This document shows, piece after piece, positions 1 through 64,000 of a stretch of 64,000 nt of DNA; position 1 is the first letter of the stretch; every line of letters starts with the position of its first letter. The notes beneath the pieces are model-generated. The model did no database searches. It was not told the origin of the DNA and saw only the letters and a program-made list of their open reading frames with translations. Source of the DNA: Hydrogenimonas urashimensis (GTDB taxonomy: Bacteria > Campylobacterota > Campylobacteria > Campylobacterales > Hydrogenimonadaceae); assembly GCF_016593255.1 (NCBI RefSeq), contig NZ_AP023212.1, positions 1,582,501 to 1,646,500 on the forward strand, read 5' to 3'. A program made the position numbers and the translations under genes.

Positions 1-118
1 CCAACTCCAAGATGAACGCTCCCTGAAGGTCCGTCGAAGACTACGACGTTGATAGGCCGGAGGTGTAAGTGCAGCAATGCATTTAGCTGACCGGTACTAA
101 TAGACCGTTTGACTTGCT
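1..118 (+). rRNA. 23S ribosomal RNA, 3' end (partial)
   Basis: The window opens inside a 23S rRNA gene. The stretch from about 85 to 118 contains the conserved 3'-terminal core (GACCGGTACTAATAGACCG), which matches the E. coli 23S 3' end in pattern. The preceding part resembles the last domain VI helices. The 5' part lies outside the window. The exact mature 3' end is uncertain by several bases, because the sequence runs into a T-run near 117-123. Confidence 0.93.
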
Positions 119-196
119 TTTTTCTACGCGTGCTGCCGCCTTGTTGAGTGTTGCACGAGGCTGTGGGCAAAATTGGGCAGACTGCTGAATGAACAC

Positions 197-317
197 CTAA
201 AAACTAAAAGTTAAAAACTAAAAACTCGGGTGAACTGCTTCGCAGTCAATTATTTAGAAATAAAAGAGCGAAGCGATTTTCCTAAACTTTTAGTTGTTAG
301 TTGTTAGTTTTTAGTTG
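197..317. repeat. Inverted arms of heptanucleotide repeats in the 23S-5S spacer
   Basis: The rRNA spacer has two A/T-rich arms. The left arm (about 197-227) is built of four 7-base units of the form CTAAAAA/G. The right arm (about 283-317) is four units of the form TTTTAGT/TGTTAGT, the opposite orientation of the same motif. A short hairpin (ACTGC, loop TTC, GCAGT, 234-246) lies between them. The arms could pair imperfectly in the rRNA precursor. No tRNA gene is present in the spacer. Confidence 0.7.
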
Positions 318-350
318 AAAAATACTGTTTCCTCGAGCCACTTGGAAACA

Positions 351-392
351 AAGAGGTGAAAGCCAACTTCACGAAGTTGTCTTTCACCTCTT
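351..392 (+). other. Long hairpin directly upstream of 5S rRNA
   Basis: AAGAGGTGAAAG (351-362) pairs perfectly with CTTTCACCTCTT (381-392). Inside it CAACTT (364-369) pairs with AAGTTG (374-379). This makes an almost uninterrupted stem ending two bases before the likely 5S start. Inference: a processing or folding signal in the rRNA precursor, for example an RNase III-type target. A terminator is unlikely because the 5S gene follows. Confidence 0.7.
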
Positions 393-393
393 T

Positions 394-510
394 GTCCGGT
401 GCCTACAGCGAGGGGGTCATACCCAGCTCCATCCCGAACCTGGAAGTCAAGCCCCTCTGCGCTGATAATACTGCACCCCTCGGGTGTGGGAAGGTAGGTC
501 GGTGCCGGGC
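394..510 (+). rRNA. 5S ribosomal RNA
   Basis: The 5S signature is present: CCCGAACCTGGAAGTCAAG at about 433-451. The terminal helix is formed by TCCGGTGCC at 395-403 and GGTGCCGGG at 501-509, allowing G-U pairs. The length of about 117 nt is normal. It follows the 23S gene, so this is the distal end of an rRNA operon. Ends are estimated from helix I. Confidence 0.93.
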
Positions 511-698
511 TGGAGGTTTCTTCTCTTCTTCAATCTTTCTAACTGCTGCAAAAAAAGAATAAACAATAAATTGACACTTTCTTCTAAAAATATAGATATT
601 TCTTATAGATAACGAATGGTTCGCATAAGACAAAAATATAATTAAAAATTATCCGTTTACTTTTCGTTAATCTAAGTTCCATTTAAAGATAATACACA

Positions 699-704
699 TA
701 TAAT
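699..704 (+). promoter_or_regulatory. Candidate -10 element for the porin gene
   Basis: TATAAT at 699-704 lies in an AT-rich stretch 64 bases upstream of the porin start codon, giving a predicted leader of about 58 nt. No good -35 hexamer is visible at 17 bases upstream, as is common for Campylobacterota sigma-70 promoters. The rest of 511-768 shows no gene. Confidence 0.4.
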
Positions 705-768
705 TGTCGTTAATACAGTACTACAAGACTGTAAGTATGGGAAACCATAGAAACAAGAAGGAGTGAGA

Positions 769-2298
769 ATGAAAAAGTTGATTGCGATGTCCACAGCGGC
801 AGCAATTGCGGCAACAATGTCCTTTGCAGCGTCCGACGATGATCTTCGAGCAGAACTCGAAGCACTAAAAAAAGAAGTTCAGGCACTGAAAAAGCAGACG
901 AAAGGTTTGAAAGCCAAGAGGCTGAAGAAGCAGATCAGCGAGCTTAAATCTGCAGCCTTGAACGACAACATCAAATGGAATGTGGATTTCCGAAGTGCTT
1001 TCGATTACATCCACTATGAATATAATGACGGAAGTTCTGATGCGAATCAGATCTTTACCAATCGTCTCTGGCTTGGAATGAAGTATGCACCGACACAGAA
1101 TCTGTCGTTTATAGGAACATTGAGTTACTATAAAATGTATGGACAATTGCCAAGTCCCGCTATGGGATTCAACTATTTCGACTGGGTTGTCAATGAAACT
1201 CCCAATGATGGCACGGTTCGTGTCAAAGAGGCGTATTTCATCTACTTTGGGGATAAATTGTTTGGTGCCAATGTACCCTGGACCGCCAGTATAGGACGCC
1301 GACCTGCTACAGATGGTTTGCTGGTGAATTATCGTGAAGACCAAAACCCCAAATCTCCGATTGGACACATTATCAATACTGAATTTGACGGTGCCAGTTT
1401 CAAGTTCGATCTGAGCAATGTTACCGATATTCCTGGTATGTATTTCAAGCTCTGTATGGGACGCGGTATGACCAATGCCAACTCTCGATACGCCGTTCAG
1501 GTCGATGGAGTTAACTATACAAAGCTTGACGGCTGGGATCATACTGATCTGGCCGGTTTTATATTTGTTCCTTATGATGACGGGCAATATTCTGTGCATA
1601 CAACATGGTTTAGAGCTTTCAATTTGCCAGGAATGTATGGAACAGAGTATTACTACAATGGCCTGACAGGAGCACCCATTGGTCCGAATCCTCAAACGAT
1701 GGAGTTTAAGCAGGGTGGTGATATGGATGGAGCTGCGATAAGCCTGCTTGCCGAAGGTATCGGGGATGGCATCAACGACTTTCTGGATGAAACGAATTTC
1801 TTTGTGAGTTTTGCCTGGAGCAAAACGCGACCAGGAGGATCACACAACGCTAGCATGATCGATGTAACCGGCACAAATCCGACGATGGATACATTGGTTG
1901 ATAATGCCATGCTCGGCAGTAATGACAATGAGACAGGAAATTCTATTTACGTAGGTACCAATTTCCCGGTGATGTTTATAGACGGTGGACGAATCGGGCT
2001 GGAATATAACCACGGAAGCGAATACTGGAGAAGCTTTACCTATGCGGAAGATACGCTTGCAGGAAGCAAACTTGCTACACGCGGTGACGCTTACGAAATC
2101 TGGTATAACCAGGAGCTGATTGGAAAGACACTGACGGCACAAGTGCGATATACTTATATGGATTACGACTATACAGGCAGCCAGGGCTTCTTCGGGGAAG
2201 CGGGGGCACCGATAGACCAAAGCGATGCTGAAGCGATGGGCATGGTTTCCGTTGAAAAAGCGCAAGATCTTCGAGTATACGTTCGCTATCGTTACTAA
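769..2298 (+). CDS. Outer-membrane porin-like protein (DUF3373 type)
   Basis: A 509-residue exported protein that probably forms an outer-membrane beta-barrel pore. The N-terminus is a classic signal peptide (MKKLIAMSTAAAIAATMSFA). A short Lys/Glu coiled coil (about residues 22-60) follows, then a long region rich in alternating aromatic and polar residues that ends in Tyr (VRYRY), as outer-membrane barrels do. The domain start (KWNVDFRSAFDYIHY) resembles the DUF3373 family found in Campylobacterota. The ATG at 769 is chosen over an in-frame GTG at 763 because AAGGAG at 758-763 is correctly spaced for it. It stands alone; the solute it passes cannot be told. Confidence 0.85.
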   Translation: MKKLIAMSTAAAIAATMSFAASDDDLRAELEALKKEVQALKKQTKGLKAKRLKKQISELKSAALNDNIKWNVDFRSAFDYIHYEYNDGSSDANQIFTNRLWLGMKYAPTQNLSFIGTLSYYKMYGQLPSPAMGFNYFDWVVNETPNDGTVRVKEAYFIYFGDKLFGANVPWTASIGRRPATDGLLVNYREDQNPKSPIGHIINTEFDGASFKFDLSNVTDIPGMYFKLCMGRGMTNANSRYAVQVDGVNYTKLDGWDHTDLAGFIFVPYDDGQYSVHTTWFRAFNLPGMYGTEYYYNGLTGAPIGPNPQTMEFKQGGDMDGAAISLLAEGIGDGINDFLDETNFFVSFAWSKTRPGGSHNASMIDVTGTNPTMDTLVDNAMLGSNDNETGNSIYVGTNFPVMFIDGGRIGLEYNHGSEYWRSFTYAEDTLAGSKLATRGDAYEIWYNQELIGKTLTAQVRYTYMDYDYTGSQGFFGEAGAPIDQSDAEAMGMVSVEKAQDLRVYVRYRY

Positions 2299-2317
2299 AA
2301 GACCTCTTTGTGTCACT

Positions 2318-2338
2318 GCGCCCCTTTTCAGGGGGCGC
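2318..2338 (+). terminator. Hairpin between convergent porin and mrp genes
   Basis: GCGCCCC (2318-2324) and GGGGCGC (2332-2338) form a GC-rich stem just after the porin stop, followed by TCTCTT. It lies between convergent genes and could serve both. The T-tract is weak, so efficiency is uncertain. Confidence 0.55.
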
Positions 2339-2379
2339 TCTCTTCCATAAACGAAATCTACAGAGTGCTTCTTGACTCT

Positions 2380-3405
2380 TTAAAGTACCTGTCTGAGTAA
2401 ATTTTCAACGATATTTTTGTAGTAGGTTTTCAGCTTTTCATCTCCCATTGCTACCGAGGGTGTGCCTTCATCGGATTGCTGGCGAATTTGCATATCCAGA
2501 GGGATTTGTCCAAGAAAAGGGATATTGTATCGGCGTGCCGTCTCTTCTCCACCGCCTGATCCAAAGATATCGTAGCGGTTGCCCGTGTCGGGGGCGATAA
2601 AAAAGCTCATGTTCTCCACCAGTCCGCCGATGGGGACTTTGATGTCCTTGAACATCATGATGGCGCGGCTGACATCATCCAGGGCCACCGGTTGGGGTGT
2701 CGTGACGATGACACCGGCGGTAATGGGCAGTTCCTGCGCCATCGTCAGCTGAATGTCGCCGGTGCCAGGCGGCATGTCGATGACCAGAAAATCGAGCTCG
2801 CCCCAGTCGACATCTTCCAAAAACTGTATGAGAGCACTGACGGCGACAGAGCTTCGCCATACCAGCGGGGTGTCGGGCGTGGGGGTTGTTAGTCCGACGC
2901 TCATGATTTTGATGCCGAAATTTTCGGAGGGGATGATCTTGTCATTATCTCCCCAGCGGAGCTTTTCGTCGGCGGTTTGGGTCATGCGGGGTATGTTGGG
3001 GCCGTAGACATCGGCATCCAAAAGACCCACCGTGAATCCTTTCTGGGCCAGAGCTATGGCCAGGTTGACCGAAACGGTGCTCTTGCCCACACCGCCTTTG
3101 CCGCTGGTGACGGCGATAACACGCTTGGCATAGGGGGCGCGGTTGTTGGGGTTGGCGGTGTGACCGTAATTTATATCTTTTTTCTTCGCCATCGCTTTGC
3201 GCCTGACCTCTACGGTACCGCCGAAGAGATCGGTGATACGGCGGAGCAAAATTTCGTAAGCTTCGTCGTTATGCATCGAGAGAGTGATGGCGGGCCGGTT
3301 CCCTTCCGTTTCGATGCTCTCGACAATTTTCAGATCGACGATCGATTTGTCAAGGCCCGGGTACTGGACGTTTTCCAGAGCATTGAGTATCTCTTCTTTA
3401 TTCAT
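2380..3405 (-). CDS. mrp: Mrp/ApbC-family P-loop ATPase, Fe-S cluster carrier
   Basis: A 341-residue cytosolic ATPase of the Mrp/NBP35 family, which carries and delivers Fe-S clusters. It has an N-terminal MIP18-like domain (residues 1-75) and a deviant Walker A motif, GKGGVGKS, at 102-109. DADVYGPNIPR and DMPPGTGD are typical of the family. Odd: the C-terminal CxxC that binds the bridging cluster in ApbC is replaced (FIAPDTG, Ala271 and Thr274), so cluster binding may differ. The start has a good GAGGAG site. It is last in a three-gene minus-strand operon and overlaps the upstream gene by 8 bases. Confidence 0.93.
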   Translation of the reverse strand: MNKEEILNALENVQYPGLDKSIVDLKIVESIETEGNRPAITLSMHNDEAYEILLRRITDLFGGTVEVRRKAMAKKKDINYGHTANPNNRAPYAKRVIAVTSGKGGVGKSTVSVNLAIALAQKGFTVGLLDADVYGPNIPRMTQTADEKLRWGDNDKIIPSENFGIKIMSVGLTTPTPDTPLVWRSSVAVSALIQFLEDVDWGELDFLVIDMPPGTGDIQLTMAQELPITAGVIVTTPQPVALDDVSRAIMMFKDIKVPIGGLVENMSFFIAPDTGNRYDIFGSGGGEETARRYNIPFLGQIPLDMQIRQQSDEGTPSVAMGDEKLKTYYKNIVENLLRQVL

Positions 3406-3775
3406 AGGGATTGCTCCTCATCTCCCGCTGCAGAAGCATTGCAGTGGAGCGGGCTTTCTGTATCCATGTCTGGATAAGCGGCGCTGCGGTCGGAAACGCC
3501 TGCGCCAACGTCTGATAGCTCTTTATCCGCTCCTGAAGCAGCTGGATGAATGCCTGCAACATGGCTGGCTTCATGTCGTTGTCGTAGGCATGCTGCATAA
3601 TCTGCTTCAAAAGGGCTGTCCGCTCTTTCAGAGGCAGTTGCAGGCCGAGACTCTTTCCGACCTTTACGATGTCGGCGTTGGTGATATAGACGCCGGAGTA
3701 GAAGAGCGCCATCAACTGACGCTCGACTCCCTCGTAGGCGGGAGGAAGAGGATCGTTATACCGTGGGTGCTTCAT
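3398..3775 (-). CDS. Hypothetical protein, 125 aa
   Basis: A small, probably soluble and mainly helical protein without signal peptide or membrane segment. I do not recognise its family. It is translationally coupled on both sides: its ATG overlaps the stop of the repeat-protein gene by 4 bases (ATGA), and its end overlaps the mrp start by 8 bases. The tight coupling to mrp suggests a shared role or at least shared control. It has no Cys, so it is not itself an Fe-S protein. Confidence 0.75.
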   Translation of the reverse strand: MKHPRYNDPLPPAYEGVERQLMALFYSGVYITNADIVKVGKSLGLQLPLKERTALLKQIMQHAYDNDMKPAMLQAFIQLLQERIKSYQTLAQAFPTAAPLIQTWIQKARSTAMLLQREMRSNPYE

Positions 3776-4353
3776 TCTGCCACCTCTCTTTTCTCAAGAT
3801 TCGTCCGGGCCGCCTTGGCCACGTTTTCATCGGTGTCGTTCATCAGCTTTTCAAGAAGTTCGATGGGCGCGGAGGGGTTTTCGGCAATGCGCATGCGCAC
3901 CATTCTATCCGAATCGTCGGCAAGAATCTTCAGGAGTTTCGGCGGCGTGGTCGGGTTACCCGAGAGTCCGTCGCGGACAATCTTTTCGTCGCCAAACAGT
4001 GACTGCAGTACCGTTGCCGGCGTATTCGGATTGGTGGCGACAAGTGCCCGGACGAGATTGACCTCGTCACCGGCGAGTTTTGCGAGGACTTCCGCGGGAG
4101 TGTGGGGGTTTTTCGCAACCGCCCAGCGGCTGCCCATGTCTTCGACTTTTGAGAGTTCGACGAGAAGTTCGACCATGAGAGGGCTTCCCTCTTTTTCCCG
4201 GTCATAGACGGAGGTGCGCAGGCTCAGATTCATGGCCACTTGGCCGACAACCTCCATATCATCCCTGTAGGCTTCAAAAATCTCTTTTACCTCTTCAAGA
4301 GGTGCTGTTTTGTCTTCGAGACGTTCGATAGCTTCATCTTTGTTTCGTTTCAT
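3772..4353 (-). CDS. LRV (leucine-rich variant) repeat protein
   Basis: A 193-residue cytosolic protein. Its second half holds four tandem repeats of about 24-25 residues, each with a core like NPxTPxxxLxxL followed by acidic residues and V-R. This pattern is typical of leucine-rich variant repeats, which form an alpha/3-10 solenoid for protein binding. Some LRV proteins carry an N-terminal 4Fe-4S cluster, but no Cys cluster is visible here. First gene of the operon with the 125-aa gene and mrp; a protein-interaction role beside an Fe-S carrier is inference. Confidence 0.8.
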   Translation of the reverse strand: MKRNKDEAIERLEDKTAPLEEVKEIFEAYRDDMEVVGQVAMNLSLRTSVYDREKEGSPLMVELLVELSKVEDMGSRWAVAKNPHTPAEVLAKLAGDEVNLVRALVATNPNTPATVLQSLFGDEKIVRDGLSGNPTTPPKLLKILADDSDRMVRMRIAENPSAPIELLEKLMNDTDENVAKAARTNLEKREVAE

Positions 4354-4691
4354 ATTTTGTATGCCCTTTGGTTCTGGTAGATTACGAACTTTATGGTATC
4401 AGAAAGAGAGAAATGGCGTCAATAATTTTACCCACAACCGCTTCAAAAGAGGCACGAAGGCGAATACAAAAATAACTTTTTATAATTTCGTCAAAAAAAA
4501 TTGCAAGGTTCATCATGAAAATTGCACAAAAGCCCCCCCGATACCGTTTTATGATGAATAGAAGTGAAAAAAAATGGGATTTTTTTTGTTTTCAGTTACG
4601 ATTAAGAGCACGGCGCCTACAATGAGAATGTATCGGAAAATTCCGAAATATCGGCTATTCGCCGTGTTAAACAATCTTATAAGGAGTGGTA
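4354..4691 (+). promoter_or_regulatory. 338-bp divergent intergenic region upstream of the molybdoenzyme operon
   Basis: No gene is seen here. Before the rhodanese gene there is a candidate -10 (TACAAT, 4618-4623) and two nested symmetrical elements: CACGGCG (4609-4615) with CGCCGTG (4660-4666), and the near-palindrome TCGGAA-AA-TTCCGA (4633-4646). These could be an operator or a leader structure controlling the operon. The strong Shine-Dalgarno AAGGAG at 4681-4686 sets the first start codon at 4692. Regulatory function is inferred. Confidence 0.4.
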
Positions 4692-5771
4692 ATGAAGCAG
4701 TGGTTCAAGACGCTTTGTTTTGCGTCTCTCTTTTCTGCCTCTGTCGTGATGGGGGCCGAAAAGATCACGATTCAGCCCGAGGAAGCGATCAAGCTCATCG
4801 GCAAACCGGGCTATGTATTTGTCTGCGGCGACAGCGAAACGGCCTATGAGGGCGGTCACATCAAAGGAGCGCGGGAGATGTATGCCCACCATCTGCACCA
4901 TGCGGACATCATGGGCAACCTCCATTGCGAGCCGCTGTATCAGTGTCCCGAACACGCTGAGCACTATATCAGCAGCAAAGGGATCAAAAACAGTGATGTG
5001 ATCATCGCCTATGACAATTGGCGCGGTCCCAATGCCACCGGTGTCTACAGCTTTTTCAAATCGTTCGGTCACGAAAAGGTTTATGTGCTCGACGGTGGTC
5101 AGGACGGCATCAAGGCGCTCGACCCGAACCAGAAGATCTACAACGATTTGAAGATGAAAAGCCGAAAGCTGAAACGGGCAGCCCGAAAAGCGAAAAAAGC
5201 GGGAGACAAGGCCAAAGCTGCCGAATTGAAAGCGAAAGTCAAAGAGCTGAAAGCCCAGATGAAGCAGCTTGAGCCGAAACTGTTGGTGCAGCGCGGCAAA
5301 GAACCGCACTGGGAGCATACCCACTACAAGATTGAAAAGAGCAAAATCCGGCCCGAAATGCTTGCGACGACCGAAGAGGTCTATCGCGCCATGCAGGATA
5401 TCCTCAAAAATGGCAACAAAAGCAAGTACGTCATCATCGATACCAGGAGCATGATCGAGATCATCGGGGAGCGCAAAATGGACAATGTCGCCCGTGGGGG
5501 GCATATCCCCGGTGCCAAGTTCATCGAATGGAAAAAAGTTACCGATTTCGACCGCAAAAAGAGCTTCCGCACAAAAGAGGAGCTTAAAAAGATGTTTGAA
5601 AGCAATGGCGTGACGCCCGACAAGACAGTTTACGCTTACTGCCAGGTAGGCGCGGGACGGGGGTCGGAAATCATTACTGCGCTCGAACTTCTCGGTTACA
5701 AAAATGTCAAAGTCTATTCCGGCGCATGGGATACCTGGGGCAACAATATGAATCTGCCGATTCGACGCTAA
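4692..5771 (+). CDS. Periplasmic double-domain rhodanese (sulfurtransferase)
   Basis: A 359-residue exported protein with a signal peptide (residues 1-21) and two rhodanese domains. In the first (about 28-150) the expected catalytic Cys position is Asp108 (AYDNWRGP), so it is probably inactive. The second (about 225-358) keeps a Cys loop, YCQVGAGRGS, with Cys317. A Lys/Ala/Glu-rich helical linker (about 150-196) joins them. Family knowledge: periplasmic rhodaneses such as Sud of Wolinella carry polysulfide sulfur to a molybdoenzyme. It is the first gene of the molybdoenzyme operon, 10 bases before the catalytic subunit, so a sulfur-carrier role is a reasonable inference. Confidence 0.87.
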   Translation: MKQWFKTLCFASLFSASVVMGAEKITIQPEEAIKLIGKPGYVFVCGDSETAYEGGHIKGAREMYAHHLHHADIMGNLHCEPLYQCPEHAEHYISSKGIKNSDVIIAYDNWRGPNATGVYSFFKSFGHEKVYVLDGGQDGIKALDPNQKIYNDLKMKSRKLKRAARKAKKAGDKAKAAELKAKVKELKAQMKQLEPKLLVQRGKEPHWEHTHYKIEKSKIRPEMLATTEEVYRAMQDILKNGNKSKYVIIDTRSMIEIIGERKMDNVARGGHIPGAKFIEWKKVTDFDRKKSFRTKEELKKMFESNGVTPDKTVYAYCQVGAGRGSEIITALELLGYKNVKVYSGAWDTWGNNMNLPIRR

Positions 5772-5781
5772 GGGAGAGAAA

Positions 5782-8676
5782 ATGGTAAACAACAAACGAC
5801 GAGATTTTCTTAAATTTTCAGGGGTGACGGCGGCTTTGGTCGCGTCACAGGGAAGCCTGTTTGCGAAAACGGGTGTCATTTCTGTGGAAAACGGCAAAAG
5901 CAACTATCCCAACACGACCTATACCGAAGAGATGTATCGCAACGAGTTCAGCTTTACCCGTGGCAAGAAAGAGGATACAGGATTCGCCTATCACTGTGTC
6001 AACTGCCAGGGCAACTGTGCCTGGGAAGTTTGGTCACACAACGGTGTCGTAACCCGGGAGAACCAATCGGCCCGCTACCCTTCCATCAATGCGAAGATTC
6101 CCGACTTCAACCCCCGGGGATGCAACAAGGGTGTCCAGCACTCCCAAATCATGTACGAGAAAGACCGCATTCTCTATCCGATGAAGCGTGTCGGCGAGCG
6201 TGGCGAAGGCAAATGGAAGCGTATTAGCTGGGACGAGGCGGCGACGGAAGTGGCCGAAAAGATTTTCGAGGTCATGACCGATCCCGATCGCGGTCCCGAC
6301 AAGCTGATGGTTCATGCCGGTACGGGACTTCTTACCGAAGGACGCCGCGGTGCGCCGCTGCGATTCTCCACGCAACTGGGTGCGGTACGCATCTACCCCG
6401 CTTCCTACCTGGGAGACATGTTCTCCGGTGCGGCTGTCGCCTACGGCGAAGGCAACGTCGGCGGAACCTACGACTTCATGTACAATGTGGACACCTCCAT
6501 CTTCTGGGGCGGCAATCCGTCGGTTTCCCGCATCCCCGATGCCCACTTCGTCTGGGAGGGTAAATACAACGGCGCGAAAGTCATCATCATCACGCCGGAG
6601 TTCAACGCATCGGCCAAATCGGCAGACCTCTGGATCCCGGTCAAGGCAGGAAGCGACAACATCCTTGCCATGAGCGTTATCAACGTAATCCTCAAAGAGA
6701 AGCTCTACAAGCCGGGCTTCATGAAGATTTTCACCGACCTGCCGTTCCTCGTGCGTCTGGACAACCAGAAACTGCTTCGTCGCTCCGATATGGAACATGC
6801 CAAAAACGAGGAGGAGGAAGAGAAGTTCGAGGAAGAGTTCTACGCGATCAATGCCAAAACAGGCAAGCCGGTTTTAATGCCCGGTACCGAAGGAAGCGAG
6901 CACAAGACGCTGCGTATCGAAGAGTTTGGAATCGATCCGGAACTTGAAGGAACATGGAGCGTCAAGCTGGCCAACGGCGAGACGGTCAAGGTTACGACGG
7001 TTTTTGAAATGCTGAAAAAATCGGCGGCACGCTTCTCTCCCGAGAGGACGAAGCACATTACCGGTGTGCATCCTGACATTGTCCGTGAATTGGCTCACGA
7101 CATCGCGAAGCCCAAAGTGGTCACCATTACCACCGGTTTCTCGCTCAACAAGTATTTCAACGGCATGATGACGATCTGGAACATCTCTTCCATCTGCGGC
7201 CTTACCGGACGGATGGGGCCCTATGGCGGTCTCAACACGGAAAACGAATTCAGCCTCAGCGGTCTGGGTGCGCTCAGCGGCTTCGGCGGCAAATACAAGC
7301 CGCGATTCGGTTCCGGTTTCGTCGGCGAGTTTGTTTTCGGCGACGGCCTCAAGACGTTCGATCAGTATTTCAGCGACGAAGATGTCCGACGCGCCCAAAA
7401 CGGCATGAGCAAGAAAGATTATATGGAGATCGTTCAAAGCCTCCTGAAAGAGGGTGAAAACAACAAAGGAAATCTCGAATCGCATCATGGCAACGTGGTC
7501 AAACCCTGGTGGCAGCCCGAAGTTGCTCTTATCGTGGCAGATTCCAAATTCCGCCGCAACAAGGGTAGCAAATACCGTGAAGCCTTCCTGAAGAAGACCA
7601 AGTTTTTCGCCTACGTCGATTTCCGTATGTCGGAAGCAGCGGTTTATGCGGATATTCTGTTGCCGGCCAAGTCGCATTACGAAGTTTACGACCTGCGTAC
7701 GTCACCGGGTTACCACCGTTTCACCAACCTGGCACAGCCGATTGCCAATATGAAACCTGTGGGCGAAGCGAAAGACGAGTGGAGCATGTTCGCACTGCTT
7801 GCCAAGAAGCTCGAAGAGGTGGCCAACCGACCCGAAAACAAAGACAAAGCGAAAGTGCCCGACAGCAAGGCCTACTGCCGGACGGGATTCCGCGACCTGG
7901 CCAATTTCCACAAAGAGTACACCAATACAGATGAGGAGTCCGAAGCGGCGGCAGAACCCTATCTGGGTACCGACAAACTTGCGGTGCAGGCGGCACTCGA
8001 AAAATGTGAACAGTACGAACCGTGGACGATGGAGAAGATGTACAAGGCGGGCGGCTTCCTGCAGCTGAACGAAAAAGCGGGCAAATTGTCGCCTCTTTAT
8101 GCGGACCGACCCTATTACACGTTCGAAAATACACTCTACAAGTTCGAGCGTCTCGAAACGATCAGCGGTCGCCAGACATTCTATGTCGACCATCCGATGT
8201 TCATCAAACTGGGTGCGGCAACCAACACGGGCATGGAGGGCATCCGGCCGGTTGGCGGAAGATATCCGTTCGTCCTGATGACACCCCACGCACGCTGGTC
8301 GATCCACTCCAACTACAAACAGAGCCGCATCCTGCAGCGTCTACAGCGGGGTGTTCCCTATGTTCAGGTCAACCGCGTGGTGGCCGAGAAGAAGGGAATC
8401 AAAGATGGCGATACGATTCGCGTCTTCAACAATCTTGGCGAGTTTTACGCCATGGCGAAAGTCTCCAGCTCCTGCCCACCGGACGGTCTGGTTATGGAGC
8501 ACGGCTGGGAGCCCTATATGTACAAATTCAAGAAGGGTCACAACGAGGTCGTCCCGACGGCACTCAACCTGCTCGAGATGGCAGATGGATGGGGCCACCT
8601 GAAATTCGGCGGCCTCTGGGATGGCAACCAGTATGCGTACGATGGTGCGATCGACTTTGAAAAAGCAAATGTGTAA
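5782..8676 (+). CDS. Type II DMSO reductase-family molybdopterin oxidoreductase, catalytic subunit
   Basis: A 964-residue catalytic subunit that should carry Mo-bis(MGD) and an FS0 cluster. A twin-arginine signal (RRDFLKFSG, residues 6-14) sends it folded to the periplasm. The FS0 ligands fit the His-containing type II pattern: His71, Cys75, Cys79, Cys114. The segment around Asp212 (SYLGDMFSGAA) aligns with the Mo-binding Asp region of NarG, SerA, DdhA and EbdA. Relatives include selenate, chlorate and perchlorate reductases, dimethylsulfide and ethylbenzene dehydrogenases, and archaeal-type nitrate reductase. Substrate and reaction direction cannot be read from the sequence. The adjacent rhodanese favours a sulfur compound. 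Confidence 0.9.
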   Translation: MVNNKRRDFLKFSGVTAALVASQGSLFAKTGVISVENGKSNYPNTTYTEEMYRNEFSFTRGKKEDTGFAYHCVNCQGNCAWEVWSHNGVVTRENQSARYPSINAKIPDFNPRGCNKGVQHSQIMYEKDRILYPMKRVGERGEGKWKRISWDEAATEVAEKIFEVMTDPDRGPDKLMVHAGTGLLTEGRRGAPLRFSTQLGAVRIYPASYLGDMFSGAAVAYGEGNVGGTYDFMYNVDTSIFWGGNPSVSRIPDAHFVWEGKYNGAKVIIITPEFNASAKSADLWIPVKAGSDNILAMSVINVILKEKLYKPGFMKIFTDLPFLVRLDNQKLLRRSDMEHAKNEEEEEKFEEEFYAINAKTGKPVLMPGTEGSEHKTLRIEEFGIDPELEGTWSVKLANGETVKVTTVFEMLKKSAARFSPERTKHITGVHPDIVRELAHDIAKPKVVTITTGFSLNKYFNGMMTIWNISSICGLTGRMGPYGGLNTENEFSLSGLGALSGFGGKYKPRFGSGFVGEFVFGDGLKTFDQYFSDEDVRRAQNGMSKKDYMEIVQSLLKEGENNKGNLESHHGNVVKPWWQPEVALIVADSKFRRNKGSKYREAFLKKTKFFAYVDFRMSEAAVYADILLPAKSHYEVYDLRTSPGYHRFTNLAQPIANMKPVGEAKDEWSMFALLAKKLEEVANRPENKDKAKVPDSKAYCRTGFRDLANFHKEYTNTDEESEAAAEPYLGTDKLAVQAALEKCEQYEPWTMEKMYKAGGFLQLNEKAGKLSPLYADRPYYTFENTLYKFERLETISGRQTFYVDHPMFIKLGAATNTGMEGIRPVGGRYPFVLMTPHARWSIHSNYKQSRILQRLQRGVPYVQVNRVVAEKKGIKDGDTIRVFNNLGEFYAMAKVSSSCPPDGLVMEHGWEPYMYKFKKGHNEVVPTALNLLEMADGWGHLKFGGLWDGNQYAYDGAIDFEKANV

Positions 8677-8690
8677 GGTAGGAGAGCAGT

Positions 8691-9791
8691 ATGTCTAAAC
8701 GACAATTAGCAATGGTAATGGATTTGAACAAATGTATCGGATGCCAGACCTGTACCGTCGCATGTAAAACGCAATGGACCAACCGTAACGGCCGCGAATA
8801 CATGTATTGGAACAACGTCGAGACCTATCCGGGGTCCGGTTATCCGAAGAACTGGATGGAGCTTGGCGGCGGATTCGACGCAGCGGGCGACCTGCAGGCC
8901 GGCATCGTCCCCAACATCGAAGCCGATTACGGTGTGCCGTGGGACTACAACCACGACGAATTGCAGTTCGGAGCACAGCTCAAGCCGAATGTGGAGCCGA
9001 CATGGGGGCCAAACTGGGACGAAGACGAGGGAGAAGGGAACTTCCCGAACGACAACTACTTCTTCTATATTCCCAGAATATGCAACCACTGTACAAATCC
9101 GGGATGTTTGAGTGCCTGTCCCCGTGACGCGATATTCAAACGGGAGCAGGACGGTGTCGTGCTGGTCGACCTGGATCGCTGTCAGGGATACCGTTACTGT
9201 ATCGCGGGATGCCCTTATAAAAAGATCTACTTCAACCCGAAAATCAGCAAGAGCGAAAAGTGCATCCTCTGCTTCCCGCGGGTTGAGAAGGGTCTGCCGC
9301 CGGCTTGTGCCCAGCAGTGTGTCGGCCGTATCCGTTTCGTCGGATTCCTCGACGACGAAGAGGGGCAGGTTTACAAACTGGTCCACAAATACAAAGTGGC
9401 CCTTCCGCTGCGCAGCGACTACGGAACTCAGCCCAACGTTTACTACGTGCCGCCGACGGAGGCACCGCCGAAATTCGATGCCGAGGGGCGCATCATCCCG
9501 GGCAGCAACCGTGTGCCGATCGAGGAGCTCGAAAAACTCTTCGGCAAAGAGGTGCATCAGGCGATGAAAACACTGCGTGCCGAAAAAGAGAAACGCAAGA
9601 AGACGGGAAAGAGCGAGTTGATGGATCTGCTTATCGCTTACAAACACGAAGATATGTTCCGACTCGATCAGAACTACTATCAGGGTATCGCGAAGAAGCA
9701 GGGACTTTCCCTCGCACCGATCGACAACCGGTACATGGCGGGTAAAAATACCGAGAACAAATACAAGTTTAAGGTGGTGGAATATGAATAA
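8691..9791 (+). CDS. NarH/SerB-like four-cluster Fe-S subunit
   Basis: A 366-residue electron-transfer subunit. The first cluster motif is Cys15-x2-Cys18-x2-Cys21-x3-Cys25. Three further Cys groups follow in the middle (about 127-215). In the third, CQGYRYCIAGCP, a Tyr (167) takes the place of a Cys, as Trp does in NarH, which predicts a [3Fe-4S] centre. There is no signal peptide, so it is presumably carried across the membrane with the Tat-exported catalytic partner, as known for SerAB and DdhAB. It starts 14 bases after the catalytic gene, and its end overlaps the heme-subunit gene by 8 bases. Confidence 0.92.
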   Translation: MSKRQLAMVMDLNKCIGCQTCTVACKTQWTNRNGREYMYWNNVETYPGSGYPKNWMELGGGFDAAGDLQAGIVPNIEADYGVPWDYNHDELQFGAQLKPNVEPTWGPNWDEDEGEGNFPNDNYFFYIPRICNHCTNPGCLSACPRDAIFKREQDGVVLVDLDRCQGYRYCIAGCPYKKIYFNPKISKSEKCILCFPRVEKGLPPACAQQCVGRIRFVGFLDDEEGQVYKLVHKYKVALPLRSDYGTQPNVYYVPPTEAPPKFDAEGRIIPGSNRVPIEELEKLFGKEVHQAMKTLRAEKEKRKKTGKSELMDLLIAYKHEDMFRLDQNYYQGIAKKQGLSLAPIDNRYMAGKNTENKYKFKVVEYE

Positions 9792-10989
9792 GCTATTATC
9801 TGCAGCCGTGGCTGTGGCGGTTGCCGCTACGGTGGTATCTGCCCAGAATGCCATCGTCGCACAAAAAACTAGCCGGGATGTCACCCATTTGACACCGACA
9901 TCGAAGGCGTGGGATTATGTCAAGGGCACAGAGGTGGATCTCTATCCGCAGTCGACGATTCAGATGAACGATCTTCGTGCGAATCTGATGAACAAGCGGA
10001 TCAAAGGCAAAACTGCCACGGTCAAGGCGATTTACGACAGCAAAAACATCGCCTTTTTACTGGAGTGGCCCGACGGTACCCGCAGCATCCAGCAGGGGTA
10101 CCGCTCCGATGTCTATGGCGACGGATTCGCGGTTCAGCTCCCCGTCAATTTCGATGATCCGAAAAAGCTTCCCTATATCGGAATGGGAAGCGAAGGACGG
10201 CCTGTCGTGATTCATTTGCAAAAAGCGGTACAACCGATCTTCGAACCCAATGGAAAGGGCGATGTCGGAATGCAGCAGAATGTGCTGAGCAAAAACGCCT
10301 TCGGGAAGGATGCCGGAGCGTATCAGGACAAAGTGGCATCGCTGGCCGTCAAAGATTATCAGCGATCCTTCGTTTCCGAAGGCTTCCGCTCGATGACCGA
10401 AATCAAAGACAGCAGCGAGAAGTTCGATGCCGATATGAAATACGGCAACAAGCACTGGAAGGGAACGCTGATTAGACCGTTGAACGATGTCTATCTGCAT
10501 CTGGACAAAGGGGGCGCTTTCCCCGTCGCTTTTGCAACATGGGACGGAGCCCGAATGAACCGGGACGGCCTGAAGCTGCTTTCCGGATGGGTTCCGGTGA
10601 AACTGGAGGGCCAGACGGGCGGTGACGCCTTGGTCGAGGAGTTGACGGCAAAACCGAAAGGGAATGCCGAAAACGGCAAAAACCTTGTGATGCAAAACGG
10701 CTGTATGGGATGCCACTATATTCCGGGCATGAGTATGCCGGGCTTCATGGCACCCAATCTCAACAATGTCGGCGGCCAGGCGACGGCGGCCTATATCCGT
10801 GAATCGATCGTCGATCCCAATGCGGTCATCGTTCCCGGATACAATCGCAACGCCCATCCCAACACGCCGTGGTACAATGTGGTGGACGGCAAGCGACAAT
10901 CCACAATGCCGCCCTATCCTCTGGATGACAAGAGCCTGGACGATATGGTCGCTTACCTGAAAACCCTCAAAGTGGAGGTGGAAAAATGA
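9784..10989 (+). CDS. Heme subunit: EBDH-gamma-like domain fused to cytochrome c
   Basis: A 401-residue exported protein. A signal peptide (residues 1-20) is followed by a beta-rich domain (about 25-290) resembling the heme b-binding gamma subunits of ethylbenzene dehydrogenase, DdhC and SerC. The C-terminus (about 295-401) is a monoheme cytochrome c domain: CMGCH at 307-311 with a likely axial Met375 (TMPPY). Canonical type II gamma subunits carry only heme b, so the fusion gives a direct path from heme b to heme c and then to soluble cytochromes. It overlaps both neighbouring genes, which supports one complex. Confidence 0.86.
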   Translation: MNKLLSAAVAVAVAATVVSAQNAIVAQKTSRDVTHLTPTSKAWDYVKGTEVDLYPQSTIQMNDLRANLMNKRIKGKTATVKAIYDSKNIAFLLEWPDGTRSIQQGYRSDVYGDGFAVQLPVNFDDPKKLPYIGMGSEGRPVVIHLQKAVQPIFEPNGKGDVGMQQNVLSKNAFGKDAGAYQDKVASLAVKDYQRSFVSEGFRSMTEIKDSSEKFDADMKYGNKHWKGTLIRPLNDVYLHLDKGGAFPVAFATWDGARMNRDGLKLLSGWVPVKLEGQTGGDALVEELTAKPKGNAENGKNLVMQNGCMGCHYIPGMSMPGFMAPNLNNVGGQATAAYIRESIVDPNAVIVPGYNRNAHPNTPWYNVVDGKRQSTMPPYPLDDKSLDDMVAYLKTLKVEVEK

Positions 10990-11390
10990 AAAAGCTTCTG
11001 ATAATGCTGCTCGGTTTCGGCCTGGCGGCAGCCATGGCCGGGAACGAAGGGTTCGAAAAGAAAGGTTTTCTGACGACCAAATGGTGTGTGCAGAACGACA
11101 TGTTCAAGGATTGCCGTCTCGAAACGGCGGTATGCGGCTATGAGGGTTGTTATGAAAAGTGGAAATTCGGAGACAAAATCAAAGAGGAGATGGTACTTTA
11201 CGTTCATGACGACGGCAAATACTACCGGGTGGACCTGGGCAATCTCAAGCGAAGCGAACTCGACGAGGCGATGAACCGCAACGAAGTGACACTGATCGGC
11301 AGCTATGACAAGAAGAGAAATCTCATTCATGTTAAAGAGTTCAAGGCCCCTCCTCCTCCGAAAAAATCCTTCTTCAAAGGATGCCTCTAA
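10986..11390 (+). CDS. Small exported Cys-containing protein of the molybdoenzyme operon
   Basis: A 134-residue protein of no family I recognise. It has a signal peptide (about residues 1-19) and a compact domain with a Cys group (WCVQ, DCRL, VCGYEGCYE) plus one Cys two residues from the end. The C-terminus is Pro/Lys-rich (APPPPKK). The ATG overlaps the heme subunit stop by 4 bases, so it is translated with the complex. It may be an extra periplasmic subunit, a metal site or a disulfide-stabilised assembly factor; the sequence does not decide. Confidence 0.75.
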   Translation: MKKLLIMLLGFGLAAAMAGNEGFEKKGFLTTKWCVQNDMFKDCRLETAVCGYEGCYEKWKFGDKIKEEMVLYVHDDGKYYRVDLGNLKRSELDEAMNRNEVTLIGSYDKKRNLIHVKEFKAPPPPKKSFFKGCL

Positions 11391-11426
11391 TTTTTCCGCC
11401 CTTCGGGGAGAAAAACAATATTTGTA

Positions 11427-11449
11427 CCAAATCCCTTCCCGGGATTTGG
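11427..11449 (+). repeat. Perfect 9-bp hairpin before the chaperone gene
   Basis: CCAAATCCC (11427-11435), loop TTCCC, GGGATTTGG (11441-11449). It lies in the 176-bp gap between the structural genes and the chaperone gene. No T-run follows, so it is not a classic terminator; it may attenuate or protect the transcript. The right arm plus loop (CCTTCCCGGGATTTGG) recurs nearly unchanged at 19479-19495. Confidence 0.6.
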
Positions 11450-11566
11450 AATGCGGGCAATGACCAATCCGTTTGATGAAGCGGAATACAAATTGTCAAA
11501 AAACAGATAGGTGATTGTCCTTTTTTTCTGCTATCATTTTCTACGATTTTCTCAAGGAATTTTCAT

Positions 11567-12142
11567 ATGGACGACAAAACAAGACTCTATATCTACGCTT
11601 TTTTATCCCGTGTTTTTACAGAGGAGCTCGACGCCAAGGCACTCGAAGACCTCAGAAACAGCGAATCATTGCTGGAGACCATCGGCGAAGAGACGCACGA
11701 ATGGTTCCGCACCACCGACGAAGTGGCACTGGCGGAGGCTCTCAATGTGGACTACAACTCGCTTTTTGGGATCAACAACCACCCGATCGAATCGGCCGTG
11801 ATGGACAGCAAAAACGAGATTCTCGTAGGATTGCAAAACCCCGTGATGCAGTTTTATTTCAGCCATGGGTACGATTTGAATCTGGAGAGTTCCAAGCTCT
11901 ACGTGCCCGACCACGCCGGCATCGAATTTGGCTTCATGCAGAGCATGATCAGTGCCGGTGACAAAAAAGCGCAAGCGGAGTTTCTGCATAAACATCTGGT
12001 ACAGTGGATCGTCCCCTTCCTTGTTGCGGTCAAGCCAATGGCAGATACACCTTTTTACCGGGATCTGTGTGATTTCACGATCGAATTTCTGCTGTCGGAC
12101 TATTCCCAGCTGGTCGATGAGGTAGGAGAGGTCGATGCGTAA
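11567..12142 (+). CDS. TorD/DmsD-type molybdoenzyme chaperone
   Basis: A 191-residue cytosolic all-helical protein of the TorD/DmsD/NarJ superfamily (N-terminus RLYIYAFLSRVF, central segment FYFSHGYDL, then a conserved Pro/His region). Such chaperones bind the Tat signal of the catalytic subunit and hold export back until Mo cofactor and FS0 are inserted. Its place behind the structural genes fits that role for the 964-aa subunit. The stop overlaps the next start by 8 bases. Confidence 0.85.
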   Translation: MDDKTRLYIYAFLSRVFTEELDAKALEDLRNSESLLETIGEETHEWFRTTDEVALAEALNVDYNSLFGINNHPIESAVMDSKNEILVGLQNPVMQFYFSHGYDLNLESSKLYVPDHAGIEFGFMQSMISAGDKKAQAEFLHKHLVQWIVPFLVAVKPMADTPFYRDLCDFTIEFLLSDYSQLVDEVGEVDA

Positions 12143-13214
12143 CGAGGCAATGACCGAAGGAAATCTTTTCAAGTTCGACTACTTCAAGTGCCTGCGCAGC
12201 GACTATGCAAAAAACGAGTGCACTATCTGCATCGATCTGTGTCCCGAAGAGGCGATGGTTTTCGACCGGAAAAAACTGACTCTCGATACCGAGAGATGTA
12301 CGGCTTGTGCCGCCTGTGTGGGAAGCTGTCCGACCGAAGCGCTCGCCAGCGAGGTTTTCGACCCCAACCGGTTCTCTCTGGAGTTTGCCTCGCAGCAGAA
12401 GCCGCTCATCTCATGCAAGGAGAATGTCCCCTGTCTCTCGGCACTTTCGAGCGAACATTTTATCGCCATCGCGCTTCGCAAAGAGGGTGGAGTGGAGTGC
12501 GACCTGTCCCATTGCGCGGAGTGTTCCGTCAACAAGGATGGCAAAGTGCTTGCCTCCATCGAAGCCTCCATCGCCGAAGCCAACAGGTTTTTGGAAATGT
12601 TTGGTTTTGAACGCCTAGTTTCGATGCGTCACGAAGCCCAGGAGAACGCGCCCGATGCCGGACGCCGGATGCTTTTTAAAAAACTTGCCAATGCGGTGAA
12701 AGAGGCGGGTGAAGAGGATGGGATGAGGGAGTTGATCCATCTGAACGATGAAAAACAGCCGCTGAAGCGCATTCTTTTGAAAAACGCTCTTAAAAAAGTT
12801 TCGGAGAGTTTCCCAAAAGAGACGACGCGGGAAGCTGCGTTCTCTTTTGTGGTGGGCAAGAAGATCGACGCGATAAGCTGCAACAACTGCCAGGAGTGCG
12901 CCATGTTCTGCCCCACCGATGCGCTTTCGATTCTGAAGGACAATACCGGCATCCTGTTTCAAATGGGCAAATGCATCGCCTGCGGCATATGCAACGACGT
13001 CTGTCAGCCCCGATCGATCACCGACGACAACAGCTTTGACCTCGTCGATTTCGCATTCGATAGAATGCAGATTTTGGTGAAACATCGGCTGGAGATATGC
13101 GAAGAGTGCAAGGTGGCATTTTCCTATCACGGCGGCGAGAAGGTGTGTGATAGGTGCAAAGAGTTCAAAGAAAATTTCTCCGACCTCTTTACGATGGCCA
13201 AAGACCTGGAGTAG
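12135..13214 (+). CDS. Polyferredoxin-like 4Fe-4S protein
   Basis: A 359-residue cytosolic protein without signal or membrane segment. An N-terminal dicluster pair (CTICIDLCPEEA, CTACAACVGSCP) and a second pair further on (CNNCQECAMFCP, CIACGICNDVCQ) predict four [4Fe-4S] clusters. Extra Cys in between (ISCKENVPC, CDLSHCAEC) and a C-terminal pair of CxxC motifs (CEEC, CDRC) suggest more metal sites. GTAGGAGAGG precedes the ATG. Similar proteins sit beside TorD-like chaperones in Campylobacterota formate dehydrogenase loci. It may help maturation or pass electrons in the cytoplasm; this is inference. Confidence 0.83.
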   Translation: MRNEAMTEGNLFKFDYFKCLRSDYAKNECTICIDLCPEEAMVFDRKKLTLDTERCTACAACVGSCPTEALASEVFDPNRFSLEFASQQKPLISCKENVPCLSALSSEHFIAIALRKEGGVECDLSHCAECSVNKDGKVLASIEASIAEANRFLEMFGFERLVSMRHEAQENAPDAGRRMLFKKLANAVKEAGEEDGMRELIHLNDEKQPLKRILLKNALKKVSESFPKETTREAAFSFVVGKKIDAISCNNCQECAMFCPTDALSILKDNTGILFQMGKCIACGICNDVCQPRSITDDNSFDLVDFAFDRMQILVKHRLEICEECKVAFSYHGGEKVCDRCKEFKENFSDLFTMAKDLE

Positions 13215-13374
13215 AGGCTCTCAAAACTTTCTATTTTTCGCACTCAACCGAAAGGGGGCTGTGCCTTTGTGGTGATTTTCAGAATGAGCTGCCGTCTGCG
13301 CCCTCTATCGCCTCTAGCCAGGCTTTCCCCTCCTCTTCCGGCTCATTTTTACTGGGTATCGCCGGTTCTTTTAG

Positions 13375-14481
13375 TTACTTTCCACCCTTTTTCTTATAGG
13401 CTTCGGCCATCTCCAGAGCTTTTTTCCACGCTTTGGTCCCCAATTTTTTCGCTTCGGCCGTCAATTGGTCTTTGATCTCCGCACCTTTGAGGGCGGCCTC
13501 TTTGGCCAGCGTCGCCATCTTCTGTTTGGCCACATCTATCGTTTCTGCGCTGATGCGCTTGAGTTCGGCGAACTGGTCACCCAGGATGTCGGCAGACTCT
13601 TTGAGGATTTTGCCGATAAAAGGGGAACTTTTGGATGCGACATGGTCGATGATTTCACGGTAGAGTTCGTCGCTTCGCGAGAGCATGGCGACCAGCTCGT
13701 CCCAGTTGGTCACATGGCCCAGCCGAATCTCTTCGGGGGCGAACTGCAACTGCTCCTTGAGTTGGCGGACAGTGGCGATGAGAGCGTCGTTGATACCGTA
13801 GACGGTCCCTCGGATGATCGTTTCGGCATTGGTGGGGGTCGCTTCGGCCAGTTCGGACGCTTTCATGAGAATGGTGCCAAGAATGGCGCGGATGCGTGCC
13901 GCGCTCAAGAGTCCTTCGCTGAGGGCTTTGTGGGTAATCTGGCGAATCACTTCCCGAATGGAGCTTTCGACCGTTTCGGCCTCTTCCAGTGCCGCGACGA
14001 GTGCCGCTTCGACCGTTTCATTGAGAATACCGAGCCCTTCGACATGCTCCAGTTCCGTATTTTCAAGCGCTTCCTGCCAGATTTTCCGATCATGAGACAC
14101 CAGCTTTGCTCCTGCTGTTTCGATACCGTTGAAGAGCTCGCGCAGACTTCGCTGCAACTCCTCCTCTTCGGTGCTCAGATGGCGCTGCAGGCGGTCGATT
14201 TCGACGATGAGTCGTTCAATCTCCTTCTCTTTCGGTTTCTGTACCGTATCGACGAGTGTTTCGAAGGCGTACTGCAGTATCTCCTCCCGTGCCGCTCCCA
14301 TCTGCGTCAATTCCCTATGCAGCGACGCCGCTATCGATTCGCTCAGGCTTTGGGGGGACATGCCGGGATGGGTATGCACCGCCGTTTCGATCGCTTTCGC
14401 GATGCCCTCCTTCAACGCCGCCTCTTCATCTTTGCCGGAGCGAAGGGCCTTTTCGTAATAGAGTGTTATTTCAAGTTCCAT
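13375..14481 (-). CDS. Large helical protein of unknown function
   Basis: A 368-residue protein dominated by long amphipathic helices rich in Glu, Ala, Leu and Lys. There is no signal peptide, no clear membrane segment and no Cys. The Lys-rich C-terminus (KKALEMAEAYKKKGGK) could bind nucleic acid or membrane. It resembles DUF6781-type proteins in my recollection, but this is weak. It lies 11 bases after the DUF493 gene on the same strand and is probably co-transcribed with moaC. Confidence 0.7.
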   Translation of the reverse strand: MELEITLYYEKALRSGKDEEAALKEGIAKAIETAVHTHPGMSPQSLSESIAASLHRELTQMGAAREEILQYAFETLVDTVQKPKEKEIERLIVEIDRLQRHLSTEEEELQRSLRELFNGIETAGAKLVSHDRKIWQEALENTELEHVEGLGILNETVEAALVAALEEAETVESSIREVIRQITHKALSEGLLSAARIRAILGTILMKASELAEATPTNAETIIRGTVYGINDALIATVRQLKEQLQFAPEEIRLGHVTNWDELVAMLSRSDELYREIIDHVASKSSPFIGKILKESADILGDQFAELKRISAETIDVAKQKMATLAKEAALKGAEIKDQLTAEAKKLGTKAWKKALEMAEAYKKKGGK

Positions 14482-14492
14482 CTCTTCCCTTT

Positions 14493-14762
14493 CTAAAGAA
14501 CCATTCTCAGATCATTGTGCGTTTTGAGCTGGCGAAAAATCTCCGTTCGGTCATCCTCGTTATGGACGATGGTCTTGACTTCGTAGCTGTAATAGCTCCC
14601 CTTCTTCGACGTTTTGGAAAATGTACAGGTATGGGGGCGTTCGCCCATGACCGATTTGACCGCTTCGAGAATCTCTTCCTTCCGATGGCCGATCACTTTG
14701 TATTTCCATTCGCAGGGATAGACTATTTCGACCTTTCTATCCATTGCGTTGATAATTTCCAC
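14493..14762 (-). CDS. DUF493 (YbeD-like) family protein
   Basis: A small 89-residue alpha/beta protein of the YbeD/HP0495 family, which has an ACT-like fold and is often thought to be regulatory. Family hallmarks are the [11 protein letters not shown] segment and the late basic-hydrophobic stretch. The start is a GTG at 14762, supported by AAGGAGG five bases upstream. It overlaps the end of moaC by 26 bases. Function unknown. Confidence 0.85.
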
Positions 14763-15219
14763 TCTTGCCTCCTTCTTTGGACTCGAGCTGGATGTTGAGT
14801 ATCTGCATCCCCTTGTCGATCGCCTTGACCATGTCGTAGATCGTGAGCAGACCGATGCTCACACCCGTCAGCGCTTCCATCTCCACACCGGTCTTTCCCG
14901 ACAGTTTTGCAGTGACGTAAAGTTTGAAACCCGGCAAATTTGGCAACTCTTCGATGTCGCAGTCTATTCCTGTTAGAAGAAGCGGGTGGCACATCGGAAT
15001 GAGTTCCGGTGTCTTTTTGGTTCCCATGATGGCCGCGATGACGGCCGTCTGGAAGACAGGCCCCTTTTTCGTTCTGTTGCTGACGACGGCTTCGTATGCC
15101 TCTTTACTCATTTTGATCATGCCGCTCGCCACGGCGATCCGGCGGGTCGGCTCTTTCGAGCCCACATCGACCATCTTCGGACGATCGTTCTCATCGAGGT
15201 GTGTCAGATTGGCATCCAC
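14737..15219 (-). CDS. moaC: Cyclic pyranopterin monophosphate synthase MoaC
   Basis: A 160-residue cytosolic enzyme for an early step of molybdenum cofactor synthesis: with MoaA it makes cyclic pyranopterin monophosphate. Conserved features are [18 protein letters not shown] near the N-terminus, the IPMCHPL motif and the [11 protein letters not shown] segment with active-site acidic residues. It is divergent from the recombinase-like gene and leads the operon with the DUF493 and helical-protein genes. It supplies cofactor for enzymes such as the one at 5782. Confidence 0.95.
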
Positions 15220-15312
15220 GTTCTCCGTCCTTTGGTTATATCTATTTTGTTTTTTATTTTATCATAACTGCTGACGAATAAATAAAGAGAGTGACGCAAA
15301 TACAGTGTAGAA

Positions 15313-15364
15313 TGACGATTTAATAATCATTTAATTGACTTTTATCGTCAAAATCATGTAAGAT
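15313..15364 (+). promoter_or_regulatory. Promoter with flanking inverted repeat at the recombinase-like gene
   Basis: A -35 (TTGACT, 15335-15340) and a -10 (TAAGAT, 15359-15364) are 18 bases apart upstream of the gene at 15388. TGACGAT (15313-15319) and ATCGTCA (15344-15350) form a perfect 7-bp inverted repeat. The left arm lies upstream of the -35 and the right arm sits in the spacer. This arrangement suits an operator for a dimeric protein, possibly the adjacent gene product. Function is inferred. Confidence 0.55.
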
Positions 15365-15387
15365 TATGAAAAAATTCAAGGAAGCTT

Positions 15388-16074
15388 ATGACATATGCCT
15401 ATTTGCGACAGATCCCGGGCACAAAAAATCTGACGCTGCAGCAGAAAGATGTCATCGGCTACGCACTTGGACAGGGGCTTGAGATCGACAAGGAGGTGGT
15501 CGAACACTCCAGCAAGAACCGCCCCATCGAAGAGCGGAAGCAGTTCGAGGAGTTCATGCATTCGATGGAAGAGGGGGACAACCTGATCATCGACGAGATC
15601 TGGACACTCAGCAATCGGGTGGAGGAGCTTGTCAAGATCCTCTGTTGCACGATGAGCCGGAAAATCAATCTGTATGTGGCAAGCCGGGGCATTCTGATTA
15701 CCAAAGAGACGCCGATCGGATACGTGATGCCGCTATTGAACGAGCTGCGGGAGGAGTCCCATGACCGTCGAAGCGGCGTCGGACGGCCAAAGGGAAGCAA
15801 GTCGAGATCGAAATTCGACACGCTGCAACCGAAAATTCTTCAGATGCTCAAAGATGGGCAGAGCGTCAGCGCGATCGCGCGCGAACTGGGTGTTAGCCGA
15901 AGTTCGCTCAAAGACTATATCGAATCTCGCTCGCTCAAAGAGCTGGTGGAAAACACTTTTGTCGAGATCGGACGTCCTCTGGAGACGGATATCATCAGCG
16001 ACGAAATCCTGATCTGTCCATTCGAACAGGAGGATCGGAACAACAACACTATCAAACAAAAAGGAGTTAACTGA
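15388..16074 (+). CDS. Serine-recombinase-like DNA-binding protein lacking the catalytic Ser
   Basis: A 228-residue protein with an N-terminal resolvase/invertase-like domain (1-125), then the Hin-type GRPKGS linker (132-137) and a helix-turn-helix (about 150-178, SAIARELGVSRSSLKDYI). The usual Y-x-R-V-S catalytic motif reads YLRQI (5-9), so the nucleophilic Ser is absent. Only one of the usual paired Arg near LSNR is kept. Recombination is therefore unlikely and a transcription-factor role more likely. Unlike mobile recombinases it heads a metabolic operon; its stop overlaps the ccoG start by one base. AAGGAA precedes the ATG. Confidence 0.8.
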   Translation: MTYAYLRQIPGTKNLTLQQKDVIGYALGQGLEIDKEVVEHSSKNRPIEERKQFEEFMHSMEEGDNLIIDEIWTLSNRVEELVKILCCTMSRKINLYVASRGILITKETPIGYVMPLLNELREESHDRRSGVGRPKGSKSRSKFDTLQPKILQMLKDGQSVSAIARELGVSRSSLKDYIESRSLKELVENTFVEIGRPLETDIISDEILICPFEQEDRNNNTIKQKGVN

Positions 16075-17534
16075 TGCAAGCTACAAGCGGTGCGACAGCA
16101 CCGAAAAAGAACCGGGCCAAAGAGTACCTGAAGGGGTGGGTACCGTACCGGTACAAGCGGTACTGGCTGTTTGGTATCGTGACGGTGATATCGCTGGTGC
16201 TGCCGTTTATACGGATCAACGGCAACCACTTCTTCCTGCTCAATTTCGACCACAAGCAGCTGCATTTCCTGTTCGTGCGGTTCGATATGCAAGAGCTCTA
16301 CCTGATGCCCTTTCTGCTGATGCTGCTCTTTCTGGGGATCTTCTTCATGACGACCCTGGGCGGAAGAGTGTGGTGCGGCTGGGCCTGCCCGCAGACAATC
16401 TTTCGGGTCATCTACAGAGACCTGTTCGAGACCAAACTGCTGCATTTAAGAAAGCGGATCACGAACAAACAGCAAGAGCCCGACTTCTCCAAGGCCGAGA
16501 ACAAAGCCAAAGAGGGGATCGCCATCGCCCTGTGGACCGTGCTGGCCCTCATCGCCGCCGCCGACTTCCTGTGGTACTTCGTGCCGCCGGAGGATTTCTT
16601 CCAGTATATCCAAAATCCCGGTGAGCACCCCGTGCTCATCGGCTTCTGGCTCGGCGTGACCCTCTTCCTCGTCGTCGATGTGGTGTGGCTCAAAGAGAAC
16701 TTCTGCATCTACATCTGCCCCTACAGCCGCGTGCAGTCGGTCATGTACGACGACGATACGGTCATGGCGATCTACGATGTCAGACGGGGCGGGCACATCT
16801 ACGACCACGAAGGCCAGGACAGCAAAAAACTGATCCACAGCGTCAAAGAGCTCCACGAAAGAGAGCCCGAAGCCGAATGCACCGCCTGCGAAAGCTGCGT
16901 CAAAGTCTGCCCGACCCATATCGATATACGACAGGGAATGCAGTTGGAGTGCATCAACTGCCTCGAGTGCGTCGACGCCTGCACCAAAGTGATGGGGGCG
17001 CTGGGTAAAGAGAGCCTCGTGCGCTGGACCAGCCCCCGAGAGATCGAAAAGGGAGAGAAGACCCACTGGCTCAGGCCCCGTACCATCGCCTACGCCGTGG
17101 CCCTGACCATCGTTTTCGTGGCGCTGCTGGTCATGGGGACCAAAAAAGAGCATATGCTGCTCAACATCAACAAAACGGCCCAGCTCTACCGGTTCACCCA
17201 CGACGGACGGATCGTCAACGATTACACCTTCCTGTTCCAAAACACCGACAGCAAGGATCACAGCTACTACTTCAAAGTGGTGGACAACGACAAAATACGG
17301 ATCGTCAAGCCGCGCAAGCCCTTCAAACTGCTGGCCGGCAAAAAGGCCAAGAAGATCGTCCAGCTCGAAGCGGTCGAGCCGCTGGCCAAAGATACGCGCA
17401 AAGACACCCCGGTGCCGATCACGATCAAAGCTTTCGCGGTCGACGACCCCGAAAAGATCGTTGTCGAACGGCATACCGTCTTCGTCTATCCCCGGTGGGA
17501 TATCGCTCAGAAAAAATTGAAAAAGGCCAAGTGA
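16074..17534 (+). CDS. ccoG: CcoG/RdxA/FixG-family cytochrome oxidase accessory protein
   Basis: A 486-residue inner-membrane Fe-S protein. It has transmembrane segments near residues 33-50, 75-95, 145-165, 185-205 and 340-357, and a polyferredoxin core (CTACESCVKVCP and CINCLECVDAC). The Cys motifs WCGWACP and CIYICPYS mark the CcoG/NosR-like membrane domain. The C-terminus is an immunoglobulin-like periplasmic domain. Known members reduce copper for cbb3 oxidase assembly. No cco structural genes are near; here it is grouped with an SQR-like gene, so a wider redox role is possible. Confidence 0.9.
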   Translation: MQATSGATAPKKNRAKEYLKGWVPYRYKRYWLFGIVTVISLVLPFIRINGNHFFLLNFDHKQLHFLFVRFDMQELYLMPFLLMLLFLGIFFMTTLGGRVWCGWACPQTIFRVIYRDLFETKLLHLRKRITNKQQEPDFSKAENKAKEGIAIALWTVLALIAAADFLWYFVPPEDFFQYIQNPGEHPVLIGFWLGVTLFLVVDVVWLKENFCIYICPYSRVQSVMYDDDTVMAIYDVRRGGHIYDHEGQDSKKLIHSVKELHEREPEAECTACESCVKVCPTHIDIRQGMQLECINCLECVDACTKVMGALGKESLVRWTSPREIEKGEKTHWLRPRTIAYAVALTIVFVALLVMGTKKEHMLLNINKTAQLYRFTHDGRIVNDYTFLFQNTDSKDHSYYFKVVDNDKIRIVKPRKPFKLLAGKKAKKIVQLEAVEPLAKDTRKDTPVPITIKAFAVDDPEKIVVERHTVFVYPRWDIAQKKLKKAK

Positions 17535-17535
17535 G

Positions 17536-17886
17536 ATGCTGATCGCGATGCCGGTGAAGATGAACCGGGAAAACCCGCCGTTGACGACCGTTTTCGGCAA
17601 AGCGAAATGGTTCGCCTTCGCCGATGAAGGCGGCACGGTCGAGATACGCGAAAATCCCTATGCCGGCGGGCCCAAAACGGTAGTATGGCTGATCGATAAC
17701 GGTGTTGATACGATCATCACCCAGCATATCGGGGGGAATCCCTTCATGATTTTGAAAAATGCGGGGGTGCGCCTCCATTATCCTGGTGAAGGGCGTATAG
17801 TTGTGTCTGAAGCGATCGAAAAACTCAAAAACGGTCAATGCGAGGAGATCGATACGGACAATGTGATGCGGTTTATGCATCATTAG
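17536..17886 (+). CDS. NifX/NifB-C-terminal-like (dinitrogenase FeMo-cofactor-binding fold) protein
   Basis: A 116-residue cytosolic protein with the RNase H-like fold of the dinitrogenase iron-molybdenum cofactor family: N-terminal MLIAMPVKM, a central phase of short strands, and a VDTIITQHIGGNPFMIL segment. No nif structural genes are present, so it is more likely an Mo/Fe-S or sulfur-metabolism accessory like the MTH1175 group. It starts two bases after ccoG and ends 19 bases before the flavoprotein gene. Confidence 0.78.
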   Translation: MLIAMPVKMNRENPPLTTVFGKAKWFAFADEGGTVEIRENPYAGGPKTVVWLIDNGVDTIITQHIGGNPFMILKNAGVRLHYPGEGRIVVSEAIEKLKNGQCEEIDTDNVMRFMHH

Positions 17887-17905
17887 AGGAAATGAGGAGG
17901 TGACA

Positions 17906-19072
17906 GTGAAACACGTATTGGTTCTAGGAGGCGGTTTCGCGGGATTGGAAGCGGCGATTTTTCTGCGGAAAGAGAACTACAGGGTGACGCTTGTTAGCGA
18001 GCGGGATTACTTCTACATCTACCCCACATCGATCTGGGTGCCGGTGCACAAGGCCGACTTCGGGGATGTCACGATCGATATGAACGAACTCTCGAGAGTA
18101 CACGGGTTCAAATTCGTCAAGGACCGGGTCGAAGCGATCCGCGCCAAAGAGAACCGGGTGGAGCTGGAACATCAGGTGATCGACGACTATGACGAGCTAG
18201 TGGTCGCCATCGGTGCGAGCAAGGTCAAACACGAGGGCATCGAACATACGCTGAGCATCTGTGGAGAACCCAGGCAGGCGCTTTTGATGCGCCAGAAACT
18301 GGATGCACTGGTTGAAAGGGGGGGTGGAAAGATCGCGATGGGATTCGGCGGCAACCCGAAAGACTCTACCGGTGTGCGGGGTGGGCCCGCTTTCGAGATG
18401 CTCTTCAATGTCCATCACATGCTGAAGAAAAAGGGCATCCGCCAAAATTTCGAACTCACCTTTTTCGCGCCGATGGAGACACCGGGAGCCCGACTCGGCC
18501 CTCAGGCGCTGAAGATGATGGACGTTTTCTTCTCGAAACTCGATATCGCCAAACATTTCGGCAAAAAGATCAAGCGGTTCGAGGAGGACGGAATCGTTTT
18601 CGAGGACGAGAGCAAACTCGAGAGCGATTTTACAATGTTCATCCCCGCCAACGCGGGGCATCCGGTTTTTCAGAATTCCGATCTGCCGCTAACGGAGGCG
18701 GGATTCGTGAAAATCGACAACTACTGCCGGGCCGAAGGTTTCGACAATGTCTGGGCGGTAGGTGACTCCGCCGCCATCGAGGGTCCCGACTGGCGTGCCA
18801 AGCAGGGGCATATCGCCGAGGTGATGGCGCGCAACACGGCCCACAACATCAAGGTCAAAGAGTCGGGAGAGGGCGAGATGCAAGGGTATCTGGACCATCT
18901 TAACATCCTTTGCGTCATGGACAGCGGCGACGGGGCGGCCTTCGTCTACCGCGACGACCATCGCGGCCTGATGATTCCGATGCCGCTTGTAGGCCATTGG
19001 CTCAAAAAGGGCTGGGGATGGTATTGCAAAAACTCCAAACTGGAAAAAATTCCCCGTATTCCGGGACTGTAA
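17906..19072 (+). CDS. SQR-like FAD-dependent oxidoreductase
   Basis: A 388-residue flavoprotein of the sulfide:quinone reductase/FccB group. The N-terminal FAD motif is VLVLGGGFAGLEAA, a second nucleotide segment lies near residues 120-160, and NVWAVGDSAAI is the late FAD-binding motif. The C-terminus is basic and aromatic (HWLKKGWGWYCK), suited to membrane contact. Cys residues occur at SICGEP and LNILCVMD; whether they are the redox pair is unclear. There is no signal peptide. The start is GTG 17906, with GAGGAGG five bases upstream, rather than GTG 17900. Substrate likely sulfide or another reduced sulfur species, by family only. Confidence 0.8.
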   Translation: MKHVLVLGGGFAGLEAAIFLRKENYRVTLVSERDYFYIYPTSIWVPVHKADFGDVTIDMNELSRVHGFKFVKDRVEAIRAKENRVELEHQVIDDYDELVVAIGASKVKHEGIEHTLSICGEPRQALLMRQKLDALVERGGGKIAMGFGGNPKDSTGVRGGPAFEMLFNVHHMLKKKGIRQNFELTFFAPMETPGARLGPQALKMMDVFFSKLDIAKHFGKKIKRFEEDGIVFEDESKLESDFTMFIPANAGHPVFQNSDLPLTEAGFVKIDNYCRAEGFDNVWAVGDSAAIEGPDWRAKQGHIAEVMARNTAHNIKVKESGEGEMQGYLDHLNILCVMDSGDGAAFVYRDDHRGLMIPMPLVGHWLKKGWGWYCKNSKLEKIPRIPGL

Positions 19073-19083
19073 GGAAAGGGCGT

Positions 19084-19476
19084 ATGAAACAAAAAGTATT
19101 CAAGGAAAAATATCCGATTTTCGAACTCATTCTCGACAAGAGTGAAACCACATGCAAAAGCGTGGACGAGATTATCGCATTTTTCAGAAAGAAGATCGAG
19201 GCCCATCCAGTGGCGACCTATATCGCCACATTCGATCATTACGCCCATACTGCCGCCCTGGCGGAGGGCAGCATCGACAAAAACATCAAAGCAGCGAAGA
19301 ATATCGTCTTCTGTTTCGGCAAAGAGCTGCCGACACCGGAAGTGATGGCGGTGCGGCCGCGATCGATCGGAGTGAGTGACCTGGGCGACAGGTTTGTCGT
19401 CATTTTCATGGAGGCGCCCAATCCGCAGGCGAACGAAGCGATGGAGGTATGGAGTAAAGCGCTCAAAAACGCCTGA
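19084..19476 (+). CDS. Small conserved protein (DUF6858-like)
   Basis: A 130-residue cytosolic alpha/beta protein. It has no metal motif, with Cys only at TTCKS and FCFG. I associate it with DUF6858, seen in sulfur-oxidising Campylobacterota, but am not certain. AAGGAAAGG gives a strong ribosome site, 11 bases after the flavoprotein gene. It is the last gene of the recombinase-like/ccoG operon, and a hairpin follows. Confidence 0.7.
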   Translation: MKQKVFKEKYPIFELILDKSETTCKSVDEIIAFFRKKIEAHPVATYIATFDHYAHTAALAEGSIDKNIKAAKNIVFCFGKELPTPEVMAVRPRSIGVSDLGDRFVVIFMEAPNPQANEAMEVWSKALKNA

Positions 19477-19512
19477 GCCCTTCCCCGGGATTTGGTTGGC
19501 TTCTCTATGTAA

Positions 19513-19536
19513 GCATGCCGCCGCTCGGTGGCATGC
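19513..19536 (+). terminator. Hairpin after the ccoG/SQR-like operon
   Basis: GCATGCCGCC, loop GCTC, GGTGGCATGC: a 10-bp stem with one G-U pair, followed by GTGTATCTTT. The T-tract is poor, so it may be a weak or Rho-assisted terminator. It lies between the DUF6858-like gene and the antiporter promoter. Confidence 0.5.
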
Positions 19537-19568
19537 GTGTATCTTTGCGGGTGCTTCGCGGTCACCTT

Positions 19569-19584
19569 TGATATAATCTCTTTA
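19569..19584 (+). promoter_or_regulatory. Extended -10 promoter abutting the antiporter start codon (leaderless)
   Basis: TGATATAAT (19569-19577) is an extended -10. Transcription should start about 6-8 bases downstream, at or next to the ATG at 19584. No Shine-Dalgarno sequence is visible. The pattern predicts a leaderless mRNA. Confidence 0.55.
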
Positions 19585-21206
19585 TGCACTATTTGCCGAT
19601 TATACTTCTGGCGACTTTTCTTTCGGTCGTCATCAACCTTTTTTTAAAACGCTTCAATGTTCCGACGGTGATCGGTTACATCATGACCGGTATCGCCGTT
19701 ACGGCATTTTTCGACCTGCATCGCGATTTCACCGAGCAACTGCACCATATCGCGGAGTTCGGAATCGTCTTTTTGATGTTCACCATCGGCCTAGAGTTCT
19801 CCTATCGCCATCTGATCAGGATGAAGCGGGAGGTTTTTCTTTACGGTACGCTTCAGCTGCTTCTGAGTGCCCTGATATTCGGTTTTTTCGCATACAACCT
19901 TGGGGGACTCTCTTTTAAGGGCGCTATCATCACCGGGTTGGCGCTGGGCCTATCCTCGACGGCGATCGTCCTGAAAATGCTGGGAGAGTCGGGGCAGATG
20001 CACGCTCCTTTCGGAAGAAAAGCGGTGGGCATACTGATTTTCCAGGATATGGCCGTCATTCCCATTCTGCTGATGATCACCATTTTTTCATCCCGAAGCA
20101 GCGATTTGGGCGGAATGCTCTGGCAGACGTTCATCGACGCCGTCGCCGTCGCCATCGTTATCTATCTCGTGGGCAAATATCTTTTGGAGTGGGTGCTGGC
20201 ACAGATCGCCCGGGCCAATTCTACCGAAATCTTTTTGAGCGCCATTTTGCTCATCGTCATCGGCGCGGCGCAACTGGCGCACTTTTTCGGGTTCAGCTAC
20301 TCTTTGGGGGCGTTTTTGGCCGGTATGATGCTGGCCGAAACCCACTATAAATACAAGATCGAGGCGGAGCTGGTGCCTTTCCGCGATCTTCTGCTGGGGC
20401 TCTTCTTCGTCACCGTCGGCATGCAGATCGACCTGCCGGTGGTCGCGAAGAATATCGGCTGGATACTTGGGGTCGCAGTTGCCGTCATGGCATTGAAGTT
20501 CGCGACAGTCTATCTTTTTCTGCGCTTTTTCACGCGGTCTCGTGTCGCTCTGAAAACAGCGCTCGCTCTGGCGCAGGTGGGTGAATTCGCTTTGGCGGTT
20601 TTCGCCCTGGCGCAGGCGAACGGCCTGCTGGATGCGCGCATCACCCAGATCATGCTGAGCGCCATCATCGTTTCGATGGTGGCATCGGTCTTCATACTCG
20701 CCCGTATCCGCGATATCGCCGACCGTTTCTCCCCCGAACCGGAGCCCGATTTCCGGCCACCGGAGTCGGCGGGATTTCACAACCATGTCATCGTCTGCGG
20801 GTACGGGCCGCTGGGCCGGAAGGTGTGCGCCGAGCTGAAGCGGCAGCAGGCCAGCTATCTGGTGCTCGAACACGATATCCATAGAATGGAAGAGGGGCAG
20901 AGAGCAGGAGAACCGATCTTTTTCGCCAATGCGGCCAACGAGGGAACGCTCAGGCATTTCAATGCCGCCGAGGCAAGCGCCGTCATCGTCGCCGTGGATA
21001 ACGCCAAGCATCTGCGGCTCATATGCGAAGCGCTGGATGCCGTCGCCCCCGAGGCCAATGTGGTCGCCAAGGCGAAGACCCGCTCCGAAGCCGAACTCGT
21101 GGTGGGGCTCAATGTCGATCATGTAGTCATCGAAAGCGAAGAGATGGCGCGACTGCTCGTGGCGGAGGCGATGCGCTGCAGACTCGGAATTCACGCAAAG
21201 CGCTGA
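19584..21206 (+). CDS. KefB/YbaL-type cation:proton antiporter with RCK domain
   Basis: A 540-residue inner-membrane transporter of the CPA2 family. About 11-12 transmembrane helices (residues 1-375) include the LFMFTIGLEFS-like and GLSSTAIVLKML segments typical of KefB/YbaL. A TrkA-N/RCK nucleotide-binding domain follows (about 395-530; VIVCGYGPLGRKV). It likely exchanges K+ or Na+ for H+ under control of NAD(H) or a thiol adduct. It is transcribed alone from a probable leaderless promoter. Confidence 0.9.
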   Translation: MHYLPIILLATFLSVVINLFLKRFNVPTVIGYIMTGIAVTAFFDLHRDFTEQLHHIAEFGIVFLMFTIGLEFSYRHLIRMKREVFLYGTLQLLLSALIFGFFAYNLGGLSFKGAIITGLALGLSSTAIVLKMLGESGQMHAPFGRKAVGILIFQDMAVIPILLMITIFSSRSSDLGGMLWQTFIDAVAVAIVIYLVGKYLLEWVLAQIARANSTEIFLSAILLIVIGAAQLAHFFGFSYSLGAFLAGMMLAETHYKYKIEAELVPFRDLLLGLFFVTVGMQIDLPVVAKNIGWILGVAVAVMALKFATVYLFLRFFTRSRVALKTALALAQVGEFALAVFALAQANGLLDARITQIMLSAIIVSMVASVFILARIRDIADRFSPEPEPDFRPPESAGFHNHVIVCGYGPLGRKVCAELKRQQASYLVLEHDIHRMEEGQRAGEPIFFANAANEGTLRHFNAAEASAVIVAVDNAKHLRLICEALDAVAPEANVVAKAKTRSEAELVVGLNVDHVVIESEEMARLLVAEAMRCRLGIHAKR

Positions 21207-21222
21207 GAAAGGTGAAACTGAC

Positions 21223-21346
21223 GTTACGCAAAAAGCAAAACGTCATCTCCAATCTAAAGATTTCGAAGCTTTAGGGGGAGGCCATAAAGATCTTTGGGAC
21301 GGCCAGTCCCCGCCAAAGCTTAGGTCCAGCTCAAGCTTTGCGTAAC
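21223..21346. repeat. 124-bp imperfect palindrome between antiporter and pyrG genes
   Basis: The outer ends are a perfect inverted pair, GTTACGCAAA (21223-21232) and TTTGCGTAAC (21337-21346). Inside, AAGCTTTAGGGGGAGGCC (about 21267-21284) is inverted, with small gaps, against GGCCAGTCCCCGCCAAAGCTT-like sequence (about 21301-21321). The centre holds AAAGATCTTT. The whole could fold into one long cruciform or RNA hairpin. It may be a MITE-like element or a structured intergenic element. No second copy is seen in the window. Confidence 0.6.
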
Positions 21347-21406
21347 ATCGGATTGAAATTTCTGCCGCCGGACACTCCAAACTCAACGCTCCTTTATCAC
21401 CTCTTT

Positions 21407-24649
<3,243 letters not shown>

Positions 24650-24678
24650 TGATTTAATAAGATATTTTTTACCTTCAT

Positions 24679-24695
24679 GACACTATAATAGTGCC
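24679..24695 (+). promoter_or_regulatory. -10 element embedded in a palindrome upstream of the Tat-type SQR gene
   Basis: TATAAT (24684-24689) sits inside CACTAT-A-ATAGTG (24681-24693). One base further out on each side also pairs, after a single mismatch. A dimeric repressor could bind over the promoter. No -35 seen. Leader of about 28 nt with GAGGAG before the ATG. Confidence 0.45.
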
Positions 24696-24722
24696 ATTCG
24701 CAAAATTGAGAGGAGATGCATA

Positions 24723-26213
24723 ATGGATAAGAAAATTCTTAAACACAGCGAAGAGGTGATTTCGGAGCTGATGAAGAAGGAGGGCATGAGTCGCCGGGAC
24801 GCCCTGAAACTGATGGGTCTTGGCGCCGGTGCGACGATGCTCGGGCGTGCCCCGGCCATGGCCGCTACGGATGCACAGGCGGCAGGGAGCGACAAGAAGG
24901 CGAAAATAGTTATCGTCGGGGGTGGCGCCGGTGGTATTATGGCGGCCGCCCGTTTGCGAAGAGCCGCTTCCAATGCGGAAATCACGGTGATTGCCCCCAA
25001 CGACATTCACCTCTATCAGCCGGGTCAGGTTTTCATGGCGGCAGGCCTCTATACGGAAGAGGACATCAAAAAACCCAATGCCGATCTGATGCCCGATGGC
25101 GTCAAGTGGGTCAAAGACGAGGTCAAGGCATTCGATCCTGACAACAATCTCGTCGAAACGGCACAGAACGGAAAAATCAACTACGATTTCCTGGTCGTGG
25201 GAACGGGTCTGCAGTACGATTACGAAAGAATCGAAGGGATGTCTGCTGACCTGGTGGGCCAGAAAGGAATTTCCAGTGTCTATCTGAACAATCCGAAAGC
25301 CGGTACGGCCAAAGGGGGCGTCGCTACATGGGAATGGTTCAAGCAACTGCGCGCGGCGGCGGAGAAAGCGAGTCCGGACAATCCCATCACTGCCATCTAC
25401 ACCCAACCCGATACCCCCATCAAGTGCGGCGGTGCACCACAGAAAATTCTCTATCTCAGTGACGACTTCCTTCGCGGCAACGGTCCGGTCGGAGGTGCGG
25501 ATGTTCATAACAATGTCAAATCCTATTTCTGCAAAAAAGGCACCAAACTCTTCGGTCTCCCGGGATACAACAAGACACTTGTCGAAGAGGTGACTCCGAT
25601 GTACGGCAACATCACCGACAAGTGGAACCATGTTCTGCGCAAGATCGATGCCGACAAGAAGGTCGCGACATTCGAGCATACGTATCAGATCAAAGGCAAA
25701 TGGGATCCCGATCTGGAAGAGTATGAGATGACAACGAAAACCGAAATGGTTGAGATGCCGTATGACTTTATCCATGTCGTCCCGCCGATGAAAGCGGTTG
25801 ACGCTGTTGCCAACTCCCCTCTTGGATGGCAAAAGGGTACTGCGAAAGGATGGCTCGCCTGCGACCGATACACTCTGCAGCACATGAAGTACAAAAATGT
25901 CTTTGGTATCGGCGATATTTTGGGGATACCCAAAGGCAAAACCGGAGGATCCGCACGCCATCACGGACCCATACTCCAGGACAACCTCATTGCGGTAATG
26001 GAAGGGAAGGAACCGACCGCCAAGTTCGACGGGTATACGGTTTGCCCCCTGAAAACCCAATACGGCAAAATCATGCTTGCCGAGTTCAATTATGATGGAC
26101 CGGCCCCCTCATTCCCGCTCGATCCTACCGTTCCAAGATGGATATGGTGGGCATTCGACCTTTACATGCTCAAGCCGATGTACTGGCAGCTGATGATGCG
26201 CGGCCTCATGTAA
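24723..26213 (+). CDS. sqr: Sulfide:quinone oxidoreductase-like flavoprotein with Tat-like signal
   Basis: A 496-residue FAD enzyme that should oxidise sulfide to polysulfide or sulfur and reduce quinone. The N-terminus has a twin-arginine motif (SRRDALKLMG, residues 23-32) and an Ala-rich cleavage region near 45, indicating export to the periplasm. The FAD motif is IVIVGGGAGGIMAA (62-75). Cys235 (IKCGGAPQK) and Cys441 (TVCPLK) match the redox Cys positions of SQRs. The C-terminus is a hydrophobic aromatic helix suited to membrane attachment. A Tat signal is uncommon, as many SQRs are exported without one. Followed by a strong terminator. Confidence 0.87.
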   Translation: MDKKILKHSEEVISELMKKEGMSRRDALKLMGLGAGATMLGRAPAMAATDAQAAGSDKKAKIVIVGGGAGGIMAAARLRRAASNAEITVIAPNDIHLYQPGQVFMAAGLYTEEDIKKPNADLMPDGVKWVKDEVKAFDPDNNLVETAQNGKINYDFLVVGTGLQYDYERIEGMSADLVGQKGISSVYLNNPKAGTAKGGVATWEWFKQLRAAAEKASPDNPITAIYTQPDTPIKCGGAPQKILYLSDDFLRGNGPVGGADVHNNVKSYFCKKGTKLFGLPGYNKTLVEEVTPMYGNITDKWNHVLRKIDADKKVATFEHTYQIKGKWDPDLEEYEMTTKTEMVEMPYDFIHVVPPMKAVDAVANSPLGWQKGTAKGWLACDRYTLQHMKYKNVFGIGDILGIPKGKTGGSARHHGPILQDNLIAVMEGKEPTAKFDGYTVCPLKTQYGKIMLAEFNYDGPAPSFPLDPTVPRWIWWAFDLYMLKPMYWQLMMRGLM

Positions 26214-26224
26214 GAGGCTTTTTG

Positions 26225-26256
26225 GCGGACTCCTGCGCGGAGTCCGCATGTTTTTT
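26225..26256 (+). terminator. Rho-independent terminator after the sqr gene
   Basis: GCGGACTCC, loop TGCGC, GGAGTCCGC (26225-26247): a perfect 9-bp stem followed by a run of T at 26250-26256. This is the clearest terminator on the plus strand. Confidence 0.9.
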
Positions 26257-26340
26257 CTGTTTTCTTCATATTTTTTCTCCTTTTGGACCACTTTTTGCTA
26301 CCATTTTATAAACCAAGCGGATGCCAACGGGGTATTGAAG

Positions 26341-26565
26341 ATGTCTGTTGTGAAAAAAGAGTTGACTCTATTTGTGGCGATTTTTTTTATTCTTGCCATA
26401 GGAATGCATTTCAAGGAGTGGGTCGATCATCCGATCGCGCACATCGAAGCTCTTCCAAAAAGCCCGCTGGGGCCCTTGCACCCCCTTTACATTACGGTAT
26501 CGGTGTATCTTTTTTTTCTTGTTGGCCGGTTGGCCATACGCGGTATAATGAAACTTTTCAAATAA
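26341..26565 (+). CDS. Small membrane protein
   Basis: A 74-residue protein with two predicted transmembrane helices (about residues 9-22 and 48-64) joined by a short Pro/His-rich loop (FKEWVDHPIAHIEALPKSP). Family not recognised. The ATG at 26341 lies right after GGGGTATTGAAG, a weak ribosome site; an earlier in-frame ATG at 26248 would fall inside terminator DNA. It directly precedes hemJ, 10 bases apart, so a heme or membrane role is possible. Confidence 0.65.
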   Translation: MSVVKKELTLFVAIFFILAIGMHFKEWVDHPIAHIEALPKSPLGPLHPLYITVSVYLFFLVGRLAIRGIMKLFK

Positions 26566-26575
26566 GGATGCTCTA

Positions 26576-27010
26576 TTGGAATATTATACTTGGATACTGG
26601 CGTTTCACGTGATGAGTTTCATGAGCTGGATGGCGATGCTTTTCTATCAACCCAGGCTCTATGTCTACCACCAGGAACATGCTGACAACCGGGGATTTGT
26701 GGATGTGGTCAAGATACAAGAGGGAAAACTCTACCACTTTATCGGCGTGCCTGCCATGTGGGCGACCCTGCTTAGCGGAGGCGCGATGATCTGGCTCAAT
26801 CCGGGGCTTTTCCAAAGCGGTATCTGGCTCTGGGTCAAGCTTGTCGCCGCGGCGCTGCTGGTCGCCTACCACTTCTCACTGGGATGGTTCATGGCACGGC
26901 TTCAGAAGGGTGAATGCAGCAAAAGCGGAAAGTTTTTCCGGGCGTACAATGAAGTCCCGACACTTCTGATGATCATCATCGTCATCATGGTGGTTATCAA
27001 ACCTGTGTAA
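26576..27010 (+). CDS. hemJ: Protoporphyrinogen oxidase HemJ
   Basis: A 144-residue membrane enzyme with four transmembrane helices. It oxidises protoporphyrinogen IX in heme synthesis in bacteria lacking HemG/HemY. Conserved features are the His in LAFHVMSFMSWMAMLFY, the YHQEH region and the SLGWFMARL segment. The start is a rare TTG at 26576, supported by AAGGA seven bases upstream and by alignment of the first helix. It feeds heme to the cytochromes of this organism. Confidence 0.87.
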   Translation: MEYYTWILAFHVMSFMSWMAMLFYQPRLYVYHQEHADNRGFVDVVKIQEGKLYHFIGVPAMWATLLSGGAMIWLNPGLFQSGIWLWVKLVAAALLVAYHFSLGWFMARLQKGECSKSGKFFRAYNEVPTLLMIIIVIMVVIKPV

Positions 27011-27023
27011 ACAGGGATACGGC

Positions 27024-28145
27024 ATGGAAAAAATCGAAAGGGAGGTGGTTCAAAGAGGTATCGTCAAGGCGCACATACGGTTTGTGAAAAAGAGCGACAT
27101 TTCGCTCGCCATGCTCTGTTTCGCTTTCGATCCGGCCAAAATGAGTGAGGAGACGCTCGAAAAAGCGGTTATGATAGTGCAGGAAAATACCGATTTCTCT
27201 TCGCTTGAGCTGTGTGAAGACGGTACGATGATGACTTTCATGAAGGATATGCATCTGCACCGGTGCGTTCAGGTGGTCAAAAACATCCAGGAGACCCTTC
27301 GCCGATCCCATGACGTGGAAATTGCCTACGGCGCGTTGACGATCATCGACAAAGAGGATGATTACGAGAGTCTGATGCACCGGATTCGGCGCTATCTGGA
27401 GCAGTCCAAAGTGGGTGAAGAGGGCAGGCTTTGCTACGGGACACGAACCTACGACTTTTGCAGCGAAGGGGGCGAGGAGCAGATTTTCTCCAACTTTTTC
27501 GCCGACAACCGAAGGATAACGCTCTACAACTTCTACAACGGCATGCCATTGAGCGAAGAGGTAAAGGTCCTCTCCTACAAAAACGGCATCCTGCGTATCA
27601 AAACAACTCTCGCCAGGGCCGCCTTTTTGAAAAACGAGCCCTTCACATTCTTCAAGCACCCTCTGTTGCCCGATACGGTCAAAGCGGATGTGGCCAATGC
27701 CGTGCCCAATCGTGCCGAAGTGGTGTTGACAAATCTGCGATTCATCGACAAATCGCCCGTAGACAGAGAAAATATCCGCGTCATGCCCGATGAAACGATT
27801 GAAGTTTTCATCGAATGTGCCAATGGGGAGGAGATCGTTGGCAGCATCCACTCTCTGGCGGTCAATTCGCTGGCTATCCGTTTGGATGATAGGGAGATGG
27901 CCGACTTCTGCTTCGAAGGGGACGAGAAGCACGTGGTGATCTCCTTCGACCTTCCGGAGAGGGAGAGACGCAAAACCCATTTCCGAATATCCGCGATTCT
28001 GCGCTATCGCAAGGCCAATCAGTTGATTTTCTCCATCTATCCCAACCATTTTTTCAAGCAGAAGATCGAAAACTATATCGCGCTACAGCAGACGCGGCTT
28101 ATCACCATCATGCAGAAGATGGTGCTCAACTTCTATCAGGGCTGA
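27024..28145 (+). CDS. Putative signalling protein (degenerate GGDEF-like and PilZ-like regions)
   Basis: A 373-residue cytosolic protein. Residues 1-150 look like a degraded nucleotidyl-cyclase-type domain: spaced alpha/beta elements, a late ALTIIDKEDDYESLMHRI helix, and no GGDEF loop. Residues about 235-345 have PilZ-like strands with the phase I-x-G-S-I-x-S-L-A. Both calls are low certainty. It starts 13 bases after hemJ. A role in surface or motility signalling would fit but is not shown. Confidence 0.6.
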   Translation: MEKIEREVVQRGIVKAHIRFVKKSDISLAMLCFAFDPAKMSEETLEKAVMIVQENTDFSSLELCEDGTMMTFMKDMHLHRCVQVVKNIQETLRRSHDVEIAYGALTIIDKEDDYESLMHRIRRYLEQSKVGEEGRLCYGTRTYDFCSEGGEEQIFSNFFADNRRITLYNFYNGMPLSEEVKVLSYKNGILRIKTTLARAAFLKNEPFTFFKHPLLPDTVKADVANAVPNRAEVVLTNLRFIDKSPVDRENIRVMPDETIEVFIECANGEEIVGSIHSLAVNSLAIRLDDREMADFCFEGDEKHVVISFDLPERERRKTHFRISAILRYRKANQLIFSIYPNHFFKQKIENYIALQQTRLITIMQKMVLNFYQG

Positions 28146-28171
28146 TCGATTTCAACAGAAAGGAAACAGGT

Positions 28172-28555
28172 GTGAAAAAATATATGAGAGGGATGGTGCT
28201 GGCATGTGTTCTAGCGGGTGTCACGGCTTTCGCGGCCCAGAAGGAGGCATTGCGTATGGGCGCTTATTTCGGCCAAATCCCGGTAAAGATCGACTTCGAC
28301 AAAAGAGACGGGTATCCGCTGCACTATGGAACCTGGGCCGGCAACCTCTATCTTTACAAAGAGAAAAAAGAGATTCAGGAGTGGGTCGGAGAGATGAAGA
28401 CCGAGATGATCAAAGAGGCGCTGCAGGCGTCAAAAACCTATGCGGAGTCCAACGGATACAGGTACTTCGCTGTGGACAATATGCACTTCCAGGTGGTTCA
28501 CACAAAGGAGCGTATCGAACTCTATTTCGACGGCAATGCCGTGGTGTGGAAGTAG
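28172..28555 (+). CDS. Small periplasmic protein of unknown function
   Basis: A 127-residue protein with a signal peptide (about residues 1-21, ending AFAAQ) and a mature part with several aromatic residues and one hydrophobic strand pair. No Cys in the mature part and no known motif. The start is GTG 28172, with AAAGGAAA about eight bases upstream. Likely co-transcribed with the preceding gene. Confidence 0.7.
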   Translation: MKKYMRGMVLACVLAGVTAFAAQKEALRMGAYFGQIPVKIDFDKRDGYPLHYGTWAGNLYLYKEKKEIQEWVGEMKTEMIKEALQASKTYAESNGYRYFAVDNMHFQVVHTKERIELYFDGNAVVWK

Positions 28556-28610
28556 TATCCATCTTTGTTGTTGTACCCAGAATTTCCGGGATTGCCCACG
28601 CAGACGGCAT

Positions 28611-28640
28611 AAAAAAAGGCGGACCCGAAGGCCCGCCTTG
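28611..28640 (-). terminator. Rho-independent terminator for tpx
   Basis: Read on the minus strand, AAGGCGG pairs with CCGCCTT around a short loop and is followed by seven T (the complement of A at 28611-28617). It lies 36 bases after the tpx stop. It may also stop readthrough from the convergent plus-strand gene. Confidence 0.87.
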
Positions 28641-28675
28641 TATTCCCCTGAATGTAGCAGTCAGCCGATCTGTTT

Positions 28676-29194
28676 TTACTTGCTGGCAGCGGCTTTCGCG
28701 GCTTCCAGAGCCTCTTCGTAATTCGGCTCTTCGGTGATTTCCGGTACGAGCTGCTTGTAGACGATCGTGCCGTCTTTGTCGACGACGAAAATGGCGCGTG
28801 CGGTGACACCTGCAAGCGGACCTTCCGCGATGAGCACACCGTAGGCGTTCGCGAAATCTTTGTTTCGGAAGTCGGAGGCGACTGTCAGGTTTTCGATACC
28901 TTCGGCAGAGCAGAAGCGACCGGCTGCGAAGGGAAGGTCCATGGAGATGACCGTCGTGTCGACGCCCTCGAGCTGCGCGGCTTTTTCGTTGAATTTGCGG
29001 GTTTCAGCCGCGCAGACCGGAGTGTCGAGGGAGGGGACGACGACAAGAAGCTGTACCTTGCCTTGTGCGCCGCCGACTTTCTTGTCCGCAAGACCTTCAG
29101 AGTTTACGACAGTCACTTCCGGAGCTTTGTCTCCGACATTGACTTCGTTGCCCGCCAGTTTGACTTCGTTGCCCTTGAGTTTGGTTGTTGCCAT
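28676..29194 (-). CDS. tpx: Thiol peroxidase Tpx
   Basis: A 172-residue atypical 2-Cys peroxiredoxin that reduces hydrogen peroxide and alkyl hydroperoxides using thioredoxin. The peroxidatic Cys61 lies in SLDTPVC and the resolving Cys95 in AAGRFC. Length and motif order are normal. A good ribosome site (AAGGAT) precedes the ATG. Probably a single-gene transcript with its own terminator. Confidence 0.96.
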   Translation of the reverse strand: MATTKLKGNEVKLAGNEVNVGDKAPEVTVVNSEGLADKKVGGAQGKVQLLVVVPSLDTPVCAAETRKFNEKAAQLEGVDTTVISMDLPFAAGRFCSAEGIENLTVASDFRNKDFANAYGVLIAEGPLAGVTARAIFVVDKDGTIVYKQLVPEITEEPNYEEALEAAKAAASK

Positions 29195-29335
29195 GGGTTT
29201 ATCCTTTTATTGTGGTTTGTTAGCATTGTTTGTTTCGCATATTTTTTGCGACTGAGGAAATTGTACAGGAATAGGATAAAAAAACTCTTAATTAAAAAAG
29301 TTTAGTTTTAAGGTTTTTGTAAAGGTTCAGCCGAA

Positions 29336-30328
29336 TTAAAAAATCTTATCGGTTCTTGGAGAAACTTCGATACTCAGTGCGTCACTGAAGCGTTCCAGAA
29401 AAAAGGCGTCGATGCCGCATCGGCCGACCATGGCGGCATTGTCCGAGCAGTATTGCAGCTCGGCCAGGTGGAGGGTGGCTCCGAACTCGGCACAGAGATT
29501 GGCGAAAGCCTCCCTGACCGCCGTATTGGCGCTTGCGCCGCCGACGATGGCAAAATCCCGGGGATTTGTCTGTTGGAATATCTTTTTGGTTTTATGCAGC
29601 AGATGGGTGATGGCCGCTTTTTGGAAGGCTGCGGCGATATCGGCTTTTGTCTGCTCATCGAGAGGTTTGTTTGCCTCGACAAGCAGACGCACGGCGTTCT
29701 TGATACCCGAATAGCTGAAGGCGATTTTGGGAGAGTGGAGAAGAGGTATCGGCAGCGTGAACCGCTCCGGATCGCCTTTTTGTGCGAGTTTCTCGATGAC
29801 AGGGCCGCCCGGATAGCCAAGCCCCATCATTTTGGCCGTTTTGTCGAAACTCTCCCCGAAACTGTCGTCCATCGTCGTGGCGAGAATCGTGATATTGTCG
29901 AAACCCCGCACATCGAGCACCATCGTGTGGCCGCCGGAAATCAGAAGCACCAGCATCGGAAATCGTGCCTCCTTTTCGATAAAGAGGGAGTATATGTGGG
30001 CTTTGAGATGGTTGACGGCAATGATGGGAATTCCTTTGGCGATGGAGAGGGCCTGGGCCATCGCGACCCCTTCAAGAAGTGTTACGGAGAGTCCCGGCGC
30101 ATTGGTGACGGCGACGGCGCGCAGGTCGTCGAGATAGGGTTTGGCCTCCCCCAGCAGCCGGGGAAGATCCACGGCATGGAGGCGGCTGGCGAGTTCGGGT
30201 ACGACACCGCCATATTGCGCATGCGCAGCTTCCTGGGAGATCTTGCGATGGAACAGGAGCCTTTTTGTATCGATCTCGGTGACGGCGATCGCGCTGTCGT
30301 CGCAGCTGCTTTCGATACTCAGAATCAT
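29336..30328 (-). CDS. tsaD: tRNA N6-threonylcarbamoyladenosine transferase TsaD
   Basis: A 330-residue ASKHA-fold enzyme that, with TsaB/TsaE, adds the threonylcarbamoyl group to A37 of ANN-decoding tRNAs. It begins MILSIESSCDDSA and has HxxxH-type metal motifs and GGHTMV. The reading frame is open further upstream to 30754, but homology starts at the ATG at 30328, which also overlaps the stop of the hydrolase gene by 4 bases. Length is normal. Confidence 0.95.
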   Translation of the reverse strand: MILSIESSCDDSAIAVTEIDTKRLLFHRKISQEAAHAQYGGVVPELASRLHAVDLPRLLGEAKPYLDDLRAVAVTNAPGLSVTLLEGVAMAQALSIAKGIPIIAVNHLKAHIYSLFIEKEARFPMLVLLISGGHTMVLDVRGFDNITILATTMDDSFGESFDKTAKMMGLGYPGGPVIEKLAQKGDPERFTLPIPLLHSPKIAFSYSGIKNAVRLLVEANKPLDEQTKADIAAAFQKAAITHLLHKTKKIFQQTNPRDFAIVGGASANTAVREAFANLCAEFGATLHLAELQYCSDNAAMVGRCGIDAFFLERFSDALSIEVSPRTDKIF

Positions 30329-30903
30329 TGCGCCTCGCCTTCTTTTGGGCAGATTGCCCCGCTTTTGAGATATTCGAGCATCCAGGGCCACGGGCCGTAG
30401 CCGCTGTCGGCGTTGATGTGGCCGGCGCGCTCGATCACCTTCATCGGGATCTTCAGCCTCTCCTGCAGCCTCCACGCCTCTTCGAGCGTCATATAGGGAT
30501 CGTCGGTCGAGACGACCAACGTCGCGCATTCGGCATGCAGGTTTTCCGGGGCTTCCACCGGAAAGAAGCTTTTGATCGTCTCGATCTGGCAAGTTAGGCT
30601 CGGCGGGGCGACGAGGATCAGTTTTTCGACCGTTTCGATCGGCTCGCTTTCGGCATCGTTGCACAGATGAAACCAGAGGGTGTTGGCCAGAGAGTGGCAG
30701 ATGACGGTCGTGGGCCTGAAATCTCTCAAATGGGCGCGCACCTCCCTTTTCCATCGGTTGAGATGCGGATAGTGCGGATGCTGGATCAGCGGAAAGCTCA
30801 CGGTGCCATAGTCTTTGGCCAACTCCGCGGCGAGCCAGCTCTGCCAGTGCGGCCAGTCACTGCCGCCCCAGCCGTGCAGCAGCAGGGTCTTATCGCGTTT
30901 CAC
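30325..30903 (-). CDS. RBBP9/YdeN-family serine hydrolase
   Basis: A 192-residue small alpha/beta hydrolase. It begins with the LLHGWGGSD oxyanion segment and has the nucleophile elbow CHSLAN, a late Asp (STDDPY) and a catalytic His (ERAGHIN), giving a full triad. Substrate unknown for most of the family. It overlaps dxr by 14 bases and tsaD by 4, so all three are co-translated. Confidence 0.88.
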   Translation of the reverse strand: MKRDKTLLLHGWGGSDWPHWQSWLAAELAKDYGTVSFPLIQHPHYPHLNRWKREVRAHLRDFRPTTVICHSLANTLWFHLCNDAESEPIETVEKLILVAPPSLTCQIETIKSFFPVEAPENLHAECATLVVSTDDPYMTLEEAWRLQERLKIPMKVIERAGHINADSGYGPWPWMLEYLKSGAICPKEGEAQ

Positions 30904-31960
30904 ACCATCTCCTCACCTCGTCGTCGATCGCGAAGACTTCGTCGAGGTTCGCGGGCTCGCGGTGCCCAAAATGTTTGTACGCATCGATCACGAGGCGGGC
31001 AATGCCGCCGAAGGGCATCTCTTTGGCCAGAAACTTCCCGATCGCCGCTTCGTTGGCGGCATTCACCACCACACCGCGCCTGGGGTGGGCCAGAAGATCT
31101 TCCTTGATCGCCCAGATCGGATAGCGCGCCGCATCGATCGGGCGAAACTCCAGCGAGCCGACGGAGAGCAGATCCACCGGCTCGAGCACCGGTACGTCGA
31201 CGCGATCCATCAGGGCGTAGGCGATCGGAAGTTTCATATCGGGATGGGCCATCTGCGCCGTCGTCGCACCGTCGACGAACTCCACCATCGCGTGCACGAC
31301 CGACTTGGGCTCGATGACGGCGTCGACATTCTCGCACCCGTAGAGCCAGCGTGCTTCGAGCAGCTCGAAAAGTTTGTTGGTCATCGTCGCGCTGTCGATC
31401 GTGATTTTGGCCCCCATCGACCAGTTGGGATGATCGAGCGCCTCTTCGAGGGTGGCGTTTTCGATCGTCTCGATCGGACGGTCGCGAAAGGCGCCGCCGC
31501 TGGCGGTGATGACCATTCTTTTCGGGGTGCGGCCGTTCAGCAGATACCAGAGGCCGAAATGTTCGCTGTCGATCGGCCGCAGCGCCCTGGGGTCGATGAA
31601 GGCGCCGGCGGCCACGAGCGACTCCTTGTTGGCCAGCGCCACCCTCTTGCCCTCCTCGATCGCCGTCACCGTCGGGCGGAGCCCCAAAAAACCGACCAGC
31701 GCATTGACCACGACGGCCGACTGGCCGGCACGGATCAGCTTCAATATCCCCTCTTCCCCCCAGAAGACGCGCGGATGGTCGATCTGCCTGGCCAGCGCTT
31801 CGGTCGCGACACTGACGAAGCAGGGCTGGAATTTTTGGATCTGCTCCTTGAGCAGTGTAATGTTGTAGCCGGCCGCCAGTGCTTCGACGCGGATATTGAA
31901 ACGTTCGGCCACTGCCAGCGTATTGACGCCGATGGAACCGGTGCTTCCCAGGAGGATCAT
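30890..31960 (-). CDS. dxr: 1-deoxy-D-xylulose 5-phosphate reductoisomerase
   Basis: A 356-residue NADPH enzyme that converts DXP to MEP in isoprenoid synthesis. The N-terminal Rossmann motif is LGSTGSIGVNTL, and typical catalytic segments include ALANKESLVAAG and the SMGAKITIDSATMTNK region. Length is a little shorter than E. coli IspC (398), usual here. The start codon lies in the loop of a strong hairpin listed separately. It overlaps the hydrolase gene downstream. Confidence 0.95.
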   Translation of the reverse strand: MILLGSTGSIGVNTLAVAERFNIRVEALAAGYNITLLKEQIQKFQPCFVSVATEALARQIDHPRVFWGEEGILKLIRAGQSAVVVNALVGFLGLRPTVTAIEEGKRVALANKESLVAAGAFIDPRALRPIDSEHFGLWYLLNGRTPKRMVITASGGAFRDRPIETIENATLEEALDHPNWSMGAKITIDSATMTNKLFELLEARWLYGCENVDAVIEPKSVVHAMVEFVDGATTAQMAHPDMKLPIAYALMDRVDVPVLEPVDLLSVGSLEFRPIDAARYPIWAIKEDLLAHPRRGVVVNAANEAAIGKFLAKEMPFGGIARLVIDAYKHFGHREPANLDEVFAIDDEVRRWCETR

Positions 31961-31977
31961 TGATCCTCCTGGGAAGC
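31943..31977 (-). promoter_or_regulatory. Perfect 17-bp inverted repeat enclosing the dxr ribosome site and start codon
   Basis: Bases 31943-31959 are the exact reverse complement of 31961-31977. In the minus-strand mRNA the left arm carries AGGAGG, the AUG lies at the turn, and the right arm is the first coding triplets (Ile-Leu-Leu-Gly-Ser). A realistic hairpin has about 13 bp with a nine-base loop holding the AUG, and pairs the Shine-Dalgarno with codons 3-4. This should restrain translation unless unfolded. Confidence 0.75.
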
Positions 31978-32012
31978 AGTGGGCAGCAAAAGAGGGACTG
32001 GTTCTCGAACGA

Positions 32013-32033
32013 GAGACGAGGGACGAGGGACGA
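32013..32033. repeat. Heptanucleotide repeat (GRGACGA x3) between dxr and cdsA
   Basis: Three tandem 7-base units, GAGACGA, GGGACGA and GGGACGA, lie in the 82-bp gap between cdsA and dxr. They are adjacent to the short palindrome TCTCGAACGAGA. Unit length equals that of the rRNA spacer repeats, but the sequence is unrelated. Role unknown. Confidence 0.6.
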
Positions 32034-32042
32034 CTTTGTGCA

Positions 32043-32810
32043 TTACAAAAGTCCTCTCAACAGCAGCACCATCATGATACCGCCGAAGAGATAGCCGTCC
32101 ACGCGGTCGAGCATGCCGCCGTGACCGGGGAGAAGGTCGCCGCTGTCTTTGACATTGGCCTGACGTTTGAGGTAGCTTTCGAAAAGGTCGCCGAAGACGG
32201 AAGCGATCGACGTTCCAAGAGAGATCAGCAGGGCCTGGGGCCAGTCGACCAGAAGACTGCCGGCGAAAAATCCGACGAATGTGGCGATCAGAACCCCTCC
32301 GACCACACCCTCAACCGTCTTTTTGGGGGAGGTGGGGCAAAAGGGGCGCTTTCCGAAGAGTTTGCCGCTGAAAAAGGCGAAAATGTCGGTCAGTGCCACC
32401 ACCACAAGAAGCCAGAACAGCGAATCGACGCCGAAATCCTTGTAAAGCGCCAATAGAAACAGGAACGAAGCCGTCGGATAGAGGAACGGAAGGAAAAGTC
32501 GCTTGTCGAAATCCTGGGTATAGGCCAGCAAAGAGGCGAAGATGACGGCGATCAGGAAAAAGAGATCGTCCGGATTGGGATAGACCAGTGCCAGCAGCCA
32601 GACCAGCATGGCGTAGGCATACATTTGATTGTTTTTTTCGATACCGAAAAGGCGCATCGCTTCGTAGAACGAGAAGAGAAAGACGATGCCCAGAAAGAGC
32701 CAGATGAGAAAAAAGTTGTCGATCAGCCCGATGGAGACGACGACGGCGATGAGTACAGCACCGGTGAGAAAACGAGCCCTGTTTTCGGAAACGATGGAGA
32801 AAAAACCCAT
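32043..32810 (-). CDS. cdsA: Phosphatidate cytidylyltransferase CdsA
   Basis: A 255-residue integral membrane enzyme with about seven to eight hydrophobic helices. It makes CDP-diacylglycerol for phospholipid synthesis. The C-terminal family signature is present: SVFGDLFESYLKRQANVKDSG followed by LPGHGGMLDRVDG, with the metal-binding Asp residues. It is upstream of dxr, an order frequent in bacteria. Confidence 0.95.
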   Translation of the reverse strand: MGFFSIVSENRARFLTGAVLIAVVVSIGLIDNFFLIWLFLGIVFLFSFYEAMRLFGIEKNNQMYAYAMLVWLLALVYPNPDDLFFLIAVIFASLLAYTQDFDKRLFLPFLYPTASFLFLLALYKDFGVDSLFWLLVVVALTDIFAFFSGKLFGKRPFCPTSPKKTVEGVVGGVLIATFVGFFAGSLLVDWPQALLISLGTSIASVFGDLFESYLKRQANVKDSGDLLPGHGGMLDRVDGYLFGGIMMVLLLRGLL

Positions 32811-32900
32811 GATACACCCCTCTTTTGTCGGGTTTGAAGGATAGTTAGTATAACGGAAGTTTGGTTAAAACGCGCAAAAAGGTGAAGACCGAAAGAGAGG

Positions 32901-33227
32901 TCAGACACGGATATCGACGTGGGGATTTCCCTCGTCGTCGATGGTGAAGCCTTTGTCCTTGCGGGGTTTTGGTTTGAAGCGGGCGTTGTGTTCGCGCTTT
33001 TTTTCCCGTTCCCGCGCCTCCTGCCTCTCGTGATCTTTGTCCGGATCGATGGCTTCGGCCTCCTCGGCGGGCCGGGTCTCCTCGATGACCTTCTCTTTCT
33101 CGTTGACCATCGCCTGGGCTGCGACATTCTGGATATCGTAGCGGTTGAACTGCATATTCTGGACCGATGCGGCCACCTGCATATTCTGGTTGACGAAGAT
33201 AATATTGGTGAGCGGTGAAATTGCCAA
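32901..33227 (-). CDS. Hypothetical protein, 108 aa, TTG start
   Basis: A small soluble protein. The N-terminal half (PLTNIIFVNQNMQVAASVQ) is apolar/polar mixed and the C-terminal half is highly charged (Glu/Arg/Lys) and probably disordered. The start is taken as TTG at 33227 because AAAGGAGG lies just before it; the upstream GTG at 33242 would put that site inside the gene. Family not recognised. It lies between the NFACT gene and cdsA. Confidence 0.6.
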   Translation of the reverse strand: MAISPLTNIIFVNQNMQVAASVQNMQFNRYDIQNVAAQAMVNEKEKVIEETRPAEEAEAIDPDKDHERQEAREREKKREHNARFKPKPRKDKGFTIDDEGNPHVDIRV

Positions 33228-33291
33228 GAAGCCTCCTTTCACCCGGTGAAAAGGTCAAAAAACCTGTGAGGTGACTCTGCCTGCTTGTCCT

Positions 33292-34617
33292 TTACATTTT
33301 CTTTACCATTATTGTATCGTAATTGACGTAATTGACATGGGCGCCATGGACGATTTTGACATTTCGGCGCTGTGTGACATCCACCGGATAGTTGCCGGGC
33401 TGCATGACACTCGTCTCCACGCAGATCCTGGCCGCCTTTTCGACGATCTCTCTGGGAATCTGCTTTTTCCCACCGCTTTGGATGATGCAGTGGGCGGAGG
33501 GACGATCTTTGAGGTGAAGCCACAGGTCTGATGCCCTGGCATGTTTGAGAACCCAGATATTCTCACGCTCGTTGCGACCCACCATGACACGGAAATTATC
33601 GATCCAGAAGATTTCACACTGCGCTCCGGCCTCCTTTTTTTTTCGCTGCACACGCGGCGGAAAGAGAAGCGATATCTCCTCTTCGCGTTTGGCCTTTTGG
33701 ACATTTTCTCGCAACCTTTCGTAGAAAGCGAGCCGGCTCTTGAGACTCTCCTCCTCGATATGCAGGCGGGCCGCCTTGTTTGCCGCCCGCTTCGAGAGGG
33801 CGTAGAAGTGCTCGCCCATCCTTTTGGGGTTGGGGAGCCCGGGCAGATCGATCCTGACGGGGTTGCCTTGGAAATCGAGAGTCTCGAGTTTCGTGTCGTA
33901 GGGGTTGATTTCGTGCAGGTGGGCGAGCACGATGGCGCCCTTCTGTTTCATCTCATCCGCTCTTTTCTCCAGTGCCGCCTTGTCGGGCAGTTTCGCGAGC
34001 TCCTTCTTCAGGCGTTCGATCTTCTTCTCGAGCGAGAGGCTATGGCGTGCCTTCAGCCGCTCCAGTCGCGTTTGGGCCCTTTCGGCCGCGCGCGCTGTTA
34101 GCCAGGTCTTTACATCGTCTATATGCCCCTCTTTGCGGGGACCGGCGTAGGGCGGCAGGGGCTTGAGAGGCACACCGGGTTTGACGACCCTGAAGCTGGC
34201 GTCGCTGTCGACATGGCGCAGCGCTTCGAGCACGTTCCCTTTGTCATCCAGAATGATCGCATTCGTATGGCGGCCCGTGAACTCCAGCTGGAGCGTACTT
34301 TTGAGCGCTTTGTAGGCACCCTCGAGCACCGCGTCGATGCGAAGAATCCTGTCACCGCCCACCATCGAGACATCCAGAATCTTCGCACCGCCGAAACGTT
34401 TTTTGAGCATCGTATCAAACGGCGCATGGTAGCTTCGCGCACCATGCAGATCGGAGGCCTCGAAGATATCGCCGCCGCCGCGCGTAAGATCGAAGGCAAT
34501 GGCATGGGCTCTGTCGAAGAAAAGACGGATGACGTTGTCGTCGATCCGCTCGGCTTTTCTGATGCGGCCGAATCTTTTCAGATAGTCCGCCACGGCTTTC
34601 AACTGATAGTATTTCAT
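33292..34617 (-). CDS. NFACT/RqcH-like protein
   Basis: A 441-residue protein of the fibronectin-binding A/NFACT family. The N-terminal NFACT-N domain, a coiled coil (about 190-230) and the C-terminal NFACT-R domain (about 330-435, [17 protein letters not shown]) are in the usual order. Homologues such as B. subtilis RqcH bind stalled 50S subunits and add Ala tails; others are called fibronectin-binding. Somewhat shorter than RqcH (about 570). The N-terminal catalytic glycosylase-like motif was not checked. A ribosome quality-control role is likely. Confidence 0.82.
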
Positions 34618-34663
34618 TATATTTCAATTCCCCTGCCGATTTCGTGTCGGGTTAATATTTTCT

Positions 34664-34669
34664 TATAAT
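34664..34669 (+). promoter_or_regulatory. -10 element upstream of the chemoreceptor gene
   Basis: TATAAT at 34664-34669, with ATG at 34721 and a predicted leader of about 45 nt that contains AAAGGAG ten bases before the ATG. The -35 at the proper distance (TTCGTG) is poor. The region is divergent with the NFACT gene. Confidence 0.45.
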
Positions 34670-34720
34670 ATTCGATATTTATGTCCTAATCCGGTCACAC
34701 ACAAAAGGAGCAATCAGCCC

Positions 34721-36301
34721 ATGACAAAATTCGCCTGCACACTTCACACCATTCGCAGCAAATTCATCGCCAATCTCCTCTTCTCGGTCCTGGCCGTCTT
34801 CATCAGTGTGATTGTAGCATACTACCTCGCCGTCAAAGATGTCGATTCCATCATGCGCACCGATATCAATTCGGTCGCCGACGCCCTTTATGAAGAGACC
34901 CTCTATATCGCGCGGAAGAGACCCGATGCCTACAGGGACCCCGATTTCAAAAAGCAGATTTACAACATCAAAATCGGCAGGAGCGGGTATGTCTATATGA
35001 TGGACGCAAAAGGCACATTCGTCGTCCACTACAAAAAAGAGGGGAAAAATTTCGCCGGCCACGGCTATGTGGACAGGATACGCCAAGACAGAAGGGGAGG
35101 GATTATCGAGTATACTTCCGCCGCGACGGGACAGCATAAAATCGCCGCCTACCGCTACATTGAGCCCTGGAGACTCTGGATCGTTCCGGGTGTCAACAAA
35201 GCCGATTATTTCGATGCGATTCAAAAAAATTTCATGCTGTGGTTTACGCTGCTTGGGCTGACGATGATCGCGCTGCTGACATTCATCAACTACAAAACAG
35301 GGATGAGTGTCCTGGGGCCGGTGCAGGAACTCGACGAGGTGGCCAAGGATCTGGCCGAAGGGGAGGGGGACCTGACCAAGCGTCTCCCGATACGATCCAG
35401 CGACGAGATCGGCATCGCCGGGCGTTTTGTGAACCATTTCATCGAAAAGATCCAAAAACTTGTCGCCAAAGCGAAGGAGACGGGCGATGCCACCCTCTAT
35501 AAAATTTCGATGCTCGCCAGGAAAATCGACGGGGTGACCGAAAGCGCCCACGCCACATCCGAAGCGGTAGGACGTACGAAAGAGCTGGCCGATGAAATCC
35601 GAAGCACGGTGGACGATTCGCTACAATTGAGCCAAAGGACCAAGGAGGAGATCGACACTGTCGCGGGCCGGATGCAATCGGTGGCCGACGCGATCGGGGG
35701 TATCAACGGGCAGATCGCCCGGACCGCGCAGATCGAAAACGACCTGGCGGAGCGCTTTAGGCAGCTCGAAAGCCAGACCGCCTCGGTCGCCGAAGTGCTT
35801 CACCTCATCTACGAAATCGCCGACCAGACCAATCTGCTGGCACTCAATGCCGCCATCGAAGCGGCGCGTGCCGGCGAACACGGCAGGGGGTTCGCCGTCG
35901 TCGCCGACGAAGTGCGAAAGCTGGCCGAAAGGACCCAGAAGAGCCTCACCGAGATCGACGCCACGATCGGTGTCGTGACGCAGTCGGTCACCGAAGCGAG
36001 CAGCATGATGTCGCGCAACGCCGAAAATGTCGAAAATCTTCTGAAGGAGAGCGACGAGGCCAGGGCCGCTATCGAAACCTTCGAGGCGCAGCTCTCACAG
36101 ACGGCGTCATTGAGCGATACCAACTTCGCGAGCACCCGCACGATCGTCGGAAAGATCGAAGAGGTCCTCTTGGGTATCGACCGCATCGACACCCTCTCGG
36201 CCGCCAACGCCGAAGAGGCCGCGCGGATGCGCGCGATAGGAAAAGAGCTTGAAGCCAAGGCGATGGAACTCAAAAGGCTTCTGGACTCTTTCAAAAGCTG
36301 A
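34721..36301 (+). CDS. Methyl-accepting chemotaxis protein (Cache-type sensor)
   Basis: A 526-residue membrane chemoreceptor. TM1 (about residues 18-40) is followed by a periplasmic single Cache domain (about 45-165, [22 protein letters not shown]), TM2 (about 172-192), a HAMP domain (about 195-245) and a long cytoplasmic MCP signalling hairpin with the conserved tip [20 protein letters not shown]. No C-terminal CheR-docking pentapeptide is present. The ligand cannot be told; Cache domains of this type often bind small carboxylates. Confidence 0.92.
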
Positions 36302-36305
36302 CTTT

Positions 36306-36314
36306 TGCTATAAT
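36306..36314 (+). promoter_or_regulatory. Extended -10 promoter for leuC-mobA
   Basis: TGCTATAAT at 36306-36314 is a consensus extended -10 that starts four bases after the chemoreceptor stop. Predicted leader about 38 nt with GAAGAAGGA before the ATG at 36359. Confidence 0.6.
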
Positions 36315-36358
36315 CGCGGCAATTTACAGTGCCCTCTGTGCACCGAAGAAGGATTTTC

Positions 36359-37624
36359 ATGGGAATGACCATTACCGAAAAGATTTTTTCCGACCATGCC
36401 GGCCGCGAGGTGAAAGCGGGCGAGATCGTCCGGGTGCCGATCGACATGGTGATCGGCAACGACATCACCACCCCAATCTCCATCCGCGCCTTCGAGGAGA
36501 GCGGTGCCCAAAAACTGGCCAACCCCGACGGTTTCTCGATCGTGATGGACCACTTCATCCCGGCCAAGGATATCGCCAGCGCCAACCAGGCGAAGATCAG
36601 CCGTGAGTTTGCCTACAAACACGATCTCAAGCACTTTTTCGACGAAAAGGATATGGGGATCGAGCACGCCCTGCTTCCCGAAAAGGGGCTCGTGGTCCCG
36701 GGTGACGTCATCATCGGGGCTGACAGCCACACCTGCACCCACGGTGCGCTGGGCGCCTTCAGCACCGGCATGGGATCGACCGACCTGGCGTTTGCCATGA
36801 TCACCGGTGGCAACTGGTTCAAGGTGCCCGAAAGCATCAAAGTGGTCTTCAGCGGAAAGCCGGGCGAGCACATCTACGGCAAAGACCTGATTTTGGAGCT
36901 CATCCGCATGATCGGCGTCGACGGCGCACTCTACAAGGCGTTGGAGTTCACGGGTGATACCATCGAATACCTGAGCATGGACGACCGTTTCAGCCTCTGC
37001 AACATGGCGATCGAAGCGGGGGCCAAAAGCGGCATCATCGCCGTGGATGAAGTGACCGAAGCGTTCCTCGCCGACAAGCCGCTGGCGCGCGAACCGAAAT
37101 TCCACTATTCCGACGCCGACGCCGCCTACACCCGGGTGATCGAAATCGACGTGGCCGCGCTCGAGCCGGTGATCGCCTACCCGCACCTGCCCAGCAACGG
37201 CAAGCCGGTCAGCCAGGCCGTACGCGACGACCTGAAGGTCGATCAGGTCTTTATCGGAAGCTGCACCAACGGCCGCCTCAGCGACATCAAGATCGCCGCG
37301 GAGATCGTCAGGGGCAAAAGGGTGGCGCGCCACACCCGAATGATCGTCACCCCCGCGACCCAGAAGATCCTCAAAGCCGCCGAAAAGGCCGGCTACATCG
37401 ACACGCTGATCGACGCGGGTGCGGTTGTTTCCAACCCAACCTGCGGCGCCTGCCTGGGCGGTTACATGGGAATTTTGGGCGACAACGAACGCTGTATCTC
37501 CACGACCAACCGCAACTTCGTGGGCCGCATGGGTGCGCGCAGCAGCGAGATCTATCTGGCCAACTCGGCTGTCGCCGCCGCCAGCGCCATCGCCGGCAAG
37601 ATCGTCGATCCCCGCGATATCTGA
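36359..37624 (+). CDS. leuC: 3-isopropylmalate dehydratase large subunit
   Basis: A 421-residue aconitase-family enzyme for leucine synthesis that isomerises 2- to 3-isopropylmalate with a [4Fe-4S] cluster. The cluster Cys are in FIGSCTNGR and TCGACLGG, and the substrate region GADSHTCTHGALG is typical. The length fits the archaeal/Campylobacterota LeuC type (about 420) rather than the 466-residue enterobacterial type. The partner leuD is not in the window. Stop and next ATG are directly adjacent. Confidence 0.94.
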   Translation: MGMTITEKIFSDHAGREVKAGEIVRVPIDMVIGNDITTPISIRAFEESGAQKLANPDGFSIVMDHFIPAKDIASANQAKISREFAYKHDLKHFFDEKDMGIEHALLPEKGLVVPGDVIIGADSHTCTHGALGAFSTGMGSTDLAFAMITGGNWFKVPESIKVVFSGKPGEHIYGKDLILELIRMIGVDGALYKALEFTGDTIEYLSMDDRFSLCNMAIEAGAKSGIIAVDEVTEAFLADKPLAREPKFHYSDADAAYTRVIEIDVAALEPVIAYPHLPSNGKPVSQAVRDDLKVDQVFIGSCTNGRLSDIKIAAEIVRGKRVARHTRMIVTPATQKILKAAEKAGYIDTLIDAGAVVSNPTCGACLGGYMGILGDNERCISTTNRNFVGRMGARSSEIYLANSAVAAASAIAGKIVDPRDI

Positions 37625-38194
37625 ATGCGTTTTCCAATTCCCTGCGTCATCTTCGCCGGGGGGAAGAGTTCCCGGATGGGACGCGACAAGGCGCTTCTGC
37701 CGTTTGGCGGATACGACACTCTTGCCGAGTATCAATACCGCCGTCTCTCGGTGTGCTTCCCAACCATTTACATCAGTGCCAAAGGGAACAAATTTCCTTT
37801 CGAGGCCCCGTTGATACCGGATAATAAAGGAAAGGACCTATACGCTCCCACTCTGGGGCTGCAGGCGGCTTTCGAAAGGCTGCAATCCGATTTTTTCGTT
37901 CTCAGTGTCGATACCCCTTTTGTGGAAGAGAAAGAGATTGCCGAAATTTACGAAGCGTATCGGAGGGAGGAAAGGGATGCGGTTATTGCCCGAAGTCCGT
38001 CCGGCATCCATCCGATGTGCGGTATCTACACCGTGAAGATGATACCGAAGTTAAAGAAGATGATGGAACAGGGCATCCATCGGTTGAACCATCTATTGAA
38101 AAATTCCGATACCCTTTTTGTGGATTTTTCGGAAGAAGAGCCTTTTTACAATATCAATACGCCGCAGCAGTACGAAGCGGTGATTCGGCACTGA
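37625..38194 (+). CDS. mobA: Molybdenum cofactor guanylyltransferase MobA
   Basis: A 189-residue cytosolic enzyme that attaches GMP to Mo-molybdopterin, making the MGD cofactor that DMSO-reductase-family enzymes need. The N-terminal nucleotide motif FAGGKSSRMGRDKALL is diagnostic, and SVDTPF contains the metal-binding Asp. It begins immediately after the leuC stop, so the two share a transcript. Relevant to the type II molybdoenzyme in this window. Confidence 0.93.
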   Translation: MRFPIPCVIFAGGKSSRMGRDKALLPFGGYDTLAEYQYRRLSVCFPTIYISAKGNKFPFEAPLIPDNKGKDLYAPTLGLQAAFERLQSDFFVLSVDTPFVEEKEIAEIYEAYRREERDAVIARSPSGIHPMCGIYTVKMIPKLKKMMEQGIHRLNHLLKNSDTLFVDFSEEEPFYNINTPQQYEAVIRH

Positions 38195-38230
38195 GCCACG
38201 AACCACCCCCTTCGCCGCAGCAACGCCGAA

Positions 38231-39133
38231 TCACCGCTTGAGAATTTTCCCCAATTGCATCCGGGTGAAATAGATGAATTTATTGAGCAGAGATGTTTTG
38301 TATTTGTCTTTGTGGTACACGAGCAGAAACTGCCGTTCGAATTTCAGTTTTTTGATTTTGACTTCGAAAAGATCCCCCCGTTCCAACTCTTTCATGACGC
38401 TGATTCTCGGAAGGCAGGTGAGGCATTTGCCGCTTTGAATCAGCATATTTTTGATCGATTCGGGGTGTCGCAGCTCCAGAAACAGATTGATTTGCGCCGC
38501 CAGATCTCCCAGATGCGTCAAAAAGACTTCACGGGTTCCGGACCCCTCTTCCCGGAGTATCCACCGTTTGTCGAGCAGCTTGTCGATGTAGTAGCCCTCT
38601 TCGTTCTGCGCCAGCTCTTTGTCACCGGTGACGACGATCAGTTCGTCGAGTCCGACGACTTCTTGCTTGATGACGGTGGAATCGACATTGCCTTCAACAA
38701 ATCCCATATCCACCTTCCCGTTTTCGATCATCTCCACAATCTCTTTGGTGTTGCCGATTTTGAGACTGATTTTGACCTGCGGATAGGTTTTCATGTAGTC
38801 GCAGATAATCGGAGGTATCAGGTAGTCGGCTATCGTGGTACTGACACCTATGAGCAATTCGCCATTGTTTTCATCGTTTTTGAACTCCTCTTCGATGTCG
38901 TTGAGTTTGCTCACAAGTGGAGCGATCGCTTCCGCAAAAGCGCGCCCCTTTTCGTTGAGGGCCAGCTTCTTGTTGATGCGGTCAAAGAGTTTGTAGCCTA
39001 TGATGTTTTCGAGTTCTTTGATGGACATGGAGACAGCGGACTGGCTCAGGCCCATCTTTTCGGCCACTTTGGTCAAATGGCCCACCTGAGCCACTTCCAG
39101 AAATATCTCCATTTGACGCAGTGTAATCTTCAT
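38231..39133 (-). CDS. LysR-family transcriptional regulator (YeiE/CysB-like position)
   Basis: A 300-residue LysR regulator with an N-terminal winged helix (TLRQMEIFLEVAQVGHLTKV, then SQSAVSMSIKELE) and a two-lobed effector-binding domain (about 90-295). The ATG at 39133 is preferred over 39151 because a weak AGGA site precedes it and the length is then normal. It is divergent from the YeiH-type transporter gene and is probably its regulator, as YeiE/YeiH pairs are known. Effector unknown; sulfite has been proposed for YeiE. Confidence 0.88.
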   Translation of the reverse strand: MKITLRQMEIFLEVAQVGHLTKVAEKMGLSQSAVSMSIKELENIIGYKLFDRINKKLALNEKGRAFAEAIAPLVSKLNDIEEEFKNDENNGELLIGVSTTIADYLIPPIICDYMKTYPQVKISLKIGNTKEIVEMIENGKVDMGFVEGNVDSTVIKQEVVGLDELIVVTGDKELAQNEEGYYIDKLLDKRWILREEGSGTREVFLTHLGDLAAQINLFLELRHPESIKNMLIQSGKCLTCLPRISVMKELERGDLFEVKIKKLKFERQFLLVYHKDKYKTSLLNKFIYFTRMQLGKILKR

Positions 39134-39310
39134 CTTCTGTCTTCCTGTCATGAAAATAGGGATCGATCTGTTCCATCACCAAAATTATTGATAATTGTAT
39201 CATATTTTGTTTATTTTCTTTATAATAAGGAGTTTATGTATAATTACAAATAATTCTTATTAATATAATTCTTATTGATAAGGAAAATAAATCAACTTGA
39301 AAGGAATGTC
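39134..39310. promoter_or_regulatory. AT-rich divergent promoter region (lysR/yeiH)
   Basis: This 177-bp region holds TATAAT at 39221-39226 and a direct repeat of TAATTCTTATT (about 39249-39275) upstream of the transporter gene. Such AT-rich dyads with T-N11-A spacing are typical for LysR binding, but no single site stands out. Confidence 0.4.
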
Positions 39311-40348
39311 ATGGCGTTTTCCAGGGAAAATATCCGTTATACTCTCAACGGAATTCTTTTCGTCGCCCTCTTTTCCATCGCGGCGATTCAGATTTCCGAA
39401 GTCGAATTTATCAAAAAGCTGGCGATCAGTCCGTTGATCATCGGTATTCTGATCGGTATGTTCTACGCCAACACACTGCGCAACCACCTGCCGGAAGAGT
39501 GGGTGGCAGGTATCGTCTTTTCCGCCAAGCAACTGCTGCGTTTGGCGATCATTTTCTACGGGTTCCGCATTACGTTCCAGCAGATTGCCGATGTCGGCAT
39601 GGCGGGCCTGACCGTTTCGACGGTCATGCTGACTTCCACCATTGTGCTTGGCTCCTGGGTTGGCATGAAGTTTTTCAAACTCGATCGCGATACGGCCATT
39701 TTGACCGCTTCGGGCAGCTCTGTCTGCGGTGCGGCGGCGGTATTGGCCACAGAGCCAGTGCTCAAAGCCGAACCCTACAAAAGCGCCATTGCCGTGGGTA
39801 CCGTCGTTCTTTTCGGTACGATCGCCATGTTCCTCTACCCGATCATGTTCCGCTCGGGCATTCTGGGAATGGATATGGGCACCTACGGCATCTACGTGGG
39901 CGGGACGGTGCATGAAGTGGCCCAGGTCGTTGCCGCCGGCGGTGCCGTGGGACCGGAAGCCTCCGATACCGCGGTCATTGTCAAAATGACCCGTGTCATG
40001 ATGATCGCTCCGATGCTGATTCTCCTTGGCCTCTGGATCTCCGCCAAAGCACGAAAAGAAGGCAGCGAAGCGGGCGGTGTGAAACTGGTGATCCCCTGGT
40101 TCGCCGTCTGGTTCGTCGTCATGAGCGGCGTCAACTCTCTCAACATCATTCCTGCGACCATCGTTTCGGGCATCAACCAGGTCGACACCTTCATGCTGAC
40201 GATGGCGATGACAGCGCTGGGCATGGAGACCAACGCCGCCAAGTTCAAACAGGCAGGCATCAAGCCGATTCTACTGGCACTGGTCATGTTCGCGTGGCTT
40301 ATCGTCGTCGGCTACTTCGTCACCAAAGCGGCGGTCGCCATCTTCTAA
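39311..40348 (+). CDS. YeiH-family putative sulfate/anion exporter
   Basis: A 345-residue membrane protein with about ten transmembrane helices (UPF0324/YeiH family). Family signature stretches are LLRLAIIFYGFRITFQQI, ASGSSVCGAAAVLATEP and GIYVGGTVHEVAQVVAAG. Predicted to export sulfate or a related sulfur anion, but experimental proof is thin. The start at 39311 is chosen from AAGGAA just upstream. A terminator follows. Confidence 0.88.
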   Translation: MAFSRENIRYTLNGILFVALFSIAAIQISEVEFIKKLAISPLIIGILIGMFYANTLRNHLPEEWVAGIVFSAKQLLRLAIIFYGFRITFQQIADVGMAGLTVSTVMLTSTIVLGSWVGMKFFKLDRDTAILTASGSSVCGAAAVLATEPVLKAEPYKSAIAVGTVVLFGTIAMFLYPIMFRSGILGMDMGTYGIYVGGTVHEVAQVVAAGGAVGPEASDTAVIVKMTRVMMIAPMLILLGLWISAKARKEGSEAGGVKLVIPWFAVWFVVMSGVNSLNIIPATIVSGINQVDTFMLTMAMTALGMETNAAKFKQAGIKPILLALVMFAWLIVVGYFVTKAAVAIF

Positions 40349-40363
40349 AGATCGTTCTCTTTC

Positions 40364-40396
40364 GGGGCTTCGGCCCCTTTTCTTCTTTTTTCGTTG
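40364..40396 (+). terminator. Rho-independent terminator after the YeiH-type gene
   Basis: GGGGC, tetraloop TTCG, GCCCC (40364-40377) followed by TTTTCTTCTTTTTT. Compact and convincing. Confidence 0.85.
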
Positions 40397-40477
40397 TGGT
40401 GCGGAAACGACGGTTTTTCATCTGGCTGTTTCAGAAAGCCACACCGGTATCTCGTAAGCTTTCGGCATGGGCGGGGT

Positions 40478-40756
40478 TTATTCGATAGTCGCACTGCCCG
40501 ATTGCAGCGTAGCGGTGGTCTCCCCACTCAGGGCATCCGTTTCAAGAAGCACGACGGTATTGTCCGATTTTTTGACAATGGTGTCACCTTCGTGAAGCAC
40601 GTAGGCAACACCTGTCTGCATCTCTTTGATGCCGACCTCGGCGCTCTTTTTATCACTATCGCCGGTGCCGGTGCTGCTCCCGCCTCCACATGCGGAGAGG
40701 AGCAGCAAAATAGTGCAGGCCAGGCAAACTTTTTTCATTTTTATCGTATATCGCAT
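40478..40756 (-). CDS. Small lipoprotein
   Basis: A 92-residue lipoprotein with lipobox LLSAC (lipidated Cys23) followed by a Gly/Ser linker (GGGSSTGTG). The mature part has a short beta-rich region (GVAYVLHEGDTIVKKSDN). Family not recognised. The ATG at 40756 has AGGAGAAAAG upstream, better than the internal ATG at 40738. It lies 8 bases after the CAP-domain gene. Confidence 0.75.
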   Translation of the reverse strand: MRYTIKMKKVCLACTILLLLSACGGGSSTGTGDSDKKSAEVGIKEMQTGVAYVLHEGDTIVKKSDNTVVLLETDALSGETTATLQSGSATIE

Positions 40757-40764
40757 CTTTTCTC

Positions 40765-42579
40765 CTAAAATTCGAGTCTATCCGGCAGGGGTACGACCAT
40801 TTTGATTGAATCCCCCTCAATATTCAACTGCGTGCCCGCCGGGAGCGCTGTTTTGGGAAGCACGGCCCCTTCCATCACCATAGAGAGCGTGCCGTCGGGC
40901 CGAACGATTATTTCGGTGCCGGATAGAGCCGGCAGAATAAGACGACCCACATTGGAGTAGTCAATCTTCAGTTCGGCCCGCTTTGGGTCGATATGTACGG
41001 TCGTTGTACTTTGCGTGAGACGGACACTGTATTCGAAGCTGTTCTCCCGAGTCGTTTCGGCTGTAATGGTGTAGGTACTGTCCTGGATTGTCAATCGGGG
41101 GGAGTCGAGGGGTAAAAAATCACCCTCTTTTCTCTCCTGACGGCTGATCACGATCTGGGGTGTTTCGCCCTTTTGCGTGTTCTCGCTGCTGCCGACGCCG
41201 TTTGGCTTCTCTTCGCTTTCAGACGGCGAGGTCGCTTCACCCTTTCCATCTGTCGATGATGGGGCCGATACACTCTCTTCGTCAGTGGACGGGGAAGTGT
41301 CATCGTTCAAGCTTGTATCGCTTACGGGGCATGTCGCGCTAGTCGGTGCCACTGCGGTATCGTCCTGGGCGATGACGAGGGTGATTTTCTGGCCATTGGA
41401 GAAGCTGAGTTGGGCTGTTTCACCCGGCGTTCCTTTCAATGTCACGAGAAAAGTGTTGGAGTCGATGTAATCGAAGGAGGTTTGGGCCGTATAGTGATAG
41501 CTCACAGAGCCCAGCTTGTCATTTGTGTCTTTGGGCACGACGTAGATGGCATAGGCTTTCCCCGAAACCACATCCAGCGTCGGGGCATCGGCGTTTTCGA
41601 TGCGGTAGAACCGTTCCGCACGCTTCGCCAGTGATCGGGTCGAAAAACACCACCGTTTCTCAAAATCGGACCCCACGGCCGAATAGATGACATCGGCGTA
41701 GTAGATGCTGCCCCATTCGAGACGTTTTTTGGGAAAAAGCGCGAACTGGTAACCCGAAAATTCGTGATTGGGATCGTTGTTCGAGCTCATGAGAACGAGG
41801 GTTTCCATTGCTGCACCCGATTCGTTTTGCAGGGAGAAGTGTGTCAGTTTCGGGGTTTCGGAGAATTTTTTGTCGTTGAACTCGATACTGACGGGATAGC
41901 CGGTGACACTATGCTTGGGGAGCGGGTCGGGATCCTCTTCGTAAAATACGGGCGGAATATCCTGGGCGTCGGCGGCGGGCCAGATGACAACGCGGGGCAC
42001 TTTCTCTTTCAAACTCTCGAGAGCGGATAGATAATCTTCTTCGCCGATTTTTTTGTTCTCGTCTCTGCAGACCCCTGTGTAGTAGGCACCGTACCCCTCG
42101 AAGGATGCGTTCTGGCACAGGAGATTGAGGGAATGGTTGCCCATGTCGTAGGTGTAGAATACGCCGTTGGATCCGATACCGATTTCATCCATGGTGAGTG
42201 CCAGAAAACCAAAACGGTGGTAGATGGCCGAGAAAAGGCTGTCAATCGATTCTTCGATCGTGACGTGTCCGGCGGAGACATTTTCTCCGACCAGGCGGCT
42301 TTCATAGCCGGCATGCAACGTTCGATCCCACGGATATACGCCGGTGAACCCGCTATCGCCCTTTTGTTCGTAATGGCCTGAGAGATTGTTTCGCTTCATA
42401 TAGTCGCTGTGGTTCTGGGCGGCGGCATCGAGGTGTCTCTCCTGACGTAACGGGAAAAGCCCTGCATCCGTCCGCAGTCTATTGAGGTAATCGAGACCGG
42501 AAGCTTCGAGGCATCCTGCCAAAAACATCGAAATCAGAATCAAAACAGTCGGTCGTTCTCGCAAATCGACTCCTTTCAA
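40765..42579 (-). CDS. CAP/SCP-domain lipoprotein
   Basis: A 604-residue lipoprotein (lipobox FLAGC, Cys23). An N-terminal CAP/SCP domain (about residues 28-160) has the family His-Glu elements (NHSDYMKRNNLSGHYE, VGENVSAGH). A long middle region has Ig-like strand content. A low-complexity Ser/Thr/Asp/Glu segment (about 415-475) comes next, then a C-terminal beta-rich domain. Probably on the outer membrane or cell surface. CAP proteins have been linked to proteolysis, lipid binding or adhesion; the role here is unknown. Confidence 0.83.
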   Translation of the reverse strand: MKGVDLRERPTVLILISMFLAGCLEASGLDYLNRLRTDAGLFPLRQERHLDAAAQNHSDYMKRNNLSGHYEQKGDSGFTGVYPWDRTLHAGYESRLVGENVSAGHVTIEESIDSLFSAIYHRFGFLALTMDEIGIGSNGVFYTYDMGNHSLNLLCQNASFEGYGAYYTGVCRDENKKIGEEDYLSALESLKEKVPRVVIWPAADAQDIPPVFYEEDPDPLPKHSVTGYPVSIEFNDKKFSETPKLTHFSLQNESGAAMETLVLMSSNNDPNHEFSGYQFALFPKKRLEWGSIYYADVIYSAVGSDFEKRWCFSTRSLAKRAERFYRIENADAPTLDVVSGKAYAIYVVPKDTNDKLGSVSYHYTAQTSFDYIDSNTFLVTLKGTPGETAQLSFSNGQKITLVIAQDDTAVAPTSATCPVSDTSLNDDTSPSTDEESVSAPSSTDGKGEATSPSESEEKPNGVGSSENTQKGETPQIVISRQERKEGDFLPLDSPRLTIQDSTYTITAETTRENSFEYSVRLTQSTTTVHIDPKRAELKIDYSNVGRLILPALSGTEIIVRPDGTLSMVMEGAVLPKTALPAGTQLNIEGDSIKMVVPLPDRLEF

Positions 42580-42678
42580 ATGTTCAATAGTCTAATCTAT
42601 ATCGGTTAAATCGTGATGAACAATAAATAAAATTTTGTGAATGGTTGAAGCCGAAGCGAGAAGAAAAGCCCTGTGGCT

Positions 42679-43323
42679 CTACTGTGTAATAAGCAAAAAG
42701 ACCGTAAAATAGTGGAAAATGCTGCCGCCTAGCACAAAAAGGTGCCAGATGGCGTGATTGAGCCTCATCGACTCCCGTGCATAGAAAAAAATTCCCACGG
42801 TGTAGATGATGCCCCCTGCAAAAAGGAGAATGGCGGGCAGCCAGCCCGCATGAAGAACCAGCGGTTTCCATGCGACGACGATGAGCCAGCCCATGCTCCC
42901 GTAGAGGATGAGCGAAAAGATTTCGAAACGTCCCGGAAAGAAGAGTTTGAGGAGAATGCCGATGATGGCCATTCCCCAGATCACACCGAAAAGTATCCAG
43001 CCAAAAGTGTCCCGAACCCCCAGAATCACGACAGGCGTGTAAGTGGCGGCGATGAGGATGTAGATGGCGACATGGTCGAAAATCTGAAGCGCCGATTTGA
43101 TTCTTTTGTGGGTGATGGCGTGGTAGAGAATCGAGGCGCCGTACATCGTAATGAGCCCGATGCCGAATACGATGCTTGTCAACACCTTCGCCGTATCGCC
43201 GCTGACAGCCGCAAGGGTCACCAGTACCCCAAAGCCGAAAGTGCTCAGAAAAAGGCCGAAACCGTGCGAAATGGCGTGCCATATCTCTTCGACGATCGAA
43301 TAGGCGTTTTTTTCTTCTCTCAT
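42679..43323 (-). CDS. Hemolysin III/PAQR-family membrane protein
   Basis: A 214-residue protein with seven transmembrane helices. The family metal-site residues are present: EEIWHAISHG near the N-terminus, the SILYHA region, and the late HAIWHLFVLGGSIFHYF. The name comes from a Bacillus protein; physiological function in bacteria is unsettled. Last gene of the long minus-strand train, 56 bases after the epimerase gene. The ATG at 43323 is preferred to the GTG at 43332. Confidence 0.9.
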   Translation of the reverse strand: MREEKNAYSIVEEIWHAISHGFGLFLSTFGFGVLVTLAAVSGDTAKVLTSIVFGIGLITMYGASILYHAITHKRIKSALQIFDHVAIYILIAATYTPVVILGVRDTFGWILFGVIWGMAIIGILLKLFFPGRFEIFSLILYGSMGWLIVVAWKPLVLHAGWLPAILLFAGGIIYTVGIFFYARESMRLNHAIWHLFVLGGSIFHYFTVFLLITQ

Positions 43324-43379
43324 CGCTCCCACCTCTTCAAAACGCTTCCATCATGATACCGGAAATTTTGGAGGCGGCT

Positions 43380-44414
43380 TCACTCCAAACGGAGTAGATT
43401 TTTTTCTGCCCGGATGTTGCAGCGCCTTGGAATCTCTTTGTAGAGCAATGGACTGTCCAAGTCGGCGTAGCGTATGACATCGGTGAAGGTCGCTGCCAGA
43501 TGGAGCGACGCTTCGATGGATGCGGGCGTTTCGAGCATCGAGCCAAGCATGACGGGAACCTCATGGCTTCGGCACCACTGCAGTATCTCTTTTGCCTTGT
43601 GGATGCCGCCGCATTTCATCAGTTTGACGTTGACCATATGGGCCGCTTCCGTCTCCATGACGCGCCGGACATCCTCCAGGGTGAAGGCCGCTTCGTCGGC
43701 GAGTATCGGAATGGGGCTGCAGGCGGTGATACGGCGCATTCTAGCAAGGTCATGGGCGGGAAGGGGCTGTTCGATCAGCTCGATGTCAAGAGCATGGCTC
43801 GCTTCGATGAATTCGAGGGTTGCCCTTTCGCTCCAGGCCTGATTGGCGTCGACAAGCAGTGTGGCGCCGGGAAGGACTTCGCGTATGGCGCGGACGCGCG
43901 CGATGTCTTTGCCGTCTTTTTCTCCCACTTTGATCTTCAGCAGGTCGTAGCCGCGGGCGTAGGCGGCCAGGGCGTCGCGGCGCATGGCCTTGGGTGTGTC
44001 AAGACTGATGGTCACGACGGTTTTTACCGGTCGCCTCTTGCCTCCCAGAAACGCATGAAGAGGCATGCCCTCCTTTTGGGCGAAAAGATTGTAGAGCGCG
44101 ATGTCCGCGGCCGCTTTCGCGCTGGTGTGACCGGCGCGGGCGGCATGGAGAATCTCTTGCGCCTCGTCGATGGTTGAGAGGTTTCGGTGCAGCAGCTGCG
44201 GCAGGAGCCGGGCCTCGAGCGTATGGGCGATATCTTCCAGCGATTCGCCGGTGATGGCGACGGTGGGCGGCGCTTCGCCCACACCGATCCATCCCTCGGC
44301 AGAGACCAGTTCCAGGCGGAGTGCCGTGGCGGTTTCGACACGCCGAAGTGCCGTCACGAAGGGCTTTTCGAGTGGAATATGAACAGTCGTTAATCTGTAA
44401 TCGGCCAGAATCAT
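43380..44414 (-). CDS. Dipeptide (L-Ala-D/L-Glu) epimerase
   Basis: A 344-residue enolase-superfamily enzyme of the L-Ala-D/L-Glu epimerase group. It has a catalytic Lys in LLKIKVG, metal ligands in LLVDANQAW, ELIEQPL and ILADEAAF, and a second Lys in NVKLMKCGG. It converts the murein dipeptide L-Ala-D-Glu to L-Ala-L-Glu for reuse. The reading frame is open upstream into the transporter gene, but homology starts at the ATG at 44414, which overlaps the transporter stop by 4 bases. Confidence 0.9.
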   Translation of the reverse strand: MILADYRLTTVHIPLEKPFVTALRRVETATALRLELVSAEGWIGVGEAPPTVAITGESLEDIAHTLEARLLPQLLHRNLSTIDEAQEILHAARAGHTSAKAAADIALYNLFAQKEGMPLHAFLGGKRRPVKTVVTISLDTPKAMRRDALAAYARGYDLLKIKVGEKDGKDIARVRAIREVLPGATLLVDANQAWSERATLEFIEASHALDIELIEQPLPAHDLARMRRITACSPIPILADEAAFTLEDVRRVMETEAAHMVNVKLMKCGGIHKAKEILQWCRSHEVPVMLGSMLETPASIEASLHLAATFTDVIRYADLDSPLLYKEIPRRCNIRAEKNLLRLE

Positions 44415-45544
44415 GCGGCCAGCCATTGAAGCGCGTAGCCTACCGCCAGGCCCCCAAAGGTACCGACGAGGTAGCCTGTCACCGCCATCAAGACGGCGAC
44501 GCCGACCAGGGTGCGATGGTAGGCCGAGGCGAGAATGGGGGCGGAAGCGACGCCGCCGATATTGGCCAGGGAGGCGACGCCGATGGCGAAAAGGTCGAGC
44601 CTGAACCGTTTGGCCGCCAAAAGGAGCAGCGATCCGTGAAGTGCCAGGATGGCAAATCCTGCCGCCACATACCGTGGGATCTCCCCGAAGTGGGCGAACT
44701 GGGCCCTGGAGCCGATGAGCGCCACCAGCAGCAGAAGCATCGTTCCGGCGAGCTCCTGGGCGCCGTTGAGGCGCGCCAGAGGCGTGTAGGAGCCCGCGAC
44801 ACCCAAAAAAGTGGCGATCAGCACGCTCCAGGTGGCCTGCCCCAGCCACGGGAGACGGGCGCCGAGCCATTGGGAGAGGAGGGCGACGATCAAAGCGCTT
44901 CCTAGCAGCAGCCAGTAGCGGCGCGGCCCGATGGTGCAGGCGCACCCGAGTTCTGCGTGTGTTGACGTTGTCTGCGTGGCGCCGGACCAGCGGGCGAAAC
45001 GATTGGCCAGCGGAACCACAGCCAGCAGAAGCATGACCCAGAAAGTGTAGCAGACGGCATCGACGACGAGGGCGTACCCCATCATCGTTTCGCCGACATG
45101 CATGGCGCTTCCCACGGCCAGCATATTGGCGGTGCCGCCCATCCAGCTTCCCGCCAGTGCCGCAAAGAGCCCCGCCTCCTCTTTGCCGAAGCCGAAGAGA
45201 AGAAAAACCGCCAAAAAAGCGATCATGATCGAGAGGGTCGCCGCGGTGTAGGCCGCGATAAGCCTGGGCCCCAGTTGTGCGAAACGGCGCAGGTCCACAG
45301 AAAGCAGCATCAAAAAGAGCATGGCGGGAAGCAGATTGTTTTTGGCGGTTTTGTAGACGGCGGTGAGAGCATCGGTCTTCTCCCACACCCCCAACTGCGC
45401 CGCGACCATCGCGGTAGCGTAGATGAGGACGACGGCAGGTAGATAATCGAAGAGGAAGCGGGTTTTCTCGATCCTCTCGGCGATGCCGAAAACGCTGGCG
45501 ATAAGGGCGACGGAGAGAAGATATAGAAGCGGCGAGTCGATCAT
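44411..45544 (-). CDS. DUF819-family membrane transporter-like protein
   Basis: A 377-residue protein with about ten transmembrane helices and the DUF819 hallmark GSWMGGTANMLAVGSAM plus a late SLANIGGVASAPILASAYH. Its substrate is unknown. The gene sits between an exported murein amidase and a dipeptide epimerase with 4-base overlaps on both sides, so murein-peptide transport is a reasonable guess. An open frame continues upstream, but the ATG at 45544 fits homology and coupling. Confidence 0.85.
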   Translation of the reverse strand: MIDSPLLYLLSVALIASVFGIAERIEKTRFLFDYLPAVVLIYATAMVAAQLGVWEKTDALTAVYKTAKNNLLPAMLFLMLLSVDLRRFAQLGPRLIAAYTAATLSIMIAFLAVFLLFGFGKEEAGLFAALAGSWMGGTANMLAVGSAMHVGETMMGYALVVDAVCYTFWVMLLLAVVPLANRFARWSGATQTTSTHAELGCACTIGPRRYWLLLGSALIVALLSQWLGARLPWLGQATWSVLIATFLGVAGSYTPLARLNGAQELAGTMLLLLVALIGSRAQFAHFGEIPRYVAAGFAILALHGSLLLLAAKRFRLDLFAIGVASLANIGGVASAPILASAYHRTLVGVAVLMAVTGYLVGTFGGLAVGYALQWLAA

Positions 45545-46173
45545 GGACGGTTTTTGAGCGAAGGAAAACGGGTGCGGAGTTTTTCCATGAAAGAGCGTCC
45601 GGGGTCGCTTTTTTGTGTGCGATACCCGGCATCTTTCTCCAGCCAGAGGGGAGAGCCTTCGAAATGGCGATACTCGTAATGGCCGATGAGGTAGCGGATG
45701 GTTGGGTATTTGCGCATCAGGTATTCGATGAGTCGGCGGTTCGCTTCCAGCTGGGCGGGGGTCAAATCGTCGCTTCCGACGTTTTCGATGCCGATGGCGC
45801 AGTGGTTGAGGCCGATGACGTGGCGGGCCATCCGGGTCTCGGGCATCAGGCGGTAGATGGTGCCGTTTCGGTCGACAAGGTAGTGGGCCGAGACGTTGAG
45901 AGCCGAAGCGCGGGCGATGTCGGCGCGGTTGCCCGGCAGCGTTTGAGGCTTGAAAGCTTTCCATGATTTGTCGAGAGTGGGGATGGCGGTGTAGTGGATG
46001 ACGATCATTCGGGGCACAATCCGAATGGTTTGGGTATCGATGCCGTAGTGCTGTTTGATGTACTGCCGGGTCAAAACGATGCGGTTGGGGCCGAAATCGA
46101 TGGGTTTGTCGATGATTTCAAGGGCGAAAAGGGGAAGGAGAAAACATGACGCCAGCAGGAAAATTTTCGCCAT
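45541..46173 (-). CDS. Exported N-acetylmuramoyl-L-alanine amidase (Amidase_2 type)
   Basis: A 210-residue protein with a signal peptide (about residues 1-17) and an AmpD/Amidase_2 domain with zinc ligands in VIHYTAIP and GLNHCAIGIE and a late His/Asp near the DAGYRTQKSDPG segment. It should cut the bond between MurNAc and L-Ala in murein fragments in the periplasm. First gene of a three-gene murein-recycling-like set, placed directly after yifB. Confidence 0.9.
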   Translation of the reverse strand: MAKIFLLASCFLLPLFALEIIDKPIDFGPNRIVLTRQYIKQHYGIDTQTIRIVPRMIVIHYTAIPTLDKSWKAFKPQTLPGNRADIARASALNVSAHYLVDRNGTIYRLMPETRMARHVIGLNHCAIGIENVGSDDLTPAQLEANRRLIEYLMRKYPTIRYLIGHYEYRHFEGSPLWLEKDAGYRTQKSDPGRSFMEKLRTRFPSLKNRP

Positions 46174-46174
46174 C

Positions 46175-47683
46175 TCACCCCCTTCTTCGCAGGCTCAGCG
46201 CTTCGAGAATATGGGGTTTTTGTATCGTGTCGGCGCCGTCTAGGTCGGCGATGGTGCGGGCCACCTTTTTAACGTTGGCGACGGCGCGGTGACTGAGGCC
46301 GAAACTGTGGATGGCTTTTAAGAGCACCGTCTGTGCCTCGGTGTCGAGATTGCAGTAGGTTTCGATTTCTTGTTCATCCAGTTTGCCGTTGAGATGCTTC
46401 TGCCCACGGGATTTTTGCCGCCTGAAGGCTTCGATGACCTGTTCATGCAGGGTGGCTGAGTCGACGGAGGGTTTGTCCTGGGGGTCGCTCTCTTGCATCT
46501 GGACGTAGATGTCGATGCGGTCCAGCAGCGGGTCGGAGAGGCGCTGTTTGTAGCGCTTGATTTCGATGTCGCTGCACCGGCAGGGATGCGTGCGACTGAG
46601 CAGGTTGCCGCAGGGGCAGGGATTCTGGGCGGCGACGAACATGAAACGGGTGGCGTATTCCACTTTGTTGTTGACCCGGGAAATGAGCACCCGGTGGTCC
46701 TGCAGCGGCTCCCGAAGCGCTTCGAGAATCGATTTTTGAAAGTGGGGGAATTCATCGAAGAAGAGAATGCCGCCGTTTGACAATGCCACCTCCCCGATGC
46801 GGGCCCGGGCCGAACCGCCACCGAACACACTCGGTTTGCTGGCCGAATGGTGGGGGGAACGGAAAGGGCGGACGGGTCTGAAGGATGGCTCTTCGTCGCC
46901 GAGCAGGGCGTACTGGTTGGACTGCAGGATCTCTTCGAGGGACATGGGAGGGAGGATGTGGCGCAGGCGCTTGGCGATCATGCTCTTGCCGCATCCGGGG
47001 CTTCCTTCCATGAGAAGGTTGTGCATCCCGGCGGCTGCTATGAGGGCGGCCCGCTTGGCGACCTCCTGGCCCTTCACCTCCCGGAAATCTTCCGGGTACT
47101 CTTTGAGGATATAGTAGGTTTGCTCTCCGATCTCAAGCGTTTCTCCCTCGATGGATGTCGCCTGGACGGTTTGGGGCGGGATTTCGTGTTTGAAAACGGC
47201 GATCGCCTCGGGCAGATTTGTGACTCCGATGTAGTCGATGCCCGGGATCAGCGAGAGTTTCTCCAAAGAGGCTTTGGGGACCATCGCCTTTGTTACGAGG
47301 TTCCGATTTTTAAGAGAGAGGATGATGGGAAAGATGGAGCGGGTATCTTTGAGCGTTCCGTCCAGACCCAGTTCGCCGAAAACGAAAAGCTCTTCCGCTT
47401 CGGTCTCATCGTTTTGCAAGGCGATGACCAGGGCGATGGCCAGGTCCATGTGGCTGCCGCTTTTTTGAAGGTCCGAAGGGCTCAGGTTGACCGTGATTTT
47501 AAGCGGAGGAAAGGAGAAACCGTTGGTTAGCAGGGCCGACTTGACCCTCTCTTTCGACTCCTGGATCGAGGTGCTCCCGAGGCCTACGATGCCGAAGGCC
47601 GGAAGCCCCTTGGTGAAGGTCGCTTCCACATCGACCGGTTTGGCATCAAGACCGTCGAGGGTTGCGGAACGTAGATGCTTCAC
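46175..47683 (-). CDS. YifB/ComM-family AAA+ ATPase (Mg chelatase-like)
   Basis: A 502-residue AAA+ protein. An N-terminal Lon-like domain (1-180) is followed by the AAA core with Walker A in GSPGCGKSMIAKR, Walker B in GILFFDEF, and a C-terminal Mg-chelatase-like extension. A Cys-rich segment (NPCPCGNLLSRTHPCRC) is typical. ComM helps branch migration in natural transformation; other members are unassigned. The start is a GTG at 47683 that overlaps the def stop by 4 bases. Confidence 0.92.
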   Translation of the reverse strand: MKHLRSATLDGLDAKPVDVEATFTKGLPAFGIVGLGSTSIQESKERVKSALLTNGFSFPPLKITVNLSPSDLQKSGSHMDLAIALVIALQNDETEAEELFVFGELGLDGTLKDTRSIFPIILSLKNRNLVTKAMVPKASLEKLSLIPGIDYIGVTNLPEAIAVFKHEIPPQTVQATSIEGETLEIGEQTYYILKEYPEDFREVKGQEVAKRAALIAAAGMHNLLMEGSPGCGKSMIAKRLRHILPPMSLEEILQSNQYALLGDEEPSFRPVRPFRSPHHSASKPSVFGGGSARARIGEVALSNGGILFFDEFPHFQKSILEALREPLQDHRVLISRVNNKVEYATRFMFVAAQNPCPCGNLLSRTHPCRCSDIEIKRYKQRLSDPLLDRIDIYVQMQESDPQDKPSVDSATLHEQVIEAFRRQKSRGQKHLNGKLDEQEIETYCNLDTEAQTVLLKAIHSFGLSHRAVANVKKVARTIADLDGADTIQKPHILEALSLRRRG

Positions 47684-48207
47684 CCCGCCTTCTCTTTGAG
47701 TTCTTTGAGCTTCTTTTTCCACTCTTTTTCAAACTTCTTGCGTTTGAGGAAAGAGAGCTTTTCGATGAAGAGGTGACCGTCGAGGTGGTCCATCTCGTGC
47801 TGGAAGGCGATGGCCAGCAGGCCGTCGGTTTCGATCTCATGTTTCTCGCCGTGACGGTCCTGGAATTCGACACGGATCCATTCGGCCCGTTCCACATCGT
47901 CATAATATTCGGGAACACTGAGGCACCCTTCGGTGTAGGTGGTGCTTCCCCGTTTTTCCAAAATGACCGGATTGATCGCTTCGATCAGATTTTCGGGGTA
48001 CTGGTTCCCCTCTTCGTCGGGGAGGTTGATAAGCAGGGCGCGGATGGGTTCGCCGACCTGGATGGCGGCAAGACCGATGCCGTTGCTGGCGCTCATCGTT
48101 TCGTTCATGTCGTCGAGCAGTTCGTGGAGTCTGTGGTCGAACTCGGTTACCGGGTGGCTCTGCTGCTTCAGGCGTTTGTCGGGATAGACCAGGATCTGAC
48201 GTTTCAT
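47680..48207 (-). CDS. def: Peptide deformylase
   Basis: A 175-residue cytosolic metalloenzyme that removes the N-formyl group from new proteins. All three motifs are visible: GIGLAAIQVG, EGCLSVPE and QHEMDHLDG. The Lys-rich C-terminal tail may contact the ribosome. It sits in the same gene train as tig and clpP, linking nascent-chain processing and quality control. Confidence 0.97.
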   Translation of the reverse strand: MKRQILVYPDKRLKQQSHPVTEFDHRLHELLDDMNETMSASNGIGLAAIQVGEPIRALLINLPDEEGNQYPENLIEAINPVILEKRGSTTYTEGCLSVPEYYDDVERAEWIRVEFQDRHGEKHEIETDGLLAIAFQHEMDHLDGHLFIEKLSFLKRKKFEKEWKKKLKELKEKAG

Positions 48208-48221
48208 GGATAGGGCTCCCC

Positions 48222-49223
48222 TTAGATTTCTACATCCTGCGGACAGATGCCGCAGGACTCATCCACTTTTTTTGCAATATCGAGCGCTTCGAGGGCGCAG
48301 ACGATCGTCTGTTCGGTCGATCGGTCAAGATCGATGCGGGCGATGCCGATATCGACATCGAGCATGATCTCCTCGTCTCCGACGAAAAAGTTGGTGTTGC
48401 TGACCAGATCTTTGAGGCGATCTGCGGCGAGCCGGGCGTTTTCGAGGGAGGTGTGCTTCATCAAAATCGCAAAAACACCCGCTTCGTAGTGGGCGATGGT
48501 ATCGCTGCGTCGGGAGGTTTTAAGAAGAAGCCGGGCGACGGTCCTAAGGACCAGCTGCTGTATTTTAGGGCTCTTGAGTCGGGAAACGACCTCTTCGTTC
48601 GTCCGCACGAGCATCAGGGTGCTTTCGTGGTGGAACTCTTTGATCAGCTTCTCCTCCTGCGCCATCTTTCTAAGGAGGTAATTTTTCTTGTAGACGCCGT
48701 ACCGATCGTCGTAAATGGCGTGTTCCTGGACATCTTGAACCAGATCCGTGGTGGCCGTATAGATCTCCTTCAGTTCGGAAGCATCTTTTTTGATGATCGA
48801 CGTCATCGTCCGGATATCTTTCTTCATCGCCTCAAGGAGGTTTGTCATGGCGCTCTGATCGGCGATGGCGTCGGCTTCGAAGGAGCGTTTCTCCACCACC
48901 GTTTCGAGATGGCGCAGGTTTTTGTAGAGCAGGTTGATGTGCTGAAGAAATTTCTTGATATTCGAAAAAGCCTCTTTGAGATGCTGTTCCAGTATGCCCT
49001 GGTTGTCGTCGTCCCCATCTTCCAGCTCCAGAAGTTTGAGGATTCGTTTGCGAAACGGCACCGGCTTGTTGTCGAGAAGTTTGTCGAACCAGGCATCGAA
49101 ATTGGAGGGAGTGGGCGGAATACCCTCGCGGATCATCGCATTCATGACCTCCCTGGCATATTTTTCGAGATCGCTCGTCGGTTCATCCAGGTCATGGGTT
49201 CTGTATCGTCCGCCACGCTCCAT
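48222..49223 (-). CDS. GGDEF-like domain protein, degenerate active site
   Basis: A 333-residue cytosolic protein with a helical N-terminal region (1-165, coiled coil) and a C-terminal diguanylate-cyclase-like domain (about 170-325: AIYDDRYGVYKKNYLLRKM, then LDVDIGIARIDL). The GGDEF loop is replaced by YEAGVFAI, so no cyclase activity is expected. It may bind nucleotide or act as a scaffold. Located between clpP and def with short gaps, a position I recall from other Campylobacterota. Confidence 0.83.
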   Translation of the reverse strand: MERGGRYRTHDLDEPTSDLEKYAREVMNAMIREGIPPTPSNFDAWFDKLLDNKPVPFRKRILKLLELEDGDDDNQGILEQHLKEAFSNIKKFLQHINLLYKNLRHLETVVEKRSFEADAIADQSAMTNLLEAMKKDIRTMTSIIKKDASELKEIYTATTDLVQDVQEHAIYDDRYGVYKKNYLLRKMAQEEKLIKEFHHESTLMLVRTNEEVVSRLKSPKIQQLVLRTVARLLLKTSRRSDTIAHYEAGVFAILMKHTSLENARLAADRLKDLVSNTNFFVGDEEIMLDVDIGIARIDLDRSTEQTIVCALEALDIAKKVDESCGICPQDVEI

Positions 49224-49241
49224 GTTTGTGTCCTGTTGGGT

Positions 49242-49829
49242 TTATTTGAAACTTCGTTTGAGAACTTCGTCGATCAGGCCGTACTCTTTCGCCTCGTCGG
49301 CACCGAGGAAGAAGTCGCGTTCGGTATCTTTTTCGATCGTTCGGACCGTTTTGCCCGTGCGCTCGGCCAGAATCTTGTTCAGATATTTTTTGAGACGAAG
49401 AATCTCTTTGGCCTGGATTTCGATGTCGGTCGCCTGACCCTGCGCACCGCCAAGGGGCTGGTGGATCATGATGCGGGAACTTGGCAGCGCGTACCGTTTG
49501 CCCTTGGCCCCGCAGGCAAGCAAAAAGGCGCCCATCGAAGCGGCCTGTCCTATACATATCGTCACAATATCGGGTTTGATGTAGTTCATCGTATCGTAGA
49601 TGCTGAATCCGCTGGTAATGACCCCACCCGGCGAATTGATGTAAAGAAAGATGTCCTTGTCCGGGTCTTCCGCCTCCAGGAAAAGCAGCTGGGCAACGAT
49701 CGACGAGGCGACAGCATCGTCGATGGGACCGCTGAGCATGATGATGCGGTCTTTCAGCAGTCTTGAGTAGATGTCGTAGGAGCGCTCGCCGCGCCCGCTT
49801 TTTTCTATGACGAATGGAATGTAGCTCAT
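49242..49829 (-). CDS. clpP: ATP-dependent Clp protease proteolytic subunit
   Basis: A 195-residue serine protease subunit forming the ClpP tetradecamer. The catalytic Ser lies in [11 protein letters not shown], the His in IMIHQPLGG, and the Asp follows in the IEKDTERD segment. Length and motif order are normal. The ATG overlaps the tig stop by 4 bases, so chaperone and protease are co-translated. Confidence 0.97.
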
Positions 49830-51151
49830 GCTTCTTCTTTTTCGGTTTTCTCTTCTTTGTTCTCTTTTTTCTCATTCAGGAGCTTGGTGAGGAGACGATC
49901 TTCGATCATCGCCATCTTGATGGCCGGCAGGAGGTTCTGCTTCTGATAGTACTCGAAAGTCTGCTGAGGATCCTGCCCCATGCTTATCGCTTCGTAGTAG
50001 ATCGTCTGCATCATCTCCTGGTCGCTTACATCGACCCCCTCTTTTCTGGCAAGGGCATCGACGATGAAGGTCGCCTTGACACTTTTGGCGGCGTCGCCGC
50101 GAAGCTCTTCTCGGAGTGCTTTGACTTTCTCTTCGTTTTCGCGGAGTTCGGCGAGCTCCTCCTCCTTCATTTGCTGAATCCTGTTGCGCAGCGCCATTTC
50201 GATCTCCTGCTCGACGACACTTTCGGGCAGATCGAATTCGAACATCTCAACCAGCGCTTCGACCAGTTTCGGCTTGAGCTCTTCGTTGTAGAGTTTGCTC
50301 AGTTTTTCGCTGCGAAGCTGCTCTTTGGTCTCTTTTTCGAGGTCGGCCAGTGTCGCATCCTCTTTTCCGAGCAGTTTTTTCGCCAGTTCGTCATCGATTT
50401 CGACCGGTTTTTTCGTTTTGATGTCGTGAAGTTTGATTTTGAACTCGACCTCTTTGCCCGCCAGCTCCTTGTTGCGGTAATCTTCGGGGAAGGTGACGGT
50501 AATCGTCTTTTCTTCTCCCTTCTTCATGCCGATCATCTGCTCTTCGAAACCCGGGATGAACTGGCCGCTTCCGATGCGCAGTTCGAAATTTTCCGCCTTT
50601 CCCCCTTCGAAGGGTTCGCCGTTGAGGAAACCTTCGAAATCGAATACCGCAAGGTCGCCCTCTTCGAGGCCCCGATCCTCTTCAAGCGATTCGAACGGCG
50701 CCTGAGCCTCGGCCATCTGTTGGATCCGCTCTTCGATCTCTTTTTTCGTCACGCGCGGTGTTTTGACTTCCGGAATGATGTCGCTGATATCGCCGATTTC
50801 GATATCGGGGCGCAGGCTCAGTTTCAGCTCCACCTCGATGAACTCTTCGCCGCGGTCGAATTTCGTCACGGCCGGTTCGCCGATGATCTTCTCCGCATCG
50901 AGCTCCAGCTCTTTGGATGCCTGATTCAAAATATCGCGAAGCGCTTCGGCTTCCGCATCCTGAACGAGTCGTTCACCCAGCCGTTTCTTGATGACCGACA
51001 CCGGCGCTTTGCCGGGGCGGAATCCGTCGATCTTCATCTGTTTTGCCGCCTGTTTGGCGATCTTTTCCACTTTTTTGTCGATGTCGTTCTGAGCGATTTT
51101 CGCTTCGACGCTGACGTTGGCACTGTCTGTTTTCTTGGCAGTCACTTCCAT
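49826..51151 (-). CDS. tig: Trigger factor
   Basis: A 441-residue ribosome-bound chaperone and peptidyl-prolyl isomerase. The N-terminal ribosome-binding motif is GFRPGKAP, a FKBP-like domain lies around residues 150-245 ([20 protein letters not shown]), and the C-terminal helical arm carries a highly Glu/Lys-rich tail. First gene of the long train tig-clpP-GGDEF-def-yifB. Confidence 0.97.
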
Positions 51152-51222
51152 AAAATTACGATCCTTCTAAAAAATTAGTCCATTATTTTACCCAAAAGAG
51201 GCCCGCAATCCAAAATGAGGCA

Positions 51223-51612
51223 TCAAAAGGTGTCAAAACGCAGCTCGACGGTGCGCTTGATCGTTTCGTCGACGAGGCACTGCATCTCGTCGTTGGCGGC
51301 ACCGCTGCCGCTCTTTTCGTGGCGGAAAAAGCCGCATTTGGCGTCCCGGTAGCGGATCCACGCCCGCTGCATCTTCCTGAGTGCCGCACGCCGTGACGGT
51401 GCAATTTCTTTTTTCAAAGCCATATAGGCTTCGTTGAGCTTTTTGTCCTGGCGTCGCAGTTCCGCATCCTGGCATTCGGTGACGGCCATCGTGGTACCGC
51501 CCGAGTTTTCGATACACTTTCTGTAGGTATCGCTGTAGAGCGCCCGAATGTCGACGCAGTCGGCACCCGCTGCGAGGCCCAGAAAGAGAAGGGGAAAAAC
51601 TGCTTGTCTCAT
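51223..51612 (-). CDS. LprI-like (DUF1311) secreted protein
   Basis: A 129-residue exported protein: signal peptide (about 1-17) and a lysozyme-inhibitor LprI-type domain with four Cys (CVDI, KCIE, ECQD, KCGFF) and QRAWIRYRDAKC, the family signature. Members inhibit lysozyme or are of unknown use. The ATG at 51612 has AAGGAG five bases upstream; the longer open frame to 51693 is not needed. Confidence 0.85.
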   Translation of the reverse strand: MRQAVFPLLFLGLAAGADCVDIRALYSDTYRKCIENSGGTTMAVTECQDAELRRQDKKLNEAYMALKKEIAPSRRAALRKMQRAWIRYRDAKCGFFRHEKSGSGAANDEMQCLVDETIKRTVELRFDTF

Positions 51613-51707
51613 GAAATCTCCTTGAATCCTGTCCCGAAAATTCGGCGGCTGTGCATAGATTTTCGGGAGAGATGCTTGATGGTTACGCAACATTTTACGA
51701 AAAAATC

Positions 51708-51729
51708 GTTATACTTCAAAAAGTATAAC
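51708..51729. promoter_or_regulatory. Perfect 9-bp inverted repeat upstream of folE
   Basis: GTTATACTT, loop CAAA, AAGTATAAC (51708-51729). It lies in the divergent region between the lprI-like gene and folE. TATACT within it could be a -10. A symmetrical site over a promoter suggests an operator for a dimeric repressor; a hairpin in RNA is also possible. Confidence 0.5.
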
Positions 51730-51812
51730 AGAAATATTCCACCGGGATGTCGGGCAGGGAAGCCCTGGTGAAAACGAAGTTCCGCGACCCGACTCCGGAG
51801 ACAGAGAGCGAT

Positions 51813-52397
51813 ATGTCCGACGAAAAAGAGGTGAAGTTTGAAAATGCCGTCAGAACGATTCTGGAGCTGATCGGTGAAGATCCGGATCGTGAAGGTCTGG
51901 CCAAAACGCCGCAGAGGGTCTACAAAGCGTTCGAACATATGTGCGGAGGGTACAGGATGGACCCCAGGAAGGTGCTTAATGACGCGATGTTCGAAAGCAG
52001 CAACGACGAGATGGTGCTGGTGCGCGATATCGAATTCTACTCGATGTGCGAGCACCATCTGCTGCCCATCATCGGCCGCGTCCATGTGGCCTATATACCC
52101 AACGGAAAAGTGGTGGGGCTGAGCAAGATACCCCGGATGGTCGATATCTTTGCGCGGCGCCTGCAGATTCAGGAGCAGATGACCGAACAGATCGCCGACG
52201 CGATTCTCGAGACGGTCCAGCCCAAAGGGGTGGCCGTCGTCGTCGAGGCGCGTCATATGTGCATGGAGATGCGCGGAGTGGAAAAGATCAACTCCACGAC
52301 GGTCTCTTCGGCGCTTCGCGGGCTTTTCAAGCGTGATGCAAAAACGAGGGAAGAGTTCATGAGCATGATCAACGCCCCTTTGAGACCCCGCTACTGA
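51813..52397 (+). CDS. folE: GTP cyclohydrolase I
   Basis: A 194-residue cytosolic enzyme that converts GTP to dihydroneopterin triphosphate, the first step to folate. The zinc Cys/His motif is SMCEHHLLP and a second conserved Cys lies in [10 protein letters not shown]. The ATG at 51813 is preferred: AGAGAGCG precedes it and homology starts there, while the ATG at 51747 adds an unrelated tail. Followed by fliI after 12 bases. Confidence 0.95.
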
Positions 52398-52409
52398 GCA
52401 GGTGTGAAG

Positions 52410-53708
52410 ATGCCGCTCAAGTCGCTTCGAAACCGCGTCAGGACCATGCCCCTCTCCCCTGCGTACGGAACCATCCAGAGCATCAACGCCAATGCGATCG
52501 TCGCGAGGGGACTGAAGGTAAGCATCGGCCAGAGCGTAACGATCCTGGCGGGCACGGAGCGCAGACTGGGGATGGTGACGGCGCTGGGCACCGAGAGTTT
52601 CACAATTACCCCTTTCGGGTTCATCGAAGGAATGCAGGTGGGCGACCGGGTGCTTTTGAACGAAAAGGGTCTTGAGATTCCCGTTGGCGAGAAACTGCTG
52701 GGGCGGGTGGTCGATCCCTTCATGCAACCGATCGATGGCGGGGGTCCGATTATCCTGAAAGATACCGAGCCGATCATGAAATCGCCGATGGATGTGATGA
52801 AGCGGGGACTGATCGACGAGCATTTCAGTGTCGGCGTCAAAAGCATCGACGGTCTTCTGACCAGCGGCAAGGGACAGAAAGTCGGAATCTTCGCCGGAAG
52901 CGGGGTGGGCAAATCGACACTGATGGGGATGATTGTCCGGGGCAGCGAGGCGACGATCAAAGTGGTGGCGCTTATCGGCGAGCGAGGACGTGAGGTACCC
53001 GAGTTCATCGCCAAGAACCTGGGAGGCGATCTGACCAATACCGTCATCGTCGTGGCCACCAGCGACGACAGTGCCCTGATGCGTAAATACGGCGCCTTCA
53101 GCGCTATGAGTGTGGCGGAGTATTTCAAGAGGCAGGGGCATGATGTGCTCTTTATGATGGACTCGGTGACGCGTTTCGCTATGGCCCAGCGGGAGATCGG
53201 TCTGGCGCTGGGAGAACCGCCCACGTCAAAGGGGTATCCCCCCTCTGCGCTGACGCTGCTGCCCCAGCTGATGGAACGGGCCGGCAAAGAGGAGGGACAG
53301 GGCTCCATCACCGCTTTTTTCACGGTGCTTGTGGAAGGTGACGATCTGAGCGATCCCATTGCCGACCAAAGCCGAAGCATTCTCGACGGCCACATCGTGC
53401 TGAGCCGTGAACTGACCGACAGGGGCATCTATCCGCCGGTGGATGTGCTCTCCTCCGCCTCACGGGTCATCAATGACGTCATCGAACCGGACCATCTGGC
53501 GGCTGTTAGGAAGTTCAGGCAGCTTCTTGCCCTGTTGAAAGAGAACGAGATGTTGGTGCGTATCGGTGCCTACCAGCGCGGAATGGATCCTCAGCTTGAC
53601 GAGGCGCTGGCGAAAAAGGAGGCGATGGAACGTTTCCTGACCCAGGAGGCGGACAAGCCGGTCCCCTTCGTCGAAACAGTGAATAGACTGAAGGAAGTGG
53701 TGAGTTAG
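52410..53708 (+). CDS. fliI: Flagellum-specific ATPase FliI
   Basis: A 432-residue ATPase of the flagellar type III export apparatus, related to F1 beta subunits. It has Walker A in FAGSGVGKSTLMGM, Walker B in DVLFMMDSVTRFAMAQREIG, and the late SALTLLPQLMERAG loop. Length is normal. Placed after folE, with no other flagellar genes in the window. The start at 52410 is preferred to the GTG at 52404, which is too close to the AGG site. Confidence 0.95.
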   Translation: MPLKSLRNRVRTMPLSPAYGTIQSINANAIVARGLKVSIGQSVTILAGTERRLGMVTALGTESFTITPFGFIEGMQVGDRVLLNEKGLEIPVGEKLLGRVVDPFMQPIDGGGPIILKDTEPIMKSPMDVMKRGLIDEHFSVGVKSIDGLLTSGKGQKVGIFAGSGVGKSTLMGMIVRGSEATIKVVALIGERGREVPEFIAKNLGGDLTNTVIVVATSDDSALMRKYGAFSAMSVAEYFKRQGHDVLFMMDSVTRFAMAQREIGLALGEPPTSKGYPPSALTLLPQLMERAGKEEGQGSITAFFTVLVEGDDLSDPIADQSRSILDGHIVLSRELTDRGIYPPVDVLSSASRVINDVIEPDHLAAVRKFRQLLALLKENEMLVRIGAYQRGMDPQLDEALAKKEAMERFLTQEADKPVPFVETVNRLKEVVS

Positions 53709-53727
53709 CGGCTATTCAGCGCAACCG

Positions 53728-54093
53728 TCACACCGCTTTGAGCCGCTTTCTCACCATTTTTTCGAAAGGGGCTCTAGATGGCATCGTGTAGCTGCCATCG
53801 CGCTGTTTCTCTCCCCACATCGGTTCCGGAAAGAAGCTGTCGTTTTCGAATCGCGCCATGACGTGGATGTGCACCCGCGGCAGATAGTTGCCGAAGGAAG
53901 CCATGTTGATCTTGTATGGGCTGAAATACTCTATCATCGCCCTTTCCACGATTTCGTATACGCGCCAGAGTTTGCCGCGCAGCGCATCGGGGCACTCTGT
54001 AAGCTCTCTGAAAGGTTCCCGGGTGAAGATTTTTATCCAGGGAATTTCGCTCGCTTCCCACTCGAGAATGATGTCGTCGTCTTCGTAGATCAT
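53728..54093 (-). CDS. HIT-like family protein
   Basis: A 121-residue HIT-fold protein. The motif region reads PRVHIHVMARF, so the third His of the usual H-x-H-x-H is replaced by Met, as in some divergent HIT proteins. FFPEPMWG follows. Nucleotide hydrolase or transferase activity is uncertain. The ATG overlaps the stop of the upstream membrane gene by 4 bases. Confidence 0.78.
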   Translation of the reverse strand: MIYEDDDIILEWEASEIPWIKIFTREPFRELTECPDALRGKLWRVYEIVERAMIEYFSPYKINMASFGNYLPRVHIHVMARFENDSFFPEPMWGEKQRDGSYTMPSRAPFEKMVRKRLKAV

Positions 54094-54542
54094 CCCAGAT
54101 TGTCCCGTATACCTATGGCATACCAGATGATGACGAGGTTGAGCAGAAAGATCATCATCGAGCTTCCCCGGGAGATGATGTTCTGGAGGGTGGTGCGTTC
54201 GATTCCGTGGGTTTTGAAGGCGATGGTCATGTGGATGACGGTAAGCAGCGTCAGGGCCCCCACGATCGTCAGTTTCACATACATCAGATGCGCCAGCGCC
54301 GATTCGGATGCATGCGCGAAAACGGCGGGGAAACCGAAATGGAAAAACATCGTCAGCCCCGTAATCCAGAGAATGATGAGCCAGAATGTTTCGAAGTAAC
54401 CGTAAAGCGGTCCAAGGTGGGCATAGACCGCTTTCTGGGCCGTTTTGTCACGGAGCAGGATGCCCAGTGCGAAAAGCAGGAGCGACCCGCCGATCCAGGC
54501 GGTGGCGGCGAGGATATGGGTGTAGAGAACTATTTTGATCAA
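54090..54542 (-). CDS. Four-helix membrane protein (DUF2269/CopD-like)
   Basis: A 150-residue inner-membrane protein with four predicted helices. The N-terminal THILAATAWIGGSLLLFALG carries a His often found in heme- or copper-binding CopD/HemJ relatives; a second His lies in ALAHLMYVK and a third in VIHMTIAFK. The start is a TTG at 54542 that overlaps the stop of the heme-protein gene by 4 bases; the open frame continues upstream but homology does not. Function unknown. Confidence 0.75.
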   Translation of the reverse strand: MIKIVLYTHILAATAWIGGSLLLFALGILLRDKTAQKAVYAHLGPLYGYFETFWLIILWITGLTMFFHFGFPAVFAHASESALAHLMYVKLTIVGALTLLTVIHMTIAFKTHGIERTTLQNIISRGSSMMIFLLNLVIIWYAIGIRDNLG

Positions 54543-55003
54543 TAGAGGTACCTTTTGGGATTGTTCATGATCTCTTCGGGGCGGATGCCCGTCCACTCGC
54601 GGATGGTGTCACGGTCCTTCTGTGAAAGCTGTGCCTTTTTGTGCACCTTGGCATAGGTTCCCAGGGGCATCGCCAGACCGACCGCTTTGAAGATCATCGC
54701 TTTGAGCTTTTGCTTTCTCTTGTCGTCATATTTTTCCCATTCGCTGAAATTGAGCCACTGCCGCCCCACCCGCACATCTCTGGCGATGAACCATTTGGCG
54801 GGAGCGATGGCACTGTACCACGGCCATTTCGTTTCATTGGAGTGACAGTCGTAGCAGGATCGTTCGAAAATCTCTTTGACTTTGGCCGGTGCTTTGATCT
54901 CGAGCGCGGGATCGCTTTTGGGATTGTTCCGCTCGACGGGTATGAGCTGCATTCCTGCAAAAAGAATCGCAAAGACGACTCCCAATGTTTTTCCTACCGA
55001 CAT
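54539..55003 (-). CDS. Heme-binding domain protein with one CxxCH motif
   Basis: A 154-residue protein with an N-terminal membrane anchor or signal (about residues 3-20) and a Haem_bd-type domain: SCYDCHSNETKWPWYS (heme c motif) and a later WPLGTYAKVH-like stretch (AMPLGTYAKVHKKAQLS). It should be periplasmic and bind one c-type heme. The ATG at 55003 is preferred because AAGGAG precedes it. First gene of a three-gene operon with the membrane protein and HIT genes. Confidence 0.83.
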   Translation of the reverse strand: MSVGKTLGVVFAILFAGMQLIPVERNNPKSDPALEIKAPAKVKEIFERSCYDCHSNETKWPWYSAIAPAKWFIARDVRVGRQWLNFSEWEKYDDKRKQKLKAMIFKAVGLAMPLGTYAKVHKKAQLSQKDRDTIREWTGIRPEEIMNNPKRYLY

Positions 55004-55501
55004 GTCACTCCTTGTTTCGGGCAAATTTTATCCGTAATTGTAGTCTATCCTGTAAAAAAATGGAAAGGGTTTTTTGTTTTTGTCGAAAAGTTTCAACTTT
55101 TTCCAAACTTCTTTTCGCCGAAAGCTTTGAAATTTTATGCGCGATTTTTTCCGAAAGATTGCGTAGCGAAGAGTCGTGCCCCCGCTATTTTTGTTTCGGT
55201 ATAGCGTTTTTGATTGGTGTTAGTGCATAGTTTTCTCTATATGGCAAAAGCAGCAGTAGATGCAGGCTTTTCCACTGGTGCAGAATCCCATCTTGCTTGC
55301 ACCCGGGGGAATCGCCTTTTATTTGCACGAAGGATACGTACATGGGGAAGAGTGAAAATACTTTTGATTGTTTAGAGAGGATTGTAGAGCAAGAAATGGT
55401 GGTCTGGTTATTTTGAAAAAAGGGATCGAAGAAAAATGCCATTCAGATTTTTTGCCGAATAGCCTACACTTCGAATATATTTTAAACGAAAGGGGGTTGC
55501 T
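55004..55501. other. 498-bp AT-rich intergenic region
   Basis: No convincing gene is seen on either strand. The stretch is AT-richer than its flanks, holds homopolymer runs and an imperfect inverted repeat (GAAAAGTT near AACTTTTTC, about 55084-55104), and ends with a candidate -10 (TATATT, about 55475) and the GAAAGGGGG site of the lipoprotein gene. Minus-strand frames at 55185-55442 and 55319-55588 show no protein-like character. Confidence 0.6.
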
Positions 55502-55972
55502 ATGAAAAAAAGTGTAGCGATTGGGCTGAGTGCCATTTTGATGACAAGTATATTCAGTGGTTGTGCCAAAAAATCCACGGAAGTTCAAGCAGCATATGTG
55601 CCAAAATCCAAATATATCGATAAAGAATGTAAGCTGCTTGAAAACGATATGGAAAATGTGAGTTACAGGCTAGCAGATGTGACCAAATCACAAGACTCTG
55701 CACACAATCGTGATGTGGCTATGGCCGTGGTCGGTACCGTTTTGTTCTGGCCGGCATATTTTGTTTTGTTCGCGGGAGATAGTGAAGCGCAGCTTGCCAA
55801 ACTAAAGGGAGAGTTTGAAGCCATAGATGAGGCGATGGTATACAACCACTGCTATGCGAGAGGAGAAAACGGCGTAGATTACATTAGAAAAGCTCAGGAA
55901 AAAATTGCAAAAGAAGATAAAAAAGTCGAAAAAACCGACATTGCCGATTCTTCGGATGAACAGAGCTTTTGA
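55502..55972 (+). CDS. Lipoprotein of unknown function, AT-rich
   Basis: A 156-residue lipoprotein with lipobox FSGC (Cys21). The mature part has a helical region with two Cys (DKECKLL, YNHCYARG), a hydrophobic segment (about residues 77-92, VGTVLFWPAYFVLFAG) that may cross a membrane, and a charged Lys/Glu tail. Codon use and base composition are AT-richer than surrounding genes. Together with the AT-rich upstream DNA this suggests later acquisition. Confidence 0.72.
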   Translation: MKKSVAIGLSAILMTSIFSGCAKKSTEVQAAYVPKSKYIDKECKLLENDMENVSYRLADVTKSQDSAHNRDVAMAVVGTVLFWPAYFVLFAGDSEAQLAKLKGEFEAIDEAMVYNHCYARGENGVDYIRKAQEKIAKEDKKVEKTDIADSSDEQSF

Positions 55973-56079
55973 TGGGACAAGCCGATCCATTTTTATCGAG
56001 GAGCTGTTGTCCAATCGATTCGCAGTTCATTTTTTAAAATTCTTGAATATTCAGAATTACGCTTTTTTTGCCAAAGATT

Positions 56080-56733
56080 TCATGGCTGTAGGGATCGGCC
56101 CGTATCGCATAGATCTTTTATCGGGCAGTTGTCGCACTGCGGTTTAAGCGGTTTGCAGATGACCTGCCCGAAACTTACAAGCAGGCGGTTGAGCCCTTTT
56201 TTCTCTTGGGAAACCAGAAGGGTTTTGAGGGCTTCGTAGCTCTCTTTTGGCGTACGGGTCTGCAGAAATCCCCAGCGGTTGAGGATGCGGTGCACATGGA
56301 CATCCACGGCGACCGCATCTTTGCCGAATGCCCGTTCCAGGATGATGGCGGCCGCTTTGGGACCGATGCCTCTGATTTTAAGCAGCTCTTTCTCCGTGTC
56401 GGGGACCTTGCCGTCAAAATGTTTTAGCAGGTAGTGGGAAATATCGAGTATCGTCCGGGCTTTTTTGCGGTAGAAACCGACGGGGTAGATCGCTTTTTCG
56501 ATCGTCTCTTGCGGGAGGGTGACCATCTTTTCGGGGGTGTCGGCCAAGGCAAAGAGCCGCTCACCGGCCGCCTGGGTCACTTCGTCTTTGGTGCGGAAAC
56601 TGAGTGTCACCGAAACGGTGACGGTGTAGGGGGTGCGTCGGTAGCCGTAGGCCGTTTTCTTGGCCGGCGCGTCCCATTTGGGATACTCGGTTCTGAGAAT
56701 TCGCAGAGCTTTGTCGAAATTGTCCCGTGTCAT
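56080..56733 (-). CDS. nth: Endonuclease III-like DNA glycosylase
   Basis: A 217-residue base-excision repair enzyme of the Nth/HhH-GPD family. The helix-hairpin-helix is IRGIGPKAAAIIL with the catalytic Lys, the catalytic Asp lies in AVAVDVHVHRI, and the C-terminal 4Fe-4S motif CKPLKPQCDNCPIKDLC is complete. It removes oxidised pyrimidines. It is the second gene after the SulP transporter gene, five bases apart. Confidence 0.93.
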   Translation of the reverse strand: MTRDNFDKALRILRTEYPKWDAPAKKTAYGYRRTPYTVTVSVTLSFRTKDEVTQAAGERLFALADTPEKMVTLPQETIEKAIYPVGFYRKKARTILDISHYLLKHFDGKVPDTEKELLKIRGIGPKAAAIILERAFGKDAVAVDVHVHRILNRWGFLQTRTPKESYEALKTLLVSQEKKGLNRLLVSFGQVICKPLKPQCDNCPIKDLCDTGRSLQP

Positions 56734-56738
56734 GCTTC

Positions 56739-58235
56739 TTACCTGCGGTACATTTCGTGGTCCACCGCCACTTTATAGGTGGGGTCGTCCTCTTCCCAGG
56801 TGCAGTATTTGCCCGCCGCTTTGAGGAGCTTTTTGCAGTCTTCGCTGAGGTGGCGGATGGTGAGCTTCTTGCCCGCCTCTTCGTAACGCTTCGTGATTTT
56901 GTCGATCGCCTCGACGCCGCTGGAATCCATGACGCGGGCCCGCTTGAAGTCCATGACCACCTCGTCCGGGTCGTTGGCTACGTCGAACTGGTCCAGAAAT
57001 CCCTGGACCGAACCGAAGAAGAGAGGGCCATCGAATTCGTAGATCTTTCTGTCGCCTTCCACGTAGGTGCGGGTATAGACGCGGGCATGCTGCCACGCGA
57101 AGACCAGTGCGCTGATGATGACCCCGATGATGACCGCCATCGCCAAGTCGGTGAAGATCGTGACGATGGTGACCGTAATCAGGATGAAGGCATCGGTTTT
57201 TGGCATCTTCCGAAGGCGATCGAGACTCGCCCATTCGAAGGTCTCGACGCTGACCATGAACATGATCCCCACCAGCACGGCGATGGGAATCTGTCCGATG
57301 AGATCGCTCAGCGAAACGACGAAAAGGATGAGCAGAATGGCCGCCGTCACACCCGAAAGACGCCCCCGCCCGCCGGAGGTGAAGTTGATGATGCTCTGGC
57401 CGATCATCGCGCATCCTGCCATGCCGCCGAACATGCCGCAGGCGGCATTACCGGCGCCCAGGGCCACCGCCTCTTTGTTGGCGTTTCCTTTTTCGCCGCT
57501 CATTTCATCGAGCACCGAGAGGGTCAGCAGCGATTCGATGAGCCCCACCGCTGCCATAACCGCGGCATAGGGGAGGACAGTCTGAAAGGTTTCAAAGCCA
57601 AAGGGCACGTCGGGCCAGTGGAAAGAGGGGAGGTCACCGGCGATGGAGCCCAGGTCCGCCACCCGTTTCGTGTCGAGGTCGAAAATGACGGTCACGGCGC
57701 TCAAGACGACAATCGCCACCAACCCGGCCGGGACCGCTTTGGTAAAACGAGGCAGTATGACCATCGTGGCCATCGTGGCGAAGACGAGGATGTACATAAT
57801 GGGCCCCTCGCCTTCGAACATCGGAAGTTGTGCTAGGGCGATGACGATGGCCAGGCCGTTGACGAAACCAAGGATTGCCGGCTGGGGAACGAGGCGAATG
57901 AATTTGGCCAGCCGCAAAAGGCCGAAAGCCACCTGTATGAGCCCTGTCAATATCGTGGCGAAAAAGAGGTACTCGACACCATGGGTCGCGACAAGGGAGA
58001 CCATGACCACCGCCACACTTCCCGTAGCGCCGCTGATCATACCCGGCTTGCCGCCGAAAAGTGCCGTGACGAGGCCGAGAAGGAATGCCGTATACAGACC
58101 TACCAGCGGGGAAACGCCGGCAATGAGCGAAAAGGCGATCGCTTCGGGAACCAGCGCGATGGCGACGACAGCGCCGGAGAGAACGTCGTTTTTAGCGCTG
58201 TGCCCCGAATAGGCTTTGAGAAGTTGTGCGAACAC
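56739..58235 (-). CDS. SulP-family anion transporter with STAS domain
   Basis: A 498-residue membrane transporter: 10-14 helices (about 1-370) with SulP signature stretches (VAIALVPEAIAFSLIAGVSPLVGLY split by family rules, GMFGGMAGCAMIGQS) and a C-terminal STAS domain (about 385-480). Members carry sulfate, bicarbonate or other anions. The start is a GTG at 58235 with AAAGGAT upstream. Bicarbonate or sulfate uptake would both suit this autotroph; substrate not determined. Confidence 0.9.
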   Translation of the reverse strand: MFAQLLKAYSGHSAKNDVLSGAVVAIALVPEAIAFSLIAGVSPLVGLYTAFLLGLVTALFGGKPGMISGATGSVAVVMVSLVATHGVEYLFFATILTGLIQVAFGLLRLAKFIRLVPQPAILGFVNGLAIVIALAQLPMFEGEGPIMYILVFATMATMVILPRFTKAVPAGLVAIVVLSAVTVIFDLDTKRVADLGSIAGDLPSFHWPDVPFGFETFQTVLPYAAVMAAVGLIESLLTLSVLDEMSGEKGNANKEAVALGAGNAACGMFGGMAGCAMIGQSIINFTSGGRGRLSGVTAAILLILFVVSLSDLIGQIPIAVLVGIMFMVSVETFEWASLDRLRKMPKTDAFILITVTIVTIFTDLAMAVIIGVIISALVFAWQHARVYTRTYVEGDRKIYEFDGPLFFGSVQGFLDQFDVANDPDEVVMDFKRARVMDSSGVEAIDKITKRYEEAGKKLTIRHLSEDCKKLLKAAGKYCTWEEDDPTYKVAVDHEMYRR

Positions 58236-58304
58236 GGAAATCCTTTGGGTTGAAAGCTGGGATTATAGGAAAAAGGGTCTTAAAAGTGATTAAGCTTTTT
58301 TGTA

Positions 58305-58310
58305 TATAAT
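58305..58310 (+). promoter_or_regulatory. Candidate -10 upstream of nifS
   Basis: TATAAT at 58305-58310 in the 203-bp gap before nifS gives a leader of about 120 nt, which is long. A second AT-rich stretch nearer the gene (about 58370-58410) could hold an alternative promoter. No riboswitch is recognised. Confidence 0.35.
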
Positions 58311-58405
58311 GAAATCCTCCGAAACAATGTTCTGCGAGTACAATTTCAAATTCAGCAAACCTTAAACAAACTTTATTTAAGATGCAGCAAGTTAATTAAG
58401 ACTAA

Positions 58406-59626
<1,221 letters not shown>

Positions 59627-59642
59627 AAAAGAGGAGAAGATT

Positions 59643-60626
59643 ATGGCAAAAACAGATTTGATTGGCGGCAGCATCTGGGAAGAGTACAGCCAGAAGGTGC
59701 AGGAGTTGATGAACAACCCCAAAAACCAGGGCGAACTGACCGAGGAGGATGCCAAGCGCCTGGGCGGCGAGCTGATCGTCGCCGATTTCGGTGCCGAGAG
59801 CTGCGGCGATGCCGTGCGCCTCTACTGGATCGTCGATCCGAAAACCGACAGAATCCTTGACGCGAAATTCAAGAGCTTCGGCTGCGGAACGGCGATCGCC
59901 AGTTCCGATACGATGGTGGAGCTCTGCAAAGGCAAGACGGTCGATGAGGCGGTCAAGATCACCAATATCGACGTGGAAAAGGCGATGCGCGACGAGCCGA
60001 ATACCCCGGCCGTTCCACCGCAGAAGATGCACTGCTCGGTTATGGCCTACGACGTCATCAAGAAGGCGGCATCACTTTATAAAGGGGTGGATATGGAGAG
60101 TTTCGAAGACGAGATCATCGTCTGCGAATGTGCCAGGGTGAGCCTGAGCACCATCAAGGAAGTGATCAGACTCAACGACCTTAAAACCGTCGAAGAGATT
60201 ACCGACTACACCAAAGCGGGAGCATTCTGCAAAAGCTGTATCAAGCCCGGCGGCCACGAAGAGCGTGAATACTATCTGGTGGATATTCTTGCCGACACAC
60301 GACGCGAGATGGAAGAAGAGAAGCTCAAGGAAGCTGCCGAGAAACAGGCCAGCGGCGAAGAGATTCCTTTCAGCGACATGACGCTGGTTCAGAAGATCAA
60401 GGCGATCGACAGCGTCATCGACGAGAGCGTACGGCAGTACCTGATCATGGACGGAGGCAACATGGAAGTGCTCGATGTCAAACAAAACGGCGAGTACACC
60501 GATGTCTACATCCGCTATCTGGGAGCCTGCTCCGGATGCGCCAGCTCCACCACCGGTACGCTCTATGCCATCGAGTCTACACTCAAAGAGAAACTCGACC
60601 CCAATATCCGCGTTCTTCCCATCTGA
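59643..60626 (+). CDS. nifU: NifU, three-domain Fe-S scaffold
   Basis: A 327-residue modular scaffold. The IscU-like N-terminal domain (1-125) has Cys in GAESCGD, FGCGTA and KMHCSV. A central BFD-like [2Fe-2S] domain (about 145-215) has CECARVS and FCKSC. The C-terminal Nfu domain (about 250-325) has CSGCASS. This complete NifU type serves general Fe-S assembly in Campylobacterota. It starts 16 bases after nifS and ends at a terminator. Confidence 0.95.
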   Translation: MAKTDLIGGSIWEEYSQKVQELMNNPKNQGELTEEDAKRLGGELIVADFGAESCGDAVRLYWIVDPKTDRILDAKFKSFGCGTAIASSDTMVELCKGKTVDEAVKITNIDVEKAMRDEPNTPAVPPQKMHCSVMAYDVIKKAASLYKGVDMESFEDEIIVCECARVSLSTIKEVIRLNDLKTVEEITDYTKAGAFCKSCIKPGGHEEREYYLVDILADTRREMEEEKLKEAAEKQASGEEIPFSDMTLVQKIKAIDSVIDESVRQYLIMDGGNMEVLDVKQNGEYTDVYIRYLGACSGCASSTTGTLYAIESTLKEKLDPNIRVLPI

Positions 60627-60647
60627 CGACCGGCAGCCGCTTCTTCG

Positions 60648-60676
60648 AAAAAAAAGGGGGCTTGTCCCTCCTTTTT
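60648..60676 (+). terminator. Terminator after nifU
   Basis: An A-run with GGGGG (60656-60660), loop CTTGT, CCCTCC followed by TTTTTCCTCTTTTT. A convincing stem with a U-rich tail. The following 160 bases up to the convergent hydrolase gene show no gene. Confidence 0.75.
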
Positions 60677-60842
60677 CCTCTTTTTATCGAATCCGAACGA
60701 GATGTTTCCAAAACCCTTCAACCTTTCGCCGAAGGCGCGAGGCCGTTTTTGGATTGGATCGCGTCGGTTGCGATGCGGAGTCTTGCTGAAAATACCGCTG
60801 ATACCGTTTCATTTTTTTCCGCATCATGATGGAATTCGCTTT

Positions 60843-61955
60843 CTATTCGATCGCTTCCGCCGGTGTGATCTCCCGAATCTCCTCTTGGCCGGACATTGGG
60901 AACTCGACGATCTTTTTGGCATCCAGATCCATCTTGTTCATATCCACCATGCGGATGCGCTGATCGCCGTAGGTACGGAAATAGAACTTTTTCGCCTTGA
61001 GATCGTTTGCGCTGGTCCAGGTGGTGAAATCCGCCATCGGATGCCCCTGTGCATCCGCCTCTTCCCCCTCGCGCATGGCGCCTTTGGGAATATCGAAATT
61101 GTTCAATATATGAAACGCTTCCAGTACGGCCTCTTTCCCGGTTTTGGGTTCATAGACTGCCTGGGAAAAAAGAACCGCCCGCACAAAACGCGAAGGCGGA
61201 GTGAAATCGCCGGGAATACCATGCAGGCCCGCCCCCATGCCGAAAGGTTTTAATACCACGCCACCCTTGAGTTTCAAAGGTTTCACCGATGTGAGAGAAA
61301 TATTGATGTAATTGCGAAGATTGGTCATGTGCCAGTCGAAAGAGGGGGAGTTGGCCATCACGCCGAGCGGGTTGTCGTACACGACGACCTTGCCGTCGAT
61401 AAATTCGATGACCAGGCTTTTGCCCGAAGCGTCATGAACCACGTAGTGGACCGGAGGAGTGAATCCCCAGGCTTTGAGGATGACATCGGAGACGACCACC
61501 TTGGCGACATTGTTCTTCACCTCGTCGACGGTGGCGAAATTTTCCAGCAGCCACGATCCAAACTCCCAGGGAGCCAGCGTTTTGGAGGCTTTGGAAGGGC
61601 TGTAGGGCATATACCGGACCGATCCCGGGAAATAGAAGGTGCCGACGGCCAGACCCCTTTCGTTGAAGCCGTCGAAAATGAAAGGAAGCCCGACCCCGTT
61701 GGCGCCCATGCTGGCATATTTCGTTTTCCATTCAAGCCCACCCTTTCCGTCGGGCGTGGTTCCGGTACGGGGGTAGTTTCTTGGAACGACGATGACATTG
61801 GAGTGCAGGTCCCGTGCGAACTCCAGTGTCCGTGCGTGGACCACCGTGCCATCTTTGGCGACCAGCCTGATACCCGTGCAGGCCTGTGCCGCCGTCATTC
61901 CCAAGATCAAAAGGGCCACGGCGATCCTTTTCAATGTTCGTGAGTCACGTTTCAT
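60843..61955 (-). CDS. Exported Cys-type Ntn hydrolase (choloylglycine hydrolase/penicillin acylase family)
   Basis: A 370-residue exported hydrolase of linear amide bonds. The signal peptide ends in AAQA and the next residue, Cys26, begins the mature protein (CTGIRLVAKDG), as in the family, where the N-terminal Cys is the nucleophile. VVHARTLEF and the NPLGVMANSPSFDWHMTNL region are typical. It overlaps the amidohydrolase gene by 4 bases (ATGA). Substrate is open: N-acyl homoserine lactones, bile-type amides or other acyl amides are possible. Confidence 0.88.
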   Translation of the reverse strand: MKRDSRTLKRIAVALLILGMTAAQACTGIRLVAKDGTVVHARTLEFARDLHSNVIVVPRNYPRTGTTPDGKGGLEWKTKYASMGANGVGLPFIFDGFNERGLAVGTFYFPGSVRYMPYSPSKASKTLAPWEFGSWLLENFATVDEVKNNVAKVVVSDVILKAWGFTPPVHYVVHDASGKSLVIEFIDGKVVVYDNPLGVMANSPSFDWHMTNLRNYINISLTSVKPLKLKGGVVLKPFGMGAGLHGIPGDFTPPSRFVRAVLFSQAVYEPKTGKEAVLEAFHILNNFDIPKGAMREGEEADAQGHPMADFTTWTSANDLKAKKFYFRTYGDQRIRMVDMNKMDLDAKKIVEFPMSGQEEIREITPAEAIE

Positions 61956-63868
61956 CTTTCTTCCTTTTGTGAGATTTGGCGATGCGGTGCCGGTTCGTTG
62001 CAATATTTTTCGAAAGCTTCGGCCGTCGGCTTGAGGTGCGCCCGCTGGGCCAGCTCCCACGGTCTTTCGCATTTTTCTGTTTTGCCACACCATCTGTATC
62101 CGGCGGAGAGGATGCATCCGTGCGCATCGGCGTCAGCCCCTGTTTTTTGGTGCCCAACGGGCACCATTCTCCCTTTGTGTACCACGGCGTATACTCCAAT
62201 CTCTTTGAGTTTCATCGGATCGACTTTGAAAGGATTTTGCTCCAGTATGGTGAAGTTGGCGATTTTTCCCACTTCGATGGAGCCCAGACTCTTTTCAAGG
62301 TTCAGTGTGCGTGCAGCATTGATCGTGATGGCTTTCATAGCGTCAAAAACGCTGATACGTTGATTTTGGGAGACTTTGCGACCTTCGTCTGTCACGCGGT
62401 TGACCGCCACCCACGCCAGGGTGAGCGGCTCAGCGGGTGCCATAGCGAAATCGGAGTGGAATGAGACCGGAATAGCTCTTTCGGTCAGCTCCCGGATGCG
62501 AACCAGATTTTCCGCCCGGGCTTTACCGAGACCGACTTTGGAATACTTCTCGGCCAGTGCCCAGAGATAGTAGGGATTGACGGAGGCTTTCACTCCCAAA
62601 TCCTTTACCTGCTTCGCGATATCGGCATCGAAGTATCCCATATGGTGCAGGGTGAAACGGTGCTCTTTTCTCGGATGCCGTTTCTGGTCCTGGCGGTTGA
62701 AATCGAGGACTTTCTGAATGCCTTTGTCCCCGTTGGCGTGCATATGGATTTTGTATCCCCTATCCCAGTAGAAGCTCATCTGCTCCTTCAGCCGTTTGGG
62801 GGGTGTCATCCATTCACCCCTGAACGCTTCACTCGTGTAGGGCTGTTTCATCTGCATGGCGAGCGAATAGATGGCGCCGTCGGCAAAGAGTTTCACCTGT
62901 CGGGGAAGGAAGGTGATGTTTCGCGTATTGTATTTGGCGGGGAGCTCGCGTATCATCTTTTCGGCTTTTTCGTTGCTGTTGCCCGCCATCGAATAGAGCT
63001 GTGTGCCGTTGGGGATGAGATAGCAGTCGTAGGGAGGGTCTTTGGCCATCTCGCTTTTGAGCAGTGTGTACTCCATGTTGAAATCCGAACTGGGAAAGCC
63101 GGGCTCGCAGATGGTGGTGATGCCGTTGCGGAGCATCAGTTCGCTCATCATCGCCAGACCTTTTTTGTAGGTCTTGGGATTGAGCAGATGGGGAGCTATT
63201 TTGGGAAGGAGTGCCAGCCATCCCCCTTCGTAAAAGTGTCCTTTCTCCCAGTCGACCTGGGGGTTGCCGGCGTAATCGGAGCGTTTGAGACCCAAAAGCC
63301 CGATGGCGGCATCGTTGAGAAAGATCTCGTGGAATGAACGGTGGATAACCCCGATCGGCTTGTCGGCGGAGAGCTCGTTGAGCATCTGCCGGTCTATGGG
63401 ACCATGCCAGAGCGGATGGTACCCCCATACAAAAAACATTTTGCCGCTTTTTGCCTCTTTGTCGACAGAGGACTTGAGCAGCCTGTAGAACGCCTCCGGC
63501 GTCTTCGCGGCGGGAGAGATTCCCTGGGGTTTTTTCCACGCGTGGGGGGCGATCGTTTCGTTGGGCAGCATGATGGCAGCGATGGAGGGGTGCAGATGGG
63601 GCTCGATGAATCCCGGCATCATCGTTCTGCCCTGCAGGTCGACCTTGTCGACCCTCTCGCCGAACCGTTTTTCCGCCCCGGCTTTTTCCCCGACATAGAC
63701 GATTTTCCCCTCTTTTTCGACGACCGCCTCCGCGTATAGGGGGCCGCTCTGTGCCATCGTGACGATGTCACCGCCAAAATAGAGTGTGGCGGCTTCCGCG
63801 GAAAGAGCCAAGAAACCTGCACCCGACAGCAGGGCCAGTGCGACTTTTGTTTTGAGGGATTTGATCAT
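61952..63868 (-). CDS. Exported YtcJ-like amidohydrolase
   Basis: A 638-residue metal-dependent hydrolase with a signal peptide (about 1-27, ending AEA). It has the metal motif EPHLHPS, a catalytic Lys/His core around IHMHANGDKG and HHMGYFD, and an Asp in HSDFAMA, matching the YtcJ group. It presumably acts in the periplasm on a cyclic or acyl amide. The C-terminus carries an extra roughly 60-residue tail with Cys. The ATG at 63868 has AAAGGAT upstream. Co-translated with the downstream Ntn hydrolase. Confidence 0.87.
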   Translation of the reverse strand: MIKSLKTKVALALLSGAGFLALSAEAATLYFGGDIVTMAQSGPLYAEAVVEKEGKIVYVGEKAGAEKRFGERVDKVDLQGRTMMPGFIEPHLHPSIAAIMLPNETIAPHAWKKPQGISPAAKTPEAFYRLLKSSVDKEAKSGKMFFVWGYHPLWHGPIDRQMLNELSADKPIGVIHRSFHEIFLNDAAIGLLGLKRSDYAGNPQVDWEKGHFYEGGWLALLPKIAPHLLNPKTYKKGLAMMSELMLRNGITTICEPGFPSSDFNMEYTLLKSEMAKDPPYDCYLIPNGTQLYSMAGNSNEKAEKMIRELPAKYNTRNITFLPRQVKLFADGAIYSLAMQMKQPYTSEAFRGEWMTPPKRLKEQMSFYWDRGYKIHMHANGDKGIQKVLDFNRQDQKRHPRKEHRFTLHHMGYFDADIAKQVKDLGVKASVNPYYLWALAEKYSKVGLGKARAENLVRIRELTERAIPVSFHSDFAMAPAEPLTLAWVAVNRVTDEGRKVSQNQRISVFDAMKAITINAARTLNLEKSLGSIEVGKIANFTILEQNPFKVDPMKLKEIGVYAVVHKGRMVPVGHQKTGADADAHGCILSAGYRWCGKTEKCERPWELAQRAHLKPTAEAFEKYCNEPAPHRQISQKEER

Positions 63869-63914
63869 GCCGATCCTTTTTGCAAATAAACGAACCCTTG
63901 CGAATGGTGCTTCA

Positions 63915-64000
63915 TCAAGGCAGTTTCCGGGGGTTTTCGTAGGTGACGCGGCTGTAGGGCACCGGCATTTCGATACCGGCATTCGTTAATGCTTCATAGA
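63915..64000 (-). CDS. MscS-like mechanosensitive channel, C-terminal end (partial)
   Basis: The last 27 residues of a gene that starts beyond the window edge. The segment AGIEMPVPYSRVTY is the C-terminal beta strand typical of MscS-family small-conductance mechanosensitive channels (consensus AGIEIPFPQ). The stop is at 63915-63917. It lies 46 bases upstream of the amidohydrolase start on the same strand, so it could share the transcript. Confidence 0.72.
   Translation of the reverse strand, partial: YEALTNAGIEMPVPYSRVTYENPRKLP

Follow-up and report, generated by a model that had tools for sequence, protein, structure and literature searches.

In E. coli, translation of iraD is coupled to that of the 27-codon ORF27, the stop codon of which overlaps the iraD start while the iraD Shine-Dalgarno sequence is sequestered (PMC5574718). 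This is the closest tested case to the arrangement described here at the junction between the cdsA and dxr genes of Hydrogenimonas urashimensis, as both combine a short ORF, a stop/start overlap and a structure hiding the Shine-Dalgarno sequence (PMC5574718). However, ORF27 is a CsrA-controlled leader ORF at the head of its transcript and is devoid of repeats, whereas the cdsA-dxr mini-ORF bridges two genes of an operon and recurs, in different sequence, at a single junction. Among insertions, the nearest parallel is with the MIRU units, repeat inserts that enter at start codons, carry an ORF coupled at -4 nt and have a low insertion cost (PMC12548453). An ORF with a 4-nt overlap to the next gene (ATGA) is likewise read from the sequence at dxr. 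In contrast, MIRU form a single sequence family with one dispersed repeat unit, while the H. urashimensis insert occupies a single place in its own genome and those of its relatives differ from it, all having in common an architecture (7-8 nt arrays, a bridging ORF and a start hairpin) but no sequence. The start-codon hairpin is an element additional to those of MIRU. In coupling by RNA unfolding, as in MS2 coat-lysis and rpmI-rplT, a translating ribosome opens the structure around the next ribosome site (PMC12548453), which would also apply at dxr; there, however, the unfolding would be carried out by a dispensable linking mini-ORF within an insertion and not by the neighbouring gene. Whether translational coupling works by RNA unfolding or by reinitiation was still considered undecided in a 2025 review (PMC12548453). 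Synthetic bicistronic designs (BCD) rely on a short cistron that overlaps the target start and holds the target Shine-Dalgarno sequence, local structure being melted by the ribosomes; these are engineered, and the cdsA-dxr module would be their natural counterpart within an operon. Lastly, the cyanobacterial STRR are degenerate heptamer arrays located between genes, a likeness to the array of the cdsA-dxr insert, and we know of no link between STRR and bridging ORFs or start hairpins. The module resembles iraD/ORF27, MIRU and the bicistronic designs, yet it fits no described family.

The cdsA-dxr junction of H. urashimensis

H. urashimensis is a vent bacterium of the Campylobacterota, and its genome (G000) is assembled as a single contig of 2.30 Mb. 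The window analyzed is a stretch of 64,000 nt, the positions of which are used below. The gene order is cdsA, dxr and then a serine-hydrolase-like gene, and the junction comprises the following features, the two Shine-Dalgarno sequences being assigned from the sequence:

32043-32810, minus strand: cdsA, phosphatidate cytidylyltransferase, the upstream gene (ORF; Pfam CTP_transf_1, E=1.8e-52), with its stop TAA at 32045-32043
32053-32057, minus strand: AGAGG inside the cdsA end, the likely Shine-Dalgarno sequence of the mini-ORF
31957-32043, minus strand: bridging mini-ORF of 28 codons (MHKVVPRPSSLVREPVPLLLPTASQEDQ), spanning from the cdsA stop to the dxr start
31961-32042, minus strand: 82-nt insertion in the cdsA/dxr gap relative to most of the genus, containing the next two features
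32009-32033, minus strand: heptamer array, 3.6 copies of CCCTCGT on the mRNA strand (ACGAGGG on the plus strand)
31970-31988, minus strand: decamer-like tandem repeat, 1.9 copies (TGGGAAGCAG on the plus strand), overlapping the hairpin 5' arm
31961-31978, minus strand: hairpin 5' arm, TGCTTCCCAGGAGGATCA on the mRNA strand, doubling as the last mini-ORF codons
31965-31970, minus strand: dxr Shine-Dalgarno sequence AGGAGG, within the 5' arm
31942-31959, minus strand: hairpin 3' arm, from base 2 of the dxr ATG through codon 7
30890-31960, minus strand: dxr, 1-deoxy-D-xylulose 5-phosphate reductoisomerase (ORF; Pfam PF02670, PF08436 and PF13288), with its ATG at 31960-31958

The mini-ORF ATG overlaps the cdsA TAA by 1 nt (TAATG, 32045-32041) and its TGA overlaps the dxr ATG (ATGA, 31960-31957), both contacts lying within the spacing of coupled gene pairs (overlap or ~20 nt). 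Taken alone, the bridging ORF of this genome is not improbable (P=0.17 by shuffling). Its peptide returns no Pfam match and the peptides found in relatives are unrelated, which discards a role as a conserved peptide. A DNA search of the G000 genome matched the hairpin and insert at one place, itself alone, ruling out one dispersed repeat family. In relatives devoid of the insertion, the position of AGAGG precedes the dxr GTG; since AGAGG thus sits where these relatives have dxr's own Shine-Dalgarno sequence, the old dxr start may have become that of the mini-ORF. Inverted heptamer arrays (CTAAAAA and TTAGTTG), followed by a perfect hairpin of 15 bp immediately ahead of 5S, are also observed in the 23S/5S rRNA spacer (window 196-395).

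The original prediction reported exact inverted copies of 17 nt at the dxr start. The copies are exact, but each arm comprises 18 nt (31942-31959 and 31961-31978) around a one-base centre at 31960, the A of the dxr ATG. On the mRNA (minus strand) they fold into a 17-bp stem with an AAU loop. As proposed, AGGAGG (31970-31965) pairs with codons 3-4, the CCUCCU partner being formed by the last base of codon 2 and most of codons 3-4; the AUG, in contrast, is not entirely in the loop, its A and U being unpaired and its G paired. The predicted structure sequesters the dxr ribosome site, and its 5' arm consists of the final mini-ORF codons, an arrangement suited to coupling by RNA unfolding. Its predicted minimum free energy is -32.8 kcal/mol at 37 °C. 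With the upstream bases shuffled and the coding bases fixed, the hairpin has a z of ~ -6 and none of 400 shuffles is equally stable. Among 450 gene starts tested in G000, that of dxr is the most extreme structure (z -6.2 against shuffled upstream sequence), and in the 464 kb sampled it is both the longest short-loop inverted repeat and the sole start codon with such arms of at least 11 nt. An exact 17-bp stem with a 3-nt loop is expected ~1e-4 times per 2.3 Mb. A chance origin, which the original prediction had judged unlikely, is excluded. Rfam reports no match above its gathering score, the best being RF02828 at a sub-threshold 24.8 of 88 bits.

The called gene start at window 51747-52397, which is possibly miscalled, has an unusually strong predicted structure (z -3.8). 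At window 38175-38239, a mobA-like gene (plus strand) and a LysR-type gene (minus strand) converge with ends that are exact mutual inverted copies (15 nt), a terminator-like hairpin made from coding sequence. L115 exhibits a perfect 34-nt intergenic palindrome at 15283-15316 (GAGAAATATTTGACCGTACGGTCAAATATTTCTC), which is operator-like.

The stem covers the ribosome site and Hydrogenimonas includes thermophiles, as would suit an RNA thermometer in which heat melts the hairpin and switches dxr on. Such a device is highly improbable: the hairpin is predicted to retain -24 kcal/mol at 55 °C and -14.5 kcal/mol at 75 °C, far above the thermometer range, and the same arrangement is found in another genus. 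The thermometer was rejected, the predicted stem being too stable to melt within the growth range. Control of dxr by a protein binding the hairpin, such as CsrA, is very unlikely. Although the G000 genome encodes CsrA and GGA or AGGA is present in the loop of several relatives, the GGA of G000 lies in the stem below an AAU loop unsuited to CsrA, the loops have no common conserved sequence, and GGA is also simply the Shine-Dalgarno motif; this candidate was rejected as well. Gating of dxr initiation by the hairpin, as originally proposed, is well supported, and among the three means then listed (melting, ribosome coupling or a factor) the evidence favours ribosome coupling.

The same junction in related genomes

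The original prediction saw the hairpin but missed the bridging mini-ORF, the inserted repeats and the fact that dxr abuts cdsA in relatives without the insertion. Of the 14 genus members with dxr, ten have the cdsA stop directly against the dxr start (0-1 nt between), and four (G000, G004, G008 and G009) have an insertion of 82-125 nt at this place. The four inserts differ in sequence, for the most part contain 7-nt tandem arrays or similar repeats, and have bridging ORFs of 28-42 codons. Besides G000, insertions of unrelated sequence are present at this junction in eleven further genomes, three of Hydrogenimonas and eight of a Nitratifractor-like genus (G040, G138, G103, G086, G133, G095, G121 and G115). 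L110, the first member from beyond the original genome set, and the insertion-bearing genomes found later are out-of-sample. A bridging ORF is present in all 12 repeat-type insertions (gaps of 82-346 nt, ORFs of 28-117 codons), with unrelated peptides; some of these ORFs start with GTG or lie a few bases away from the upstream stop. Their shuffle probabilities range singly from 0.002 to 0.42, with a product of 1e-15 over 12 rows that are related and not independent.

On the dxr tree, insertion-bearing genomes are scattered over at least 3-4 places, with G009 clustering beside G012 and G007, both devoid of the insertion, and G000 being sister to G005, which lacks insertion and hairpin. Absence from close relatives, which the original prediction would have taken as a refutation, gives a mixed outcome: it holds for this sister, but other lineages carry hairpins of this type, distinct from that of G000, at the same start codon. 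Three Sulfurovum-like genomes (L161, L173 and L177) have a looser variant, with a mini-ORF that ends a few nt short of the dxr start and, as judged by eye, no comparable dxr start hairpin. G003 contains two cdsA-dxr copies, separated by 111 kb and equal in match score (C1:1171478-1172542 and 1282495-1283559), reflecting a duplication or an assembly effect.

Significant dxr start hairpins are found at 10 of the 12 insertion junctions (z -3.2 to -7.5 against shuffled upstream sequence), the statistics being weak in G008 and G086 (z -0.9 and -1.6). Their geometry is not uniform: at ten junctions the stem contains the AUG, with the Shine-Dalgarno sequence in or near the loop, whereas at the remaining two (G000 and G008) the AUG lies in the loop and codons 3-4 pair with the Shine-Dalgarno sequence. 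Numbered from the A of the AUG, pairs in which both sides change from one genome to another include those at -7, -5, -4, -3, -1, +4, +6, +9 and +12. The non-coding arm thus tracks the dxr codons across species, as predicted by selection for pairing.

These hairpins bear on two other accounts of the palindrome. Amplification fold-back can produce perfect palindromes, yet the probability of an assembly artefact is practically negligible for a mirrored stretch of just 18 nt, with a normal mini-ORF and coding side, in a single-contig assembly; the original prediction had already judged it the less likely explanation, and the analogous but distinct hairpins that other lineages have at the dxr start codon bear this out. 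Template switching at the junction could also have reverse-copied the start of the next gene and left a functionless palindrome. The perfect G000 arms are as expected from a recent inverted copy, the 5' arm overlaps the tandem repeat, and a similar mirroring affects the coding 3' ends of the mobA and LysR genes. We nonetheless find this origin clearly unlikely, since hairpins persist and covary in the eight insertion-bearing members of the Nitratifractor-like clade, an unopened -33 kcal/mol stem on dxr should harm the cell, and such a process would not generate bridging ORFs.

The hairpin likely serves as the lock of a module for translational coupling, which resides in the insertion at the cdsA-dxr junction and would restore coupling across it. 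We infer that dxr ancestrally started directly at the cdsA stop codon and that the 82-nt repeat-bearing insertion displaced this start in the G000 lineage. Reinitiation coupling fails beyond about 20 nt between genes (PMC10666635). An 82-nt insert would therefore uncouple dxr and need a bridge, and the bridging ORF would restore contact. A ribosome ending cdsA would restart at TAATG, close to the former start and Shine-Dalgarno sequence of dxr, read the 28-codon mini-ORF and in doing so pull open the hairpin over the dxr Shine-Dalgarno sequence and start region. It would then stop at the TGA overlapping the dxr AUG, where either the same ribosome or a following 30S subunit would start dxr. If the mini-ORF were left untranslated, the very stable hairpin should hold dxr almost silent. 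As its predicted stability at 37 °C, and still at 55 °C, should block free initiation, dxr output would follow cdsA translation via the mini-ORF, and dxr is probably translated only by ribosomes arriving through it. In this coupling, the role of the hairpin would be to stop uncoupled dxr starts. Operon genes relying on stop-start overlaps could thus survive the insertion of repeat DNA, the insert being kept as a ribosome-ferrying frame. Natural and repeatedly evolved coupling modules with covariation would also offer material to separate the RNA-unfolding and reinitiation models.

Repeat-bearing gaps at other operon junctions

Genome-wide statements refer to samples of 464 kb (G000), 800 kb (G040) and 400 kb (G008), with genes called outside the window by our own simple caller. 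In the first 400 kb of G040, 6 of 30 repeat-bearing operon gaps are bridged against 1.4 expected, a value reached in none of 300 shuffles; the second 400 kb, kept as a hold-out, has 2 of 17 bridged against 0.17 expected. Start hairpins (z <= -3) occur in G040 and G008 at 9 of 58 repeat-bearing gaps against 2 of 280 others (p=3e-6), and at these nine junctions, which include dxr of G040, ORFs of 18-69 codons reach the next start. In the hold-out portions only, the difference is significant in G008 (2/11 vs 0/81, p=0.013) but not in G040 (2/17 vs 2/91, p=0.12). In the G000 sample, which holds few repeat-bearing gaps, there is no bridging excess (3 of 121 pairs against 4.2 expected), and a strict test reports bridges in only 4 of 113 comparable gaps, dxr included.

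The recurrence of bridging ORFs in repeat-bearing gaps would also be expected from protection against polarity alone. Rho loading on untranslated RNA is a known cause of polarity (PMC12548453), and a bridging ORF might be kept since an untranslated operon gap would allow Rho termination, the hairpin being a by-product. This account is unlikely, as it leaves unexplained the two-sided changes in the start hairpins, the hairpin enrichment in the same gaps and the exact ATGA overlap.

With coupling as the preferred reading at dxr, it is an evenly balanced possibility that the inserts of at least two Campylobacterota lineages, Hydrogenimonas and the Nitratifractor-like genus, follow a conserved plan without conserved sequence, made up of 7-8 nt arrays, a stop-to-start ORF and a terminal hairpin caging the start. 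Under such a plan, inserts could repeatedly invade tight operons, as each comes with a coupling module of its own, and array turnover would be filtered for frame continuity. The inserts may be mobile, or may expand in place through slippage and template switching. A literature search on heptamer repeats in Campylobacterota returned no report. Many unannotated intergenic repeats of these genomes may be translated. In G040, the gaps at L194, L198, L201, L203, L206, L211, L214, L215 and L220 are full of 7-8 nt arrays that can be read without interruption between the upstream stop and the following start; L198 exhibits an 18-bp hairpin over a TTG start, and L215 and L220 have the AUG in the stem.
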